Assembly: GCF_000218685.1 (NCBI RefSeq)
Contig: NW_006763296.1
Coordinates: 1,508,907 to 1,572,906 of the forward strand
DNA from: Serpula lacrymans var. lacrymans S7.9
Lineage: Eukaryota; Basidiomycota; Agaricomycetes; Boletales; Serpulaceae
Length of the DNA stretch: 64,000 nt
Direction of reading: 5' to 3'
Shown: positions 1 through 64,000 of the stretch, in pieces
Position numbering within the stretch: position 1 is the stretch's first letter
Layout: every line of letters starts with the position of its first letter
Program-made: the position numbers and the translations under genes
The notes under the pieces: generated by a model
The model's database searches: none
What the model saw: only the letters and a program-made list of their open reading frames with translations
What the model was told of the DNA's origin: nothing

Positions 1-771
1 TACTTCTGTATATTTGGCTTTGAAGTTCTGATGCAAAGCCCAATAAGGGCTGTTCAAGCTGTTGGCAGCCTTAGCTATAGAATGAGCTTGCCAAAACCTC
101 CTGCCATCTAAGCCGAGTAACTTGCACAGGCCTGCCAATATAAATCAATGAGAAGAAGATTGGGTTTTGAAGAATATATTTCTCTATAAAGAATCCAACC
201 TGAAAGGTGTTGGAAGTTATATTTTCATACATAAACACTAACCACATTATAGTAGCACAGCCACCTTCCTTAGATAGCATTACCTGTTTTAGATAGTAGA
301 ATACTAATCTTGACCCAGGCTCCTCCACAGCCACTGTTTTGAGAGAGGAGGACTTAATCCTAGAGCCACAAAATAATGATGAGATTAGATATGATTAGAT
401 ATGATAAGATAATAATTCAAAGTCAGCACAACTTTATTCTCTCTCTCCACAGCGGCTGCAAATTAACATTTGTAAACAAAAACTTGTCACAGTCACAGTG
501 ATGAGCCTCGACGTCGGCTACCATCGGACATCAAAAATCAATTGCAGACTGATTAATCATGTCAAGCATGAGCCAATATAGGCAAGTAAGTTCATGATAA
601 TCTCAGTGCCCCACTCTATCAGTCTGAAATTGATCATGTACCCCCACATCACTGATCGAGCAATTATCACTCTGTGAAGTGCCGCCTTCTGATCTGATTA
701 TCTCACTTCTTCAAGATGACCAATATGACAGTCATTCAGTGGTTATAGACTTAGTAGCACACAAGGCACGG
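1..771. other. Unassigned TE-rich sequence; left end resembles 39,440-39,720
   Basis: I see no intact gene. The first 250 bases are clearly related to 39,440-39,720 in the same orientation: shared blocks include the CTGTATATTT segment, the AAGCCGAGT segment and the CAAGCCTGC-like segment. On the minus strand both copies can encode a short peptide of the type NP-hydrophobic-D-F/Y-x-x-G, interrupted by stops. It may be an exon of an unrecognised gene family or a dispersed repeat. The rest, 335-771, is AT-rich and featureless to me. Confidence 0.4.
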
Positions 772-2601
772 TGTCGATGATGAGAACTGTTGTTAGAAAA
801 CCACACACAAAACAAACTAACACACAATCCTCCCAGATTCCACGGAACTTGTTTATGGGCTTTGCCTCCTAGAACAGTGGAGTGGTCTGGTTGTTCGTGG
901 GGTGGTACATATAAAGATCCTTCAAAGTAAAACCCAGAGGTGTATGAGTGTGGGTTTTGAGGAGGAGGGATAGTTGAATTTATAGAAAGATAGGGGGTTT
1001 GTGGTGAGTATAGACGAGCACTACCTTGCTAATTGTAGCACAAGGTAGGTTTGAGAACAACGAGGATGACGAGGTGACGAGGTTCCCAGTGATAGCAGGC
1101 TCCTGACGCACAAACTGTAGTGCTCAGAAGGACTCTAATCGAAGGGGATGACAATCACTTTCAAAAGTGACGAGTGACGATGACAGCAGTTAACAGTGGT
1201 AGAAGTGGGAAGTGTTGTGACCACACTGGATCACAAGTAGCAGTAAGAAGTGGACTTAAGATTAGAGAAGAAGTCTGGAATCGAGTTCTTGTTGTTTTTT
1301 TTTTAAGGTAGAATACAGGGGTTTATATAGTAAAAGAGAAGTAGGCTATGCACAGTATAGCTGTGCAAAAAGAATGAGAAAGAATATGAAGGAAGGAATG
1401 TACGCTGACGAATCCTGCGTAGGTAGTACAGGATAAGATTGTCAAAAAAAGAAAAGAAAGGGATAGAACAATAAATGCTGTGAGTAATATCACAGGTTTG
1501 TACAGCCATAAAGTAAAGTCCAATAGCAAAAAGAGAGCAGGAAAATCATGATGTCATGGGAAGATGCAGTAAAAAAAGAGCAAGGCAAAACACTATCAGT
1601 ATCAACACAGTTCCTTTATTGTCAGTCAGGCATTCTAAAAAAATATGTGTCCATAAAAATGATTCAAAAATCAAAAATAATCGCACTGTAAATGAATGTT
1701 CTGCTGAAAAAAAAGAAACTGGAGCCACCGGTCCACCACCTAGTCCAAATCTGACAGTTCCATGGCCTTACCAATGGACTGGTTGTGTTGGACCACCTGA
1801 TCAAACGAGGGAGGGAGAGGAGTAGTTCCAATTTGGAACAAGTGAGTCCCAGGCAGCGTGTGGTAGGTGTAGCTGTAGCGAAGACGATGGACAAATGATA
1901 AGTGTACCCAAGTGAATGGGACAGCGATGAACATGGGCGACGCAAGGGGATGAACCTTCTCCAGCTCAAAAACTACCCACCCACGCTCCAACCAGGCAAG
2001 ACGAGCGACCGATGTTTTGATAGTATATGATGGCAGATCGACGTCATGAAGATGGACCTGTTGCCCTATTTGGACCGGCCGCCGGGGCTTTGCTGATATC
2101 AGCAGTGGCACGTGGTAGTCAACGGATCGGCGACGGAAGCGGATAGGAAGTGGTGACATCAGAAATGGTGGGGGTGCAAAGAAGATGAGGAGGAGGAGGG
2201 TGGAGGTGACGAGGAGGTGAACTAAAATGGGGACCCAGAAACGACCGTCGGGTGAGAATAAAAAGGAGAGGAAGGGGCCCATGGTGGGGCTAGGCAAAGG
2301 AAGGGGAGTAAGGGAAACGACAAAAGTGAGGGCGCAATGCAATGTGTAGCCAGTGGCGACGCGAAAATTTGCCGAAATGCCGAAATGCCGAAATGCGGAA
2401 AGTACCGGATGGAAAAGCAAAGGTGAGCATGACTGGATTGCCTAATAGAGGTGGTGCTGATCAGCCACAAGTTCAAAAGGGGCAATATTAATTACTATTC
2501 CACGTGGCACTGTGCCTGTGTGGCGCAAAGGCGAGTCTTTTTGAATATTCGCTTCGTTATTGACACCTGTCCATGCTACCAATCAACTTTGGTGCATGAC
2601 A
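772..2601 (-). mobile_element. 1.8-kb solo LTR-like element, copy 1
   Basis: The element reads TGTCATGCACC... to ...CATCATCGACA on the minus strand. It is flanked by the 4-bp direct repeat ACGG at 768-771 and 2602-2605. TG...CA ends, a target duplication, and a TATA-like box (CTATATAAACC) about two thirds along, followed by a T/C-rich leader, suggest an LTR. No internal domain (gag/pol) is attached, so I call it solo. Four more copies lie at 7288, 19866, 32076 and 62699. The U3-like part carries a conserved reading frame (here 1740-2420, minus), described under the copy at 32076. A 4-bp duplication is unusual for a fungal LTR element, so another class of element is possible. Confidence 0.75.
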
Positions 2602-2753
2602 ACGGATTATTGAAGTGCTAGCAGGTCACAATCCAACAAACCAGCCCTTGTGGTGGAGCCAAAAGATGGTTCAAAATGCATGTCAGTCTAAACTCCAAAC
2701 CCTGAGCACGAAGGAAAATCAGTGGCATTTCACATTTTAATGCATCTAATGCA

Positions 2754-4186
2754 TTGGCAGAACAGATCAAGCAATTCAATTCTGTCTCAAAGATATGGCC
2801 CGGCAGTTCCAAGGCAGCACACCTCTCCTTTGGGACTTACTTGAGAGTTTGCTATCTGCTAATTTATGTCCTACAGATCCAGACCTTGAAAATCCAGCCA
2901 CGGAAAACGTCGACGTTGCAGCACTTAACAAGTTAGAAGAAGAACACTGGGCACAAGTAGATGAATTTGACTTAGAAGGCATGGTTAAGGCTGCAATTGA
3001 CAAGCCTGGAAATTGAGAGCAAAAGCATTGAGAAAGACGGTGAAATGTGGTGGCTGTAAGGACCATTTTATTATTTCCTTATCTTCGCTATGTCTTGGTT
3101 CTCGAACACTTTTCCCATTACGCCTCTGGCTCTAGGGCTAGAGGTATCGTTTGCCGTTCTACTTCTCATAGCCCTCACAGGCTTTCTTAACCATCATTAC
3201 CATTTTATATCACAGATCAGAGACTGGGCATCGCTCCCAGCCAGCCAGCACACTGGGTAGGGACTGGTAGTAGGCATCTCGCCAACCAGCTCCAAGCCCC
3301 AGTAAAGCCTGGTAATACTAATAACGCCTTATCTAGAATCGTACCTCATCATGAGGATACAGTTCCTGACCACGCGTGACAATCCTCTATTATTAGTACA
3401 AAGTCTCTCACATGCTGATTAATCAAGTCAGAAGTCGTACGATAGTTACTTCCCCTTTTTCTTATTGGTTGATTAATTCCTCAGACCACTTTTCGTATAT
3501 TCTTCTTTCGGTCTGAGGAACGGACAGTTCCCTATATAAAGCCGTACCTATTCATGTATAGCTCCTTAGTTTTCTATTACTGAATTTACCCGCTTTACTC
3601 CTCAACAAGAACCTTTGAAGCTTACCTCTCAAAGTCCTCTACTCGCTATATTTGCTAGCGTCTGTCGACCTCAAGCTCATTGAACCCTTACTCCCTGCAA
3701 GTGCAGAAAGAGATAGGTTTAGTTTTTGTTATAGTTTATCGTTGCCTCACAGTGGCATTGGTACATACATTATTCTGTCTCTTCTCTTAAGCTTGTAACC
3801 CATAGGTACAATAGAAAAAAGTTGTTATACTCAGTATACTCATGCAAAGCTCAAACCAAAAATCAAACGCGCTCCAAAGTATCATTGGTCCGCTCGTCCC
3901 ATACTCCAGCCAAAGTTGTCAACACTTTTTCACGAATGGGCCTTTTTGTTTCATTGTATTTGGTTCAAAGTGCCATTTGCTCCCTTGCCTCAAAATCTCA
4001 TGAACGACTCACCGCACTCGGACAAACCCTTCTTGTGTTGTATGCTTACAACAATTTTGATGTTGACCTGAAGTCTTATATACCAACAGTTGAGCAATCT
4101 AACGAATCCCTGAAACATTTGACTTCCAGCTTAGTCTTTCCTCTCCAACACAATATTACATACAAAGACTTTAGATGCTGAAAAGT
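2754..4186 (+). pseudogene. DUF6589-family gene, broken
   Basis: Two pieces of one protein are visible. The first (about 2754-3016) includes a segment beginning MARQFQGSTPLLWDLL, the pattern found in DUF6589 proteins just before an acidic stretch. The second (3810-4180) contains LGQTLLVLYAYNNFDVDLK and a following SLKHLTSSLVFPLQH block, which I recognise as the conserved DUF6589 core. DUF6589 proteins are abundant in agaricomycetes and travel with transposons; no biochemical role is known to me. The pieces are separated by an LTR-like insertion (3055-3810), and the frame changes near 3880, so the gene is dead. The frame closes shortly after the core, so most of the usual protein is missing. 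Family assignment is from memory of the motif; a domain search would settle it. Confidence 0.6.
3055..3810 (+). mobile_element. LTR-like insertion inside the DUF6589 gene
   Basis: The segment starts TGTAAGGACC and ends near GGTACA. It has a TATA-like box (CTATATAAAGCC) near 3532 followed by a long C/T-rich leader, an LTR-like promoter layout. It lies between the two parts of the DUF6589 frame. I found no convincing target duplication, so the exact ends are uncertain. Motifs around CTTATTGGTTGATTAATT recur in diverged form at 4580-4610. Confidence 0.45.
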
Positions 4187-4870
4187 TTGAGGAATCGATT
4201 TTTCTCATTGCATTCCCATCATGTTGTGGCTATCCAACTCATTCCACATCACTCCTCTTGCCCTTGGACTAGAGATCATAGCCGGTGTCTTATTACTCTT
4301 ATCTTTTTCCTTCTTATTCTCCATTCATACTCACGTCCTATTGTACTTATGACGAAGGAGAACCATTGTAGACCCTGGAGAAGATATCCAGATGATATAG
4401 CAATGATCCAATGCTATGTCCGGGAATACTTTGGAGGGATATTAATCAGCAATGTAGGATGTGACTCAGTGCCTTGTCATGGGCTTACTGATATAGCCAA
4501 TTGTACATCTCTTACCAAGACTCTCTCTCACACGATTAGTAAATACAATAGATCAGACCACTTTCCCTTTTTTTTCTTATTGGTTAGTTATTTGGTCAGA
4601 CCATTTTCTTACTCTTTCCCTTTTTTGGTCTGACCCTCGCTGTTCACTATATAAGGAGTATATACTTGATGTATTATTCCTTAGTTGAATATTAGTTTGG
4701 ATTTGTGCCTATACAGATACTCTTCAGCTCTCATACTATGATCCACCACCTTTTATCAAGGACTTGGCAGACATTGAGTGTTGGGACATATGAGCCAGAC
4801 TATGGGACATCCAATTTAGACCATGGGACATATGAGTGTCTCTTAGGAGTGTCTCAATGCTGGTATTATT
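4187..4870 (+). mobile_element. Diverged relative of the 3055-3810 LTR-like segment
   Basis: This stretch repeats the order of features seen in 3055-3810: a CTTATTGGTTAGTTATTT block, a GGTCAGACCA/GGTCTGACC inverted pair, then CACTATATAAGG near 4648. It is probably a second, older LTR of the same family. No reliable ends or target duplication. The 4175-4633 frame inside it looks accidental. The tail (4781-4830) has repeated GGGACAT words also seen at 17,800-17,950. Confidence 0.35.
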
Positions 4871-4989
4871 GATTCACTCTTTTGATATCATACACTTACT
4901 CAATTCACACAGTATTGAATTTAGCCTTGGTTATATTTAATGGTATATAAAGAGTTTGTGATTACATTGTCTTATGTAATCACAAACTC
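4871..4989. other. AT-rich, nothing recognised
   Basis: No coding potential or repeat that I can name. Confidence 0.3.
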
Positions 4990-5508
4990 AGATGTTCTGG
5001 ATGGTACTAGATACAAGTATAGTGACATAAATACTATGGCCATTGTTTCTATAGTGATTTATTTGTTTTTGGCATAGTTGCCATATTTGTTAAAAGTACC
5101 AAATATAGCCAATTATAGTAAAAACATGTTTCCCTGATGTGGGTAGGAAGGTGGATGCTGATAAGATAAAGCCAGATGTCCCTGAGGGGAAGAAGAAGAA
5201 GCTGGTGGTGTTAGAATCTGAGCCAGTGCTATACTTGTAAAACCATTGCCATCCCCCTCACCTCCATCCCTCCGACCTGCGCTACTCTGACAACTCTGAA
5301 GGCCATGGTTCTGACAGTAGTGATAACATGTATCATAGAGTACCGCTCACATACATCAGAAAAACATGATTTTGCTATAGCTGGCTATATTTGATACTTT
5401 TCACAAATATAGCAACTTTGGCAAAAAATAATGTATAAGTTACTATAGAAGCGGTGGCCATGGTATTCATGACATTATATTTGCATCTAGTACCATCCAG
5501 AACAGATC
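4990..5508. repeat. About 150-bp inverted repeat with transposon ends facing each other
   Basis: Bases 4990-5139 and 5354-5508 are imperfect reverse complements. The outer tips read TGTTCTGGATGGTACTAG and its complement; the inner tips read CATCAGGGAAACATG (at 5139, minus) and CATCAGAAAAACATG (at 5354, plus). The inner tips match the ends of the CATCAGGAAAAACC transposon family of this window, so two transposon termini may lie head to head around a 214-bp spacer. The spacer has coding-like sequence with a KKKK run but no gene I recognise. Confidence 0.55.
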
Positions 5509-6743
5509 ATAACAAATTAAAGCGAATAATATTAAGTGCTCCTAGAGTACAATAGAAATGGTAGTTGCTGTTATTATAGCAGTATATATATGTTAATGCA
5601 TCAATTTTGCTTTGATTGTCAATTTTGCTCTGCATATCTTGCAGTTTTGATTTGAGCTCCTGGCCATGTTTGGAAATGCAAAGAAGAACCAATCAGAACT
5701 GATTAGAATGAATAATAACATTAAGTGACTTTGGAGTAAGATACATATAAATTTCAATCAAACTACAATTGCTTTACCTTATATACATTATTACATCAGT
5801 AACAATTTCATCCATTTACCCATCCATCTATCCTGCCATCTATCCATCTATCCAGCTAACCAGTCCATCCAATTTATCTATGCTTCAGTGGATGGCAAGT
5901 CTCTGACCACTTCCCAAGGTAAACTTTGCTTCAATATATTCAATATGCTCTGCCATATTGGAGCAAAGCTTGAAATATCTGCAGAGCGCTCTACACTGTC
6001 TACAATAGTGTGGAAGGCTCTCCAAGGTTGTGGTGTGCAATAGGCAGGCTGTAAAAAGGCGGGATTGTGCTTCCAGCACAATTTCTCCTCCCTCCTGCCC
6101 CACTCACTGTCTTGCATGATCTCCAAGTATGGGAAAAAAAAATATTATGGGCTGGATAACAACTACAAATTTCAGATAAGTTTTAAGTACCTATACAATT
6201 TTTCTAAACTAATATAACTTCATGATAGCTTTGAATTATAAAAGCCTTCAACACTGTCTACAATGTCTCAAAGGTTGGTGCTAGTGTGGAATTCTTTATC
6301 CAGTAAGTTATGTTTCTTTATACATAATTTATTTGTTTCTGATTTTTAGTAGTGTATTCAGGCTTTACATTTGAGTAGTTGTACATTTCAATACTATACT
6401 TGTTACTTTGTATATTAAATCTATAGTATAATGATTATAATATACTCTGTATCTGTTTCAGAGTGAAATAAAGCTTATTAGAGCAACTAATTATAAAGCA
6501 ACTAAAGCACGGTCATTTTGGGTTTTGACACTGTGCTTTAAATCAATCTAGATGCAAAAAAGTACACACTAAATGCAAAAAAGTATGATATAGTGTGCTA
6601 TAGTACAGGCAACTGTCTACTAGTTGTACTAATTGATATGAACTGATATGAACTGATATGGCTAATATATTTGCTATAATAGCAAAAATTATGAACTAGT
6701 GTGTACTTATTAGCACTTATAGTAAAACCATGTTTTCCTGATG
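5354..6743. mobile_element. Non-autonomous element with CATCAG ends, 1.39 kb
   Basis: The element begins CATCAGAAAAACATG and ends with the matching inverted tip CATGTTTTCCTGATG; the dinucleotide TA lies on both sides (5352-5353 and 6744-6745). The tips match the larger transposon ends at 11,494 and 28,907. The interior is AT-rich with TATAG-type words and only short frames (longest about 82 codons, minus, near 5878-6126), so it would depend on a transposase supplied elsewhere. Single reading by eye; boundaries are good to a few bases. Confidence 0.55.
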
Positions 6744-7287
6744 TATTCCAGCAGCTGAGCCTTGTTATCCTGGTTATCTCGTATCTCTCTTGTTTATCCA
6801 CAAGATACTTCTTGTATTTGCTGCTGAACACTAGCTCCTTGCATTGAAAGTACTATATATGCTGCAAAATCACTTAAATTCTATGATTAAATTATTGGCT
6901 ATTTTGAGCTAATCTGGCTGGTTATTATTTGCCATGAATGCTATATCTCATCTATTACCCAATTATATCAAACTATATCCAACCATAGTAAAATCATGTT
7001 TTCCTGGTGGTTGTAAACAGAGCAACTGAGGGAATAGAAGGAATAGGAAGATAACTAAAAAGGATCATATGTGGTCTGAATGTCTTTTGTATCCCAAACT
7101 TAGTATGTACAATGCAACAATCTTGCTTGCAGTATAGGTACCAAGGTGGATGGGAGGTGAACAGACCACGTGCTCTAGGATGCGGCTAGCCTCAGAGGCC
7201 CAATTCTTCTTGGTATTTCCATAGAAGGTGTAGCGTGCCTCTATTGTCTTTTTCACCCTATTAGTCTTATCCTATACCTTCTTGTGT
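6744..7287. other. Spacer with another CATCAG-type end near 7000
   Basis: Near 6985-7008 there is another copy of the terminal motif (ATCATGTTTTCCTGGTGG, one base off) preceded by the usual TATA/TAGT-rich subterminal sequence, so a further partial element ends there. The short minus-strand frame at 7065-7256 is not recognisable. Confidence 0.35.
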
Positions 7288-9098
7288 TGTCGATGATGAG
7301 AACTGCTGTTAGAAAACCACACACAAAAACAAACTAACACACAATCCTCCCAGATTCCACGGAACTTGTTTATGGGCTTTGCCTCCTAGAACAGTGGAGT
7401 GGTCTGGTTGTTCATGGGGTGGTACATATAAGGATCCTTCAAAGTAAAACCCAGAGATGTATGAGTGTGGGTTTTGAGGAAGAGGGATAGTTGGAATATA
7501 GAAAGATAGGGGCTTAGTGACGAGTATAGATGAGCACTACCTTGCTAATCATAGCACAAGGTAGGTTTGAGAATGACAAGATAACGAGGTTCCCAGTGAT
7601 AGCAGGCTCCTGATGCACAAACTGTAGTGCTCAGAAGGACTCTAATCGAAGGGGATGACAATCACTTTCAAAAAGTGACGAGTGACAATGACAGCAGTTA
7701 ACAGTGGTAGCAGTGGGAAGTGTTGTGACCACACTGGATCACAAGTAGCAGTAAGAAGTGGACTTAAGATTAGAGAAGAAGTCTGGAATTGAGTTCTTGT
7801 TGTTTTACAAGGTAAAATACAAGGGTTTATATAGTAAAAGAAAAGTAGGCTATGCACAGTATAGCTGTGCAAAAAGAATGAGAAAGAACATGAAGGAAGG
7901 AATGTACACTGATGAATCCTGCATAGGTAGTACAGGATAAGATTGTCCAAAAAAGGAAAAGAAAGGGATAGAACAATGAATGCTGTGAGTAATGTCACAG
8001 GTTTGTACAGCCATAAAGTAAAGTCCAATAGCAAAAAGAGAGCAGGAAAATCATGATGTCATGGGAAGATGCAGTAAAAAAAGGGCAAGGCAAATCACTA
8101 TCAGTATCAACACAGTTCCTTTATTGTCAGTCAGGCATTCTAAAAAAAATATGTGTTCATAAAATGATTCAAAAATCAAAAATAATTGCACTGTAAATGA
8201 ATGTTCTGCTGAAAAAAAAGAAACTGGAGCCACCAGTCCACCACCTAGTCCAAATCCGACAGTTCCATGGCCTTACCAATGGACTGGTTGTGTTGGACCA
8301 CCTGATCAAACAAGGGAGGGAGAGGAGTAGTTCCAATTTGGAACAAGTGAGTCCTAGGCAGCGTGTGGTAGGTGTAGCTGTAGCGAAGATGATGGACAAA
8401 AGATAAGTGTACCCAAGTGAATGGGACAGCGATGAACATGGGTGACGCAAGGGGATAAACCTTCTCCAGCTCAAAAACTACCCACCCACACTCTAACCAG
8501 GCAAGACGAGCGACCGATGTTTTGATAGTATATGATGGTAGATCGACGTCCTGAAGATGGACCTGTTGCCCTATTTGAACCGGCTACTGGGGCTTTGCTG
8601 ATATCAGCAGTGGCACGTGGTAGTCAACGGATTGGCAACGGAAGCGGATAGGGAGTGGTGACATCAGGTATGGTGGGGGAGCAAGGATGACAAGCAGGAG
8701 GAGGGTGGAGGTGACGAAGAGGTGGATTAGAAATGGGATCCAGAAACGACCATCAGGTGAGAATAAAAAGGAGAGGAAGGGGCCCATGGTGGGGCTAGGC
8801 AAAGGAAGGGGAGTAAGGGAAACAATGAAGGTGAGGGCGCAATACAATGTGTAGCCAGTGGCGATGCAAAAATTTGCCGAAATGCCGAAACACAGAAGGT
8901 ACCGAATGGAAAAGCAAAGGTGAGTGTGACTGGATTGCCTAATAAAGGTGGTGCTGATCAGCCACAAGTTCAAAAAAGGCAATATTAATTACTATTCCAC
9001 GTGGCACTGTGCCTGTGTGGCGCAAAGGCGAGTCTTTTTGAATATTTGCTTTGTTATTGACACCTGTCCATGCTACCAATCAACTTTGGTGCATGATA
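7288..9098 (-). mobile_element. 1.8-kb solo LTR-like element, copy 2
   Basis: Same element as copy 1, 1,811 bp. The 5' tip (at 9098) is altered from TGTC to TATC, exactly as in copy 3. The right flank is GCGC (9099-9102); the left flank is GTGT (7284-7287). The two flanks do not match, unlike copies 1, 3 and 4, which is what recombination between this copy and copy 3 would produce. The internal frame has a stop (CAGTAG, near 8585) where copies 1 and 4 read through. Confidence 0.75.
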
Positions 9099-9356
9099 GC
9101 GCCTCAGTGAACTTTTACAGGGGGAACTGTCAGGCCTTATCAGACGGTCAGATGGGAAGTTCAAGTTGAGTTCTAATACATCCAAGTTCCTCCGGCAAGG
9201 TCAAATCACCACTGTACCTGACTTAGCCCTCAAGTTCCAAAGCCTCAACCCTAGCACTGAGTGGCAGGACTTGTTCATTGTTGAGGTCTCCCACTCCCAA
9301 TCACTTGGGGACGTCACCCAGAAGGTGAAAAAGTACTGGGAGGAGCTCCCCCACCT
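7288..9356. repeat. Left arm of a 2,069-bp inverted repeat
   Basis: Bases 7288-9356 are the reverse complement of 19,608-21,676 with the same length and only one substitution that I noticed (near right-arm position 20,590). The arm contains the whole 1.8-kb element copy plus 258 bp of the adjoining gene. The outer boundary falls exactly on the element tip; the inner one falls inside a reading frame. The arms enclose 10,251 bp. Confidence 0.9.
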
Positions 9357-9645
9357 TGTTGGCATTCTAGTGGTCAAATTCTACGAGTCCCACAAATACG
9401 CAAAGCCCCAATATGGGTATGCTAAACTCGTTAACATGCAGTATTGGTACAACTTACAAAAGAACAACAATATCAAATATGGCCCTCTGAGGACAGCTGA
9501 CGGCATAACATGGGTGGGTAGATCTGTGGTGGATATGTACCTGTATGAAAAGGACCCAAAGGTTGTAGGGGGGGAGGGCTATGCACGGGATCTTCCTACG
9601 CCCATAGTACTGGTGTGTCCCCTCTTGATCACAACCTTCTTCTAA
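9099..9645 (+). CDS. 3' part of a split transposon gene, possible PD-(D/E)XK-like core
   Basis: Frame open from the GCGC target duplication to 9645. The segment with key residues E-W-x-D-L-F-I-V-E-V-S-x-S-x-S (about 9256-9300), followed by a K-K-Y-W helix and the strand GILVVKF, looks like the D...ExxxS/K core of Uma2-like or other PD-(D/E)XK-fold proteins. That is a weak, inferred match. The first codons (RLSELLQG...) continue exactly the frame that stops at 21,677 on the minus strand (FIKR|LSEL), so this is the C-terminal half of a gene whose N-terminal half is at 21,677-22,410. The start codon at 9166 is probably not a real start. The Plavaka transposase follows on the same strand. A truncated second copy lies at 19,608-19,861 (minus). 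Confidence 0.55.
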
Positions 9646-9659
9646 TATACCTTTACGCC

Positions 9660-11342
9660 AGCTTTCCCAGAGACTGGGCCTTTCTTATCAAAATAGCAGA
9701 AGCCTTCTAAAAATTATCAACTCTGAAATTCCTGAAAGGGCCAAATGACACTCAAAATATCTACACTTTGATGATTGTCCAGAAGAAAAACACCTTATAC
9801 AATATAGAGACCCCTTACATGTTCAATTGAGAACTTGTGGGAAGTGTCTAGCCACTTGCTGAGAGCTAACAGGGACAGAACTAGATTCCAGTATGAGTAA
9901 CTATATTATCAGAGAGTACATAATGTGTACAGTACCTAGAGTCCAGTATGAGTAACTATAGAATAGGAATACTGGACTCTGCAATACTAGTCCGAAGTTT
10001 TGCAAACAAAGGTAAACAAATCAGCCACAAAGGCGAAATTATAGAATGCTCAGTGAATACTAAACAATAGAGCAAAAAGAATAAAGAGGAAAGTGATTTA
10101 GAAGAAGGGAAAATAAATAGCACAACTAGGTGCAGAATCACCAAAACTAACATTACAAGCCATTGCTTCTTTGTTGGGCAATCCAGCACATGCGACAGAC
10201 ATAGTCTATAAACCCTCAAGAATATTCACAAACAGCAACAGGGATGATCGTATATTTAATGAGATGTGGACTGGGAAATGGTGGCATTCTGTACAGGTTA
10301 ATATATTCACGCCAGTGGTTCCTTTCTAAATTTCATACATATTTCTTTGATTTTAGGCTCTTCTACCTCAGGGAGCATTTGTTGCTCCTGTTATAATAGC
10401 GACAGACAAAACTCAGTTGACTCAGTTCTCAGGCGACAAGTCTGCATATCTGGTGTATCTTACACTAGGCAATATACCCAGCTCTATTAGGCGCAAACCC
10501 TCTCAGCACACTTGTGTACTTATTGAATATCTGTCTGTCAATAAATTGGTGAAAAAAGGCTTGACAACAAAGAAGAAGACAGCACGTGTTCAAAGACTTT
10601 TCCATGCCTCAGTATGGATGATTTTGGAGCAACTTATTGAGGCTGGATGGTGCAGTGAGAAAAATTCACCCTATTCTTGCTTGCTATGTTGCCGACTATC
10701 CTGAGCAATTTCTGATGACTTGCTCAAAGTATGGAACATGTCCCAAGTGCAGGCGTCCAGCAACAGACCTTGAGAATAAAGCAGCTGGGGAACCTAGGAC
10801 GTCTGACTGGACTCTCTCTGTCATTAATCAAGCCTCATCTTCGAACTCAAGGAGAGAATCTTTTGATCAACAAATGTATGGATAAAAATGTATCTGGAGG
10901 TGTTTACAGGCCATTTTGGGAAGGATTTCCCTACTGTGATATTCATCTTTTCATTACCCCCGATGTCTTGCATCAGTTATATCAAGGTGTCGTTAAACAT
11001 ATCGTCTCATGGTGCCAAGATCTTATGGGTACAGAGGAACTGGATGCAAGAATATGCACTTTACCTCCTGTATATGGATCAAAGCATTTCAAAAATGGTT
11101 TATCGCCTCTTTCTCAGATATCTGGAGGTGAAAGAAAAGATATGTCCAATGTACTTTTAGGATGCCTTGTAGGAAAACTCCCCAAGCAGGCAATTATCGC
11201 AATTAGATCACTCTTGGACTTCATTTACATTGCTCAGTACCCCACACACAGCAATACAACCCTTGGATATCTACTAGTATCAGATGCTCTCAAAACATTT
11301 CATCAAAACAAAGCAATTTTTGTCACTCTGGGTGTCGGGTAA
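9660..11342 (+). pseudogene. Plavaka-type transposase, degenerate
   Basis: Exonic pieces match the Plavaka (CACTA-like) transposase order: an IPER...YRDPL segment with a stop where Trp is expected (about 9725-9815), a W-T-G-K-W-W-H segment before a donor/acceptor pair (10,250-10,360), then APVIIATDKTQL, LVYLTLGNI..RRKPS, the ILA.YVADYPEQ segment with a Cys-x-x-Cys pair, and DIHLFITPDVLHQLYQGVVK followed by DFIYIAQYPTHS. These are the conserved blocks of that family. The reading changes frame near 10,650 and near 10,870, and the usual C-terminal third is absent after 11,342, so it is probably inactive. It reads toward the transposon end at 11,494. The transposase would bind the terminal inverted repeats and cut out the element. 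Confidence 0.8.
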
Positions 11343-11494
11343 AATTTTAATATTCCTAAATTTCACTCTGGTATAGCTGACATAGTAACTATAAGGCTTC
11401 ACAAATAATTTATTGGCTATAATAGGAATTTAATAGCTATCATAGCAGCTATAGAAACATACCCAGCTATATAGCAAAATGGTTTTTCCTGATG
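11343..11494. repeat. Transposon end (TIR 1), inside gypsy protease
   Basis: The tip is CATCAGGAAAAACC read leftwards from 11,494, identical over 14 nt to the other end at 28,907. The subterminal region has repeated TAGCTAT/ATAGCTG words, as common in CACTA-type elements. The bases to the right (11,495 on) are gypsy protease coding sequence, so the boundary is sharp. Confidence 0.75.
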
Positions 11495-13720
11495 AAAAGA
11501 ACATTTGTGCGTAATGCAGCCACCCGTGTTCAGTGTACCGTCAACATAATAGACAGGAATAGATACATCTAATTTTACAAGGGGGAGTCCAATTTGCTCC
11601 GCCCAGACCTGGTCTATGAAGATTCTGTTAGCGCCTGAATTAAGCAGTGCGCTGATTAAGTGTACTATGCCCTGGGCAAGGTTTTCCACACCAACGTCTA
11701 AATGGATCTCTTTTTGGAATAAATATGTGCGCATCAACACATGCCTTGGGATTTTGGTAGAAGGTGGCTCCAGAGAAGAAGAAGAAACATGTTTTTCTAC
11801 TATATTTTTATTTTTATTTTTACCAGAATTAAGCACCCTAGTGTTTGTCTTGCTGGGGCCGTGCTCCAAAGGAGAGGCTGGTACAGCAGTGGTTTTATAA
11901 GTATTTTCAGTGTTAACTCCTTCATTATCTTTTCCCATTGAATCAGTGCTCAAAGCAGCTATATCGTCTGTAGGGACCAAGACAAATCCACAGTCACAGT
12001 GTTGCATACAAGTACATACTTCAGATAACAAATTCAAGAATCTATTTACAAATTGGGGAGCCACCCCCTTCTTTCCGTTATTGCTCGTGCAACACCCTGG
12101 AGCAGGGGCCACCTTGTTGTGGTTTACTTCATTGTTACGGGGAGCAAAGGTACCCAAGTGACCTACACTCCGAATTCTTTTCCCTGGGCCTTCATCTCAG
12201 CAACCTGCTGATCGTAGAAGAAGGCCCGGATTTTGTTGTAAGAACAACCGGCCAAAGAATTGAGCCAATTGTCCGGTTTTTCTGCTTCTAATTGGCGCAC
12301 CTGGTGCCCTTGGTTATTTTTTTGTTGGGCGGCCTGTGCCCCATTTTTACACTGCCAGGACATGTGTCCCAGCTTGCCGCAATTGTAGCAGTTCCCCGTG
12401 AATCTGCGCTTCTGTCCGCCTTGGACCGTGCTGATATCCATTGGGGCTCCCTGCCCTGGTTGCAGCCCGTACGGCTTGAACCCGTGAGAGTGTTGTTTGT
12501 TTTGGTTTGATGACCCAGGGCTCCTCTGGGAATAGGTGTTTTTGGTGGTGGTCCCGCCACCTTGGTGCATAGCGTAGAGCTCCATGTCTCTACCAACCCG
12601 TCGGACTTCCTCAGCTGCTAGGGCCAAGTTCTCGTTTTGTGTGTCTTGCAGATAGATCTGCTCTGCAATGCGGGGGTTCACATTGCATTCCAGCAGTTCT
12701 ACTGCGTGTTCATTGCCAAGCCCTCCTTGGATGGAGAGGGCCAGGAACCGGGTTATATAATCATCCGTCCTTATATTTGCTTGTTTGAAGGAACAGATTT
12801 GCTGGCGCGCCCAGTCACACTCAGCTTGCGGTTTGAAACATTTTTTGATCTCAACTTTGAGATCATCCCAGACAGGCCACACTCCTGCATTCTAACTTGG
12901 GCATATTGACCCGCCACAGGTCCCTTTAGTCGAGATAGCACCGCAGTTGCTACCTCAAAGTTGTCAGCAAACACATCCCAGTTCGCCTTGACCCAAATTT
13001 GGAGTTTGATCCACCATTTGGCGAATTGTGCTCTGTCTCCTTCGAAGGTGCGAGGGTCAGCAATGACTTTGACCTTCTTGTTAAACTTCTTCTCAACCAA
13101 GGGGGTTGCTGCAGGGGGGCTTGCCTGTAGCTCAGTGAGTTGCCTGGTCAACGCCGCAATCTGTACACGCATACCATGCAACAGAGTGTTGACGTCAGGT
13201 TGGTTTTGCGACAACATGTCGACTTGTTCTCTTGGTAAAGTAAGAAAAACGTAACTGGGGGTCCCCGCTTGCTATCTGTGGATCTACCTCTTCCCAGCTG
13301 AGTATCAGATCTCAACCTCCGACTACCCACACTATTGTATTTGAAATTTGTATATAAAAGGTATAGTCAGAAACCCTGGTCCGAACGGTTGTCAGGGGGT
13401 GGCCCGCTTGTTAAGCTGTCAGCCCTTCTCCAGACTGGCGGAGGCAAGTGCCCGGCCTGGTCAGAGGAAAATGAAGAAGAAGATTTGTATTCTAAAACTA
13501 ATCAACAGTGATTCCACACCAACTGCTGAGCTAAGGTACTCCCCTTCACGCTGGGGGCCGCGTATCAAAGTTATTGTCTCTTCTCCCAAAGCACTACAAG
13601 GCCATTGCTAGGAGCGCACCTATCTGCTATGCGGGATATTCCAAAACAATAACACTATCCCCTTAACCCTGGGGTCCAGGTTTGCACACAGTGCGAGAGA
13701 GTAATGAGAGCGAGTCCTAA
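11495..13720 (-). pseudogene. Ty3/gypsy gag and 5' part of protease
   Basis: Minus-strand frames: gag from 13,217 (MLSQNQPDVNT...) with the capsid segment; a one-base frame change near 12,885; then the capsid C-terminus and a CCHC zinc knuckle (CYNCGKLGHMSWQC, about 12,400-12,360). After a stop at 12,163 a second frame (12,157-11,495) holds a linker and the aspartic protease start. The catalytic triad is LNSGA instead of the family's L-I/L-D-S-G-A, so the catalytic Asp is lost. The frame ends at the transposon tip at 11,494; its continuation (VVEYQGH... then LGWTWL) is at 28,910 on the plus strand. 13,218-13,720 is the untranslated leader between the LTR and gag. Confidence 0.85.
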
Positions 13721-14133
13721 TGTAACAACCAAGAGTTTGTTACTCTGGCACACAACTCAGACAGGCTATAGAGATGATGATGAGGGAGTGGTTACCCTTT
13801 AGGCTTCAACAAGTTAGTTGTGAGGATACAACAGGAGGACTTGCTGAGGAGTCTCCTGGATCTATTGGGTATATATACTAATACAGAGTGTTTGTACTTA
13901 TGTACTATACAGTTGATAAAAGCCGTGGCTGATAATGTCAGAGGGCGCAGCCTGTGTGACCAGCTTCACTGTGTGAGAGACTTGTGGCTAAAATAAGAAT
14001 AAAGGCAGTGCAGCGCAAGAAAGAGGAGTTTGAACAAAAGGGAAAGTGCCGCATGGCACAGTGTGTGAAAACTACAGTAAAAGGTTAAAAAGGAGAACAA
14101 AAATTAAAGGTCCAAAAATGTGTTATCGTAACA
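13721..14133 (-). mobile_element. Gypsy 5' LTR (413 bp)
   Basis: On the minus strand it reads TGTTACGATAACAC... to ...TTGGTTGTTACA, the same family as the LTR at 34,217-34,635. It abuts the gag leader, so it is the 5' LTR of the gag-protease half. Flanks CCTAA and CATAG differ, as expected for one LTR of a longer element. It sits inside the RT region of another gypsy copy (14,134 on). Confidence 0.8.
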
Positions 14134-14545
14134 CATAGACAATTTATTAATATCCACAAAGTTGGACAATGAGACTGAGCATGACAGGATCATGCAAAAA
14201 GTCCTTCAACACTTACAGTAACGGAACCTATTTGTCACGCCCAAAAAATGTATTTTAAAGTGAAGGAAGTAGACTTTCTCAGTATGATATTTGGCCAGAA
14301 CAGCATCAGGATGGATCCTGAGAAAGCTTAAGCTATTTTGGACTGGCCAGAACCTACTTGCGTCAAAGGAGTTAGGGCCTTCCTTGGCTTAGGCAATTTC
14401 TACTGTAGATTTGTTAAAAACTTTGCAAAAATCACAAGTCCATTGAATGATCTCACTAAAAAGGACATTCCATGGCATTGGGACCCCAAGGAACAAGAAG
14501 CATAAAGAAGCATTTACAACAGCTTCTATATTGGCATTTCCAGAA
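14134..14545 (+). pseudogene. Gypsy RT fragment (second, older copy)
   Basis: The plus strand encodes a degenerate stretch running from IDNLL through KVKEVDFL, MDPEK and GVRAFLGLGNFYCRF to WHWDPKEQEA, the RT thumb and connection region. It has stops (for example TAA after EKA near 14,330). It closely resembles 29,780-30,150 of the other gypsy copy. The continuation is at 15,601, beyond an insertion. Confidence 0.8.
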
Positions 14546-15600
14546 CTTGTCAGAACTGTGACCTTCGGAATAATCAGAGGTTGGAGGTTGGATGTTGGAG
14601 GTGCATTGGGAGCAGAACAGGGTACGAAGTTGGGAGTTGGCTTAGCTTGTGTGCTAGGCCCTTCCTTGGACCTTGGTCCCTAACTTGACAGAGTGAATGA
14701 GTGAGAGTAGAGGATGAAAGTGGAGTAATGGCCCTTCAGAGAAGGACTGAAATACTTAGAAAAGACTTGGGTAAAAAGGTGGAGGAACTAGTTGATATTT
14801 AAACCGCAGGAACAGAGTACAGGAGCTACAGCTTATATACTATTGGAGGGAGTTTATAAGGAGTAACTCATGTTGTAGATACGGAGTTCCATGCGGACAA
14901 CTATCTAGTGAGGGGAGTGTACCATAAGGTCTAACTACAGAGTCTGTTACGATACACAATTTTTGGACTTACAACTTTCTTTCTCTTCTTTAACTTTCTT
15001 TCTCAGTTTTCACACACTTGTGCCATGCAGCACTTTCCTTTTGTTCAAACTCCACTTTCACTTTCTTGCGCTACACAGCTTTTCTTATTTTTAGATACAA
15101 CTCTCTCACACAGTGGAGTTGGTCACACAGGCTGTGCCCTGTGACATCATCAGCCACCACTTCTATCAACTGTATAGTACAACATATACAAATAAAACCT
15201 GCATAGTAGTAGTATAAATACTTTAATAGATCCAGGAGACTCCTCAGCAAGTCCTCCTCCTGTATACCCACAACTGATTTGGTCCTATCCTAAGGGGTTT
15301 ACCCACTCCTACCTTCCTCACTCTTGCCTGTCTGAGTTGTGTGCCAGAGTATCAAAACTTTGGTTGTAACAGAGTCTATGAGGAATATGAGAATGTGAAT
15401 AGGAAATGTATGGCAGAAATAGAAGTCCGGGGCAGGAGAGTCGGAGCAGATTTCCGGAGTACAATGTGGAAGTAAGGTACAAAGCTATGCCAAATGGCAG
15501 AGCACAAGGGGCATAATCCTGAGAGTACCAAAGATTTGGGGGTTCAGACTTGTGGGTTTCTGACTGTTCAGAGGTCCAGAAACCATATCCTGTGGCATAC
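14546..15600 (+). mobile_element. Insertion in gypsy RNase H region; contains solo LTR 14,945-15,371
   Basis: RNase H coding stops at ...AFPEL near 14,545 and resumes at about 15,601 with ...LGKEFQL. Within the insertion, 14,945-15,371 is a complete solo LTR of the gypsy family (TGTTACGATACAC... to ...GGTTGTAACA) flanked by a perfect 5-bp duplication GAGTC (14,940-14,944 and 15,372-15,376). The rest (14,546-14,939 and 15,377-15,600) has no gene that I recognise; 14,575-14,620 is a GGTTGGAGGTTGG-like simple repeat. Confidence 0.7.
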
Positions 15601-16334
15601 ATGGATATGACAAAACTAGGCAAAGAGTTCCAGCTAAAAACTAACTCTTCTGACTTTGCTACAGGGGCTGTTCTGTCAATTAAATGCCCTGACAATCTTT
15701 GGAGTCCTTGTGCCTATTTATTGCATAATTTGTCGCTTACAGAGTGCAACTATCAAATTTATGACAAAGAGATATTGGCCATCATTAGAGCACTAGATCA
15801 CTGGTGGCACTATTTAAAAGGTGCTCCACACTAATTTAAAAACTGGAGTATTTTTGATGGCCCCGGACTTGAATTGAAAACAAGCCCGCTATTTGATATA
15901 CATATCTGTCTAGATTTAATTGTAAATCAATTCATTACAAAGACAAAATCTATGTGCCAGAGTCTGCAAGGATTAAGGCAATAGATAAACATTATGACAG
16001 ACTAGTGGCTGGGCACCCTGGGTGACAACAAACCATGGAGTTGATATCCAGAAACTATGTATGGCTTGGCATGGTCAAAGGCATGCAAAAATACGTAAAG
16101 TGTTGTCTTCACTGTGCCATAGCAAAAAACTCTCATCAACCACTGGCTGGTAAACTTATACCTAATCCAATTCCAGCAGGACCCTGGCAGGATATATTGG
16201 TTGATTTTATGGTAGATTTGCCTGAGTCAAATGGGTATAATTCCATAATGGTGGTCGTGGGTTGCTTCTCCAAGGAAGTCATATTCATACCCACAAATAA
16301 AATTAATAAATCCACTGGTAATATTGATTTTTGA
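15601..16334 (+). pseudogene. Gypsy RNase H and integrase N-terminal fragment
   Basis: Recognisable blocks: TNSSDFATGAVLSIK...YDKEILAIIRALDHW (RNase H, 15,640-15,830) and, after a deletion and stops, LISRNYVWLGMVK...CLHCAIAK (H2C2 zinc region) and PAGPWQDILVDF (start of the integrase core, 16,170-16,215). It ends near 16,334. Closely related to 30,210-31,300. Confidence 0.8.
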
Positions 16335-16710
16335 TTATTATCACTAGTAAAACAAGCACTGTGCTGATATACTGAGAAAATGGTAGGTATTTCCTACCAG
16401 CAACGTGTCAGAATTGTAGCACATTATAAATTCTGCTTGGTGTTATCACTGCCCTCACATTTTCCTGATGTCCTATCCTTGTAGAGTATGTATAGTTGCA
16501 GTCAGTGTATCATTCTAACCTTTTCTCATGATTTTTACATCCACCCCACTTCTGCATGAGTTAATATTTGCGATGGCACACAATTTCCAGCCACATTTTC
16601 ATTCTCCACTTTAACTTATATTCTTGTGCCACACAGCACCTCTATCATTTTTAGACTTACTTACTCTCACAGTGGAGTCAGCCACCACTAATCATTAACT
16701 GTATAGTATA
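16335..16710 (+). repeat. Unassigned spacer, then gypsy LTR fragment
   Basis: Nothing recognisable before 16,590. From about 16,590 to 16,710 the sequence follows the gypsy LTR (TTTCATTCTCCACTTTAAC, then CACAGTGGAGT...AACTGTATAGTA) and is cut off by the mariner end at 16,711. Confidence 0.55.
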
Positions 16711-17260
16711 CAGTGACTCCAAAAACCATTGCAATGTTTGGCCTAAATGCAGTGTGCTTTGCATACCGCCAACAGGCATGGAAATTTCGCTTAGCTTTGG
16801 TGGGGTTGACAAAAGTACTTGGTCTTGGCTACAAAATGGTTCCTGGGTCATGTGATTTGGCCCAGCGGCTGTGAAGGTATGTCTATTTCAAAACAGCAAT
16901 ACCATTACAACATTTTTTTTCACTTTTGAGTTGGAAGCAGAGATCACAATGATATTATAGAATGTTTGGCTTTGTTTGGTCCTACAAGCAAAGATACACA
17001 TATAAACATTGTGTCTGAGTTTAGAAAAGCTCACAAACTTCTTTATTCTCAGCTACCATCATCATGAAATTCCTCTCTCCTGCTCAGAAAAACCGGATCC
17101 TTAACCTCCTTGATACAGGTCAAACTGCTCACACCATTGCCTCTACCACTGGTGTCCATGTCTCTACCATCTCTAGACTTCGCTCCAAGGAACGTTCTGA
17201 GCTCCAAAAGTCTGTTGGAGGTCGTCCATCCAAGCTTTCTCCTGCCAATGTCTGCCATGC
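16711..17260 (+). mobile_element. Tc1/mariner fragment with N-terminal helix-turn-helix
   Basis: Starts with CAGTGACTCCAAAAACC directly after TA, as expected for a Tc1/mariner inverted repeat and its TA target. The frame from 17,064 (MKFLSPAQKNRILNLL...TGVHVSTISRLRSK...GGRPSKLS) is the typical N-terminal HTH of a Tc1-family transposase. The frame is cut by an LTR at 17,261; no catalytic DDE domain is present, so the element is dead. Confidence 0.75.
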
Positions 17261-17675
17261 TGTTCCAACCAAAGTTTTTATACTCTGGCACACACAGTGA
17301 CAAGCAAAGAGTGATAGAAGATAGGAGTGGGTAAACCCCTTAAGTAGGACCGAGTTAGTTGTGGGTATAGAACAGGAGGACTTGCTGAGGAGTCTCCTGG
17401 ATCTATTGGGGTTTATATACTAATACAGAGTGTTTGTACTTATGTACTGTACAGTTGATAAAAGCAGTGGCTGATAATGTCAGAGGGCACAGCCCGTGTG
17501 ACCAGCTCCACTGTGTGAGAGACTTGTAGCTAAAATAAGAAAAAAGGCAGCGCAGTGCAAGAAGAGGATTTTGAACAAAAGGGAAAGTGCCGCATGGCAC
17601 AGTGTGTGAAAACTACAGTAAAAGGTTAAAGAGGAGAATGAAAATTAAAGGTCCGAAAATTGTGTTATTGTAACA
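17261..17675 (-). mobile_element. Gypsy-family LTR
   Basis: On the minus strand it reads TGTTACAATAACACAATTTTCGG... to ...GGTTGGAACA, inserted into the mariner transposase frame. Flanks (CATGC, ATTAT) do not match, so it may be rearranged or the other flank lost. Confidence 0.7.
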
Positions 17676-18890
17676 ATTATCGCATCTTTACAATATAAAG
17701 TGTATGGCATAGATATATATACCCATTTATATCTTCAATCAGACTTGTAAGTAACACAAATCTGCCATAGAATAAATTGTTATAGGGACCCCAGACACCT
17801 CTGTGATTAATAGGATATCCCAATGGTCCAACTTCCAATGGTCCATCCCAGATGTCCCATTGGGATATTCTACATGGTCCAATGGGATGTCCCATTAGGC
17901 TTTTTGGATGTCCCATGTAGTTGTCCCAAAGGACGTGGTAGACCATGCTTCAGGCTACTAGCCCTGTTGGTTTGGAGATTATAATCAAGCTAAGAGCCCT
18001 AAAATTTTTGCTGCCTGAAGTGTCAGAGAGCTAAAGTAGTCAGAGCTGTGATGCGACAAATGTAGCAAGGCTGTGGCTGTGGTATTAGTAATCATAAAGT
18101 CAGAGATACTGTAATCTAATACTAGGTATGATTGTTGTAGTTCTAACAAAGCATACCTGCAAAAAGGTCAAGGAGTGGCTAGATGAGTAGGAGTTTAGAA
18201 ATATGGTGTGGCCTGCACAGTCTCATGTACAAGTAGTAGTATATATACCCCTCAATAGACTGGAGACTCCTCAACAAGTTCTTTTGTTGTCTACCAACAA
18301 CTAACTTGGACCTACCCTAAGTGGAGTATACCAACTTTGTTTATTATCACTCTTTGATTATTGTAGTTGTGTGCTAGAGTATAAAAACTTTAGTTGTTAC
18401 AATATTCATAAATATGGAGCTGGAATAGTTTGTCTTTGGTGAGTTGTCTTTTTTCAAACTCAAGCCACTCAACAAATAAATAACTTAATTGACAGTCAAA
18501 ATTATATTAACGGCATTCTACTTCATTTTTGAAAGCTTTCATACAGGCAGTACCAGTACTCATACTATTCAATTGTGCACTCCAACAACAGTTATAACAC
18601 CAGATTCTTCAGCAAAGAGCATTTGTTCACAATGCCAAATTCTTATGCCTCTTGACTCTTCCAGTGTGATATTTATAAAAATCTTTCACCTAGCCAGATA
18701 TCATAAGTTAGTTATTTCACTTTTTACTGCCTCTCAGTACTCAACTTCTCCATGTATACTCTAGTGATCTCCCCCACATTTTGCACTGAGTGCATTACCC
18801 TTGCCAAATACAGGGGTTATGAAAATTTTCCCACTCTCCTGCAACTACTTTATCTTTATCTGACATTAGTTATGATCATACCTCTACAGA
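17676..18890. other. Non-coding: GGGACAT-type repeats and LTR fragment 18,236-18,404
   Basis: 17,810-17,950 contains several alternating copies of GTCCCATTGGGAT-like words. 18,236-18,404 (plus) is the 3' part of a diverged gypsy-family LTR ending AGTTGTTACA. I find no coding sequence in 18,405-18,890. Confidence 0.5.
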
Positions 18891-19309
18891 TGTAACAACC
18901 AAGAGTTTGTATACTCTGGCACACAACTCAGACAAGCTACAGTTGAAGTGAGTGGAAGTGGTTACCCCTTATAATAGGACTGAGTTAGTTGTGGGTAAAC
19001 AATAGGAGAACTCACTAAGGAGTCTCCTTGATCTATTGGGGTTTATATATGTACATCTACAGACTATTTGTACATGTGTACTATACAGTTGATGAAGGCA
19101 GTGGCTGATGATGTTATAGGGCACAGCATGTGTGACCAGCTCCACTGTGTGAGAGATTTGGTAGCTAAGAATTAAAAAAAGCAGTGCAGCGTGAGAAAGT
19201 GGAGCTTGAACAAAATGGAAAGTGCCACATGGCACAGTGTGTGAAAACTACAAAAGAAAGTTAAAGTGGAGAATGAAATTCAAAGGTCTGAAAATTGTGT
19301 ATCATAACA
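18891..19309 (-). mobile_element. Gypsy solo LTR with target duplication
   Basis: TGTAACAACCAAGAG at 18,891 to TATCATAACA at 19,309, flanked by a perfect 5-bp duplication ACAGA (18,886-18,890 and 19,310-19,314). No internal domain attached. Confidence 0.85.
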
Positions 19310-19607
19310 ACAGAGAGCTCTTCTCCTTTGTCCTTATCCTTTCTGCCCATAAAAGAGGCCACAAAATATTCTGCTGGCCTGCCCTCCTCCCCATATTTGC
19401 TAGGCTGCACTGGTACAACTCTGTGTGGAAGGACTCCAAAGCAGCCCACAAGCCTGGAGGTATACTGCAAACTCAAGTAGGGTGGACTTTGACCATAAGC
19501 TCAACACTGTTTGGGAAGACAAGGCAGTTTCTGAGATCCTCACTTTTTTTGGATGAGATGGGGGTCAAATGGACCAGCATCAACATTGTTTACATTGCCA
19601 AGGTTGG
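19310..19607. other. Unassigned sequence between solo LTR and inverted repeat
   Basis: No recognised domain. By the inversion model this would be the sequence that originally lay to the right of element copy 2. Confidence 0.3.
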
Positions 19608-21676
19608 AGGTGGGGGAGCTCCTCCCAGTACTTTTTCACCTTCTGGGTGACGTCCCCAAGTGATTGGGAGTGGGAGACCTCAACAATGAACAAGTCCTGC
19701 CACTCAGTGCTAGGGTTGAGGCTTTGGAACTTGAGGGCTAAGTCAGGTACAGTGGTGATTTGACCTTGCCGGAGGAACTTGGATGTATTAGAACTCAACT
19801 TGAACTTCCCATCTGACCGTCTGATAAGGCCTGACAGTTCCCCCTGTAAAAGTTCACTGAGGCGCTATCATGCACCAAAGTTGATTGGTAGCATGGACAG
19901 GTGTCAATAACAAAGCAAATATTCAAAAAGACTCGCCTTTGCGCCACACAGGCACAGTGCCACGTGGAATAGTAATTAATATTGCCTTTTTTGAACTTGT
20001 GGCTGATCAGCACCACCTTTATTAGGCAATCCAGTCACACTCACCTTTGCTTTTCCATTCGGTACCTTCTGTGTTTCGGCATTTCGGCAAATTTTTGCAT
20101 CGCCACTGGCTACACATTGTATTGCGCCCTCACCTTCATTGTTTCCCTTACTCCCCTTCCTTTGCCTAGCCCCACCATGGGCCCCTTCCTCTCCTTTTTA
20201 TTCTCACCTGATGGTCGTTTCTGGATCCCATTTCTAATCCACCTCTTCGTCACCTCCACCCTCCTCCTGCTTGTCATCCTTGCTCCCCCACCATACCTGA
20301 TGTCACCACTCCCTATCCGCTTCCGTTGCCAATCCGTTGACTACCACGTGCCACTGCTGATATCAGCAAAGCCCCAGTAGCCGGTTCAAATAGGGCAACA
20401 GGTCCATCTTCAGGACGTCGATCTACCATCATATACTATCAAAACATCGGTCGCTCGTCTTGCCTGGTTAGAGTGTGGGTGGGTAGTTTTTGAGCTGGAG
20501 AAGGTTTATCCCCTTGCGTCACCCATGTTCATCGCTGTCCCATTCACTTGGGTACACTTATCTTTTGTCCATCATCTTCGCTACAGCTAAACCTACCACA
20601 CGCTGCCTAGGACTCACTTGTTCCAAATTGGAACTACTCCTCTCCCTCCCTTGTTTGATCAGGTGGTCCAACACAACCAGTCCATTGGTAAGGCCATGGA
20701 ACTGTCGGATTTGGACTAGGTGGTGGACTGGTGGCTCCAGTTTCTTTTTTTTCAGCAGAACATTCATTTACAGTGCAATTATTTTTGATTTTTGAATCAT
20801 TTTATGAACACATATTTTTTTTAGAATGCCTGACTGACAATAAAGGAACTGTGTTGATACTGATAGTGATTTGCCTTGCCCTTTTTTTACTGCATCTTCC
20901 CATGACATCATGATTTTCCTGCTCTCTTTTTGCTATTGGACTTTACTTTATGGCTGTACAAACCTGTGACATTACTCACAGCATTCATTGTTCTATCCCT
21001 TTCTTTTCCTTTTTTGGACAATCTTATCCTGTACTACCTATGCAGGATTCATCAGTGTACATTCCTTCCTTCATGTTCTTTCTCATTCTTTTTGCACAGC
21101 TATACTGTGCATAGCCTACTTTTCTTTTACTATATAAACCCTTGTATTTTACCTTGTAAAACAACAAGAACTCAATTCCAGACTTCTTCTCTAATCTTAA
21201 GTCCACTTCTTACTGCTACTTGTGATCCAGTGTGGTCACAACACTTCCCACTGCTACCACTGTTAACTGCTGTCATTGTCACTCGTCACTTTTTGAAAGT
21301 GATTGTCATCCCCTTCGATTAGAGTCCTTCTGAGCACTACAGTTTGTGCATCAGGAGCCTGCTATCACTGGGAACCTCGTTATCTTGTCATTCTCAAACC
21401 TACCTTGTGCTATGATTAGCAAGGTAGTGCTCATCTATACTCGTCACTAAGCCCCTATCTTTCTATATTCCAACTATCCCTCTTCCTCAAAACCCACACT
21501 CATACATCTCTGGGTTTTACTTTGAAGGATCCTTATATGTACCACCCCATGAACAACCAGACCACTCCACTGTTCTAGGAGGCAAAGCCCATAAACAAGT
21601 TCCGTGGAATCTGGGAGGATTGTGTGTTAGTTTGTTTTTGTGTGTGGTTTTCTAACAGCAGTTCTCATCATCGACA
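19608..21676. repeat. Right arm of the 2,069-bp inverted repeat
   Basis: Reverse complement of 7288-9356. The inner 254 bases (19,608-19,861) are a truncated antisense copy of the split gene at 9099-9645; the remainder is element copy 3. Confidence 0.9.
19866..21676 (+). mobile_element. 1.8-kb solo LTR-like element, copy 3
   Basis: 1,811 bp, same tip change (TATC) as copy 2. Here both flanks are GCGC (19,862-19,865 and 21,677-21,680), a matching 4-bp duplication, so this was the original insertion into the gene now split between 21,677 and 9099. Confidence 0.8.
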
Positions 21677-22410
21677 GCGCTTGATGAAAACTTCATGTAC
21701 AGGAGTAGGCATGCTCAGTTGCAAGATGTCTTTCACATGGTCATACATATATCTGGAAGTAAGGACATAAGTACAGTATATTCACTCATGAAAAAACATA
21801 CCTTAGAGTGCTGTAGTCACTTTCTCTGAGCTTGTCCACAAACTCAGGGAAACTTGATGGTTCAATATAGAATTGCTAAGGGGAAAAATCAGATCAGGAA
21901 TGTAGCCAGACAATGATTTCTCACCTAGACATATACATCCTGAGAATTATATGTCAAGTGCCTAACAATTTGCTCAGTGATGGGCTGAACTTGATCCTCA
22001 GATGTAGCGATTGGTGCAGTATGGGTGGACATTGAAAGAGTGGATGTTGATAGATTACTCGGGGGAGTGGCAAAAGATCGTTATTGAGTAGCTGTGCATT
22101 GCCATCAGGTAATTTTTTGAAATTAAATAACTGACTTACCTTGTGGTCCAGGAGAGGACTTTGACCGAGTAATAGGGGGGGTACACCAGTAGGTAGCACC
22201 ATTTCCAGTGGAAGTGGAGAATATTGCGTACATGGGGGACAGGTGCATTTTTGCAGACTGAGAATGGGATGTTCTGCTGAAATATATCTCAGTACTCAGC
22301 CAACCAAGTAAGTAGTTTAAAAAAAAACCAGGAAACTCACTTTATATCTAAATATTTGCACCAATATGTAGGTGTAAGCGGGTGGGCAAGGAAGAGAATG
22401 ATTCAAAAGA
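21677..22410 (-). CDS. 5' part of the split transposon gene
   Basis: Minus-strand exons separated by short introns. About 22,235-22,140: ...MHLSPMYAIFSTSTGNG... ending SPGPQ at a GTAAGT donor. About 22,080-21,940: serine/threonine-rich, ending in VRHLTYNSQ. Then a segment with FYIEPSSFPEFVDKLRESDYSTLR (near 21,870-21,800) and, after another intron, YMYDHVKDILQLSMPTPVHEVFIK ending at the element boundary at 21,677. The frame continues without a break into RLSELLQG at 9099. The N-terminal part is not similar to anything I can name. Coordinates of the first exon are uncertain. Role unknown; position next to the Plavaka transposase suggests a transposon accessory gene. Confidence 0.5.
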
Positions 22411-22462
22411 TGATAAGCGGAGAGCTGCCCACATCCACAGTTGGATGTGTGCAGTCACATTG

Positions 22463-22846
22463 TTCCATGTAGTGTGAGAAAGGGGACAACAACTGATCTC
22501 TTTTCTCACACTGCATGGAATCAACAGGTTGCTATTGCACAAAGCCAATAATCACTATGAGAAAAATAGTAAGTCTCTGTTCATTTCACCTTAGTATCAG
22601 CACTCACTGCATATGATTGCAATAATGAACACCCAATGAGCCGTGCAAGAATGGACAGTCTGACCGTCTATTCTCTCACGGCTCATTGGGTGATCTAATC
22701 TTATCTTTGCTGGGACAATACTGGACCGTGTGAGAATGGACAGTCTGACCGTCCATTCTTGCACGGCTCATCTAATCTTATCTTTGCTGGGACAATACTG
22801 GACTATGTGAGAATGGACAGTCTGACCATCCATTCTCGCACAGTCC
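22463..22846. repeat. Four hairpins, three in tandem
   Basis: Long imperfect palindromes at 22,463-22,519 (arms TTCCATGTAGTGTGAGAAA / complement), 22,630-22,692 (arms CACCCAATGAGCCGTG / complement), 22,725-22,766 and 22,800-22,846. The last three share the core TGAGAATGGACAGTCTGAC and its complement. A 33-nt direct repeat (CATCTAATCTTATCTTTGC... ) separates hairpins 2-3 and 3-4. All contain TGAGAA or a close variant. They lie between the two divergent gene blocks of the transposon. Confidence 0.75.
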
Positions 22847-22959
22847 AGCAGATTGCTGATTTGACGTTATCAGCATTGCAACACCTTATCATATCGTTGT
22901 GTAACCAAGGTCAGGCTGCCATACATTTTCCCACAGTCTTTGTAGTATACTGAAGATGT

Positions 22960-25250
22960 ACAGATTTACTATTTCAGCACTATAGGTCAAGATCCTCGCT
23001 CGGATACTGGGTCAGCAACCACTGCTAACAGAGCTGATGGATTTTCATGCCCAACTGGTGGGTATCCTAAGCACGCTCACTCCTGCTGACCTCTCTGCAC
23101 TGCTAGACAAAGTGGCTCCATCCTAAATGGTTCCATTGTCACTCTCTGACAGCCCACCTTCTGTCACCATGCATCAAGACCTAACAACATCATCCCCAGC
23201 CTGCTTTGGTGAAGAGGTATGATGGCTCTCCCCTCCTAATGCCGATGTTACTGACTATTTTTTCTCCACAGCAAACTCAAGCTGACAAGTCCGAATTGCA
23301 GACCAATCAATCTCTGCAACAATCTCTGGTGGTGATACGTTCACAAAGACGCCAACCATGTCAACACCTGTATCCTGCTGCAGCTCCTACTCCTACTCTT
23401 GCACGTCGATCTTGTCGATCTCCATCTCCTGCATGTCGACAACCTGCTCCTGCCCCTGCTCCAGCTCCTGCACATTAACAGCCTTGTCCAAGGGGTGGAG
23501 TTCCTGTCCAGCAATCTCTGTGGCAGGCAGTCAATGACCCTGTTATTAGGATCAACTCGGCCGTCAACACTTTCATATTCATAGTATGACTTGCGGCTGC
23601 ACATGAAGACTCCTCAATGTTCAATTCAGGAGAGTGGGCACACTCTGCCAACTCCCTGTTGACCTCTGTTACGTCCACCAATGACTACCTGGACGAGTCT
23701 TTGGCTTCTGTTGTGGCGCGCTGCGGCGCATGACCAGTAAAGACATAGGTGTTAACTTTTTGCTGATGATCAGCTACATCCAGCTCGTTGCCAAGTCCCA
23801 AAGGTAAGTGAAAATTGTTACGAATAATTATCATTTCTTTCTGATGTTTATGTTTGTATGCTAGTCTTCGCTCTCAGCAAGGTATCTCCCTGGCAAACCT
23901 TTGAAGGGATCTCCCTCAGCCTAAGCCATCTAAGAAATGGTTTGAGCAATGGCATGCTATGGGCTGCAAGTTTGCAGCCATAGCAGCCGGTGGTAAGATT
24001 ACCTTTGTCTGCATTAAACCATACTTACAGATCTATGTAGGATCTATCTATGCCCTTGTTTTGGTTGCAGGCTTGAACTTACGGGTTCAACTTGGTGAAG
24101 TGGATGGAACAATGCCATGGGAGATAGCCAATGTCTTTAGGTGGCCAGTTGAATGTAAGTGTACTACTCCTCTCTGCGTGTATGCTAACTAAACAATGTT
24201 ATGCAGCTACTGTTAGTGGACAGCTGGTGATTAGTAGAATCATCCCAACTATTTCTAGCTTACGCCAAAACCTGCCACTGAACATGAACTGCATGTTCGC
24301 ACCTGGCGTGCTCAGTTATGATGGCCTTCCTGCCAATATTGATTGCACCAATTTTGAGGCTTCTGATCAATTTTTTAAGGCTATCTGATTCAAGTACGTT
24401 ACAATCATTTGATTCTAACAGTTTCTGATTTTTTTTGGTTTTTTGTAGTACTTTCCAACTCTTGGATTGTCGTCTAGATTGTTGGGGAGTCTGTATGCAC
24501 ACTATAGACATAGCTCATGTACCTATACATTGTCATGGTCAGGCTATCTTAGGTGTGTGTACAACATCTTCAGTACACTTCCTGACTCCCTTATCTGATC
24601 TTGACGACATCATGCCTTGTTCTCAACCACCATCACCATCATTACCACCAGTTGTCCTCCCTGAAATGTATGTGGTTAGCACAACATTCCAGAATATGGC
24701 TGAAGGCAATCGCCAATACTCTGCACCGCAGGATCCTGGCGATAACTACGAGTAGACCGAATCAGAAAGAGAAAGGGCAAGTCAAGCCATCAAGGTCACA
24801 GATGTGGAGGACCTGACAGCCAAGGTATGTCATTATCATGTATGTAGTGTACGCAATATCAATGCTAAATACTTGTTCTTAGATACAGAAACATTATGAT
24901 GGGGGTGTTTGTACAGACCCCTCAGCATACTTGTATATACCATCCTCAATATTTCCCTCCATCCCTCTTCTCTTGAAAAACAGCGATGATTTGCTCATTG
25001 TCACGATCTCTTTCTCTCACACCTGACACTTCACCTTTCCTCTCAAACTCAGATGTCGAGACTCTTATCTCTCCTTATCTTATCACATAGCTTTTCCTTT
25101 ATCTATATCTTATCTCATCACGTGACATCAAGTCATGTGATTACTTACAAATCATCTTACCAAGCTACACGCTACATCCTCATGTCTATCAGTCAGCGCC
25201 TCATGGCTGACATGAGTTCTTACATATATAAGTAGACACTCAACGATGTA
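22960..25250 (+). pseudogene. Unknown agaricomycete gene family, degenerate
   Basis: Spliceable pieces on the plus strand: a Pro/Ala/Thr-rich region with repeated PAPA (23,340-23,475); the segment around SGEWAHSANSLLTSV...; TSKDIGVNFLLMISYIQLVAKS (23,730-23,810); KWFEQWHAMGCKFAAIAAGG; LGEVDGTMPWEIANV (24,090-24,150); then, after an intron with a CTAAC branch site, a segment ending SLRQNLPLNMNCMFAPG... up to ASDQFFKAI, where TGA interrupts the frame (24,387). The next exon (24,450-24,825) contains an in-frame TAG. I do not recognise a named domain; similar unnamed proteins occur in mushroom genomes next to transposons. From 24,166 on, the sequence is duplicated in inverse orientation at 34,635-36,271. 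Confidence 0.5.
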
Positions 25251-25797
25251 CATACCTTAGCTTTTGATTTAGTCTTTATACAACCTGTTCAACTACCTGC
25301 TTGAGATTGACGTTGGGTCTGCCTGGTTTCTTCCAGTAGTGCAGCTCAGTCGTTATACTCATGTTATTTTTAAACAGCTCTATGCCAGAATTAATTTGCA
25401 CCACTCTCCTGCCTAACTTCCAGTCCTGCCTAGGCTTCACGTTTGAAGCTCTACATTTCTCTTGGTACAACCGCCATTGTACAAAAGTGAGTTCTTTTTT
25501 TTTTTTTTTTTCCATTTACAAACTATGCTGAATCAATGAAGGGAAATGACGCACGCAATAATATTCCCCCTTTGATGATGAGGAGAAAGTATGCCTCGAG
25601 AACAAATTATTTGCAGCTTATCCCCTATACGTCCAAGGAGATTCAAGACCACACTGACATTTACCAGAGACTTAAAACAGTATTTGCTGATCTCTTTGAA
25701 TGGATAAATGAAATTGTGAGTGACATTGTTTCTGATTAATCTACAGGATAATCTGCTGATACCATTGATGTAGCTACTTATCTACCTGCTGAATATT
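24166..25797. repeat. Left arm of a 1.6-kb inverted repeat
   Basis: Reverse complement of 34,635-36,271, about 99% identical by eye. Differences noticed: T/C near 24,729, C/T near 24,790, poly-T length 17 versus 18 near 25,495, a 4-nt deletion in this copy at about 25,775 and G/A at 25,789. The left boundary (24,166) lies inside what is an intron here but continuous coding sequence in the other copy; the right boundary is where the gypsy LTR cuts the other copy. Confidence 0.85.
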
Positions 25798-26159
25798 CGG
25801 TACTCAGACAACATGCTGAGTTACTCCCTGGTAACAACGCGTCTGCTGTCTGCCCATTCTTAGGTCTTGTGGTCAATATCAATATTTCAACCAAGGCTCA
25901 CAGGGATGCCAAGGACAAACTCTTTTGTCTAGTCATACCACTGGGTAAGCATAAAGGGGGAGAGCTTTGCCTTGTTGAGCCTGGCCTGGTGTTGCAGATG
26001 AGAGAGGGGGATATTGTGCTCTTTCGCTCATGTGATATAACTTATTTTAACTTGCACTTCAGAGGGCAGAGGGGCTCAATTGTCTTGCAAACTGACAAGG
26101 AGATGGATAATTGGAGGAATGGGCAAAATGGATGGGCTGGTCATTCTTCTTTACATTGA
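25382..26159 (+). pseudogene. TET/JBP-like 2OG-Fe(II) dioxygenase, probably inactive
   Basis: Three exons fit GT-AG splicing: about 25,382-25,486 (ending WYNRHCTK), 25,542-25,715 (GNDARNNIPPL...FEWINEI) and 25,774-26,159. The last holds NINISTKAHRDAKD (HxD at about 25,899), GGELCLVEPG, then GDIVLFRSCDITYFN..FRGQRGSIVLQTD. This order is that of fungal TET/JBP proteins, which oxidise methylpyrimidines in DNA and in basidiomycetes are carried by transposons. Two faults: the residue where the family has its second iron-binding His seems to be Tyr (ITYFN), and the second splice junction does not keep frame because this copy lacks 4 nt that the copy at 34,635 has. The N-terminus is undefined (a stop lies just upstream). 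The Tyr assignment is by memory of the motif. Confidence 0.65.
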
Positions 26160-26384
26160 TAACCATGGACTTTGTACTGCATTTTGTTTTTTTGACCTTG
26201 ATACTCTTAGATGTTTACCAATTGTTTGATCCAGAGTTTGTCACTAATTGTACTAGTGTATATTTGTTTGTTGTATCACTTTTGAGAAGAAAGTTGAAAG
26301 GTGTGAGGGATGAAACGTTCCACTGTTTGCTAATTTCTCATTTTCTATATCTTTTGCCTCTGTCTCTGTCTACTATTTTGGTGA

Positions 26385-28477
26385 TGGCTACTAGGACAAG
26401 ATCTGGACAGAACAAAACTCAGGGGAGTAAGTCCAAGAAGCCTTTAACTAAACATTCCAGGGCTCAAGGGACATCAAACTCTTCTGATGGGTTTACACGA
26501 GATGAAGAAATCTTATACAGCCAACTGATGAAGAAGTTGCAAGCATCTGGAAAGGATGCAAATGCTGACAGGCAGGCTAGCAGGTGAGTCATTTAATATG
26601 TGTTATGTATCATGTCTATTACATAGTACACTTCCCAGATATTTGTCAGAAAGCAGCTCACATGGTGGAGGCTGAGGATGATGAGGAAGAAGGAGACTTG
26701 GATATGCCTGATGTTGATAGTGAAGATGAACCTCTTCATAAGAGGGCCAGGAATAGCATGGAAGAGGAACTAGAAGATGAAGAACATGCTCTGATGCAGA
26801 CCTTTAGACGCTTGACAGGCAAGTAACTCAACCTTAGCTATAAGCTTTACTAATGCAGTATCATCAGAAGAAAGCTCACAGCAAGTTACTCCCTCACCTT
26901 TATTGACCCAAGAGTTAGACAATCCTTGCTACGAACAAATGGTGTCATCATTGCATACTGATGTGAGTTTTACCTTTTTTTTCTAGTTCACTGATCCACA
27001 TATACAGATACAGATTACTGCATCACCAGCTGAAAGTGTCCGGTTGGTTAACAATAAGCGTAAAAGGAATAGCAGTAGTTCTCCTTCATTAACACCTTCC
27101 AGAGATTCCAAGGTAAGTGTGCAATATGTTTAAAGATTATAAGGCTTATATTCTACACAGGCCGTCATCACTAGCTTTAGCCCTACCAGCTCCAGGCTGG
27201 CTAAAGCAGGACATTCTCAAATGTGTGTCATTCTTTCTACTGTGAAAGACTTCCCAGGTACTGATGAACGAGATGAACTTGTTTGGAATTCAATCATCAA
27301 AGTTGCAAGTTCTTCTTCACTATTCAAGACTACTGTAGTAGATTTGGAGAATGCAAGGAACGAGCAGAAAAAAAGTAGAATCATTGATTATGTGAGTGAG
27401 AACAATGCTTCCAATATTACTAATATTAAAATTATAAACAGGTGTGGGCGGCTGCAGCTCAGCTCAGAGGTGAAGTCAAACAAAAGGCTAGGATACTCAT
27501 TCTCTCAGAATACGCCCTCAAAGACAAGCTCCCAGAGGAAGTATGTGTTAGAATATACTCTGACATACCAATACTCCATAGGATAATACCTCTGATTTGT
27601 AAGCCAGCCCAGTATGCAGCAGCTATTCTGTGTAAGACGTCCGTGGTTGCATGTCATGTTTAAGATCCTACATTGTATAACCTTGGCCATATAGCTCAAT
27701 TGGTAGAGCAGCTGGCATGTATCCAGAAGGTTCCAGGTTCAATCCCTGGTCTGGTCAATATCCAATTTTATCAGTACGTACTATAGTGGAGTGGTTGTTG
27801 AGTAATGGAAAAAGTGTCTTTACGTTTGGTGGTTTGGATGCTTCTGTAAGTGTTTATATGTACTCTTCTTAAACCTTTTATGACTATGTATTTCAGACTT
27901 ATTCATATGATAAGCAAAAACCTTTTGGACATCACATCATCAAGCTACTAGTTCAGGTTCAGTGGTTCCATAAGAAGAGGGAGGGCGTCCTCTATCCAAG
28001 TGATTTCAAAGACTCACCTTTTCCATTAATTGCCTTGGCTGTTACAGCTGTGAGTTTGTAATGTAATATACATGAACTTTCCTCACTCTATATTTCACAG
28101 GTTGAAAACTGTCTTCATGAACTTGCAAAAGGTGTTTGTACCACCTTGAATTTCTCTGAACAGGTTTACAGGCCCAGGTAAATTCAATATCCACTCTACG
28201 TCAACCTTTACTCACAAGTGTTTATCAGATATTTATATTATCTCTCCAGGTTAGAAGAGCTACAAAGGAAAGCTCCTAGGTGGTTTTTGCAGTTTCGTAA
28301 AAACACTTACAACAATATTCTGTGAGTAGCCTACCAAACTATTTTAGAACAACACTCATAAGCATTACATTACACACAGTCAACAGTGTGATTTACAGTA
28401 CTTGAATGCACAAGAGGACAACTGGGAGGATGAGGTTGATTTTGCAGTGCTTGAAGATTCAGCATCCTTATAGGTGT
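26385..28477 (+). pseudogene. DUF6532-type gene, interrupted
   Basis: Plus-strand exons: 26,385-26,582 (MATRTRSGQNK...), an acidic exon 26,660-26,823 (DDEEEGDLDMPDVDSEDE), Ser/Pro-rich exons, 27,166-27,388 (ends RIIDY at GTGAGT), 27,443-27,600 (VWAAAAQLRGEVKQKARI..., the DUF6532 start), then, beyond a tRNA-like insertion, VFTFGGLDAS, YDKQKPFGHHIIKLLVQVQWF, FPLIALAVTAVENCLHELAKG and LEELQRKAPRWFLQFRK. DUF6532 is an abundant agaricomycete domain without known function. The first two intron phases do not match in my hand splice, and the tRNA-like insert breaks the domain, so the gene is probably not functional. It is the last gene before the transposon end at 28,907. Confidence 0.6.
27685..27756 (+). 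tRNA. tRNA-like sequence (pseudo-tRNA or SINE head)
   Basis: 72 nt fold into a full cloverleaf: acceptor stem with one mismatch and one G-T, D arm GCTC/GAGC with TTGG loop, 5-nt variable loop, T arm CCAGG/TTCAATC/CCTGG. Internal promoter boxes are good (TAGCTCAATTGG and GGTTCAATCCC). But the anticodon loop is CATGTAT: position 33 is A instead of the invariant U, and pair 27-43 is G-A. The anticodon would be TGT (Thr). It interrupts the DUF6532 coding sequence, so a mobile origin is likely. Confidence 0.5.
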
Positions 28478-28907
28478 TGATACATGCATATCATTATATG
28501 GTATCAGAAATATACTATAATAGATTCTCTGCATATGATCTCTGGCTAGGATGCTATAATAATAGTGAATGAAACTGAGAGAGTATGGAAACTATAATAA
28601 TAGTGAACGGAACTGAGAGAATTTGAAAACTATGATAAGCTTGTGGAACATATATAATATGACTATTCTGAAATAACCATTGATGGTTGTTATATCTATT
28701 ATATTCTATGAGAGCAGACATAGTAGAGATGGATTGTATATATCACAGAAGTGATACTATAGCTGGTATAGCAAACATCTCAAAATAGCCCTGCTATATA
28801 GAGCTATATAATAGGGACTTGTTTAGGCATACTATAGCTACTATTTTCCATATATAGCACTATGACAGCTATAATAGCTATAAAAGGAAACTAGGTTTTT
28901 CCTGATG
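28478..28907. repeat. Transposon end (TIR 2)
   Basis: Non-coding, rich in TATAGCTAT words, ending GGTTTTTCCTGATG at 28,907: 14 nt identical and inverted to the end at 11,494. Gypsy coding sequence starts immediately after. Dinucleotide TT is present at both gypsy junctions, compatible with a 2-bp target duplication. Confidence 0.75.
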
Positions 28908-30514
28908 TTGTTGTCGAGTATCAAGGACACAGAGAACGAGTCACCGCCGAAGCTACCCAACTAGGGAAGATTAACTTAATTTTGGGCTGGACCTGGCTAT
29001 TTAAACACAATCCTGAGATCAACTGGCAGACAGGAGTTGTCACATTGTCACATTGCCCTCAGGAGTGTGATGATTTGAGTAAGCCGAGTTACGTCCATCA
29101 AACTGAGCGACTTGAAAAGATAAACGCTGGTCACGTTTATGAGCTCAGATCTTTAGAGAAGATTGACAATAACAATGAGGTAAAACCCAAGGAAGAGATT
29201 AAGAGGCTGGTACCTCCCAAGTACCATAACTTCTGGAAAGTCTTTTCCAAACATAAATCAGAGTGCTTCCCAGAGGCTAAACCTTGGGACCATGCTATAG
29301 ATCTGAAGGACACGTTCAAACCTAGAAAAGGACACATGATTCCCGTCTCTGCTCCAGAAAGAGATGAGGTATCAAGTTTCATAGATGAACAGCTTAGGAA
29401 GGGTTACATCAGACCTTCAAAAAGCCCTATGATGTCCCCGGTGTTCTTTATTCCTTAAAAGGATGGTAAGAAGCGTATGATTATGGACTATCGTTACATG
29501 AATGAGCACACAGTTAAGAATGCATATCCGCTGCCTTTGATCAGTCATCTAGTAGACAAGTTGGCTGGTGCCAAGATCTTGACAAAGATGGACCTCAGAT
29601 GGGGGTACAATAATGTATGCATCAAAGAAGAAGATGCTTGGAAGGCTGTGTTCATGTGCCACTGAGGATCCTTTGAGCCCCTCGTTATGTTCTTTGGGTT
29701 GACCAATTCACCGGCAACCTTCCAGAGCATGATGAACAAGATCTTTGCGGATATAGAGAACTATGTTGTCATTTACATTGACAATTTATTAACATTTACG
29801 AAGTCGGACGATGAGGCTGAGCATGACTGAATTGTGCAAGAAGTCCTTTGACGCTTACAGGAACGGGACCTATTTGTTAAACCCAAAAAATGTAATTTTA
29901 AAGTGAAGGAAGTAGACTTCCTCGGTATGATGATAGGCCAGAACGGAATCAGGATGGATCCTGAGAAAGTTCAAGCTATATTGGATTGGCCAGAACCCAC
30001 TCGCGTCAAAGGAGTTAGGGCCTTCCTTGGCTTAGGTAATTTCTACCGAAGGTTTATCAAAAACTTCGCAATAATCACGAGACCGTTGAACAATCTCACT
30101 AAAAAAGACGTTGTTTGGCATTGGGGCGCCAAGGAACAAGAAGCTTTTGATAAGCTTAAACAGGCATTTACAACAGCGCCCATATTAGCATTTCTAGAAT
30201 TAGACAAAGAGTTCCGGCTAGAAACCAACTCTTCTGATTTTGCTACTGGGGCTGTTCTGTCAATTAAATGCCCTGATGAGCTTTGGAGGCCTTGTGCCTA
30301 TTTATCACATAGTTTGTTGCCTACAGAGCGCAACTATCAAATTTACGACAAAAAAATGCTGGCCATCATTAGAGCTTTAGAGCACTGGCGGCACTACTTA
30401 GAAGGTGCTAGACACCATTTCAAAATTTGGACCGATCATAAGAATCTGGAGTATTTTATGACGGCCTGAGACTTGAACCGGAGACAGGCCCGCTACGCGG
30501 TGTACTTGTCAAGG

Positions 30515-30708
30515 TAATAAACCTAAGTGAAACTCAGCCGCTGCCCGAGAGGCTATAGAAACAACTGAGGTATTCCTATACTAAACCCCCTACCACTTAT
30601 AGTCGGAGGTGCTACTCGCTACAGTATAATGACTCCTAGGAGAACAATGGTTACTCCATGGAGAACAATGGCTGCTTCGGCATAGACCGGGTTTATCCGG
30701 TTTTGTCA
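30515..30708 (-). mobile_element. Solo LTR of a Ty1/copia-like element, 194 bp
   Basis: Inserted in the gypsy RNase H-integrase linker with a perfect 5-bp duplication CAAGG (30,510-30,514 and 30,709-30,713). Minus strand reads TGACAAAACCGGATAAACC... to ...GGTTTATTA, matching the LTR at 37,037-37,358. Confidence 0.85.
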
Positions 30709-32075
30709 CAAGGTTTAATTATAAATTAATTCATAAGCCTGGAAGTTCTATGGGGAAAGCGGACACTTTGTCCAGAAGAGAGGATTATGTCAACGGCATT
30801 GAGGATGACAACAAAGGTGTCACCCTGATAGACCAATCAAGGGTTGCCAATGTTAGAATAGGGCAGGATTCTAATCTTCTGGAAGTCTTCAGGAAAAACA
30901 TCTCCTCTGAAGAGAAGGCACACCTTGACGGCAATGAGAACTATGTATGGGAAGACGGGCTCTTCCATTTTAAAGACAAGATCTATGTGCCTGAGTCCGC
31001 AAGGATCAAGGCAATAGATATACACCACGACACTCCAGTGGCTGGGCACCCTGGGCGGCAACGAACAATGGAGTTGATCTCCAGAAACTACATGTGGCCT
31101 GGCATGGTCAAAGACATACAGGAATACATAAAATCCTGTCTGAGATGTGCCATGGCTAAGAATTCACATCAACCGCCGGCCGGTAAACTTATGCCAAATC
31201 CGATACCAGCTGGTCCCTGGCAAGATATATTGGTTGACTTTACGATGGATCTACCCGAGTCGAATGGGTATGATTCAGTAATGGTGGTAGTAGATTGATT
31301 CTCCAAGGAAGTGGTGTTCATACCCACCAACAAAACTATTACCGCCACTGGTATGGCAGATTTATTTAAAGATTTTGTATGGTCTATCCATGGGTTACCA
31401 GAAATGGTTATCTCCGATAGAGGGCCACAATTCGCTAGCAAATTTAAGAAAAAACTATGCCGGATGCTGGGCATCAAACCTAAATTATCAACGGTGTTCC
31501 ATCCACAGACTGATAGACAAACAGAGAGGCTCAATCAGGAATTGAAGCAATATCTCCGTATATTTATCAATGATAGGCAGACAGACTGGGCCAAGTAGCT
31601 AAAGATAGCCCAGTTCTCTTACAATATTAAATAGTCGTTGGCTACAGGAAAGGCACCATTTAAGGTTACGAGATTGTACCTCCCCAGAATGGGTGTAGAA
31701 CCTGGCAAAAGCAAAAATGAGGCTGCTGGGAACATGGCCAAGGATATGAAATCTGTCTCAGACGAAACACACAAGGCGCTATTGAAGCTATTCAAAACTG
31801 CAGAGCAGATGAAAGACAGGGCAGAGCGTAGACACTCTAAGGCCCCTGACTATAAGGTTGGCAACCTGGTCTGGTTAGATACTAACCACTTAAAATTAAA
31901 AGATCGGCAGTCTAGAAAACTGACCGAAAAGTGGATTGGCCCTTACCGGATTAAGAAAGTCAAACTCAATGCAGTGGAGCTGGAGCTCCCAAAACGAATG
32001 AGGGTAGTACCCACGGTCAATATTAGCCATGTGAAACCCTACAAAGGGCCGCTGCCAGGACAGCGCATAGACCGG

Positions 32076-33897
32076 TGTCATGCACCAAAGTTGATTGGTA
32101 GCATGGACAGGTGTCAATAACGAAGCGAATATTCAAAAAGACTCGCCTTTGCGCCACACAGGCACAGTGCCACGTGGAATAGTAATTAATATTGCCCCTT
32201 TTGAACTTGTGGCTGATCAGCACCACCTCTATTAGGCAATCCAGTCATGCTCACCTTTGCTTTTCCATCCGGTACTTTCCGCATTTCGGCATTTCGGCAA
32301 ATTTTCGCGTCGCCACTGGCTACACATTGCATTGCGCCCTCACTTTTGTCGTTTCCCTTACTCCCCTTCCTTTGCCTAGCCCCACCATGGGCCCCTTCCT
32401 CTCCTTTTTATTCTCACCCGACGGTCGTTTCTGGGTCCCCATTTTAGTTCACCTCCTCGTCACCTCCACCCTCCTCCTCCTCATCTTCTTTGCACCCCCA
32501 CCATTTCTGATGTCACCACTTCCTATCCGCTTCCGTCGCCGATCCGTTGACTACCACGTGCCACTGCTGATATCAGCAAAGCCCCGGCGGCCGGTCCAAA
32601 TAGGGCAACAGGTCCATCTTCATGACGTCGATCTGCCATCATATACTATCAAAACATCGGTCGCTCGTCTTGCCTGGTTGGAGCGTGGGTGGGTAGTTTT
32701 TGAGCTGGAGAAGGTTCATCCCCTTGCGTCGCCCATGTTCATCGCTGTCCCATTCACTTGGGTACACTTATCATTTGTCCATCGTCTTCGCTACAGCTAC
32801 ACCTACCACACGCTGCCTGGGACTCACTTGTTCCAAATTGGAACTACTCCTCTCCCTCCCTCGTTTGATCAGGTGGTCCAACACAACCAGTCCATTGGTA
32901 AGGCCATGGAACTGTCAGATTTGGACTAGGTGGTGGACCGGTGGCTCCAGTTTCTTTTTTTTCAGCAGAACATTCATTTACAGTGCGATTATTTTTGATT
33001 TTTGAATCATTTTTATGGACACATATTTTTTTAGAATGCCTGACTGACAATAAAGGAACTGTGTTGATACTGATAGTGTTTTGCCTTGCTCTTTTTTTAC
33101 TGCATCTTCCCATGACATCATGATTTTCCTGCTCTCTTTTTGCTATTGGACTTTACTTTATGGCTGTACAAACCTGTGATATTACTCACAGCATTTATTG
33201 TTCTATCCCTTTCTTTTCTTTTTTTGACAATCTTATCCTGTACTACCTACGCAGGATTCGTCAGCGTACATTCCTTCCTTCATATTCTTTCTCATTCTTT
33301 TTGCACAGCTATACTGTGCATAGCCTACTTCTCTTTTACTATATAAACCCCTGTATTCTACCTTAAAAAAAAAACAACAAGAACTCGATTCCAGACTTCT
33401 TCTCTAATCTTAAGTCCACTTCTTACTGCTACTTGTGATCCAGTGTGGTCACAACACTTCCCACTTCTACCACTGTTAACTGCTGTCATCGTCACTCGTC
33501 ACTTTTGAAAGTGATTGTCATCCCCTTCGATTAGAGTCCTTCTGAGCACTACAGTTTGTGCGTCAGGAGCCTGCTATCACTGGGAACCTCGTCACCTCGT
33601 CATCCTCATTGTTCTCAAACCTACCTTGTGCTACAATTAGCAAGGTAGTGCTCGTCTATACTCGCCACAAACCCCCTATCTTTCTATAAATTCAACTATC
33701 CCTCCTCCTCAAAACCCACACTCATACACCTCTGGGTTTTACTTTGAAGGATCTTTATACGTACCACCCCACGAACAACCAGACCACTCCACTGTTCTAG
33801 GAGGCAAAGCCCATAAACAAGTTCCGTGGAATCTGGGAGGATTGTGTGTTAGTTTGTTTTGTGTGTGGTTTTCTAACAACAGTTCTCATCATCGACA
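32076..33897 (+). mobile_element. 1.8-kb solo LTR-like element, copy 4
   Basis: 1,822 bp, TGTCATGCACC... to ...CATCATCGACA, inserted into the gypsy frame just before the chromodomain. Target duplication CCGG (32,072-32,075 and 33,898-33,901); removing one copy restores the gypsy frame. A TATA-like box (ACTATATAAACCCC) lies near 33,338. Confidence 0.9.
32192..32929 (+). CDS. Reading frame inside the 1.8-kb element
   Basis: 245 codons, open in this copy and, with a different start, in copy 1 (1740-2420, minus, 226 codons). A hydrophobic segment near residues 78-103 (FWVPILVHLLVTSTLLLLIF) could span a membrane. The C-terminal part (VARLAWLERGWVVFELEKV... to ...IGKAMELSDLD) is conserved in all five copies. 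In copies 2 and 3 a stop splits it. It lies upstream of the TATA-like box, in what would be U3 if the element is an LTR. No domain recognised. It could be a real accessory gene, or a frame kept open by recency. Confidence 0.4.
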   Translation: MPLLNLWLISTTSIRQSSHAHLCFSIRYFPHFGISANFRVATGYTLHCALTFVVSLTPLPLPSPTMGPFLSFLFSPDGRFWVPILVHLLVTSTLLLLIFFAPPPFLMSPLPIRFRRRSVDYHVPLLISAKPRRPVQIGQQVHLHDVDLPSYTIKTSVARLAWLERGWVVFELEKVHPLASPMFIAVPFTWVHLSFVHRLRYSYTYHTLPGTHLFQIGTTPLPPSFDQVVQHNQSIGKAMELSDLD

Positions 33898-34216
33898 CCG
33901 GCCCGGACCGGTAGTAGTCACCCAGGAAGGTGAAGTTGAACGGCTGGTGGATGCACGCTTGAAGCGTGGAAAACTAGAATTCCTAGTCCTATGGAAGGGC
34001 TATGGAGACGAGGACAGAACGTGGGAACCAGAAGCCCATCTGGACAATTCCCACGACACTGTTTGCAAATTTTACTCTCAGAATCCCTCGGCTCCTAGGA
34101 AGCTTAGAGGCATGGATTTGAACCTTTTTAATTCCCTTTTTCAACCTATGCCCAAAAATTTAACTACTACCTCCGGTATCTGGTCGAGCCTGGAAGTTGA
34201 GCCTTGGAGGGGGGAT

Positions 34217-34635
34217 AGTTTTATGATAACACAATTTTTGAACCTTTCCTTTAATTTTCATTGTCCTCTTCAACTTTCTACTTTAGTTTTCACACTCCGT
34301 GCCATGCAGCACTTTCCCTTTTGTTCAAACTCTTCTTTCTCGCGCGGCGCTACTTTCTTTTTATTTTTAGCTACAAGTCTCTCACACAGTGGAGCTGGTC
34401 ACACGGGCTGCACCCTATGACATCATCAGCTACTGCCTTAGCAACTGTATAGTACATACACACAAACAAACCTGTAACAGTATATAAACCCCAATAGATC
34501 CAGGAGACTCCTCAGCGAGTCCTCCTGTTATTTACCCACAACTAACTTGGTCCTATCCTAAGGGTAACCACTCCCCTCACTACCTTTATAGTTAGTTTTA
34601 GTGTGCGCTAGAGTAACTAACTCATGGTTGTTACA
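34217..34635 (+). mobile_element. Gypsy 3' LTR
   Basis: Follows a purine-rich tract (GGAGGGGGGATAG) and reads ...TGATAACACAATTTTTG to ...CATGGTTGTTACA. About 419 bp; same family as 13,721-14,133. The right flank is the inverted copy of the TET/JBP gene, cut at 34,636. Confidence 0.85.
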
Positions 34636-36990
34636 ATATTCAGTAGGTAGATAAGTAGCAAGCTACATCAATGGTATCAGCAGATTATCCTGTAGATTAA
34701 TCAGAAACAATGTCACTCACAATTTCATTTATCCATTCAAAGAGATCAGCAAATACTGTTTTAAGTCTCTGGTAAATGTCAGTGTGGTCTTGAATCTCCT
34801 TGGACGTATAGGGGATAAGCTGCAAATAATTTGTTCTCGAGGCATACTTTCTCCTCATCATCAAAGGGGGAATATTATTGCGTGCGTCATTTCCCTTCAT
34901 TGATTCAGCATAGTTTGTAAATGGAAAAAAAAAAAAAAAAAAGAACTCACTTTTGTACAATGGCGGTTGTACCAAGAGAAATGTAGAGCTTCAAACGTGA
35001 AGCCTAGGCAGGACTGGAAGTTAGGCAGGAGAGTGGTGCAAATTAATTCTGGCATAGAGCTGTTTAAAAATAACATGAGTATAACGACTGAGCTGCACTA
35101 CTGGAAGAAACCAGGCAGACCCAACGTCAATCTCAAGCAGGTAGTTGAACAGGTTGTATAAAGACTAAATCAAAAGCTAAGGTATGTACATCGTTGAGTG
35201 TCTACTTATATATGTAAGAACTCATGTCAGCCATGAGGCGCTGACTGATAGACATGAGGATGTAGCGTGTAGCTTGGTAAGATGATTTGTAAGTAATCAC
35301 ATGACTTGATGTCACGTGATGAGATAAGATATAGATAAAGGAAAAGCTATGTGATAAGATAAGGAGAGATAAGAGTCTCGACATCTGAGTTTGAGAGGAA
35401 AGGTGAAGTGTCAGGTGTGAGAGAAAGAGATCGTGACAATGAGCAAATCATCGCTGTTTTTCAAGAGAAGAGGGATGGAGGGAAATATTGAGGATGGTAT
35501 ATACAAGTATGCTGAGGGGTCTGTACAAACACCCCCATCATAATGTTTCTGTATCTAAGAACAAGTATTTAGCATTGATATTGCGTACACTACATACATG
35601 ATAATGACATACCTTGGCTGTCAGGTCCTCCACATCTGTGACCTTGATAGCTTGACTTGCCCTTTCTCTTTCTGATTCGGTCTACTCGTAGTTATCGCCA
35701 GGATCCTGCAGTGCAGAGTATTGGCGATTGCCTTCAGCCATATTCTGGAATGTTGTGCTAACCACATACATTTCAGGGAGGACAACTGGTGGTAATGATG
35801 GTGATGGTGGTTGAGAACAAGGCATGATGTCGTCAAGATCAGATAAGGGAGTCAGGAAGTGTACTGAAGATGTTGTACACACACCTAAGATAGCCTGACC
35901 ATGACAATGTATAGGTACATGAGCTATGTCTATAGTGTGCATACAGACTCCCCAACAATCTAGACGACAATCCAAGAGTTGGAAAGTACTACAAAAAACC
36001 AAAAAAAATCAGAAACTGTTAGAATCAAATGATTGTAACGTACTTGAATCAGATAGCCTTAAAAAATTGATCAGAAGCCTCAAAATTGGTGCAATCAATA
36101 TTGGCAGGAAGGCCATCATAACTGAGCACGCCAGGTGCGAACATGCAGTTCATGTTCAGTGGCAGGTTTTGGCGTAAGCTAGAAATAGTTGGGATGATTC
36201 TACTAATCACCAGCTGTCCACTAACAGTAGCTGCATAACATTGTTTAGTTAGCATACACGCAGAGAGGAGTGCATCTTTGTAAGCAGAGGGAGGGGGGGC
36301 CTTTGATTCCAGTGCAGTCAGGTGGTTAGAGAGTTGAGATATGGATGGAAGTGTCTTTTAGCAGAGCTGTGATGGGCTTAATTGACTTGTCTAGTTGGGA
36401 GATTGACAGCATGGAGGGAGACAAGGTAAATAGCTGAGCTGATTCTCCTATGCTTTCAGCCGACATTAATATTTTACCAATGTTGGGTGCAAATTGCTGT
36501 AGGGCGGTTGTGTTAGCCAGTGGTTGGATCTTTGTGATGAAGGAGTCAATGATTAGGTTGGCAGTCCAATCTTCATTTATGCTGCCTAGTAGTGTTGCTA
36601 CTGCTTTGATGGCAGTAGAGTGTTGAAGTGGGATTCCCGGAGTTTGAGCTATGTGGCCCAGAGCAGTTGTCAGGGTATTGATAGTGATGGGCTCACCAGA
36701 TACAATTAAATACATTTTCTCTAAAAATATTTTCCCTGAGGATGTGTCCAACATTTGATTGGGTTTAATAGACGGGTCGTTTTCACTGGGTTGGGAGGTG
36801 GTGTCTGGGTTGTTTCTGGTGTTGCGAGGTCTGTTGGTGTCAATTGTTCAATTTGAGCTCATAGACATTAGATAGTAGGATAATATATGTTTATGGGAGA
36901 GAGCTGAGGGGGCAGAGGTAGTGTGGGGTGTAAGGGAGCGCTGAGGGGGCCCATAGCCCGTGGGGCAGTCAGCTCAACTTATCATGTAAT
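34636..36990 (-). pseudogene. Second, partial copy of the unknown gene plus TET/JBP 5' half
   Basis: The minus strand up to 36,271 repeats 24,166-25,797. Further upstream (36,326-36,754) lies a frame beginning MLDTSSGKIFLEKMYL and ending HISTL; one base later in another frame come NHLTALESKAPPPSAYKDALLS and then the shared sequence. So a single-base frameshift near 36,325 breaks this copy. Here the sequence around CMLTKQCYA is coding, whereas in the other copy the same bases lie in an intron. The TET/JBP part keeps frame across its second junction (FEWINEI then LATYLPTEY) but is cut by the gypsy LTR before the HxD motif. Confidence 0.6.
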
Positions 36991-37036
36991 CCAGCCACTG
37001 CTTGATAGATACAAACAACTTTGTAAACATATATAT

Positions 37037-37722
37037 TGACAAAACCGGATAAACCCGGTCTCTGCTAAAGCAGCCATTGTTCTCCATGGAGCATAGCCAC
37101 CACTCCGTGGAGTCACCGTTGTTCTCCTAGGAGTCATTATACCTTAGCGAGTAGCACCTCCAACTATAAGTAGTAGGGGGTTTAGTATAGGAATACCTCA
37201 GTCGTTTCTATAGCCTCTTAGGCAGCGGCTGAGGTATGTTACATTACATTTATTAGAGATCACCTTAAACTAACATCTATTGTAGTTTCACTTAGGTAAA
37301 TAATAAAGTCATTTCTATAGCCTCTTAGGCAGCGGCTGAGTTTCACTTAGATCTATTAGGTTATGAGCCCTGGTGGTGCAAAAGCTACACAGGAAATAAT
37401 TCTCATTTGAAGCGGCAACCTCGGAACCATGACCACAGCACACAATACCTCCACATGTCCAGTTCTCACTGGACCCAACAATTTCCAGATATGGAAACTC
37501 CGAATCATTTCCAAGCTACGTCAGGAAAAGGTTCTCCGAGTTGTTACTGGAGAGGAGCTTGAGCCTTCACCAGGAAAGCCCATGGAGTACCCTGAAACAG
37601 AAACAGAAACAGAAACAGAAACAGAAACAGAAACAGAAACAGAAACAGAAACAGAAACATCTGTTAAACAATCTGGAAGGGCTGTGACAGAGATTTTTGT
37701 GGATAGGATCAAGATTGCTTAA
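37037..37722 (+). mobile_element. Truncated Ty1/copia element: LTR, primer site, gag start
   Basis: LTR 37,037-37,358 starts TGACAAAACCGG and contains an internal duplication (two CCTCTTAGGCAGCGGCTGAG copies). Directly after it, GGTTATGAGCCC (37,359-37,370) is complementary to the anticodon arm of initiator tRNA-Met, as in Drosophila copia. The gag-like frame starts at 37,429 (MTTAHNTSTCPVLTG, FQIWKLRIISKL), a typical copia gag N-terminus, and ends at 37,722. Protease, integrase and RT are absent. Eleven GAAACA units (37,594-37,659) give an Glu-Thr repeat inside gag. Confidence 0.75.
37594..37659 (+). repeat. (GAAACA)11 microsatellite
   Basis: Perfect hexanucleotide repeat within the copia gag frame, encoding alternating Thr and Glu. 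Confidence 0.95.
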
Positions 37723-38032
37723 GAATACAAGTGCTTGTCAGAACCGTAGCTACTATGAATTTATAGGGGTCATATTCCAATACAGTTGCGCTGATTTAAT
37801 GCAATATAATCTTTGAAGCAATGTAAAAAGAAACGCCGACTGATAAGCGCATCTTACTGACATTTGTCGGGGTAACATTGGTAAGAGCTTCAAAGTAAAA
37901 ACAAAACTACCGGTCAATGGATGCGATGGATTTCGAATTTCCGTTATTTTATTCATGCATTTATGACAATACTCTCCGCTATGGAAGCATATATTACTGA
38001 TGTACAACTTGTCGACACGGAAACTTGATTTC
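37723..38032. other. Spacer between the TE block and the first host gene
   Basis: No gene recognised. Confidence 0.4.
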
Positions 38033-39128
38033 TCAGTTGGTTGAGTCGATGAGCAGATCAGCTGAGAATAGCTCGCTCTCGTCTGCCGCGGCTACGAGCC
38101 TCTGGCCTACTTCTCGTGTTCCTGCCACAGCATCCATCCCCAGAGGCAGTCGTAGGGGTATTTTATCTCCACTAGCCACTTGATATATCACCCGCACACC
38201 CTTTTTTGCATCCCCCTGCCAGGACCCACCGTGCCTTTCAATGTCAGCACGCAGTTTCGACGAAGGTAGTTCTGGGTTGATATAAGCAGGATGTTGAGGG
38301 ACAAGTATCCCGTTGCTGACACCTTCGGTGCGGAAGCCTCCTGGCTCAACAATACAGACCTGCTATATGTTCAGCATGTGTACATTGTGTTCGTGCAGAT
38401 ATCGCCTACTCTGATGTTCCAAGCGGGGTCAACCTCTCCAGCGAGCCCTTCGCTGAAGCCTTCCAATGCTGTAAATCGATGCATATGCAGCATAAGATCA
38501 AAAGAACACTACACGAAAAGAAGACTATCTTACCATGTTTGCTTTGTGCCAGAAAATCGGAGGTGACATCAGGGCAGTGTGGCAACAGCAAAAATGCTTA
38601 CCTAGCACCGTAATACACAACAGACGGGTGTGCTACTAGTCCACCCAAAGAGGATATTTGTAGCAAGACCCCCCCTTTTCCAGGCGCGTTGACTTCCCTG
38701 AACGTTCGTACAGCAGCCCGCGCGACATTAGCAGCTCCCCAGAAATTGACCTCGAACATGGTGCGAGCAAGATCCTCAGGGGTTCCTTCAACTTCTGTAA
38801 ACAAACCATACGCGGCGTTATTGAACACAACATCAATTCTGCCGAACGCCTCTATAGCTCGAGCGAATGCATTCTCAATGTCGGTTTTTTTCGAGACGTC
38901 AAGTTGCAAGACTAACAGCCTGTCTTTTGAGTACTTGGCTGCAAACTCTGATAGTACTTCTGGCTTGCGAAGGGTGGCTACGGCGATATCACCACTGGCC
39001 ATAACATGCTCTGTCATGTATCTACCAAAGCCAGATGAAGCACCAGTGACTGCACAATACAACGTGTGAGATAATGTGCAAGATATGCGGAGAGAAAGCT
39101 TACTGAACCAGACGCGGGGATTAGACAT
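38033..39128 (-). CDS. Short-chain dehydrogenase/reductase (288 aa)
   Basis: NAD(P)H-dependent oxidoreductase of the classical SDR type; substrate unknown. Exons that I could splice: 39,128-39,104; 39,049-38,602; 38,541-38,534; 38,468-38,410; 38,359-38,033, totalling 867 nt in frame. Motifs: cofactor-binding TGASSGFG (residues 10-17), D-V at the strand after VLQL, NNAA near residue 85, Ser of ISSLGG and the catalytic YGASK. The YxxxK motif is created by an exon of only 8 nt (CAAACATG) between AG and GTAAGA. The C-terminus (VEPGGFRTEGV) is typical. The length fits the family. It is the first intact host gene after the transposon block. The start at 39,128 is chosen because MSNPRVWFITGASSG matches the usual SDR N-terminus. 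Confidence 0.88.
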
Positions 39129-40737
39129 AGTGGACGCTAGTGTGAAAAGTAGGTAGGTGGGATATTCGGGATCACAGTATATCGCTGGGATTCTAATACT
39201 AACTCGCACCCTTTTTATAGCCAGACTCTTAAATCCACACCTACAAAGAGTGACGAGAGATCACAGACAAGTACATTGTATTCTTCAATTGCACTGCAAG
39301 GTTGAACGAGCTATTTACCGAAAATCCGGTGATTTACAACCAACTTTTTGAAACACAAGGTCCTATTAACCAGTGTCGTTGAGAGGAAGTTTGTGGTACG
39401 CTGCAACTCTGGTCTCGTATCAGGTCATTTGTCCTGGGCGCGTCTGTATATTTTGGGTTCGAAGTCTTGACGTAAAACCCGATACATATGGGCTATTCTC
39501 TACAGTCAGCTATAGGACAAACTTCAAGGCTTGCATCTTGCCGTCCAAGCCGAGTGAATTGTGCAAGCCTGCTGACATGAAATCAAGCACGATGAGATCG
39601 GGTTTAGAAAAACAAAAACATGATTCTTATAAGGGATCCAATCTTCAAAGAGCATATTGTCAGTAAGGAAAACGCTGTAACTGCGGAAGAAGGAGTCATC
39701 ACTTACAACCATAACCATCCTCAGCCTTAGCTAGCGTCAATTTGGTCAGGTTACGCGCAGATATCTGGAGATCGTAGACCAGAAGGGTAATGTTACCCTT
39801 TTACTTGTTCCATTTCATTCTCCAAAGATTGAAGCAGCCGCTCATTTGACAAACAATTCATGTCGATTTCGCGGTTTATACTATTCAGCCTGACGTCCAC
39901 CTTGGCAAGCCAGGACTCGACTGAGCCTTTGGCATACTTTGCGGCCGCAGTAAATGGGCGTCGAGCGGTAGAAGTTCAAAACTGCGTTGCACAACGCGTT
40001 TTCAGGAGGACGGTGTCGATCCATAGGAAGGTAATACAGAGACGTGGATAGATGAATATCAACTTCAAGTATCAGGCATTTTCGTGGTGCATCATGGTGC
40101 CAGTGTAGTCGCAAGACCGTCACGGTAACTAGGTTTGCTCGTTAACAATATACTATAGTATACATCTTCCACAGAGTACGTTCGCTATCACTGGCCAAAA
40201 CCCGGATGTCCACGAGAATGGGTTCTACATGCTCCGAGTCTGTAACAGCATTCTTACATTTCATTTTCCTATTGTGCCACTGACACTAACAACTGTAACG
40301 TTGGTTCAGGTTGCCTCAGCGATCCACGAGATGACTGGCACTACACGCTCATAATGAAGTCAGTGTCTATATTTCTCATTCCATTGTGATGACCGTGGAT
40401 TTGTCTTGTCCCCGTGTCTTGACACATCAACGTTCCTATCGAGCAAAGAGCACGAATTATTCGATCGCCAATACGATCAACGTACAGCAGCAGCCCGAGT
40501 TGGATACTAGTTGGTCTTCTGGGAAGGCATTGACATACTATCATTTGCCATGGTTCGCCACAAAGACAATTTATGAGATTGGCATGTATGATGATGTATC
40601 TCCTTTATGCTAAAGTATTTTGACCAACGTTTCCCGTGCGGAACAATTACGACAAACTTATGCCCTTGTCTCAATATTTCTGACTTACAATTCTTTAGCT
40701 AGACATGCCGATGCTGGCTACAGACGAGATTATGAGG
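39129..40737. other. Intergenic; contains diverged copy of window bases 1-250
   Basis: 39,440-39,720 is related to the start of the window. Short frames at 39,373-39,666, 39,881-40,123 and 40,386-40,613 show no family features. I see no convincing gene. Confidence 0.4.
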
Positions 40738-43700
40738 TTACCGTGGCCGCCGTTCACGCGTACGACTCGGAGTTGTAGGTGCAACACCTGATGTAGCCGC
40801 CCTGTTTCTGCTGCTACCCTGTGATGATCTCCCAACATCAGGCTCATCGAAGTCTTCAAGATTGAGCTCAGCATCCAGCTTTCTCGCTAGGTCTCTATCC
40901 GCTGCCTCCTGCCTCTTTCTCTCCATCTCCTCTTCCACCTCCTGCTCTCTTCTCGCAACCACTGCATCTGCTTCTTCTTGCATTCTCCACTCCTCTTTTG
41001 CTGCATCATACTGAGCGCGAGCGAATAATGCATCCGCTTCTTCTTGCTTGCGCCTTTCATCACGCATACGGCGCTCTTCAGCTTCGTATTGCTCTCGAGC
41101 AAATGCTGCGTCTGCTTCTTCTTGGCGCCTTCTCTCCTCTTGGGCACGTCTAGATGCTTCTTCTAGTCGTCGACGCTGTTCTTGCCATTTGCGTTCGGCC
41201 TCTTCTTCCTCGAGTTTGCGTCTTCGTTCCTCTTCCCGTCTCTTCCCTTCTTCCTCTTCGCGCTTTCGACGTTCCTGTTCTACCTTTCTCAGGCGATCCT
41301 CTTCCTCACGCTTCTTCCGTTCAGCTTCTTCTCTCTGCCTACGCTCCTCCTCCTTTCTTGCACGTTCCTCATCTTCACGCCTTCGCCGTTCTTCCTCCTC
41401 TCTCCACTTGCGTTCCTCCTCTAGTCTTAAACGTTCCTCTTCCTCACGTTTCTTTTGCTCTGCTTCGCGTTGTCTACGTTCTTCCGGCTCTCGTTCCTTC
41501 TTCTTGGCTTCCTCTCTCATGCGTCTCTCCTCTTCTTGTCGCTTTTGTTCTTCGATTCGCCTGATCCTCTCTTCCTCCTCTCTTCTTAGCCGTTCTTGTT
41601 CTTTCCTCATTAACCTTTCTTCTTCCTCTCTTTTTAACCTCTCTTCTTCCTCCCTCTTTACCCTTTCCTCCTCCTCCCTCTTTACCCTTTCCTCCTCCTC
41701 CCTCTTTAACCTTTCCTCCTCCGCTCTCTTTATTCGTTCTGCTTCTTCTCTCTGGAGCCGTTCCTCTTCCACCCTCTTTAGCTGTTCCTCTTCGTCCTTT
41801 TTCCTTTGTTGTTCTTCCTGCCTTATCTTTTCTTCCTCCTCTTCCTTTTTCTTTCGCTCCTCCTCGATTCTTTTTGACTCTTCTGCCTCGCTGTTTTTTC
41901 GTTCTTCCTCCTCCTGCATAATGTTTTCTTCGGGTTCCTTTTGCTTACCATCTTCCTCTTCCTTCCGCTTTTCCTCCTGATCGCTTGCAGGTAGTTGTAG
42001 TTGTGATGAAGGAGCATCATATAATGATTTATCACCAAGTACCGATCTAGCTGGAGAGGGAATAGGAGCTGGAGGAGCTGGAGGCTGCGACCCAGTTAAC
42101 TGACCTTCAGATTCATGCGGGGGGGTATTATTCTGAAGTGTCTCAGAAACTGGGGGCGGGAACTGTTGCTCTCCCTGTGGAGGGAGCGTTTGGCGAGATG
42201 GAGGCACATTGTGAAAATGGGCCGGAGGTGGAGTCGGGGCTTGTACTATAGGAGGGGGCGGTGGCGGAACTGAAAGTGGCGTAACAGGCGGGGGGGGCGG
42301 AGGTGGAGTGTGCGCAGACTGCGGGTATGCGCCAGGCATACGAGGGGGGTATCCTGGCGGACCAGGCGCATGCGGTGGATAACCTTGGGTACCAGGTCCA
42401 GATGGGTATTGCGCCTGGGGAGGCGTTGGCGAGGCCGACGAATGTCCTTGGTAGTGTGCTGGGCTCGCGGACAGTCCTGGGTACTGTTGGCCTCCGCCTT
42501 GGTATTGGGCAGGAGATGGCGACGCCGATAGCCCCGGATATTGGTTGGGTGGCGCGAAGCCCGAAGGCGTGAAGGAAGCGGGAGGCAGCGAAGCATATTG
42601 CTGGGTTGGTGGTGGAGAAGAGTAATGGGCATGCGGCGGGGGAGGAGTATATATATGAGGTGGTGGCTGACTGGAATGCTGTGCCGAAGCGGGAGGAGGC
42701 GGCTGGGACGTATATTGATGGGGCGGCGGCTGACTGGGGTATTGCGTGGGAGCTGGAGGGGGTTGCATTCCTAGATACTGCCCAGACATTGGCGGCGGCG
42801 TGGCGGCGTACCCAGGTCCAGGCTGTGGAGGTGTGTACCCTCCTTGCACATGTGGTGGGTATGGTATATAACCTGGTTGCGCTGTGAACCTGCTCTGTTG
42901 CTGCTGAGGATCAGCATAAGTACGTTCCTGGCTCATGTGATGAGGATATCCCGAGTTCTGTGCATAAGTACTGGTATTAGAATCTGAGTATTGAAGGTTG
43001 GGAGGGGGCGAACGGGAGAAAGGGTGCGAATAATCAACGGGAGGTGGTACAGGAAAGGACAATGACATCGAATCATCAGTGGGAAGGCGCTGGTGCTGAT
43101 ATTGTATCTGCTGCGGTGTAGATGAGACGTAAGGATTCGGATCGGTGGAATTGTACGGGTTGGGTGTGTGCGAAGGATCGGGAGGGGCGATGTTAGGCGG
43201 GCCCAGTGGAGATTGGTATATTACTGAGGGCGCTGGTGTTGGACTTGGAGGAACGGTTCCGACGGAGCTGGATAAGGATGAGTGCCCTTGAGGCAGAGAC
43301 ACCTTCTTATTACGTCCTGGTCGCAAGATTGTTGGGACATGGGCGGGTTTATTGGTGGAAGGAACATTGAGAGAGGCAGGAGAATCATCCTCAGGGAGAG
43401 GCGGGAGTTCGTCGTCGTCGTGTTGGCAGTTCGATGAGTGGTGGGCCGGCATGCGTGATTGTGATTGTGGAGACGTTCGCGCAGGGAATAGAGATGGAGG
43501 GACGAGATGGGACTGATTTGGCGATGTCTGTGCAGGTGCGGTCTGTGCTGGACGACCTCCGCGTGGAGGGGAATGGGAGTAAACCAAAGCGGTGGATGTC
43601 TTTGGTTGTTGTGGACGAGATAGACGTTCTGAAGGCGCGAACTTTGATGGACGACGAGTGAGCGGGGGAGGAGCTGCTGCGTAGTAAGTCATTTCGAGGT

Positions 43701-44131
43701 ACACTTCGCCACGCTTGCCTCCGCTCGTCTCAAGATCAACCCAGTCTATCGATGACAGCAACGAAATATAGTAATTGCACGATAAGCTATGTAACGAGGG
43801 AAAAGATAGAGGACATACCATCAAACTCGCCCGTTTTCAGCGTCTCTTTGATATCTACCTTTGCTTGTCCCACACAATCGTCCTTTCTGGTCTCTTTAGA
43901 CCAGACCGACACCTCGAGCGTACGGTTATCTCCAGATTCATCAACAAGGACAGGCAATCGCAGCTCGTCATCCCATACGGGGTGCTGACCGCCCTTTGGG
44001 TCGACCTTTGTACGCTTAGTGGTACCAGAAAGTGTTACTTGTGTGTATGGATCTTGCTTGTAAAGGTGTTTATCGTTGAGATTGCGCGCTTTGAGAACGA
44101 CGACGACGAGTGTTCCAAGCTCTTTGGACAT
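40738..44131 (-). CDS. C2 domain, proline-rich, coiled-coil protein (Inn1/Fic1-like)
   Basis: Two exons, 44,131-43,819 and 43,745-40,738, give 1,106 residues in frame; the junction completes the C2 domain (GEFDD|WVDLE). Residues 1-130: C2 domain beginning MSKELGTLVVVVLKARNL with RTKVDPKGGQHPVWDDE, closely like the ingression proteins Inn1/Fic1, which act at the division septum through membrane binding and PxxP motifs that recruit SH3 partners. Residues about 130-640: Pro/Ser/Gln-rich with many PPPP and PxxP motifs. Residues about 640-1060: almost uninterrupted Glu/Arg/Lys-rich helix (REEEERL-type repeats), a long coiled coil or single alpha helix. Yeast Inn1 and fission yeast Fic1 lack such a helical tail, so this is a much longer variant. 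The function in cytokinesis is inferred from the C2 domain. Confidence 0.85.
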
Positions 44132-45876
44132 TTGGGCACAATGATGGTGATGGTGGTGGAAGGTGATTGAAAATGGTTAACATTCACCACATGTGTACAT
44201 AGATTAGTTAGCCGCAACTAGAATGGCTGTACACATCAAGTTCGCAGCTGTACAGAGCTATGTACATGGCTTTCTTTTTTCACTGCGCATACATTTACAA
44301 TCGGTTCTGGCTCAAATATGCAGATGTAAGAAGAGTCTACGCTATAGAATGCTCCGAGTCTATAGCTAATCATGAAAGCAGTGAACAGTCAACGCCTAAC
44401 TAACAAATTACATTGACACAACATTGAATATCTAGGCATTCAAATTTCAAAAGTTAACGTGCCATTACAATGACCAGCGTGATGAAATGGCCTGCGAATC
44501 CTAATCAGACTCGCATTTGCTCATAAAGTTGAAGCTTGAGGGCTGAAATTCGACGAGACATTCAAGCTCAATTGATATTCCGGTTTACTTATAGCAATGA
44601 ACAGGACAACGGTGTTGACGAAGCGAAGACATGATCGAACAAGAGGAGCATAGGCACGAAAAAAACAAGGATAGGAGTGAGAGTGATAGAGCAGGGGTGT
44701 TGGCATCGACAAAAGTGGTAAAGTAGTGGTTGGCAGCGTAGTTGGGACACAGCAGCTTGCTAAGTCGGAGTCCAGGTCAGTAAAACCCACTCAACCTCAT
44801 GCTACATGTCCAATCAGGATCTGAATTTCGTCTGACCATCTTCTTGTTTCTGCAGTGACTCCGGCGCAGAGTAACCTTTGGTATGATCACCGTCTTCCCA
44901 CAAAAATTTCTGCACCAAGCAGTTGTTGGCCATATGTAAAAAGTGAATTTGTCTGACAATGTCTTCAAAGTTCAGATTCACAAAGCTGGGAGATAAGGCT
45001 TCTCTGTACATCTCGAATGCGATGTTCTTCGTTATTCTACTTGGCCACAATTATAGAAACACTTGCCGTGGATCAAATGGGTGAGGAGTCAGCGGAGGTA
45101 CCTTGCTTCGGGTACGTGTACAACATGACACGCAGACATTGGCTTGTACTGCGACGTTCTCAGCAGCCTTCGAGAATGGAAGTGGGTTCGTCACCTTCCA
45201 CGCCAGTTGTCGAGTATTAAAAGCACTGTTAACATTATCTCCGCTCTAGATATCACAGTTTGCATTCATAAACTATAGCTGATCTGTATTAGGCTTTATG
45301 GTAAACCCTGGTTCACCCTTTAAAGCCCAAATTTTCTATACGAACTCGGGTCACCACTGCAGGCTTTACAGTAACCCATGAAAAACGTGGCTCAGACCGA
45401 TCTTCGACTCTTTGTAACTTTCGGTCTTTTCTCCAACAAGCAAGTACCCGGGTGATAGCAAACCTGCCTACCTATAGACCCACTTCTTTGACGATAACAC
45501 AAAGGCGTATCTCCGATGACCGGGATATCGTCTACTAGGAAGGACGCGGAAATATATACTTTTGTTATTTCAGGCTTATAAAACATTGCCCATCGGTATA
45601 TGGTATACATTATCTCTTAGTACCAGCCCTTTGTGATATCCTGACTGGCTATTTGGACTTACAGGCGTTCTTCGATACGAACATCACGGTGAACCAGTGG
45701 AGCAACCCTTCTCATGCACAATATTTCTCATGTATACTAGTACGCTCCGCGAGCTTCTTGACAACAGATAAACCCAAGAAGCTTTCCTATTCCCCCGACG
45801 GATGAAAGCAGCCCGTCGGCAAAAATGAATATATGTACCAGATTGTTTGTGCTGATTATCGTTCTGTACAGACAGA
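44132..45876. other. Intergenic; parent of segments duplicated at 53.9-54.3 kb
   Basis: 44,830-45,010 and 45,145-45,330 are repeated with about 85-90% identity at 53,906-54,090 and 54,105-54,300. No gene recognised here; short minus-strand frames (44,521-44,790; 44,777-45,050) look accidental. The P450 promoter lies in the last few hundred bases. Confidence 0.5.
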
Positions 45877-48315
45877 ATGAGCGTCATATCTTGGTCCATC
45901 TTGAGCTTGATTGTGCTGCTTGCAGTTACTGCACGCTATCGTGTACAGCGTCGCTCCATCAAGGACATTCGAGGACCCGCTTCGCCCTCTCGATTATTAG
46001 GTTCGTTTCGCGTTCTTGCGGCATCAAGTGCTATTGAGACGATGATACAACATTTTTAGGTCACGAAATGCAGTTTCGCCACGAAGAGGAAATGGGCGAT
46101 GTTCAATTCCAATGGCTTCGCCGGTATGGTGCCACTTGGCGTACGCAAGGATGCTTTGGAGTATGTTCATACGTTACTCATTGTGCTAATGCATATTAAC
46201 ATCGGAGTCTTCGACAAAAACCAGGAGGATGTGTTGTGGACAGTAGACCCAAAGGCTCTTCAGTATATCTTCCATACATCTGGATATCGGTTCCCGAAGA
46301 CCAAGGCAATAGATCAATCTGCAAAAATCTTCACGGGTCGAGGTATTCTTACGGTTAAAGGTGTGTTTCCCTGTTACTTCTCATAGATGACACTGACGGT
46401 ATATATTTTTTGATTAGGTGATGTTCACCAGCGTCAGAGGAAGATCTTGAGTCCTGCCTTTTCCGCGGGGCAATTGCATACATTCCTACCGATATTCAGA
46501 CAGTTGGCTTCTCATGTAAGAGGCTCTTCATCTGGCGTTTCCATCTCTTACATCATTTGCCCTTGCATCAGCTTAGTCAGAAGTGGAAGGATGAACTGGA
46601 GGCCAGCGTGTCTCACGAAAGTGCTGTCATCAATGTCCCTCAAATGCTGGCCAGAATGACATTAGATGTCATTGGTGAAGGTGGATGAAACTTCGTTCTG
46701 TCCTGTTGGGCGCATGCTCATATCCTTATCATTAGCTGCTTTTGACTATCAATTTGGAGCGCTAGACGACCAAAGAAATGAGCTTGCACGTCTCTTTCAG
46801 AATCTCTTGTAGGTCTCTCTTCTCCTGGTATATATTGTACTTACATTGCATTCCCAGTGTCGATTCTGTGCTCCATCCACCTGCATGGGATATATTGTTT
46901 AGGGCTACGTGGCACTACATTCCTGATAGTATCTTGCACTACGTTAGGTATTTGCCAACGAGAGAATACAGCCGCTTCAAACAGTTCCTGGACGCCGCTT
47001 TCCGCGTTGGACAGGACCTCGTAGACCAGAAAGCGTCCTCCAGTGAAAAGGGTGGTAAGAATATTGTGAGCATCTTGGGTAAGTGAATCTCGTCTAGACG
47101 TTGCAGCTTGAAAGTAAAGTATATTTCATTAGCTCAATCCAGTGTTTCCGACGATGTCAAGAAACGTTTAACCAGCGATGAGATGCTTTCCCAAGTAGCG
47201 TGATTATCCAATCAAAATATCTAAGGGAACACGTTGTGACTTCGTTCATTCTAGGACATTCCTTTTGGCCGGTCACGATACAACCGCCAATACTCTTACC
47301 TGGACGCTATATGAACTCTCCAAGAGACCAGAAGATCAGAGGAAGATACGCGACGAAATAGCGGCCGTCCGCAAGGAGATTAAAGCACGTGGAGATGAAG
47401 ACTTCGTCCCTAGTGACTTCGACTCGATGCCCTTCATGAATGCCGTCATCAAGGTTAGTGCAAGTGCAGTGTTATCGGGATCCAAAGAAATCTCTGAGAA
47501 TGATAATTCAGGAGAGTCTGCGATTGCACCCTATTGCTCCCATGCTCTTCCGAGAAGCGGCTGATGAAGATGTTATCCCCCTTTCTGAGCCGATTGAGAC
47601 TGTGTCAGGTAAATTCATCAACCAAATTCCCGTTAGCAAGGGTCAAGCGATCAACATTTCCATTTGCTCGTACAATCGGTGAGTATCATGCTCTCTAGCA
47701 CTAAGATTGCGTTTATCTGAAATGACTACAGACTGCAGAGTGTTTGGGGCGAAGATGCAGATAGTTGGAACCCAGATAGGTTCTTGGGCAGTGACAAAGA
47801 GAGGCAGGCGTCCGTCGGCGTTTTCGCGAACTTGTGCGTCTTTTCGGTTTGTCTACAGTATCGCATTCTCATGATGTTTTATTTGCAATTTCCAGAATGA
47901 CTTTTTGTGAGTAATGTATTACATATGAGTTGTGTAGCCATGACCTAAATGACTGCTTCACGGTTCAAATAGCTGCAGGTATACGTGCTTGTCTCGGGTG
48001 AGTTCACAGCAATCTGTACCGTGCCCTAACTGTGCTGATAATGTTACCTCAATCGTAGATGGCGCTTTGCGTACGTAGCCTCCCTCAAAGTGATCTCGTC
48101 AAAAGCACAAACTAATTACACCTGCTTTTGGTGTACACAGGCTACTTGAGATGAAAACTGTGCTCACGGAGCTTATCGAGACGTTCGAGTTTAAATATCC
48201 TGAGGGATTGGACGTTATGCGGCTCAGCTCGGGAATCATGTCACCCGCCATTAGAGGGAAGGTTGAGATGGGGATACAGCTGCCTCTGCACGTCTCGCTC
48301 GTGAATGGAGCCTAA
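45877..48315 (+). CDS. Cytochrome P450 monooxygenase
   Basis: Membrane-anchored haem monooxygenase. Start at 45,877: MSVISWSILSLIVLLAVTARY is an N-terminal anchor. About a dozen small introns. Motifs: LWTVDPKALQYIFHTSGYRFPK, helix C region HQRQRKILSPAFSAGQL, I-helix LAGHDTTANTL (47,263-47,295), ESLRLHP (ExxR, near 47,512), WNPDRFL, and a split haem motif FSAGIRACLGWRFA assembled from four small exons (47,896-48,075), with all of FxxGxRxCxG present. Ends ...HVSLVNGA at 48,315. One junction (donor 46,161, acceptor 46,207) is one base out of frame in my hand splice; an alternative donor at 46,141 keeps frame but drops seven residues. The sequence style is that of agaricomycete CYP expansions; substrate unknown. 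Confidence 0.85.
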
Positions 48316-49193
48316 ATGTGTTAGTGCTAGCAGCCAGACGCGAAGGACCCCCCATTGTGGTCGTATGATCCCTACTTGTTTATCAAATGCTGAAAATGAC
48401 CTGTTAAATGTGATTTTTATAGCTTTTGTATATATATGCCGACGCGAAATGTGATTAGCCTGATGATTTGGTTCTAGGATCTGGTTCATGGCTGCGCTTG
48501 AATGTTTTCTTGCAAATTGTAGATGGTATATCCATCCCGCTAGCGGTGAATCAGTGAAAACTCGAGCGGTGTGTCAATCAGACGCTCAGTGCCAGTGGTC
48601 AAACATCAATATTGGTCCTTTGAATTGAGAGACATGTGACGCACTAATATGGGTTCCTTCAAGCTTCAGGCCTCAGGCCAACACAACCCAACCAAAGATT
48701 GGCCGACCGCCGATTCAGTGACTTTCCTTGGAATGGCGGAGTTGCCCCTTGCTGGGTGAATTGTGTTTGGTACCATATTCGCCATATCTTTAAACCATGA
48801 ACTTGAACGACCATCGAGGTCTAATTTCAACGATTCCAAAATACAAAGCAACAGTCGACATAGATACAACCTGGTATGATGAATACACTGCAAAAGAAGA
48901 AAATCAAAACACGCCATAACCAGCCTTACTCCCATCCTCATGCCAGTGAACACCCCTTCATCTACCCCTCACTGTCACCCTTCCCATCTGCCCATTTCTC
49001 CTTTCACCCTCACCTAACGTCTACCAGCCACAACTTATCCTATGGATACCACGAAAGACCGCAGGTCGCCTCCAACACGAAGCCACCAGATGATGGAACC
49101 TAAAAGTCTGAAATTACACACGCAGGCACCATAAGCCACATGCCACCCACAATGAGAAGGGTACCTTAAAGCAGCCTTCTAACATGTCCCTGA
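48316..49193. other. Intergenic between convergent P450 and NACHT genes
   Basis: No recognisable coding sequence. It should hold both 3' untranslated regions. The frame at 48,876-49,103 (plus) has no features. Confidence 0.4.
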
Positions 49194-52100
49194 CTATGAA
49201 CTTGAATTTTTGCAGCAATTCTCCTGTGGTAAAAAGGTGGTATACGAGGATTATAGCTCAGGCTGATGATGGAAACTAACCTCAAAAGGCTACGCGAGGC
49301 TTCCTTCTGACGCACTTGCTGTAGTAGTACTGGTATTAGGGATGTTGTTAAAAATAAAAGTTTAGTTCACATACTCGCTATTGATGGAGCATATCGCATG
49401 TATAACATTGAACTAATGTCCACGAAGTCAACATGAAACGAACAACACACCCACTAGAAGTGAGTTAAACGATCAGCAATTCAAATGTAGATCTCAACAG
49501 TGCGTACATACTTTCTGCAAGGAATATCAGCGATAATGAATACATTAGCGCTACATGCACAAAACGTGTAAAGCAAGCTTCTGCGTACAATCTAAGTGCG
49601 CAAAACGAATACGTTGGTAAAATTTGGCAAAAAGTACAGGGAAATGGCAAAACATACAATCTGCAGTGCGAGGAAGTTAGTAAAAATGGTTGTGCACAAT
49701 GAAAGAAATGTCCCTAACTAGCTTTAGGTTCAGATTCACATCTTTTCAGTATTGACTGTACAACACGGATGCTGTGTGCAAGAGGTGAAGTGGCTGAACG
49801 ACACAAATCCGTAAAGAAGAAAACTATGCACTTACATTAGAAGATGACACACCTCGTGGATTTTCTGATAACATAAACACAACATTGGTGATTAGTATTC
49901 ATGATAATGAGCATGACACGAATACCAACTTACATCCTGGAGATTGAGCAAAAAATGTGATCTGCGGATGAAAAGAAAATATGCCAATAAAGGAGCAAAA
50001 GCAGCGTACGTCCTGAACTCATCAAAAGAGCACAAGAATAAATAAAAGATATCCAAAAAAACCCCTGAAATGACGTACTTTCTGAGAACGTCAAGGTGGG
50101 CATGATAGTCAGCGCCAAATCTGGCTCAAAAGTTCGATAGCGACGTACCCACTGAAAACGTCAAGGAGGGCATAATACTTAGTCTCACATGTGGTCAAAC
50201 AAAGTCGAGAGCAACGTACCCACTGACAACGTCAAGGAGGGCATGACAGTGACAGTCAGCGCCAAGTCTGGTTAAAAACGATCGAGAGCAACGTACAATC
50301 TGAGAACGTCAAGGAGAGCTTGACAGTCAGCACCAAATCTGGCTAAAAATATCGGGGAGCGACGTACACCCTGAGAATGTCAAGGAGGGCCTCACATTTA
50401 GCACCAGATCTGGCTACAAAGATCAATAGCGACGTACAAGCTAAGTATATCAAGGATGGTATGGCGGTCAGTGCCAAATCTAGCTAATAAAGATCGAGAG
50501 CGACATACACCCTGAGTACGTCAAGAAGGACTTGACAATCAATGCCAAATCTAGCTAAAAAAAGAACAAGAGCGACGTACATACTAAGAGCACCAAGGAG
50601 GGCCTGACAGTCAGCGACAAATATAAACAAGGCCATGAAATGACGTACATGCTGAGAATGTCAAGGAGGGCATGGCAGTCAGCACCAAGTCTGGCTCAAA
50701 AGTTCGATAGCGACGTACCCACTGAGAACGTCAAGGAGGGCGCGATATTCAGCCTTACATCTGTCTAAAAAAGGTCAAGAGCGACGTACAAGCTGACAAC
50801 GTCAAGGAGGGCATGACACTCAGTCATACATCGGGTAAGAAAAGATCGAGAGCGACGTACAAGCTGGGAATGTCAAGGAGAGCTTGACAGTCAGCGCCAC
50901 GTCTGGCTAAAAAGACAGAGGGCGACATACAGGCTGATAAGGCCATCATGAAAATCACGGAGCGGTTCCGGGCGGTTTTGGGGGGAACATAGGAACGTGT
51001 ATTTATTGAAGAGTATCACATTGTCAGTAGCAACCTTTACACGAAACATGACTACGTACGTCCTAAAGACACATATAGAGGGCGGCAGTGGTGAGCCGTC
51101 TGGGGCATTTCCAGTGGAATAGAGCACATACAATATGGTGAAACTGTCAGAACACAAGACAATGGTCAGACAATCCAGCAAGAGATGCAGCACAGATAAG
51201 CATTTACCTTCTAAATTATCACAAGTATAAAGCATCTCAGTGGAAACTCTTTACAGGATGAAGTCTCAATTAACGCACATACTGAAAGATTGACCATGAA
51301 AAAGCAGATCAGCAGGTAGAGTGAACGAATGAGTGGGCAACACACAAACTAGCCCAGTAAACTCATCAGTCTTCCGTCTTTCAGATATTCGTCATGCAAA
51401 TGCTACGTTACTTACGTCCTGTGTGTACAGCCAGCTCCTTTAGATATGGTATGTGTGTAAATTGAAACGACGTACTTTCTGTGTAAAGTAGAAGTACATT
51501 AGCTCAGTTTCAACGCCCTCATTTTGACACGACTTACCACCTGCCGATCCAATGCACCAATAAATAAAACAGGTCATCAATTATCTATCGTGAGATATGC
51601 CACGCACAGCCTAGTCATATGCCATAGTTACAAAGAGTGAGATATAACCATCGTCTAGGGTAATTTACAAAGAAATATACACACTTTCTGAAACGTTATG
51701 CGTTGGGCCCCGAAAAGGTTCAAAATGCCTCGTCATGAATCATCAATAATTTCGTACCTCTATATGCTCTATCATGCTATTTAGGCTATTTAATGCCGAA
51801 CGTAACTTTTTGGGGCATTGCGACCAATCCTACATCAAATTGAGTCGTGTTAGATATATTTTCGCATCATGTGTCTAGCTTACCTCTGATGATTTTGCCA
51901 AACCTGATAACATTTCTGGTGCTCCGCTTCGGATGGCAGTATGCACCCAAGGGTCAAGAACACTACCAGTGAAGTCCGTCAGAGAATTGCTCAATGAAAT
52001 AAATAAAGGTGACTCCGAATGATAATTCTTCCAACCATGAACAGCCTGTTGAAGATGATCAAGACAATACTTGAATGCATACCCCACGGGCCCATCTATA

Positions 52101-53680
52101 AACCAAAAGAGGCCCCCATTTCTTTGCATAATATTCATACAACGTATTGCAATGGAAGCGTGACAATCAGGGGGATTATTGAAATAGCCACCCGAGCGTG
52201 ACCGTGTCGTTAGGAAATCTCGGAGTGACGTATGAACTAAGTGCACCGGACTGTTGTTGGATTCGGGGATAATGAGAATAGATTGAATCCCGAAGAATGC
52301 CCTGAGAAGGTCTCGCAGTGGGACATCAATCAAGAGAGCGAGGTCTCGGATGGACAATGGGCTTGTAAGATGTAACAAGATCCCCATTACTTGTTTGAGG
52401 TTAACCATGCTTCCAGATACAACTTCGGCAGATGAAGCCTTGGAAAACACCTGCATATACAGAGGATCCAGGCCATGTGCCTTTAACGCATCTATGAGCT
52501 GTCGGTGCGCCATTCCCCTTGCTTCTTGGACAAAATTGACGAACGTCGATGCATAGATATAGGAACCAGCGGCTTTATCAACCAAGGTGTCAAGGACATC
52601 CCATGAAGGCCAAGGCTCTGGAACACCATCCGCAACCATGAGTAAACGATTGGCGGCATATATATTCGCAAATTCGGACTGAAAGAACATGCGAATGTCC
52701 TTGCTAGCATTATACTGCTGCAATTTCAACTGAAGGGAGACCTCCTTGGCATCTATTGTTTCAAGTCTTAGCCGAAGATGTTCTTCGACTCTGCTGGTGA
52801 TAAAGAGACGAAACGGGACCCGGCCTCCCTTGGACCTGCACGCATCAATTACAGCGTCGATGAACTCGTCCATCGATTCTCCGTCCCCGACTTCACATTC
52901 ATCGAGGGCATCAATAACTATCACCATACGTTTTTGTACGGCATCATTCTGTGTGGACGTTGATTGTACATGGGAGAGCATGGGATCCATGATCAATTTG
53001 TCAAATTGATACCCGAGTCGAATACCCCGCTGTGAAAGGAAGGGTTCTTTTGTGAGCGCATCCTTGATCAACGGTTCTATGTTTTCAATTGTAGTTGAGA
53101 GTTGAAAAGCGAGCGTAGAGATTAGATGGGAAATCTTATCTCGGTTTCCCATTCCCCGAAAGAAAAAAAAGCTGGCAGCAAGCCTCCCTTCATCAGCACA
53201 CCATTCTGCAACGGTCTGCGCTATGGTCGACTTCCCAAACCCAGCCGGGCCATTAAGCCAGCAAATCGGGAGAGTACCGTCTACCCAGGTTTTGATCTCG
53301 TGCAGGACCTTCTCCCGGGTGCCCTCCAAGCATCGAGCGAGTTTCCCTGAGCGATCCTTGTACGAAGCTTGAACTGGGTGTAGCAGGTCGTATAAGCCTT
53401 TCAAAGCTAAATACGAATGACTAAGCTCATAGCGAAAGATAGATAAACACTACGCACGGTCGGCAGTAACGTTGTTGATGTTGAATCTCAGTCCCGAGGT
53501 TCCAGAAACATCAACGAATGTGCCATGTGGGATGTGGGTGTTGTTAGCCCCATTGAACATTCCCGTGCCAGTAATGGGCGCTAGAGAGGCTTGTCCGTTG
53601 AGATGGTTAGAATCTGTTATCGAAAGATGTAACTGTGGCTTGTGTTGATATTACTTACCAGGTCGATCGTGAGTGTGCAT
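49194..53680 (-). CDS. NACHT-domain NTPase (NLR-like) with a microexon tail
   Basis: STAND-type NTPase of the fungal NLR-like group, whose members are thought to sense non-self or pathogens. Exons: 53,680-53,659; 53,613-53,458; 53,406-51,884; 51,829-51,758; then a chain of microexons to a stop at 49,194-49,196. Motifs: the FNGANNTH..GTFVDVSG segment, Walker A GPAGFGKST, Walker B MVIVIDALDEC (near 52,920), and downstream winged-helix-like TSPLSIRDLALLIDVPL. The last ordinary exon encodes DWSQCPKKLRSALNSLNS.... About 640 residues in total. No WD40, ankyrin or TPR repeats are seen. The start may instead be 53,812 (MSRRIKQE), in the same frame. The first exon overlaps, antisense, a duplicated piece of the helicase 5' region. 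Confidence 0.8.
49281..51687 (-). repeat. Array of about 33 in-phase microexons separated by short introns
   Basis: On the minus strand each unit reads ...AG|exon|GTRNGT. Three-nt exons (plus coordinates of their first base): 51685, 51608, 51538, 51476, 51416, 51346, 51279, 51208, 51060, 50931, 50861, 50790, 50719, 50649, 50581, 50509, 50438, 50368, 50297, 50219, 50149, 50079, 50010, 49934, 49658, 49589, 49512, 49451, 49375, 49316. Larger ones: 51,132-51,143 and 49,853-49,864 (12 nt each), 49,281-49,289 (9 nt). All are multiples of three and phase 0. Units from 50,931 down to 50,079 are homologous, with introns of 65-75 nt sharing GTACGTCGCT...GCTGACTGTCA...CCTTGACGTTCTCAG; the others are unrelated. 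Between 49,852 and 49,661 I could not place a clean microexon. Splicing is predicted, not observed. Confidence 0.75.
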
Positions 53681-53734
53681 TGAAGCTGAGAGAAGGGGAC
53701 GACTGAGATAAGTGTGGGAGGAACGGACATGATA

Positions 53735-54300
53735 GTGGCTATTGCCCCCTACTACTGCGGCCGTACTACCATTTCCGAAACAAATTGTCTCCTGTTTTAT
53801 TCTCCGTGACATACATCCGATTCGACGAAGAAACACGAGAAAAAAGTAGCGCTCGACGACGCAATGCAAGGCAGAGATGTAGATGGAGAATCAGGCTCTG
53901 CGTCTGAGCATCTTCTTGTTTCTGCAATGACACGAGCGAAGAATAATCGATTAATAACCTTTGGTATGATCCAAGCATCATCATCTTCTCACAAAATTCC
54001 TGCACCAAAAAGCTGTTGGCCATATGTAAAAAGCGAATCTCTCTGACAGTCTTCGAAGTTCTGGTTTCATAATACTGGGGAATCGTACTTCTCTATGTCA
54101 GGTGGCGGTTTATACTGCGATGTTCTCAGCAAGCCTTCGAGAATGCTTCGAGAATGGAAATGGTTCGTCGCCTTTCACGCCAGTTTTCGAGTATTAAAAG
54201 CACTGTTGACGTTATCTCCGCTTTAGATATCACACTTTGCATTCATAAACTGCAGCTGACCTGTGTGAGGCTTTATGGTGAACCTCGATCTACCCTCCAA
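53735..54300 (+). repeat. Mosaic of duplicated pieces of neighbouring genes
   Basis: 53,735-53,890 is a diverged copy of 59,090-59,245, the helicase promoter and first codons. 53,906-54,090 and 54,105-54,300 are copies of 44,830-45,010 and 45,145-45,330, upstream of the P450. The pieces follow each other with almost no spacer. Confidence 0.75.
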
Positions 54301-54305
54301 ATCCC

Positions 54306-54660
54306 TGCCGACATACGTGCTTGTCTCGGGTGAGTCCACAGCAATCTGTATCATGCCCTAACTGTGCTGATGATGTTACCTCAGTCGCAGACGGCGCTTT
54401 GCGCACGTAGCCTTCATCTCGTCAAAACCATAAACTAATCACATCTGCTCTTGGTGTATAGTGTATACAGACTACTCGAGATGCAAGCTGTACTCACGGA
54501 GCTTATCGAGGCGTTCAAGATTAAATATCCTGAGGGGATGGACATTGTGCGGCTCAACTCGGCAATCATGTCACCCGCCATTAGAGGGAAGGTTGGGATG
54601 GGAATACAGCTGCCTCTGCACGCCGCTCGTGAATGGAGCCTGAATGTGTCCGAGTGTTAG
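54306..54660 (+). pseudogene. P450 3'-end pseudogene
   Basis: Starts with (GA)CATACGTGCTTGTCTCGG and its GTGAGT donor, the haem-loop exon of the P450 at 47,976 on, followed by the WRFA exon (here RRRFA) and the last exon (LLEMQAVLTELIEAFKIKYPEGMD...). About 90% identical to 47,976-48,315. A 2-nt deletion near 54,625 shifts the frame after LPLHA. The N-terminal three quarters of the P450, including the AGxDT and ExxR regions, are absent: the upstream duplicate joins directly to the haem-loop exon. Confidence 0.8.
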
Positions 54661-55233
54661 TCGTATGATCTGTTTTTTTTTAATCAAATGTCGGCGTCCT
54701 GCTCAATGTCCTTTTTAGATATATATCCACGCGAAATGTAATGAGCCTGAGAGCTGGTTCTAGGATCTGGTTCATTGTTGCATTTGAATATCGGCAATTG
54801 TACATGATATATCCGTCCAACTGGCAGTACGATGAATATAGTCAAAACTTGCGCGGAATGCCAATAAAGACACGCAGTGGTCGAACACCAAAACTGGTCC
54901 TCTAAATAGAGACGCAGGTGACGCTCAGGAGAAAGATAAGCACCTCAGAATCGAATTCAAATATCGGACAACAGATTCGCTGACACCGCGACCGAGTATT
55001 GAACGAAGTCACGCTCAGTCACACTATCGTTTGTAGCAAGGTTCTCATGTAAAGCGTTATACATTCTCCCTGTTGGCCGATATCGAAGTAGAAGTGTTCA
55101 GCTTATTACAACATGGCAAGTCTGCTCGCTCCGTTGGTCCGAAGTCGATGTCTCGAGCTTCAAGCGCTCAAAGTTTTTCTCTCGCCAAGACTTTCACTTC
55201 AGCGAAGCAGCTGTCTTCCCCCGACTTTTTACA
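54661..55233. other. Intergenic
   Basis: No coding sequence recognised. Probably the promoter of the F-box-like gene at its right end. Confidence 0.4.
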
Positions 55234-57966
55234 ATGCACAGATGTCTTTCTGTCATCGAAATTCTGCATGCCATATTTTCTTCTGGTTATCTGGCGCCTG
55301 ATCCAAGTCCTCGAGTTCCCAAGGTTATTCAATGCCCTTGGCTCGTCGAGCTTGAATATCACAGGCATTGGGAACACGACAGAGGGGTTAAAGTGCTTCG
55401 TACACAAACTTTAGCCTCTTTGGCAATAACATGTCGATGGTTCCAAGAGCCTGCATTGCAAGCATTGTGGTATCAACTGGACGACCTTGAACCCTTGATA
55501 AAGTGTATGCCTGGTGACCTATGGGAGGTTTCCCGTAATGGTATGCACAAAACGATTGTACGTCCTTATGTGGGAGCTTGCGGAAAATATTGCAACTTAT
55601 CACAAAACAAAATTTCTCGCAGACACTGCGACGTACTATCAGGGCGGCAGATTGGGCGATATTTGACAAATATGCTTCTCGAGTTCGCACCCTGATTCTA
55701 TGGAATCCAGTGTTGGAGCTATATGATTCAACGCTGCTTAGCATATTCGCTCGTACGGTGGTCGTTTGGTTACGGTTGGAATGCCGGCGACGGCATCGGA
55801 TTTCTTTCAACGACCGACAATTTCGATAGGTCTCTTTGAATATTCCTAAGGGCATGACCATATCTGTAAAAATGAATGTAGTATATTGTGCTTATTCTCA
55901 TATGTGGTAGCCTGTATTTATTATATTTACATTGAAAAAACAGAAAAGTAATCAACGAGCAGGAAACAAGAGATGATAATGCCGGTGCAAAAGCGAGAAT
56001 ACCTGGATGAATCAATAAACACGGATAATATAATAACTTACAATATGTGACTGCCCGTAAAACGTGGGTGGCAACTGTGGCAACAAGTGATAAAGTCATA
56101 AAACAAGAATAAAATAAAAACTCACGTTTTATCCACGGCACCAGGGTTGCTATACCGTTATATGACCACCAAATTAGCAACATTGTATGGCCAGATTATC
56201 TGAGCTGAATGACAGGGCTTGGTTAGTTGACTATAGTGCGACAGCCATAGAAAATTTAGTACTGCACAGTTATGCGGATCTGTGGCCATGTTATTAGTTA
56301 CAGGTCACACCATCACACGACGAGGTTTTTTCCTTACTACCGCTCACTGAGTGCTCAATCTCGTCCAACGCTGCAGTCACTATTCTGGATCCATTCCATC
56401 ACAACGCTCACTCCACAGATCAGCTAAAACCCAATTTTTTTTTATTACTCTGGCCACTCGAGGTTGACTGAGCATGCAAAGTAGGTAAGCGTGACTTTCT
56501 GCTTACCTAATATTTCCAGCTGACATATGCCTTGTACCCCCTTGCACTCAATCCCTGGCCTGCCTGCGAACTTTGCAGTACAAATTTTATGTAGTAACTA
56601 TTTTCCTTTCCATATTCGTGACATTTTGGTCCCCACCAATTTTCCCTGTACTTGCAAAGCACATTTTATAATAATATTGATACTCACAACAATCACGGTC
56701 ACACTGCATGGGCAAATTAGAGGTATAAAAGCGGCTGTTGAATATACTAAGATGCCGTGTTCCGCGGTGTTTAAAATTCCAACCGTAACCAAACGACCAC
56801 CGTACGCTCGCACCCATTCCGCTCCCCTCCTTCCGGGGCTCGAGCTGCTCCGTTGCCATGAGTACACATATCCTAAAGGATATCTCAATAGTGGCCATCA
56901 AGGGAACACGGAGGACCTACTGCATTTTCTTATCTCTCTATTCAGCCCTACACTCGTCTCTGTTTCTATGACCATCCAGGTCCTGGATAACATGTTCGGC
57001 TTAGCCGCCGTGGAATATCTAATTGGATCATGCCCATCCCTGAAACACTTTGACCTCATAGGGTGTAACAAACCACAGGGGGCAGCGGATGGTTTGGCCT
57101 GTAGCATTATCTGCAACTTTGTGCAAAGCCATTCACACCTACAGAGCATGCGATGTGGTGTGCTGGACGAGCAAGCTATATCGAAGATAGCTGAACTTGC
57201 ATCGTTGAAACAATTCAGTCTACATATCAGCGGCCCTATTTTCGGAGGGGGGTTGACACTGCCTACTCCAAACTTCCGTCGCCTTACATGGCTCCGCATC
57301 GTCGCGCCTAATCTTGGCAGTGCCTTGTCTTTTATCCGCTTGGTTCAATCACCCCTTGAAGAGATTGTCCTGTATGTTACTCAAACACCTTCCCCTGATA
57401 TACTCCAAGAATTCTCCATGGTTGTTTCACGTCGATTTTCATCGGACTGTCTGACATCTATCATACTTGAAGTGTTTGATCTCAACTCTACTCCTCTCAA
57501 ATTTGCTATCGATTGTATCAGGCCTTTGTTGGGCTTCAGACGGATGAAAAACTTGGCGCTAGGAGGCGCTAGGAATGTGTGGGATGATGATTTGATACTG
57601 GAGCTGATAATGGCATGGCCTGAACTTGAGCGGCTGAGTTTGCGCTCCTCTCCATGGAACACGGGGGCTCTCACGCTTAGCAGCCTACTTCTGCTGTTGA
57701 AGCATAGTCCCGGGCTGAGAGAAATAGAGATTTTCTTTGACGCGACGTCTGTGCCTTCTACGGATGAATTTGGTGGTGATTGGCCTTGCAATAAAAACAT
57801 CAAGGAGATCTATCTGTCGGATTCGAGTATAGCGGACCCTTGTTCTGTGGTTGCCTTTCTATGTGCTGTTCTACCCAATCTAACTGGCATACACTGCAAC
57901 GACTTGGATGTGAAGGACGTAGTGTCAGAATGTTTTGAAAAACAAAGGAAGAGTGTGGGTGTATGA
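55234..57966 (+). CDS. F-box/LRR-like protein, possibly interrupted
   Basis: Exon 1 (55,234-55,569): MHRCLSVIEILHAIFSSGY...LASLAITCRWFQEPALQALWYQL, the F-box-like N-terminus usual in agaricomycete proteins, which link targets to SCF ubiquitin ligases. Intron 55,570-55,622, then TLRRTIRAADWAIFDKYASRVRTLIL. The LRR-like part is at about 56,810-57,966 (LLPGLELLRCHEY..., CPSLKHFDLIG, LASLKQFSLHISGP, WPELERLSLRSSPW, SPGLREIEIFF). Between 55,755 and 56,800 there is no fitting coding sequence; either an intron of about 1 kb (long for these fungi) or an insertion splits the gene. The parts could also be two genes, but each lacks what the other has. Stop at 57,964-57,966. Confidence 0.65.
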
Positions 57967-58413
57967 TACAGGCCTTGATACAGCGAAGGGAAATTGGAAG
58001 GAATCGATGTCGGGGAAATTGGATGATGAGACACTACAAGTGTTTTTCTTGTTGCGGGTTAGATGATTAAATGTATATTATAGTGTTGACAAGGAACCTG
58101 ACTTTGATGGTAAACCAGACTCATATCAATAAACTACGTAGCTGCTTCTGGTGAGCGTTGAGCGGGGCATAGCCTAGTAGTAGTTAACGGTTTGTCAGTA
58201 TCACGGTAGAGCAAGGGCGAAGAGACACTGCGGAGCCAAGCTTACTTTCACGTTTTGGTTATGCGGTTCTCAACAGTATCCAATATCCAATCCGCAATCC
58301 GCCTGGATAATCTTCTGTTGACTTCAAGACCGTATCCGTCGTTTTGGCTACCACATTTTATCCATCCCCACTCGTGAACGATCCTGCCCTCCATCACTCC
58401 ATCTCAAATAGCT
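57967..58413. other. Intergenic
   Basis: No gene recognised. Confidence 0.4.
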
Positions 58414-58790
58414 TTACGGACAATATACTAGGCATCCTCCTCGAAGTCGAGGTGGAGCTTCAAGGAAATGTACAGGATCGACGGCGGGCTTTGGCGGGGC
58501 TGCAGTGGTATCGACGTGCGTAGAAACATCTGACACCGTGACAACAGGAATCCAGGCTAGCATTACTATCTTTACCGGAAAACCTAGAATACGAGAACGG
58601 AATGAAACACCACGGGACAATGTATGAAGCGACACAACATACCTTTTGGATAGATTTCTTCCTCGAGAGCAAACGCGTCATACCGTATGGATTATACGCT
58701 TACGCAAGTGTCATCAACGAGCGCAAAAACACGATGGGCGAATCGTGGCTTCAGAGTAGGGAGCTGCCTTCTCGGCGAGGTTGACATTAA
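58414..58790 (-). CDS. Small hypothetical gene fragment
   Basis: Minus-strand piece with a possible intron (acceptor TATTCTAG near 58,588) followed by a segment KIVMLAWIPVVTVSDVSTHVDTTAA...PAVDPVHFLEAPPRLRGG. Upstream LNVNLAEKAAPYSEATIRPS is also coding-like. I cannot name it and cannot give a full model; weak. Confidence 0.2.
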
Positions 58791-59223
58791 ACTGGATGAA
58801 GCTTGATTTCTGCAGCTGGGGAAAAGAGTCCTGGTTTGGGTCTCTCCCTTTAATATAAATTCTCCTCTGCTTTATTCAAGCTGCCCTCCTTTTCGCCTTT
58901 CTTTGCCCTCCTTCTTTCCTTCTGCTGGTTTCATTTCGACTCGTCAGTCGTACGAGGCAAGCACTGACGGATAGTCAATCAAACGAATGGTCGGGTAACG
59001 CGTCCGTTGCATACGGAGGAAAAGCATGTAGACTCGGATAGATTTTGTGCTCCGATTCACTGGCGATCCCTTACACTATGTGGCTGTGCTGTACTACCAG
59101 TGGCTATTACCTTTGTAACACTCATTTCCAAAAACAAATTGTCTCCTGTTTATTCACTTAGTACATCCGATTTCGACCAAGAAAACGCGAGAAAAAAAAC
59201 TTGAACTAGGGCTCGACGACGCG
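58791..59223. promoter_or_regulatory. Upstream region of the helicase gene
   Basis: C/T-rich stretches near 58,870-58,925 and the segment from 59,090 to the ATG, which is duplicated at 53,735-53,862. No defined regulatory motif. Confidence 0.35.
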
Positions 59224-62200
59224 ATGCGAGACAGAGATGTAGATGTGGATGTGGATAAGGATGGAGATGTAGAAATGGGCCTGGATGAGGAGGAAGATGG
59301 GGTGAAGAAGCCGCGAGAAAAGAAGGACAAGAAAGACAAGAAAGAAAAGAAGGAGAAGAAGGATAAGAAGGAGAGGAAGGAGAAGGCGAGTAAGGAAAAC
59401 CAAAACGACGAGGACGACCCCCCAAAACGACACAAAAAAAAACGAAAAATCTCCCCTTCCCCGCCTTCCCCGCCCGCACACGCAGACGAAAAAGAAGACT
59501 TGGACATGCTCCCAGCGGACGAAGGGCGTGACAGGGAAGACTCAGACCTCGCCCCCGATCCGGACGCTGATACACTGCTCGTACGCCCCGCCTCCCCCGC
59601 CCCACTCCCCAAAGGCACGCTCCCGTCCTTCCCCCTCCCCTCCCTCCCCAATGCGCCTTCCAAATCCGATCTGGCGCTCCAGGGTCTAGACGACGCCCTC
59701 GTCGACGCCGAGTTCGTCGATCCGGGCACGTCGATGCCTATCACTCTCCCCCCTCCCCCTCTCTCCTCCTCCCGCAAAAACAAACATGGCCAGGAAGACG
59801 ACGGGGGTGCGGAGGAGGACGCGTGCGAGACGGGTCTTTCGGTGAAGATGCGGAGGAGGCTGAAGGAGCTGGGGATCACGGAGTTGTTTGCAGGTACGTT
59901 TCCCCTCTTCCTTCATCCGTTCATCCTATTCATCTATCCGTAATACCTCGTTCTCGCCTTATCGCACATCCGTCCCGTCCCATCCCATACACGTCTCCCC
60001 TCCTCGTCACACTCACTCACTCACCCTCACCCACCTCCCCTGCACCCCAGTCCAAACCCGCCTCCTCCCCTTCCTCCTCCCGCGCGACGCCCGCAAACGG
60101 GGCCTCTACGCGCCCTACGCGCCCCCGCGGGACGTGTGCGTCTCAGCGCCCACAGGGAGCGGCAAGACGCTCGCCTACGTGCTTCCCATTGTCGAGGTGA
60201 GTGCGTGTTTTGCGCGGTAGGTTGGTGGATAACGGATTGACCGGACTGTATGATATATGACCATACGACGACAACCTATCAGACGCTCTCATCTCGCATC
60301 ATCACGCGCCTCCGCGCGCTCGTCGTGCTGCCCACGAGAGACTTGGTCATGCAGGTGCGGGAGACGTTTGAGGAGGTGGGGAAGGGCAGGGGGCTCAAGG
60401 TGAGTTGCTGAGTTCGCGTCGCGTCTGGTATGGTTGCTCCTTCTCTGTTTTTTCGGGAGTGAGCTCGGTGATGCATTCTGCATTCTGCATTTTCCCTTGT
60501 CCTTATTCTATTTTATTTCCTTTCATTATTTTTATTTGGATATCTTGGGTTGTGTAGCGTGCTTATCGTGCCTTACTGAACGATGACGATGGGCGTTGTT
60601 GCAGGTCGGCACTGCGACGGGCCAACACTCATTCGCACATGAGCAGAGTCAGCTCATAGCGGACAGATCGTCTGGGTACGTTGATCCCTTTCATTCCCAT
60701 CTCTTTACCATGCAGTAAGATTTACTGACACCTTTCCTATCCACCCAATGTTACACTCGCTCCTCCCTACCGCACCCTTTCTTTCACCCTTCTCTCCCCA
60801 CCTTACCCCACTCCACACACCCCACACTCTACCCGCCACACCGCACCCGCAGACTCCTCGGCGGCTCAAGCAAGATCGACATTTTGATCTGCACGCCCGG
60901 CAGACTGGTGGACCATATGAACGGAACGCCTAATTTCTCGTTGCAGCATTTGCGGTTCCTTGTACGTGGTTGGCTTCCACCTTGTTTGCTTATTCCTTCT
61001 TTTGGGTCGTTTGTCAATTTGTTTCCTTGTTCCTTCTTTTGGGTCGTTTGTCATTTTGGGTGTTATCAGACTCTGGGCTCGGCTCGCTTTACCTTTTATG
61101 TTTGTCGTGTTCACACACCGCGTTCCCCACCGGTACAAAGCACGGCCCCTATTTCATACTTTGATCCACTGTCTTGATACCACTCTAACACTATCACTCT
61201 ATCACTTTGTTACTTAAACTCAAACTCAAACACTGACGCCACTGACTGACAGGTGATAGACGAAGCCGACAGGCTGCTCGCGCAGTCATTCCAAGATTGG
61301 GTTGCGCGCGTCGTTACCGCCACACGACCCACGACATTTCCAAGTAGCGGTACGCCCAGGGCGGAGGAAGAGGAGACGTTTGGATGCGCAGACGGACTGG
61401 CGCCCCCGCTCCTGCACGCGAAATACGCGATAGCCAACACATACGGATACATGGACGAAAAACCGAGTTCGTCCTGCCAAAAGCTGCTCTTCTCCGCCAC
61501 GCTCCCTCGGGACCCGGGGAAGTTGGCGGGGCTGCAGTTGAGGGACGTGAAGTATTTTGTGGTGCAGAAGGCGAGAGGGGGAAGGGAGGAGGGGGTGTTG
61601 GATGTGGTGATGGAGCGGTATACGATGCCTGCTACGTTGCGGGTGCGATCGTTTTTATCTCTGTTGTTGTTCGTGGGTGCTGATGAGGAGAGTAGGAACA
61701 CATGATCGTGTGTGCATCGTCTGAGAAGCCGCTTGTGCTGTTTGACCTCGTGCAGCGACACAAGGTGAGGAACGGGCTTGTGTTTACCAAGTCAGCAGAG
61801 TCGACTGCTAGACTTGTGAGGTTGTTTGAGCTGTTCGAGAAAGCGGTTGCGGGTGAAGGGCGGTTGGGGGTGGTCGCCAAAGCGTACTCGAGCGATCTGT
61901 CAGTTGGAGAGCGGAGGGGGATATTGGAAAAGTTCAAGGCGGAGGAGATACAGATGTGAGTACGCGTGTCGTTACCCTGCGAGGAATGCGCTGAGGAGGG
62001 GACAGACTGGTATGCTCTGACCTGATATCGCGAGGGATGGATATGAGTCACGTGTCGCACGTGGTGAGCTACGACGTGCCGGTGGACATGCGGAAGTACG
62101 TGCACCGTGTGGGAAGAACAGCGCGGGCAGGGAGGGAAGGCGACGCGTGGACATTGGTCGAAGAACAGGAGGTGAGTGCCGTGACAAAGTGTGACCGAGC

Positions 62201-62418
62201 GGGGAGTCACTGATGTCACAACAGGCGCGGTATTTCAAACGGATGCTGTCAGAGGCTGATCACATAAGCAGAGTCAGGAAGATGAGGCTGACAGAGCGAG
62301 ATCTGTTCCCGCTCATGGCTCCTTATCAGGTACGTCTCTCCATTCTCGCTCATTGGTCATCGTGCTGAGTCAGCGCTAGACGGCACTGGCGGGCCTGAAG
62401 GAGTCGTATGTGCGCTGA
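59224..62418 (+). CDS. DBP6: DEAD-box ATP-dependent RNA helicase, Dbp6/DDX51 type
   Basis: Nucleolar helicase needed for early 60S ribosomal subunit assembly in yeast (family knowledge). Ten exons fit: 59,224-59,893; 60,051-60,196; 60,283-60,399; 60,605-60,675; 60,853-60,961; 61,253-61,642; 61,696-61,955; 62,006-62,171; 62,225-62,329; 62,380-62,418, giving 690 residues in frame. Residues 1-210: charged, low-complexity ([11 protein letters not shown], acidic and Pro-rich). Then Q-like [16 protein letters not shown], motif [10 protein letters not shown], Ia [10 protein letters not shown], Ib [66 protein letters not shown]. The spacing of [18 protein letters not shown] is characteristic of Dbp6/DDX51. 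The length is close to human DDX51. Intact. Confidence 0.92.
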
Positions 62419-62698
62419 ACCTCGGCACCTCGGCACTCTATCACAATGTATCCATCGACTATCAGTGACAGTGTATTAGCGTTGCCGCTCTCTTGCCGCT
62501 CTCTATCACAAATATCACAAATGTCTGCTATTGGTTGTTAGACAGACTGTGGGAGGTGATAGTAGCATAAACTGAAATGGCCAGGAATAAAAGAAAGACT
62601 CTGTCATGTCTGCAGCACATGTGTCATCACATATGGCTGTACAAGAGTCGTACTTTGTCTGATAAAATGGGCAACGTACCTCCCATACAAGCGAGCAC
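62419..62698. other. Intergenic
   Basis: Helicase 3' flank; nothing recognised. Confidence 0.4.
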
Positions 62699-64000
62699 TG
62701 TCGATGATGAGAACTGTTGTTAGAAAACCACACACAAAAACAAACTAACACACAATTCTCCCAGATTCCACGGAACTTGTATATGGGCTTTGCCTCCTAG
62801 AACAGTGGGTGCTCTGGTTGTTTGTGGGGTGGTATGTATGACAATTCTTCAAAGTAAAACCCAGAGATGTACGGGTGTGGGTTTTTGAGGAGAAGGGATA
62901 GTTGAGCTATAGAAGATAGGGGCTTTATGACGAGAATGTACAAGCACTACCTTGCTAATTGTAGCACAAGGTAGGTTTAAGAGCGATGAGATGACAAGAT
63001 TCCCAGTGATAGCAGGCTCCTGACGCACAAACTGTAGTGCTCAGAAGGACTCTAATTGAAAGGGATGACAATCACTTTCAAAAGTGATGAGAGTGACAAT
63101 GACAGCAGTTAACAGTGGTAGCAGTGGGAACTGTTGTAACCACACTGGATCACAGATAGCAGAGTAGTGACTTGAGATTAGAGAAGAAGTTAGAGTTCTT
63201 GTTGTTTTTTTACAAGGTAAAATACAGGGGTTTATATAGTAAAAGAAAGGTAGGCTATGCACAGTATAGCTGTGCAAAAAGAATGAGAAAGAACATGAAA
63301 GAAGGAATGTACACTGACGAATCCTGCGTAGTTAGTACAGGATAAGATCATCAAAATAAGGAAAAGAAAGGGATAGAACAATAAATGCTGTGTAAGTAAT
63401 GTCACAGGTTTGTACAGCCATAAAATAAAGTCCAATAACAGAAAGAGAGCAAGAAAATCATGAAGTCATCGGAAGATGCAGTAAAAAACAAAACAATATC
63501 AGTATCAGCACAATTCCTTTATTGTCAGTCAGGCATTCTAAAAAAATATATGTCCATAAAAATGATTCAAAAATCAAAATTAATTGCACTATAAATGAAT
63601 GTTCTACTGAAAAAAAAGAAACTGGAGCCACCAGTCCACCACCTAGTCTAAATCTGATGGTTCCATGGCCTTACCAACAGACTGGTTGTATTGGACCACC
63701 TGATCAAACGAGGGAGGGAGAGGAGTAGTTCCAATTTGGAACAAGTGAGTCCCAGGCAGCGTGTGGTAGGTGTAGCTGTAGCAAAGACGATGGACAAAAG
63801 ATAAGTGTACCCAAGTGAATGGGACAGCAATGAACATGGGCGACGCAAGGGGATGAACCTTCTCCAGCTCGAAAACTACCCATCCACACTCCAACCAGGC
63901 GAGACAAGTGACCAATGATTTGATGGTATACAATGGAAGATTGATGTCATGAAGATGGATCTGTTGCCCAATTTGGACCAGCCACCGGGGCTTTGCTGAT
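62699..64000 (-). mobile_element. 1.8-kb solo LTR-like element, copy 5 (runs off the window)
   Basis: Starts TGTCGATGATGAG at 62,699, directly after CACTG-type flank, and follows the other copies at about 90-95% identity to the window end. More diverged than copies 1-4. The internal frame (63,643-63,933 visible) is largely open but its N-terminal part lies beyond the window. Confidence 0.85.

Follow-up and report, generated by a model that had tools for sequence, protein, structure and literature searches.

Results

A NACHT gene with a predicted tail of codon-sized exons

The window, by which we mean the whole stretch of 64,000 nucleotides that was analysed, carries on its minus strand a NACHT gene whose large exon, once translated, is identical to part of the deposited protein SERLA73DRAFT_181948 of Serpula lacrymans (Boletales, Basidiomycota). 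Pfam detects in this gene both an NPHP3_N domain (8.6e-26, 91.5 bits, cut-off 24.8) and a NACHT domain (1.1e-7, 32.3 bits, cut-off 26.7), which places it among the NACHT / STAND NTPases. Beyond the NACHT exon, we predict a long tail composed mostly of exons of three nucleotides. The predicted parts of the gene are as follows.

53,458-53,560, minus strand: first coding exon of the deposited model (MFNGANN...), SERLA73DRAFT_181948, placed by comparing the deposited protein P0001 with the window; the real start may be further upstream
51,884-53,406, minus strand: large exon, NACHT / NPHP3_N ATPase (Pfam); its end at 51,884 precedes GTAAGC
51,758-51,829, minus strand: 72-nt exon DWSQCPKKLRSALNSLNSMIEHIE, the final ordinary exon ahead of the chain, with an equivalent 72-nt exon in C11, C5 and C6:2526k
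51,060-51,687, minus strand: upstream framework microexons K A V K D F Y K, a 12-nt exon (FHHI) and D; the F and D slots are kept as codons in paralogs
50,079-50,933, minus strand: variable tandem block (TRF) whose units of about 71 bp each carry a single one-codon exon, 13 in total (P L L W H Y G L G I W W K), with hypervariable triplets
49,375-50,012, minus strand: downstream framework microexons D D, a 12-nt exon (KIHE) and I I K W R; the slot 49,852-49,661 is uncertain
49,281-49,318, minus strand: 38-nt exon QVRQKEASRSLL(R), its first codon the CAA at 49,318, placed by comparison with C11, C5, C6:2526k and C6:2780k
49,166-49,223, minus strand: terminal exon RIAAKIQVHSQGHVRRLL and stop TAA at 49,168-49,166, placed by comparison with paralogs

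The modelled gene has 31 microexons, every one with a length that is a multiple of three, and 33 tail introns of 56-192 nt (median 68), and its joined tail keeps an open reading frame down to the predicted stop. A frame-blind splice-chain decoder, based on dynamic programming with exon lengths of 1-60, returned 32 internal exons for the same region: 29 of 3 nt, two of 12 nt and one of 16 nt, the last of which falls in the slot 49,852-49,661 and was omitted from the modelled tail. A preliminary description of this DNA had read the first eight units as K A V K D F Y K, which we recover, together with both of its 12-nt exons. Its 9-nt exon was not confirmed, the slot 49,852-49,661 being ambiguous. 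It had also held that the spacing of the sites is always a multiple of three; this is true of the exon lengths but not of the spacings.

The end of the gene is probably different from what had been proposed. The CAA at 49,318, previously counted as a microexon, is probably the first codon of the 38-nt exon, as judged from four paralogs (C11, C5, C6:2526k and C6:2780k) in which the opening codon (CAA or CGA) is not followed by GT and begins a longer exon ending at a GTTAGT donor. Reading through the exons 49,318-49,281 and 49,223-49,166 moves the predicted stop from 49,194-49,196 to 49,168-49,166.

In the slot after the second 12-nt exon (49,852-49,661 in the window, and its counterparts in C11, C5, C6:2526k and C6:2780k), the donor varies between GTGTGT, GCGTGT and ATGTGT. 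A second donor (GTAAGT, GCAAGT or GTGAGT) is present 17-23 nt beyond the first, leaving an ambiguous exon structure; this slot could be an alternative splice point.

In the deposited protein for the window gene, the last few residues are read from the chain's first intron. The deposited Serpula models P0001, P0002 and P0003 terminate a few residues past a donor site, ahead of the chain.

The microexon sites exceed chance

Strict sites of the form YAG-NNN-GTRNGT number 27 on the minus strand of the window between 51,687 and 49,318, against a mean of 0.19 and a maximum of 3 in 2000 dinucleotide-preserving shuffles of 51,757-49,100. The array pointed out in the preliminary description is thus denser than expected by chance. 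The remainder of the 64-kb window contains four strict sites on the plus strand and four on the minus strand. Of the two flanks of the tandem block, the upstream one (823 bases) has eight sites (shuffle mean 0.04) and the downstream one (986 bases) seven (shuffle mean 0.08), and neither count was attained in any of the 2000 shuffles. The chain can therefore be explained neither by chance nor by duplication alone, the latter point having already been made in the preliminary description.

Stwintrons are nested introns that share split splice sites: the inner intron interrupts a splice site of the outer, and no nucleotides remain between them. They do not fit the chain, since the real sequence of 51,757-49,100 has no sites at a spacing of 0, 1 or 2 nt (nor at 4-11 nt), and the 27 window sites leave exactly 3 nt.

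Related chains elsewhere in the genome

We searched the S. lacrymans assembly (42.6 Mb, 29 contigs) for further copies. Searched at the protein level, this genome yielded 46 NACHT matches, a count in which pieces of a single gene are separate entries. The chain is present in 10 of the 22 stretches examined, window included, with 13-36 strict sites each. Taken together, the ten loci have 206 strict sites on the chain strand against 3 on the opposite strand. At nine of them, again including the window, a NACHT exon of the window gene's family lies directly upstream on the same strand. The array of the tenth locus, C6:2526k, lies about 14 kb downstream of the NACHT exon at C6:2541k, both on one strand. 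The interval between them, read in part (6.5 kb excepted), contains a frame with integrase-core (rve; match below the Pfam cut-off), Tf2-1-like SH3 (SH3_Tf2-1) and Chromo domains, and a second frame encodes an RVT_2 reverse transcriptase domain. Array and NACHT exon are thus probably one gene broken by retroelement insertions.

Three close NACHT copies (C6:2541k, C5:2188k and C3:2597k) have no chain directly after them. One of these, C3:2597k, keeps a CTG microexon resembling the second slot of its relatives and, without an intervening array, a further stretch that can be aligned in 97 columns to the terminal region of C3:3016k; it looks like a copy from which the array was deleted. At nine NACHT loci that are more distant, the number of strict sites is 0-2, as counted for eight of them in the first 1.5 kb or so downstream. 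Several paralogs have stops inside the NACHT exon.

Frame-blind decoding of nine array loci (C6:2780k not among them) produced 236 internal exons, 218 of 3 nt, nine of 12 nt and one of 18 nt, with 16-44 exons at each of the eight loci other than the window. Exon length is a multiple of three in 228 of the 236, and five or six of the eight exceptions belong to the slot that follows the second 12-nt exon, in which alternative donors and acceptors are in competition. At C2:3079k, which was decoded but excluded from the tail alignment, the decoder did not find the downstream framework. Joined tails were compared for the window, C11 and C5, with the decoded exons of the ambiguous slot (16, 10 and 10 nt, respectively) omitted; they align as proteins and have in common DF, F[HY].[IL], D.K and KWRQ.R.

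The distribution of the units in the genome bears on the earlier suggestion that the chain arose from introner-like elements inserted repeatedly side by side. The units are indeed intron-sized and have consensus splice signals. Introner elements are near-identical introns present in many unrelated genes, whereas a 435-base piece of the block found its 16 best-candidate matches exclusively in array loci of this NACHT family (on C3, C5, C6, C7 and C11). Similarly, a two-unit array pattern had 49 of its 50 genome matches inside the ten array loci, the pattern read backwards giving 22. Moreover, near-identical units are separated by whole units (72, 144, 216, 284 bp and more), as tandem duplication predicts, and we regard introner insertion as very improbable. 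The same spacing speaks against stepwise intron removal, which had also been proposed.

The framework triplets behave as codons

No stop codon occurs among the 206 strict triplets of the ten loci (P 5.4e-5 at the local stop-trinucleotide frequency of 0.0466) or among the 218 decoded triplets (P 3e-5); these values assume independent triplets, which tandem copies are not, and some of the 206, such as the CAA at 49,318, are probably not microexons. A CTRAY branch-site motif lies upstream of 114 of the 206 acceptors (shuffle mean 29.2) and, outside the tandem blocks, of 40 of 109 (shuffle mean 16.8, maximum 29).

Triplets at equivalent positions of the framework were compared between loci. The slots were placed by hand from their order and neighbouring sequence, by which like triplets in distant copies may have been favoured; the whole W-to-R intron could be aligned in eight loci, and these at least are thereby shown to be homologous. 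Loci with no clear counterpart were omitted (C2 and C6:248k for the I slot, C2 and C6:2526k for W, C2 for K and R; further, C3:3016k for slots 1, 4, 5 and 6, C3:2187k for slot 4 and C6:2526k for slot 5). Among the placed loci, the I slot is ATT or ATC in eight of eight, with mismatches of 0, 0 and 0.57 at codon positions 1, 2 and 3 against 0.40 in its ungapped intron flank, and the W slot is TGG in eight of eight. The K/E slot reads AAA or GAA at all nine loci, the R slot CGA, CGC or CGG at eight of nine (CTG at the other), the F slot TTT at eight of nine (TTG at the other) and the D slot GAC or GAT at six of eight. By comparison, intron columns flanking the framework slots are 40-58 percent different in the ungapped comparison. 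Slots 1-3 gave no contrast in codon conservation against the flanking intron.

Both the TTG and the CTG exceptions come from C3:2763k, whose NACHT exon holds an internal stop. At C6:2526k, the W slot reads CGG and has lost its donor, one intron is shortened to 27 nt and the terminal acceptor is missing, which agrees with decay after the presumed breakage of this gene, although the numbers are small. C6:2780k retains its codons despite stops in the pieces of its NACHT exon. As framework triplets are kept as codons while the introns around them diverge, we read the triplets as translated one-codon exons, in agreement with the initial proposal that each unit adds one amino acid to the tail of a NACHT protein.

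Hypervariable triplets in the tandem block

In the variable block, the repeated unit of about 71 bp consists of one triplet and one intron (about 68 nt). Nine loci have 4-30 such units each, giving 110 triplets; C2:3079k was excluded by choice, few of its units being alike, as were two units of C6:2780k with weaker donors (GTACAT, GTACGC) and the unit CCT ahead of its block. In the window, TRF calls the 71-bp block at 50,082-50,931 with 12 copies. Where a block has five units or more (eight loci), pairs of units show a mean mismatch of 0.70 at the first triplet position, 0.68 at the second and 0.45 at the third; intron columns away from the splice sites mostly give 0.2-0.5. When the 49 columns are ordered by variability, positions 1 and 2 take ranks 1-3 at six of these loci, the exceptions being C6:2526k (ranks 6, 21, 26) and C3:2763k (five units; ranks 5, 5, 5).

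In 17 unit pairs with 4.6 percent flank divergence, which are not independent of one another, the amino acid differs in 88 percent. In 12 disjoint pairs at most 12 percent apart, positions 1 and 2 differ in 13 of 24 comparisons against 47 of 684 in the introns (Fisher 3.9e-9), and position 3 in 3 of 12 (Fisher 0.048 against introns). Because a choice based on every flanking intron column favours pairs with little intron divergence, the comparison was repeated with pairs chosen by distal columns only. In the ten pairs so chosen, positions 1 and 2 differ in 15 of 20 comparisons against 24 of 250 in the introns (1.6e-10) and position 3 in 5 of 10, well above the intron (p 0.002). The main result thus survives this choice, while the contrast of positions 1 and 2 with position 3 weakens; in independent pairs, it is not significant in seven of eight settings (p 0.019-0.34). 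The whole triplet changes faster than its own intron, and the slower change of position 3 is a trend. Stops are absent from the 110 block triplets against 3.3 expected (P 0.036), which is weakly unexpected. Taken alone, the block shows hypervariable triplets and does not clearly show codon-level selection.

In seven of the ten pairs selected on the distal intron, at least two of the codon's three bases are different. The blocks of C5:2342k and C6:2526k contain units with nearly identical introns in which all three bases are changed (GGA/CCT, TTT/CAA, GGA/TTT); such differences look as if the codon had been replaced as a whole. Two units of the C6:2526k block have tandem acceptors six bases apart (CAG TTTCAG), which would convert a one-codon exon to a three-codon exon, in frame.

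These data can be set against the possibility that the chain is a decaying or non-coding minisatellite downstream of NACHT genes, in which splicing or recombination maintains the introns while the triplets, skipped or untranslated, drift freely. In line with this explanation, the block is a tandem repeat, all three triplet positions exceed the intron rate in independent pairs and the NACHT exons are broken at some loci. It does not account for the lack of stops among the 206 triplets, for an I slot with synonymous changes only and a W slot kept as TGG in all eight placed loci, or for the frame kept in nearly all decoded exons. Furthermore, the locus with a damaged W slot, intron and terminal acceptor is the very one probably cut from its NACHT exon (C6:2526k). 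We consider a minisatellite of this kind improbable.

Searches for the tail among known proteins

Of the 14 Pfam families listed (E up to 1) when the conceptual spliced protein was searched, none is an ANK, WD40 or TPR repeat, and the tail itself matches no Pfam family at its cut-off. No deposited protein carrying the tail was found among 294 candidates, a truncated Serpula model being the only match. A profile of three conceptual tails run against 120 homologues gave three matches above threshold (P0001, P0005 and P0006), all from Serpula, that of P0001 corresponding to the ordinary 72-nt exon. Comparison with the PDB was uninformative, with one match at E 0.08.

Discussion

Fungal NLRs are known for roles in non-self recognition, and by analogy the Serpula genes may have such a role. 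Our analysis suggests that a NACHT (NLR-like) family of S. lacrymans bears a tail of codon-sized exons, about 31 in the window gene. We think it quite probable that these exons are spliced and translated, that the block recombines and that its codons are under diversifying selection, with many receptor tails as the result. A diversifying receptor tail is also the likely purpose of the chain, as far as splicing and function can be read from the genome.

Several steps may be envisaged. Each codon would be spliced in and translated, and with a median length of 68 nt each tail intron should be recognisable as an intron. Splicing of the chain should be stepwise, because neighbouring introns could hardly be spliced at once across three nucleotides. 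Recombination between near-identical introns would make the block grow or shrink, adding or removing whole codons in frame, which the whole-unit distances between near-identical units fit. Selection could then alter single codons, and diversifying selection would give many different receptor tails. The outcome would be a set of NACHT receptors in which a variable stretch sits within a constant framework, the conserved scaffold of the repeat being in effect the intron and not a protein sequence.

The simplest reading of the hypervariable triplets is diversifying selection, perhaps aided by conversion that keeps the introns alike, since triplets under free drift would not be expected to change faster than introns that can themselves diverge freely from locus to locus. 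A more unusual, and rather unlikely, variant is that block codons are replaced by a process aimed at the triplet, or by selection strong enough to act like one, with introns as the scaffold, diversification codon by codon and skipping as a second layer. This variant would fit the pairs with near-identical introns, which often differ in two or three codon bases.

In fungal NLRs of the HET-E type, the C-terminus is made of highly similar tandem repeats that are alike except at a few fast-changing residues. The Serpula genes likewise have C-terminal tandem repeats that are alike except at such residues, but the conserved scaffold is protein in the HET-E type and would be intron in Serpula, with one coding codon per unit. 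Micro-exon genes (MEGs) of Schistosoma are chains of short, skippable exons with lengths of 3n that encode secreted proteins. Skippable 3n chains would be common to both systems; the Schistosoma exons are longer than the 3 nt of Serpula and their products are secreted, whereas the Serpula chain belongs to a NACHT gene. In the basidiomycete Phanerochaete chrysosporium, P450 genes have exons of 2-10 codons spread over the genes, the shortest of 6 bp; these are short exons as in Serpula, but the passages covered describe no arrays (PMC1184071). Shuffling of C-terminal repeats between copies is described for fungal NLRs (PMC10197012, in the passages covered), a feature that the Serpula block may share.

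The closest parallel is the nank (NACHT-ANK) family of the truffle Tuber melanosporum, for which alternative splicing of codon-sized (3-bp) microexons is mentioned in papers citing Iotti et al. 2012 (PMC4986451, PMC3689799, PMC10197012). As far as these descriptions go, both are NACHT families of filamentous fungi with tens of codon-sized exons, those of Serpula being read from the genome. The earlier statement that no gene of this form had been described was thus too strong: the kind is not wholly new, and the same kind occurs in a different phylum. The truffle is an Ascomycete and its nank genes are said to bear ankyrin repeats, whereas Serpula is a basidiomycete and none were found in its gene. 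Compared with the truffle genes as the citing papers describe them, those of Serpula would be marked by a conserved framework, intron-scaffolded tandem units and hypervariable codons. In the literature passages covered, which also included PMC11121469, PMC4014442 and PMC3990503 (subscription papers and bioRxiv being mostly outside the scope), there was no report of such an array in a basidiomycete or of hypervariable codons between conserved introns. On this slender literature, the basidiomycete occurrence, the conserved framework and the hypervariable block appear new.

The truffle parallel raises the possibility that the Serpula genes are of the same kind, inherited or re-evolved in a basidiomycete, and owe their diversity mainly to skipping of 3-bp microexons in each transcript and not to codon change. 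This is the most credible of the alternatives, if well short of an even chance. As all modelled microexons are multiples of three, the frame would survive any skip, and exon skipping, put forward in the preliminary description as a source of C-terminal variety, is possible as an additional source. Skipping alone leaves unexplained the codon differences between units with almost identical introns.

If our interpretation is correct, it has several implications. The spliceosome would be able to join some 30 exons of three nucleotides in their proper order, and these genes would offer a natural test of how it handles exons too short for exon definition. Fungal NLRs with such tails would have truncated gene models, as neither standard annotation nor short-read aligners pick the tails up. 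The letters in the middle of the tail change much faster than the surrounding introns, which suggests codon-by-codon diversification of a recognition surface. The fungus would thus evolve its recognition surfaces residue by residue, with the introns serving as the recombining repeat and the three-letter exons as its variable part.
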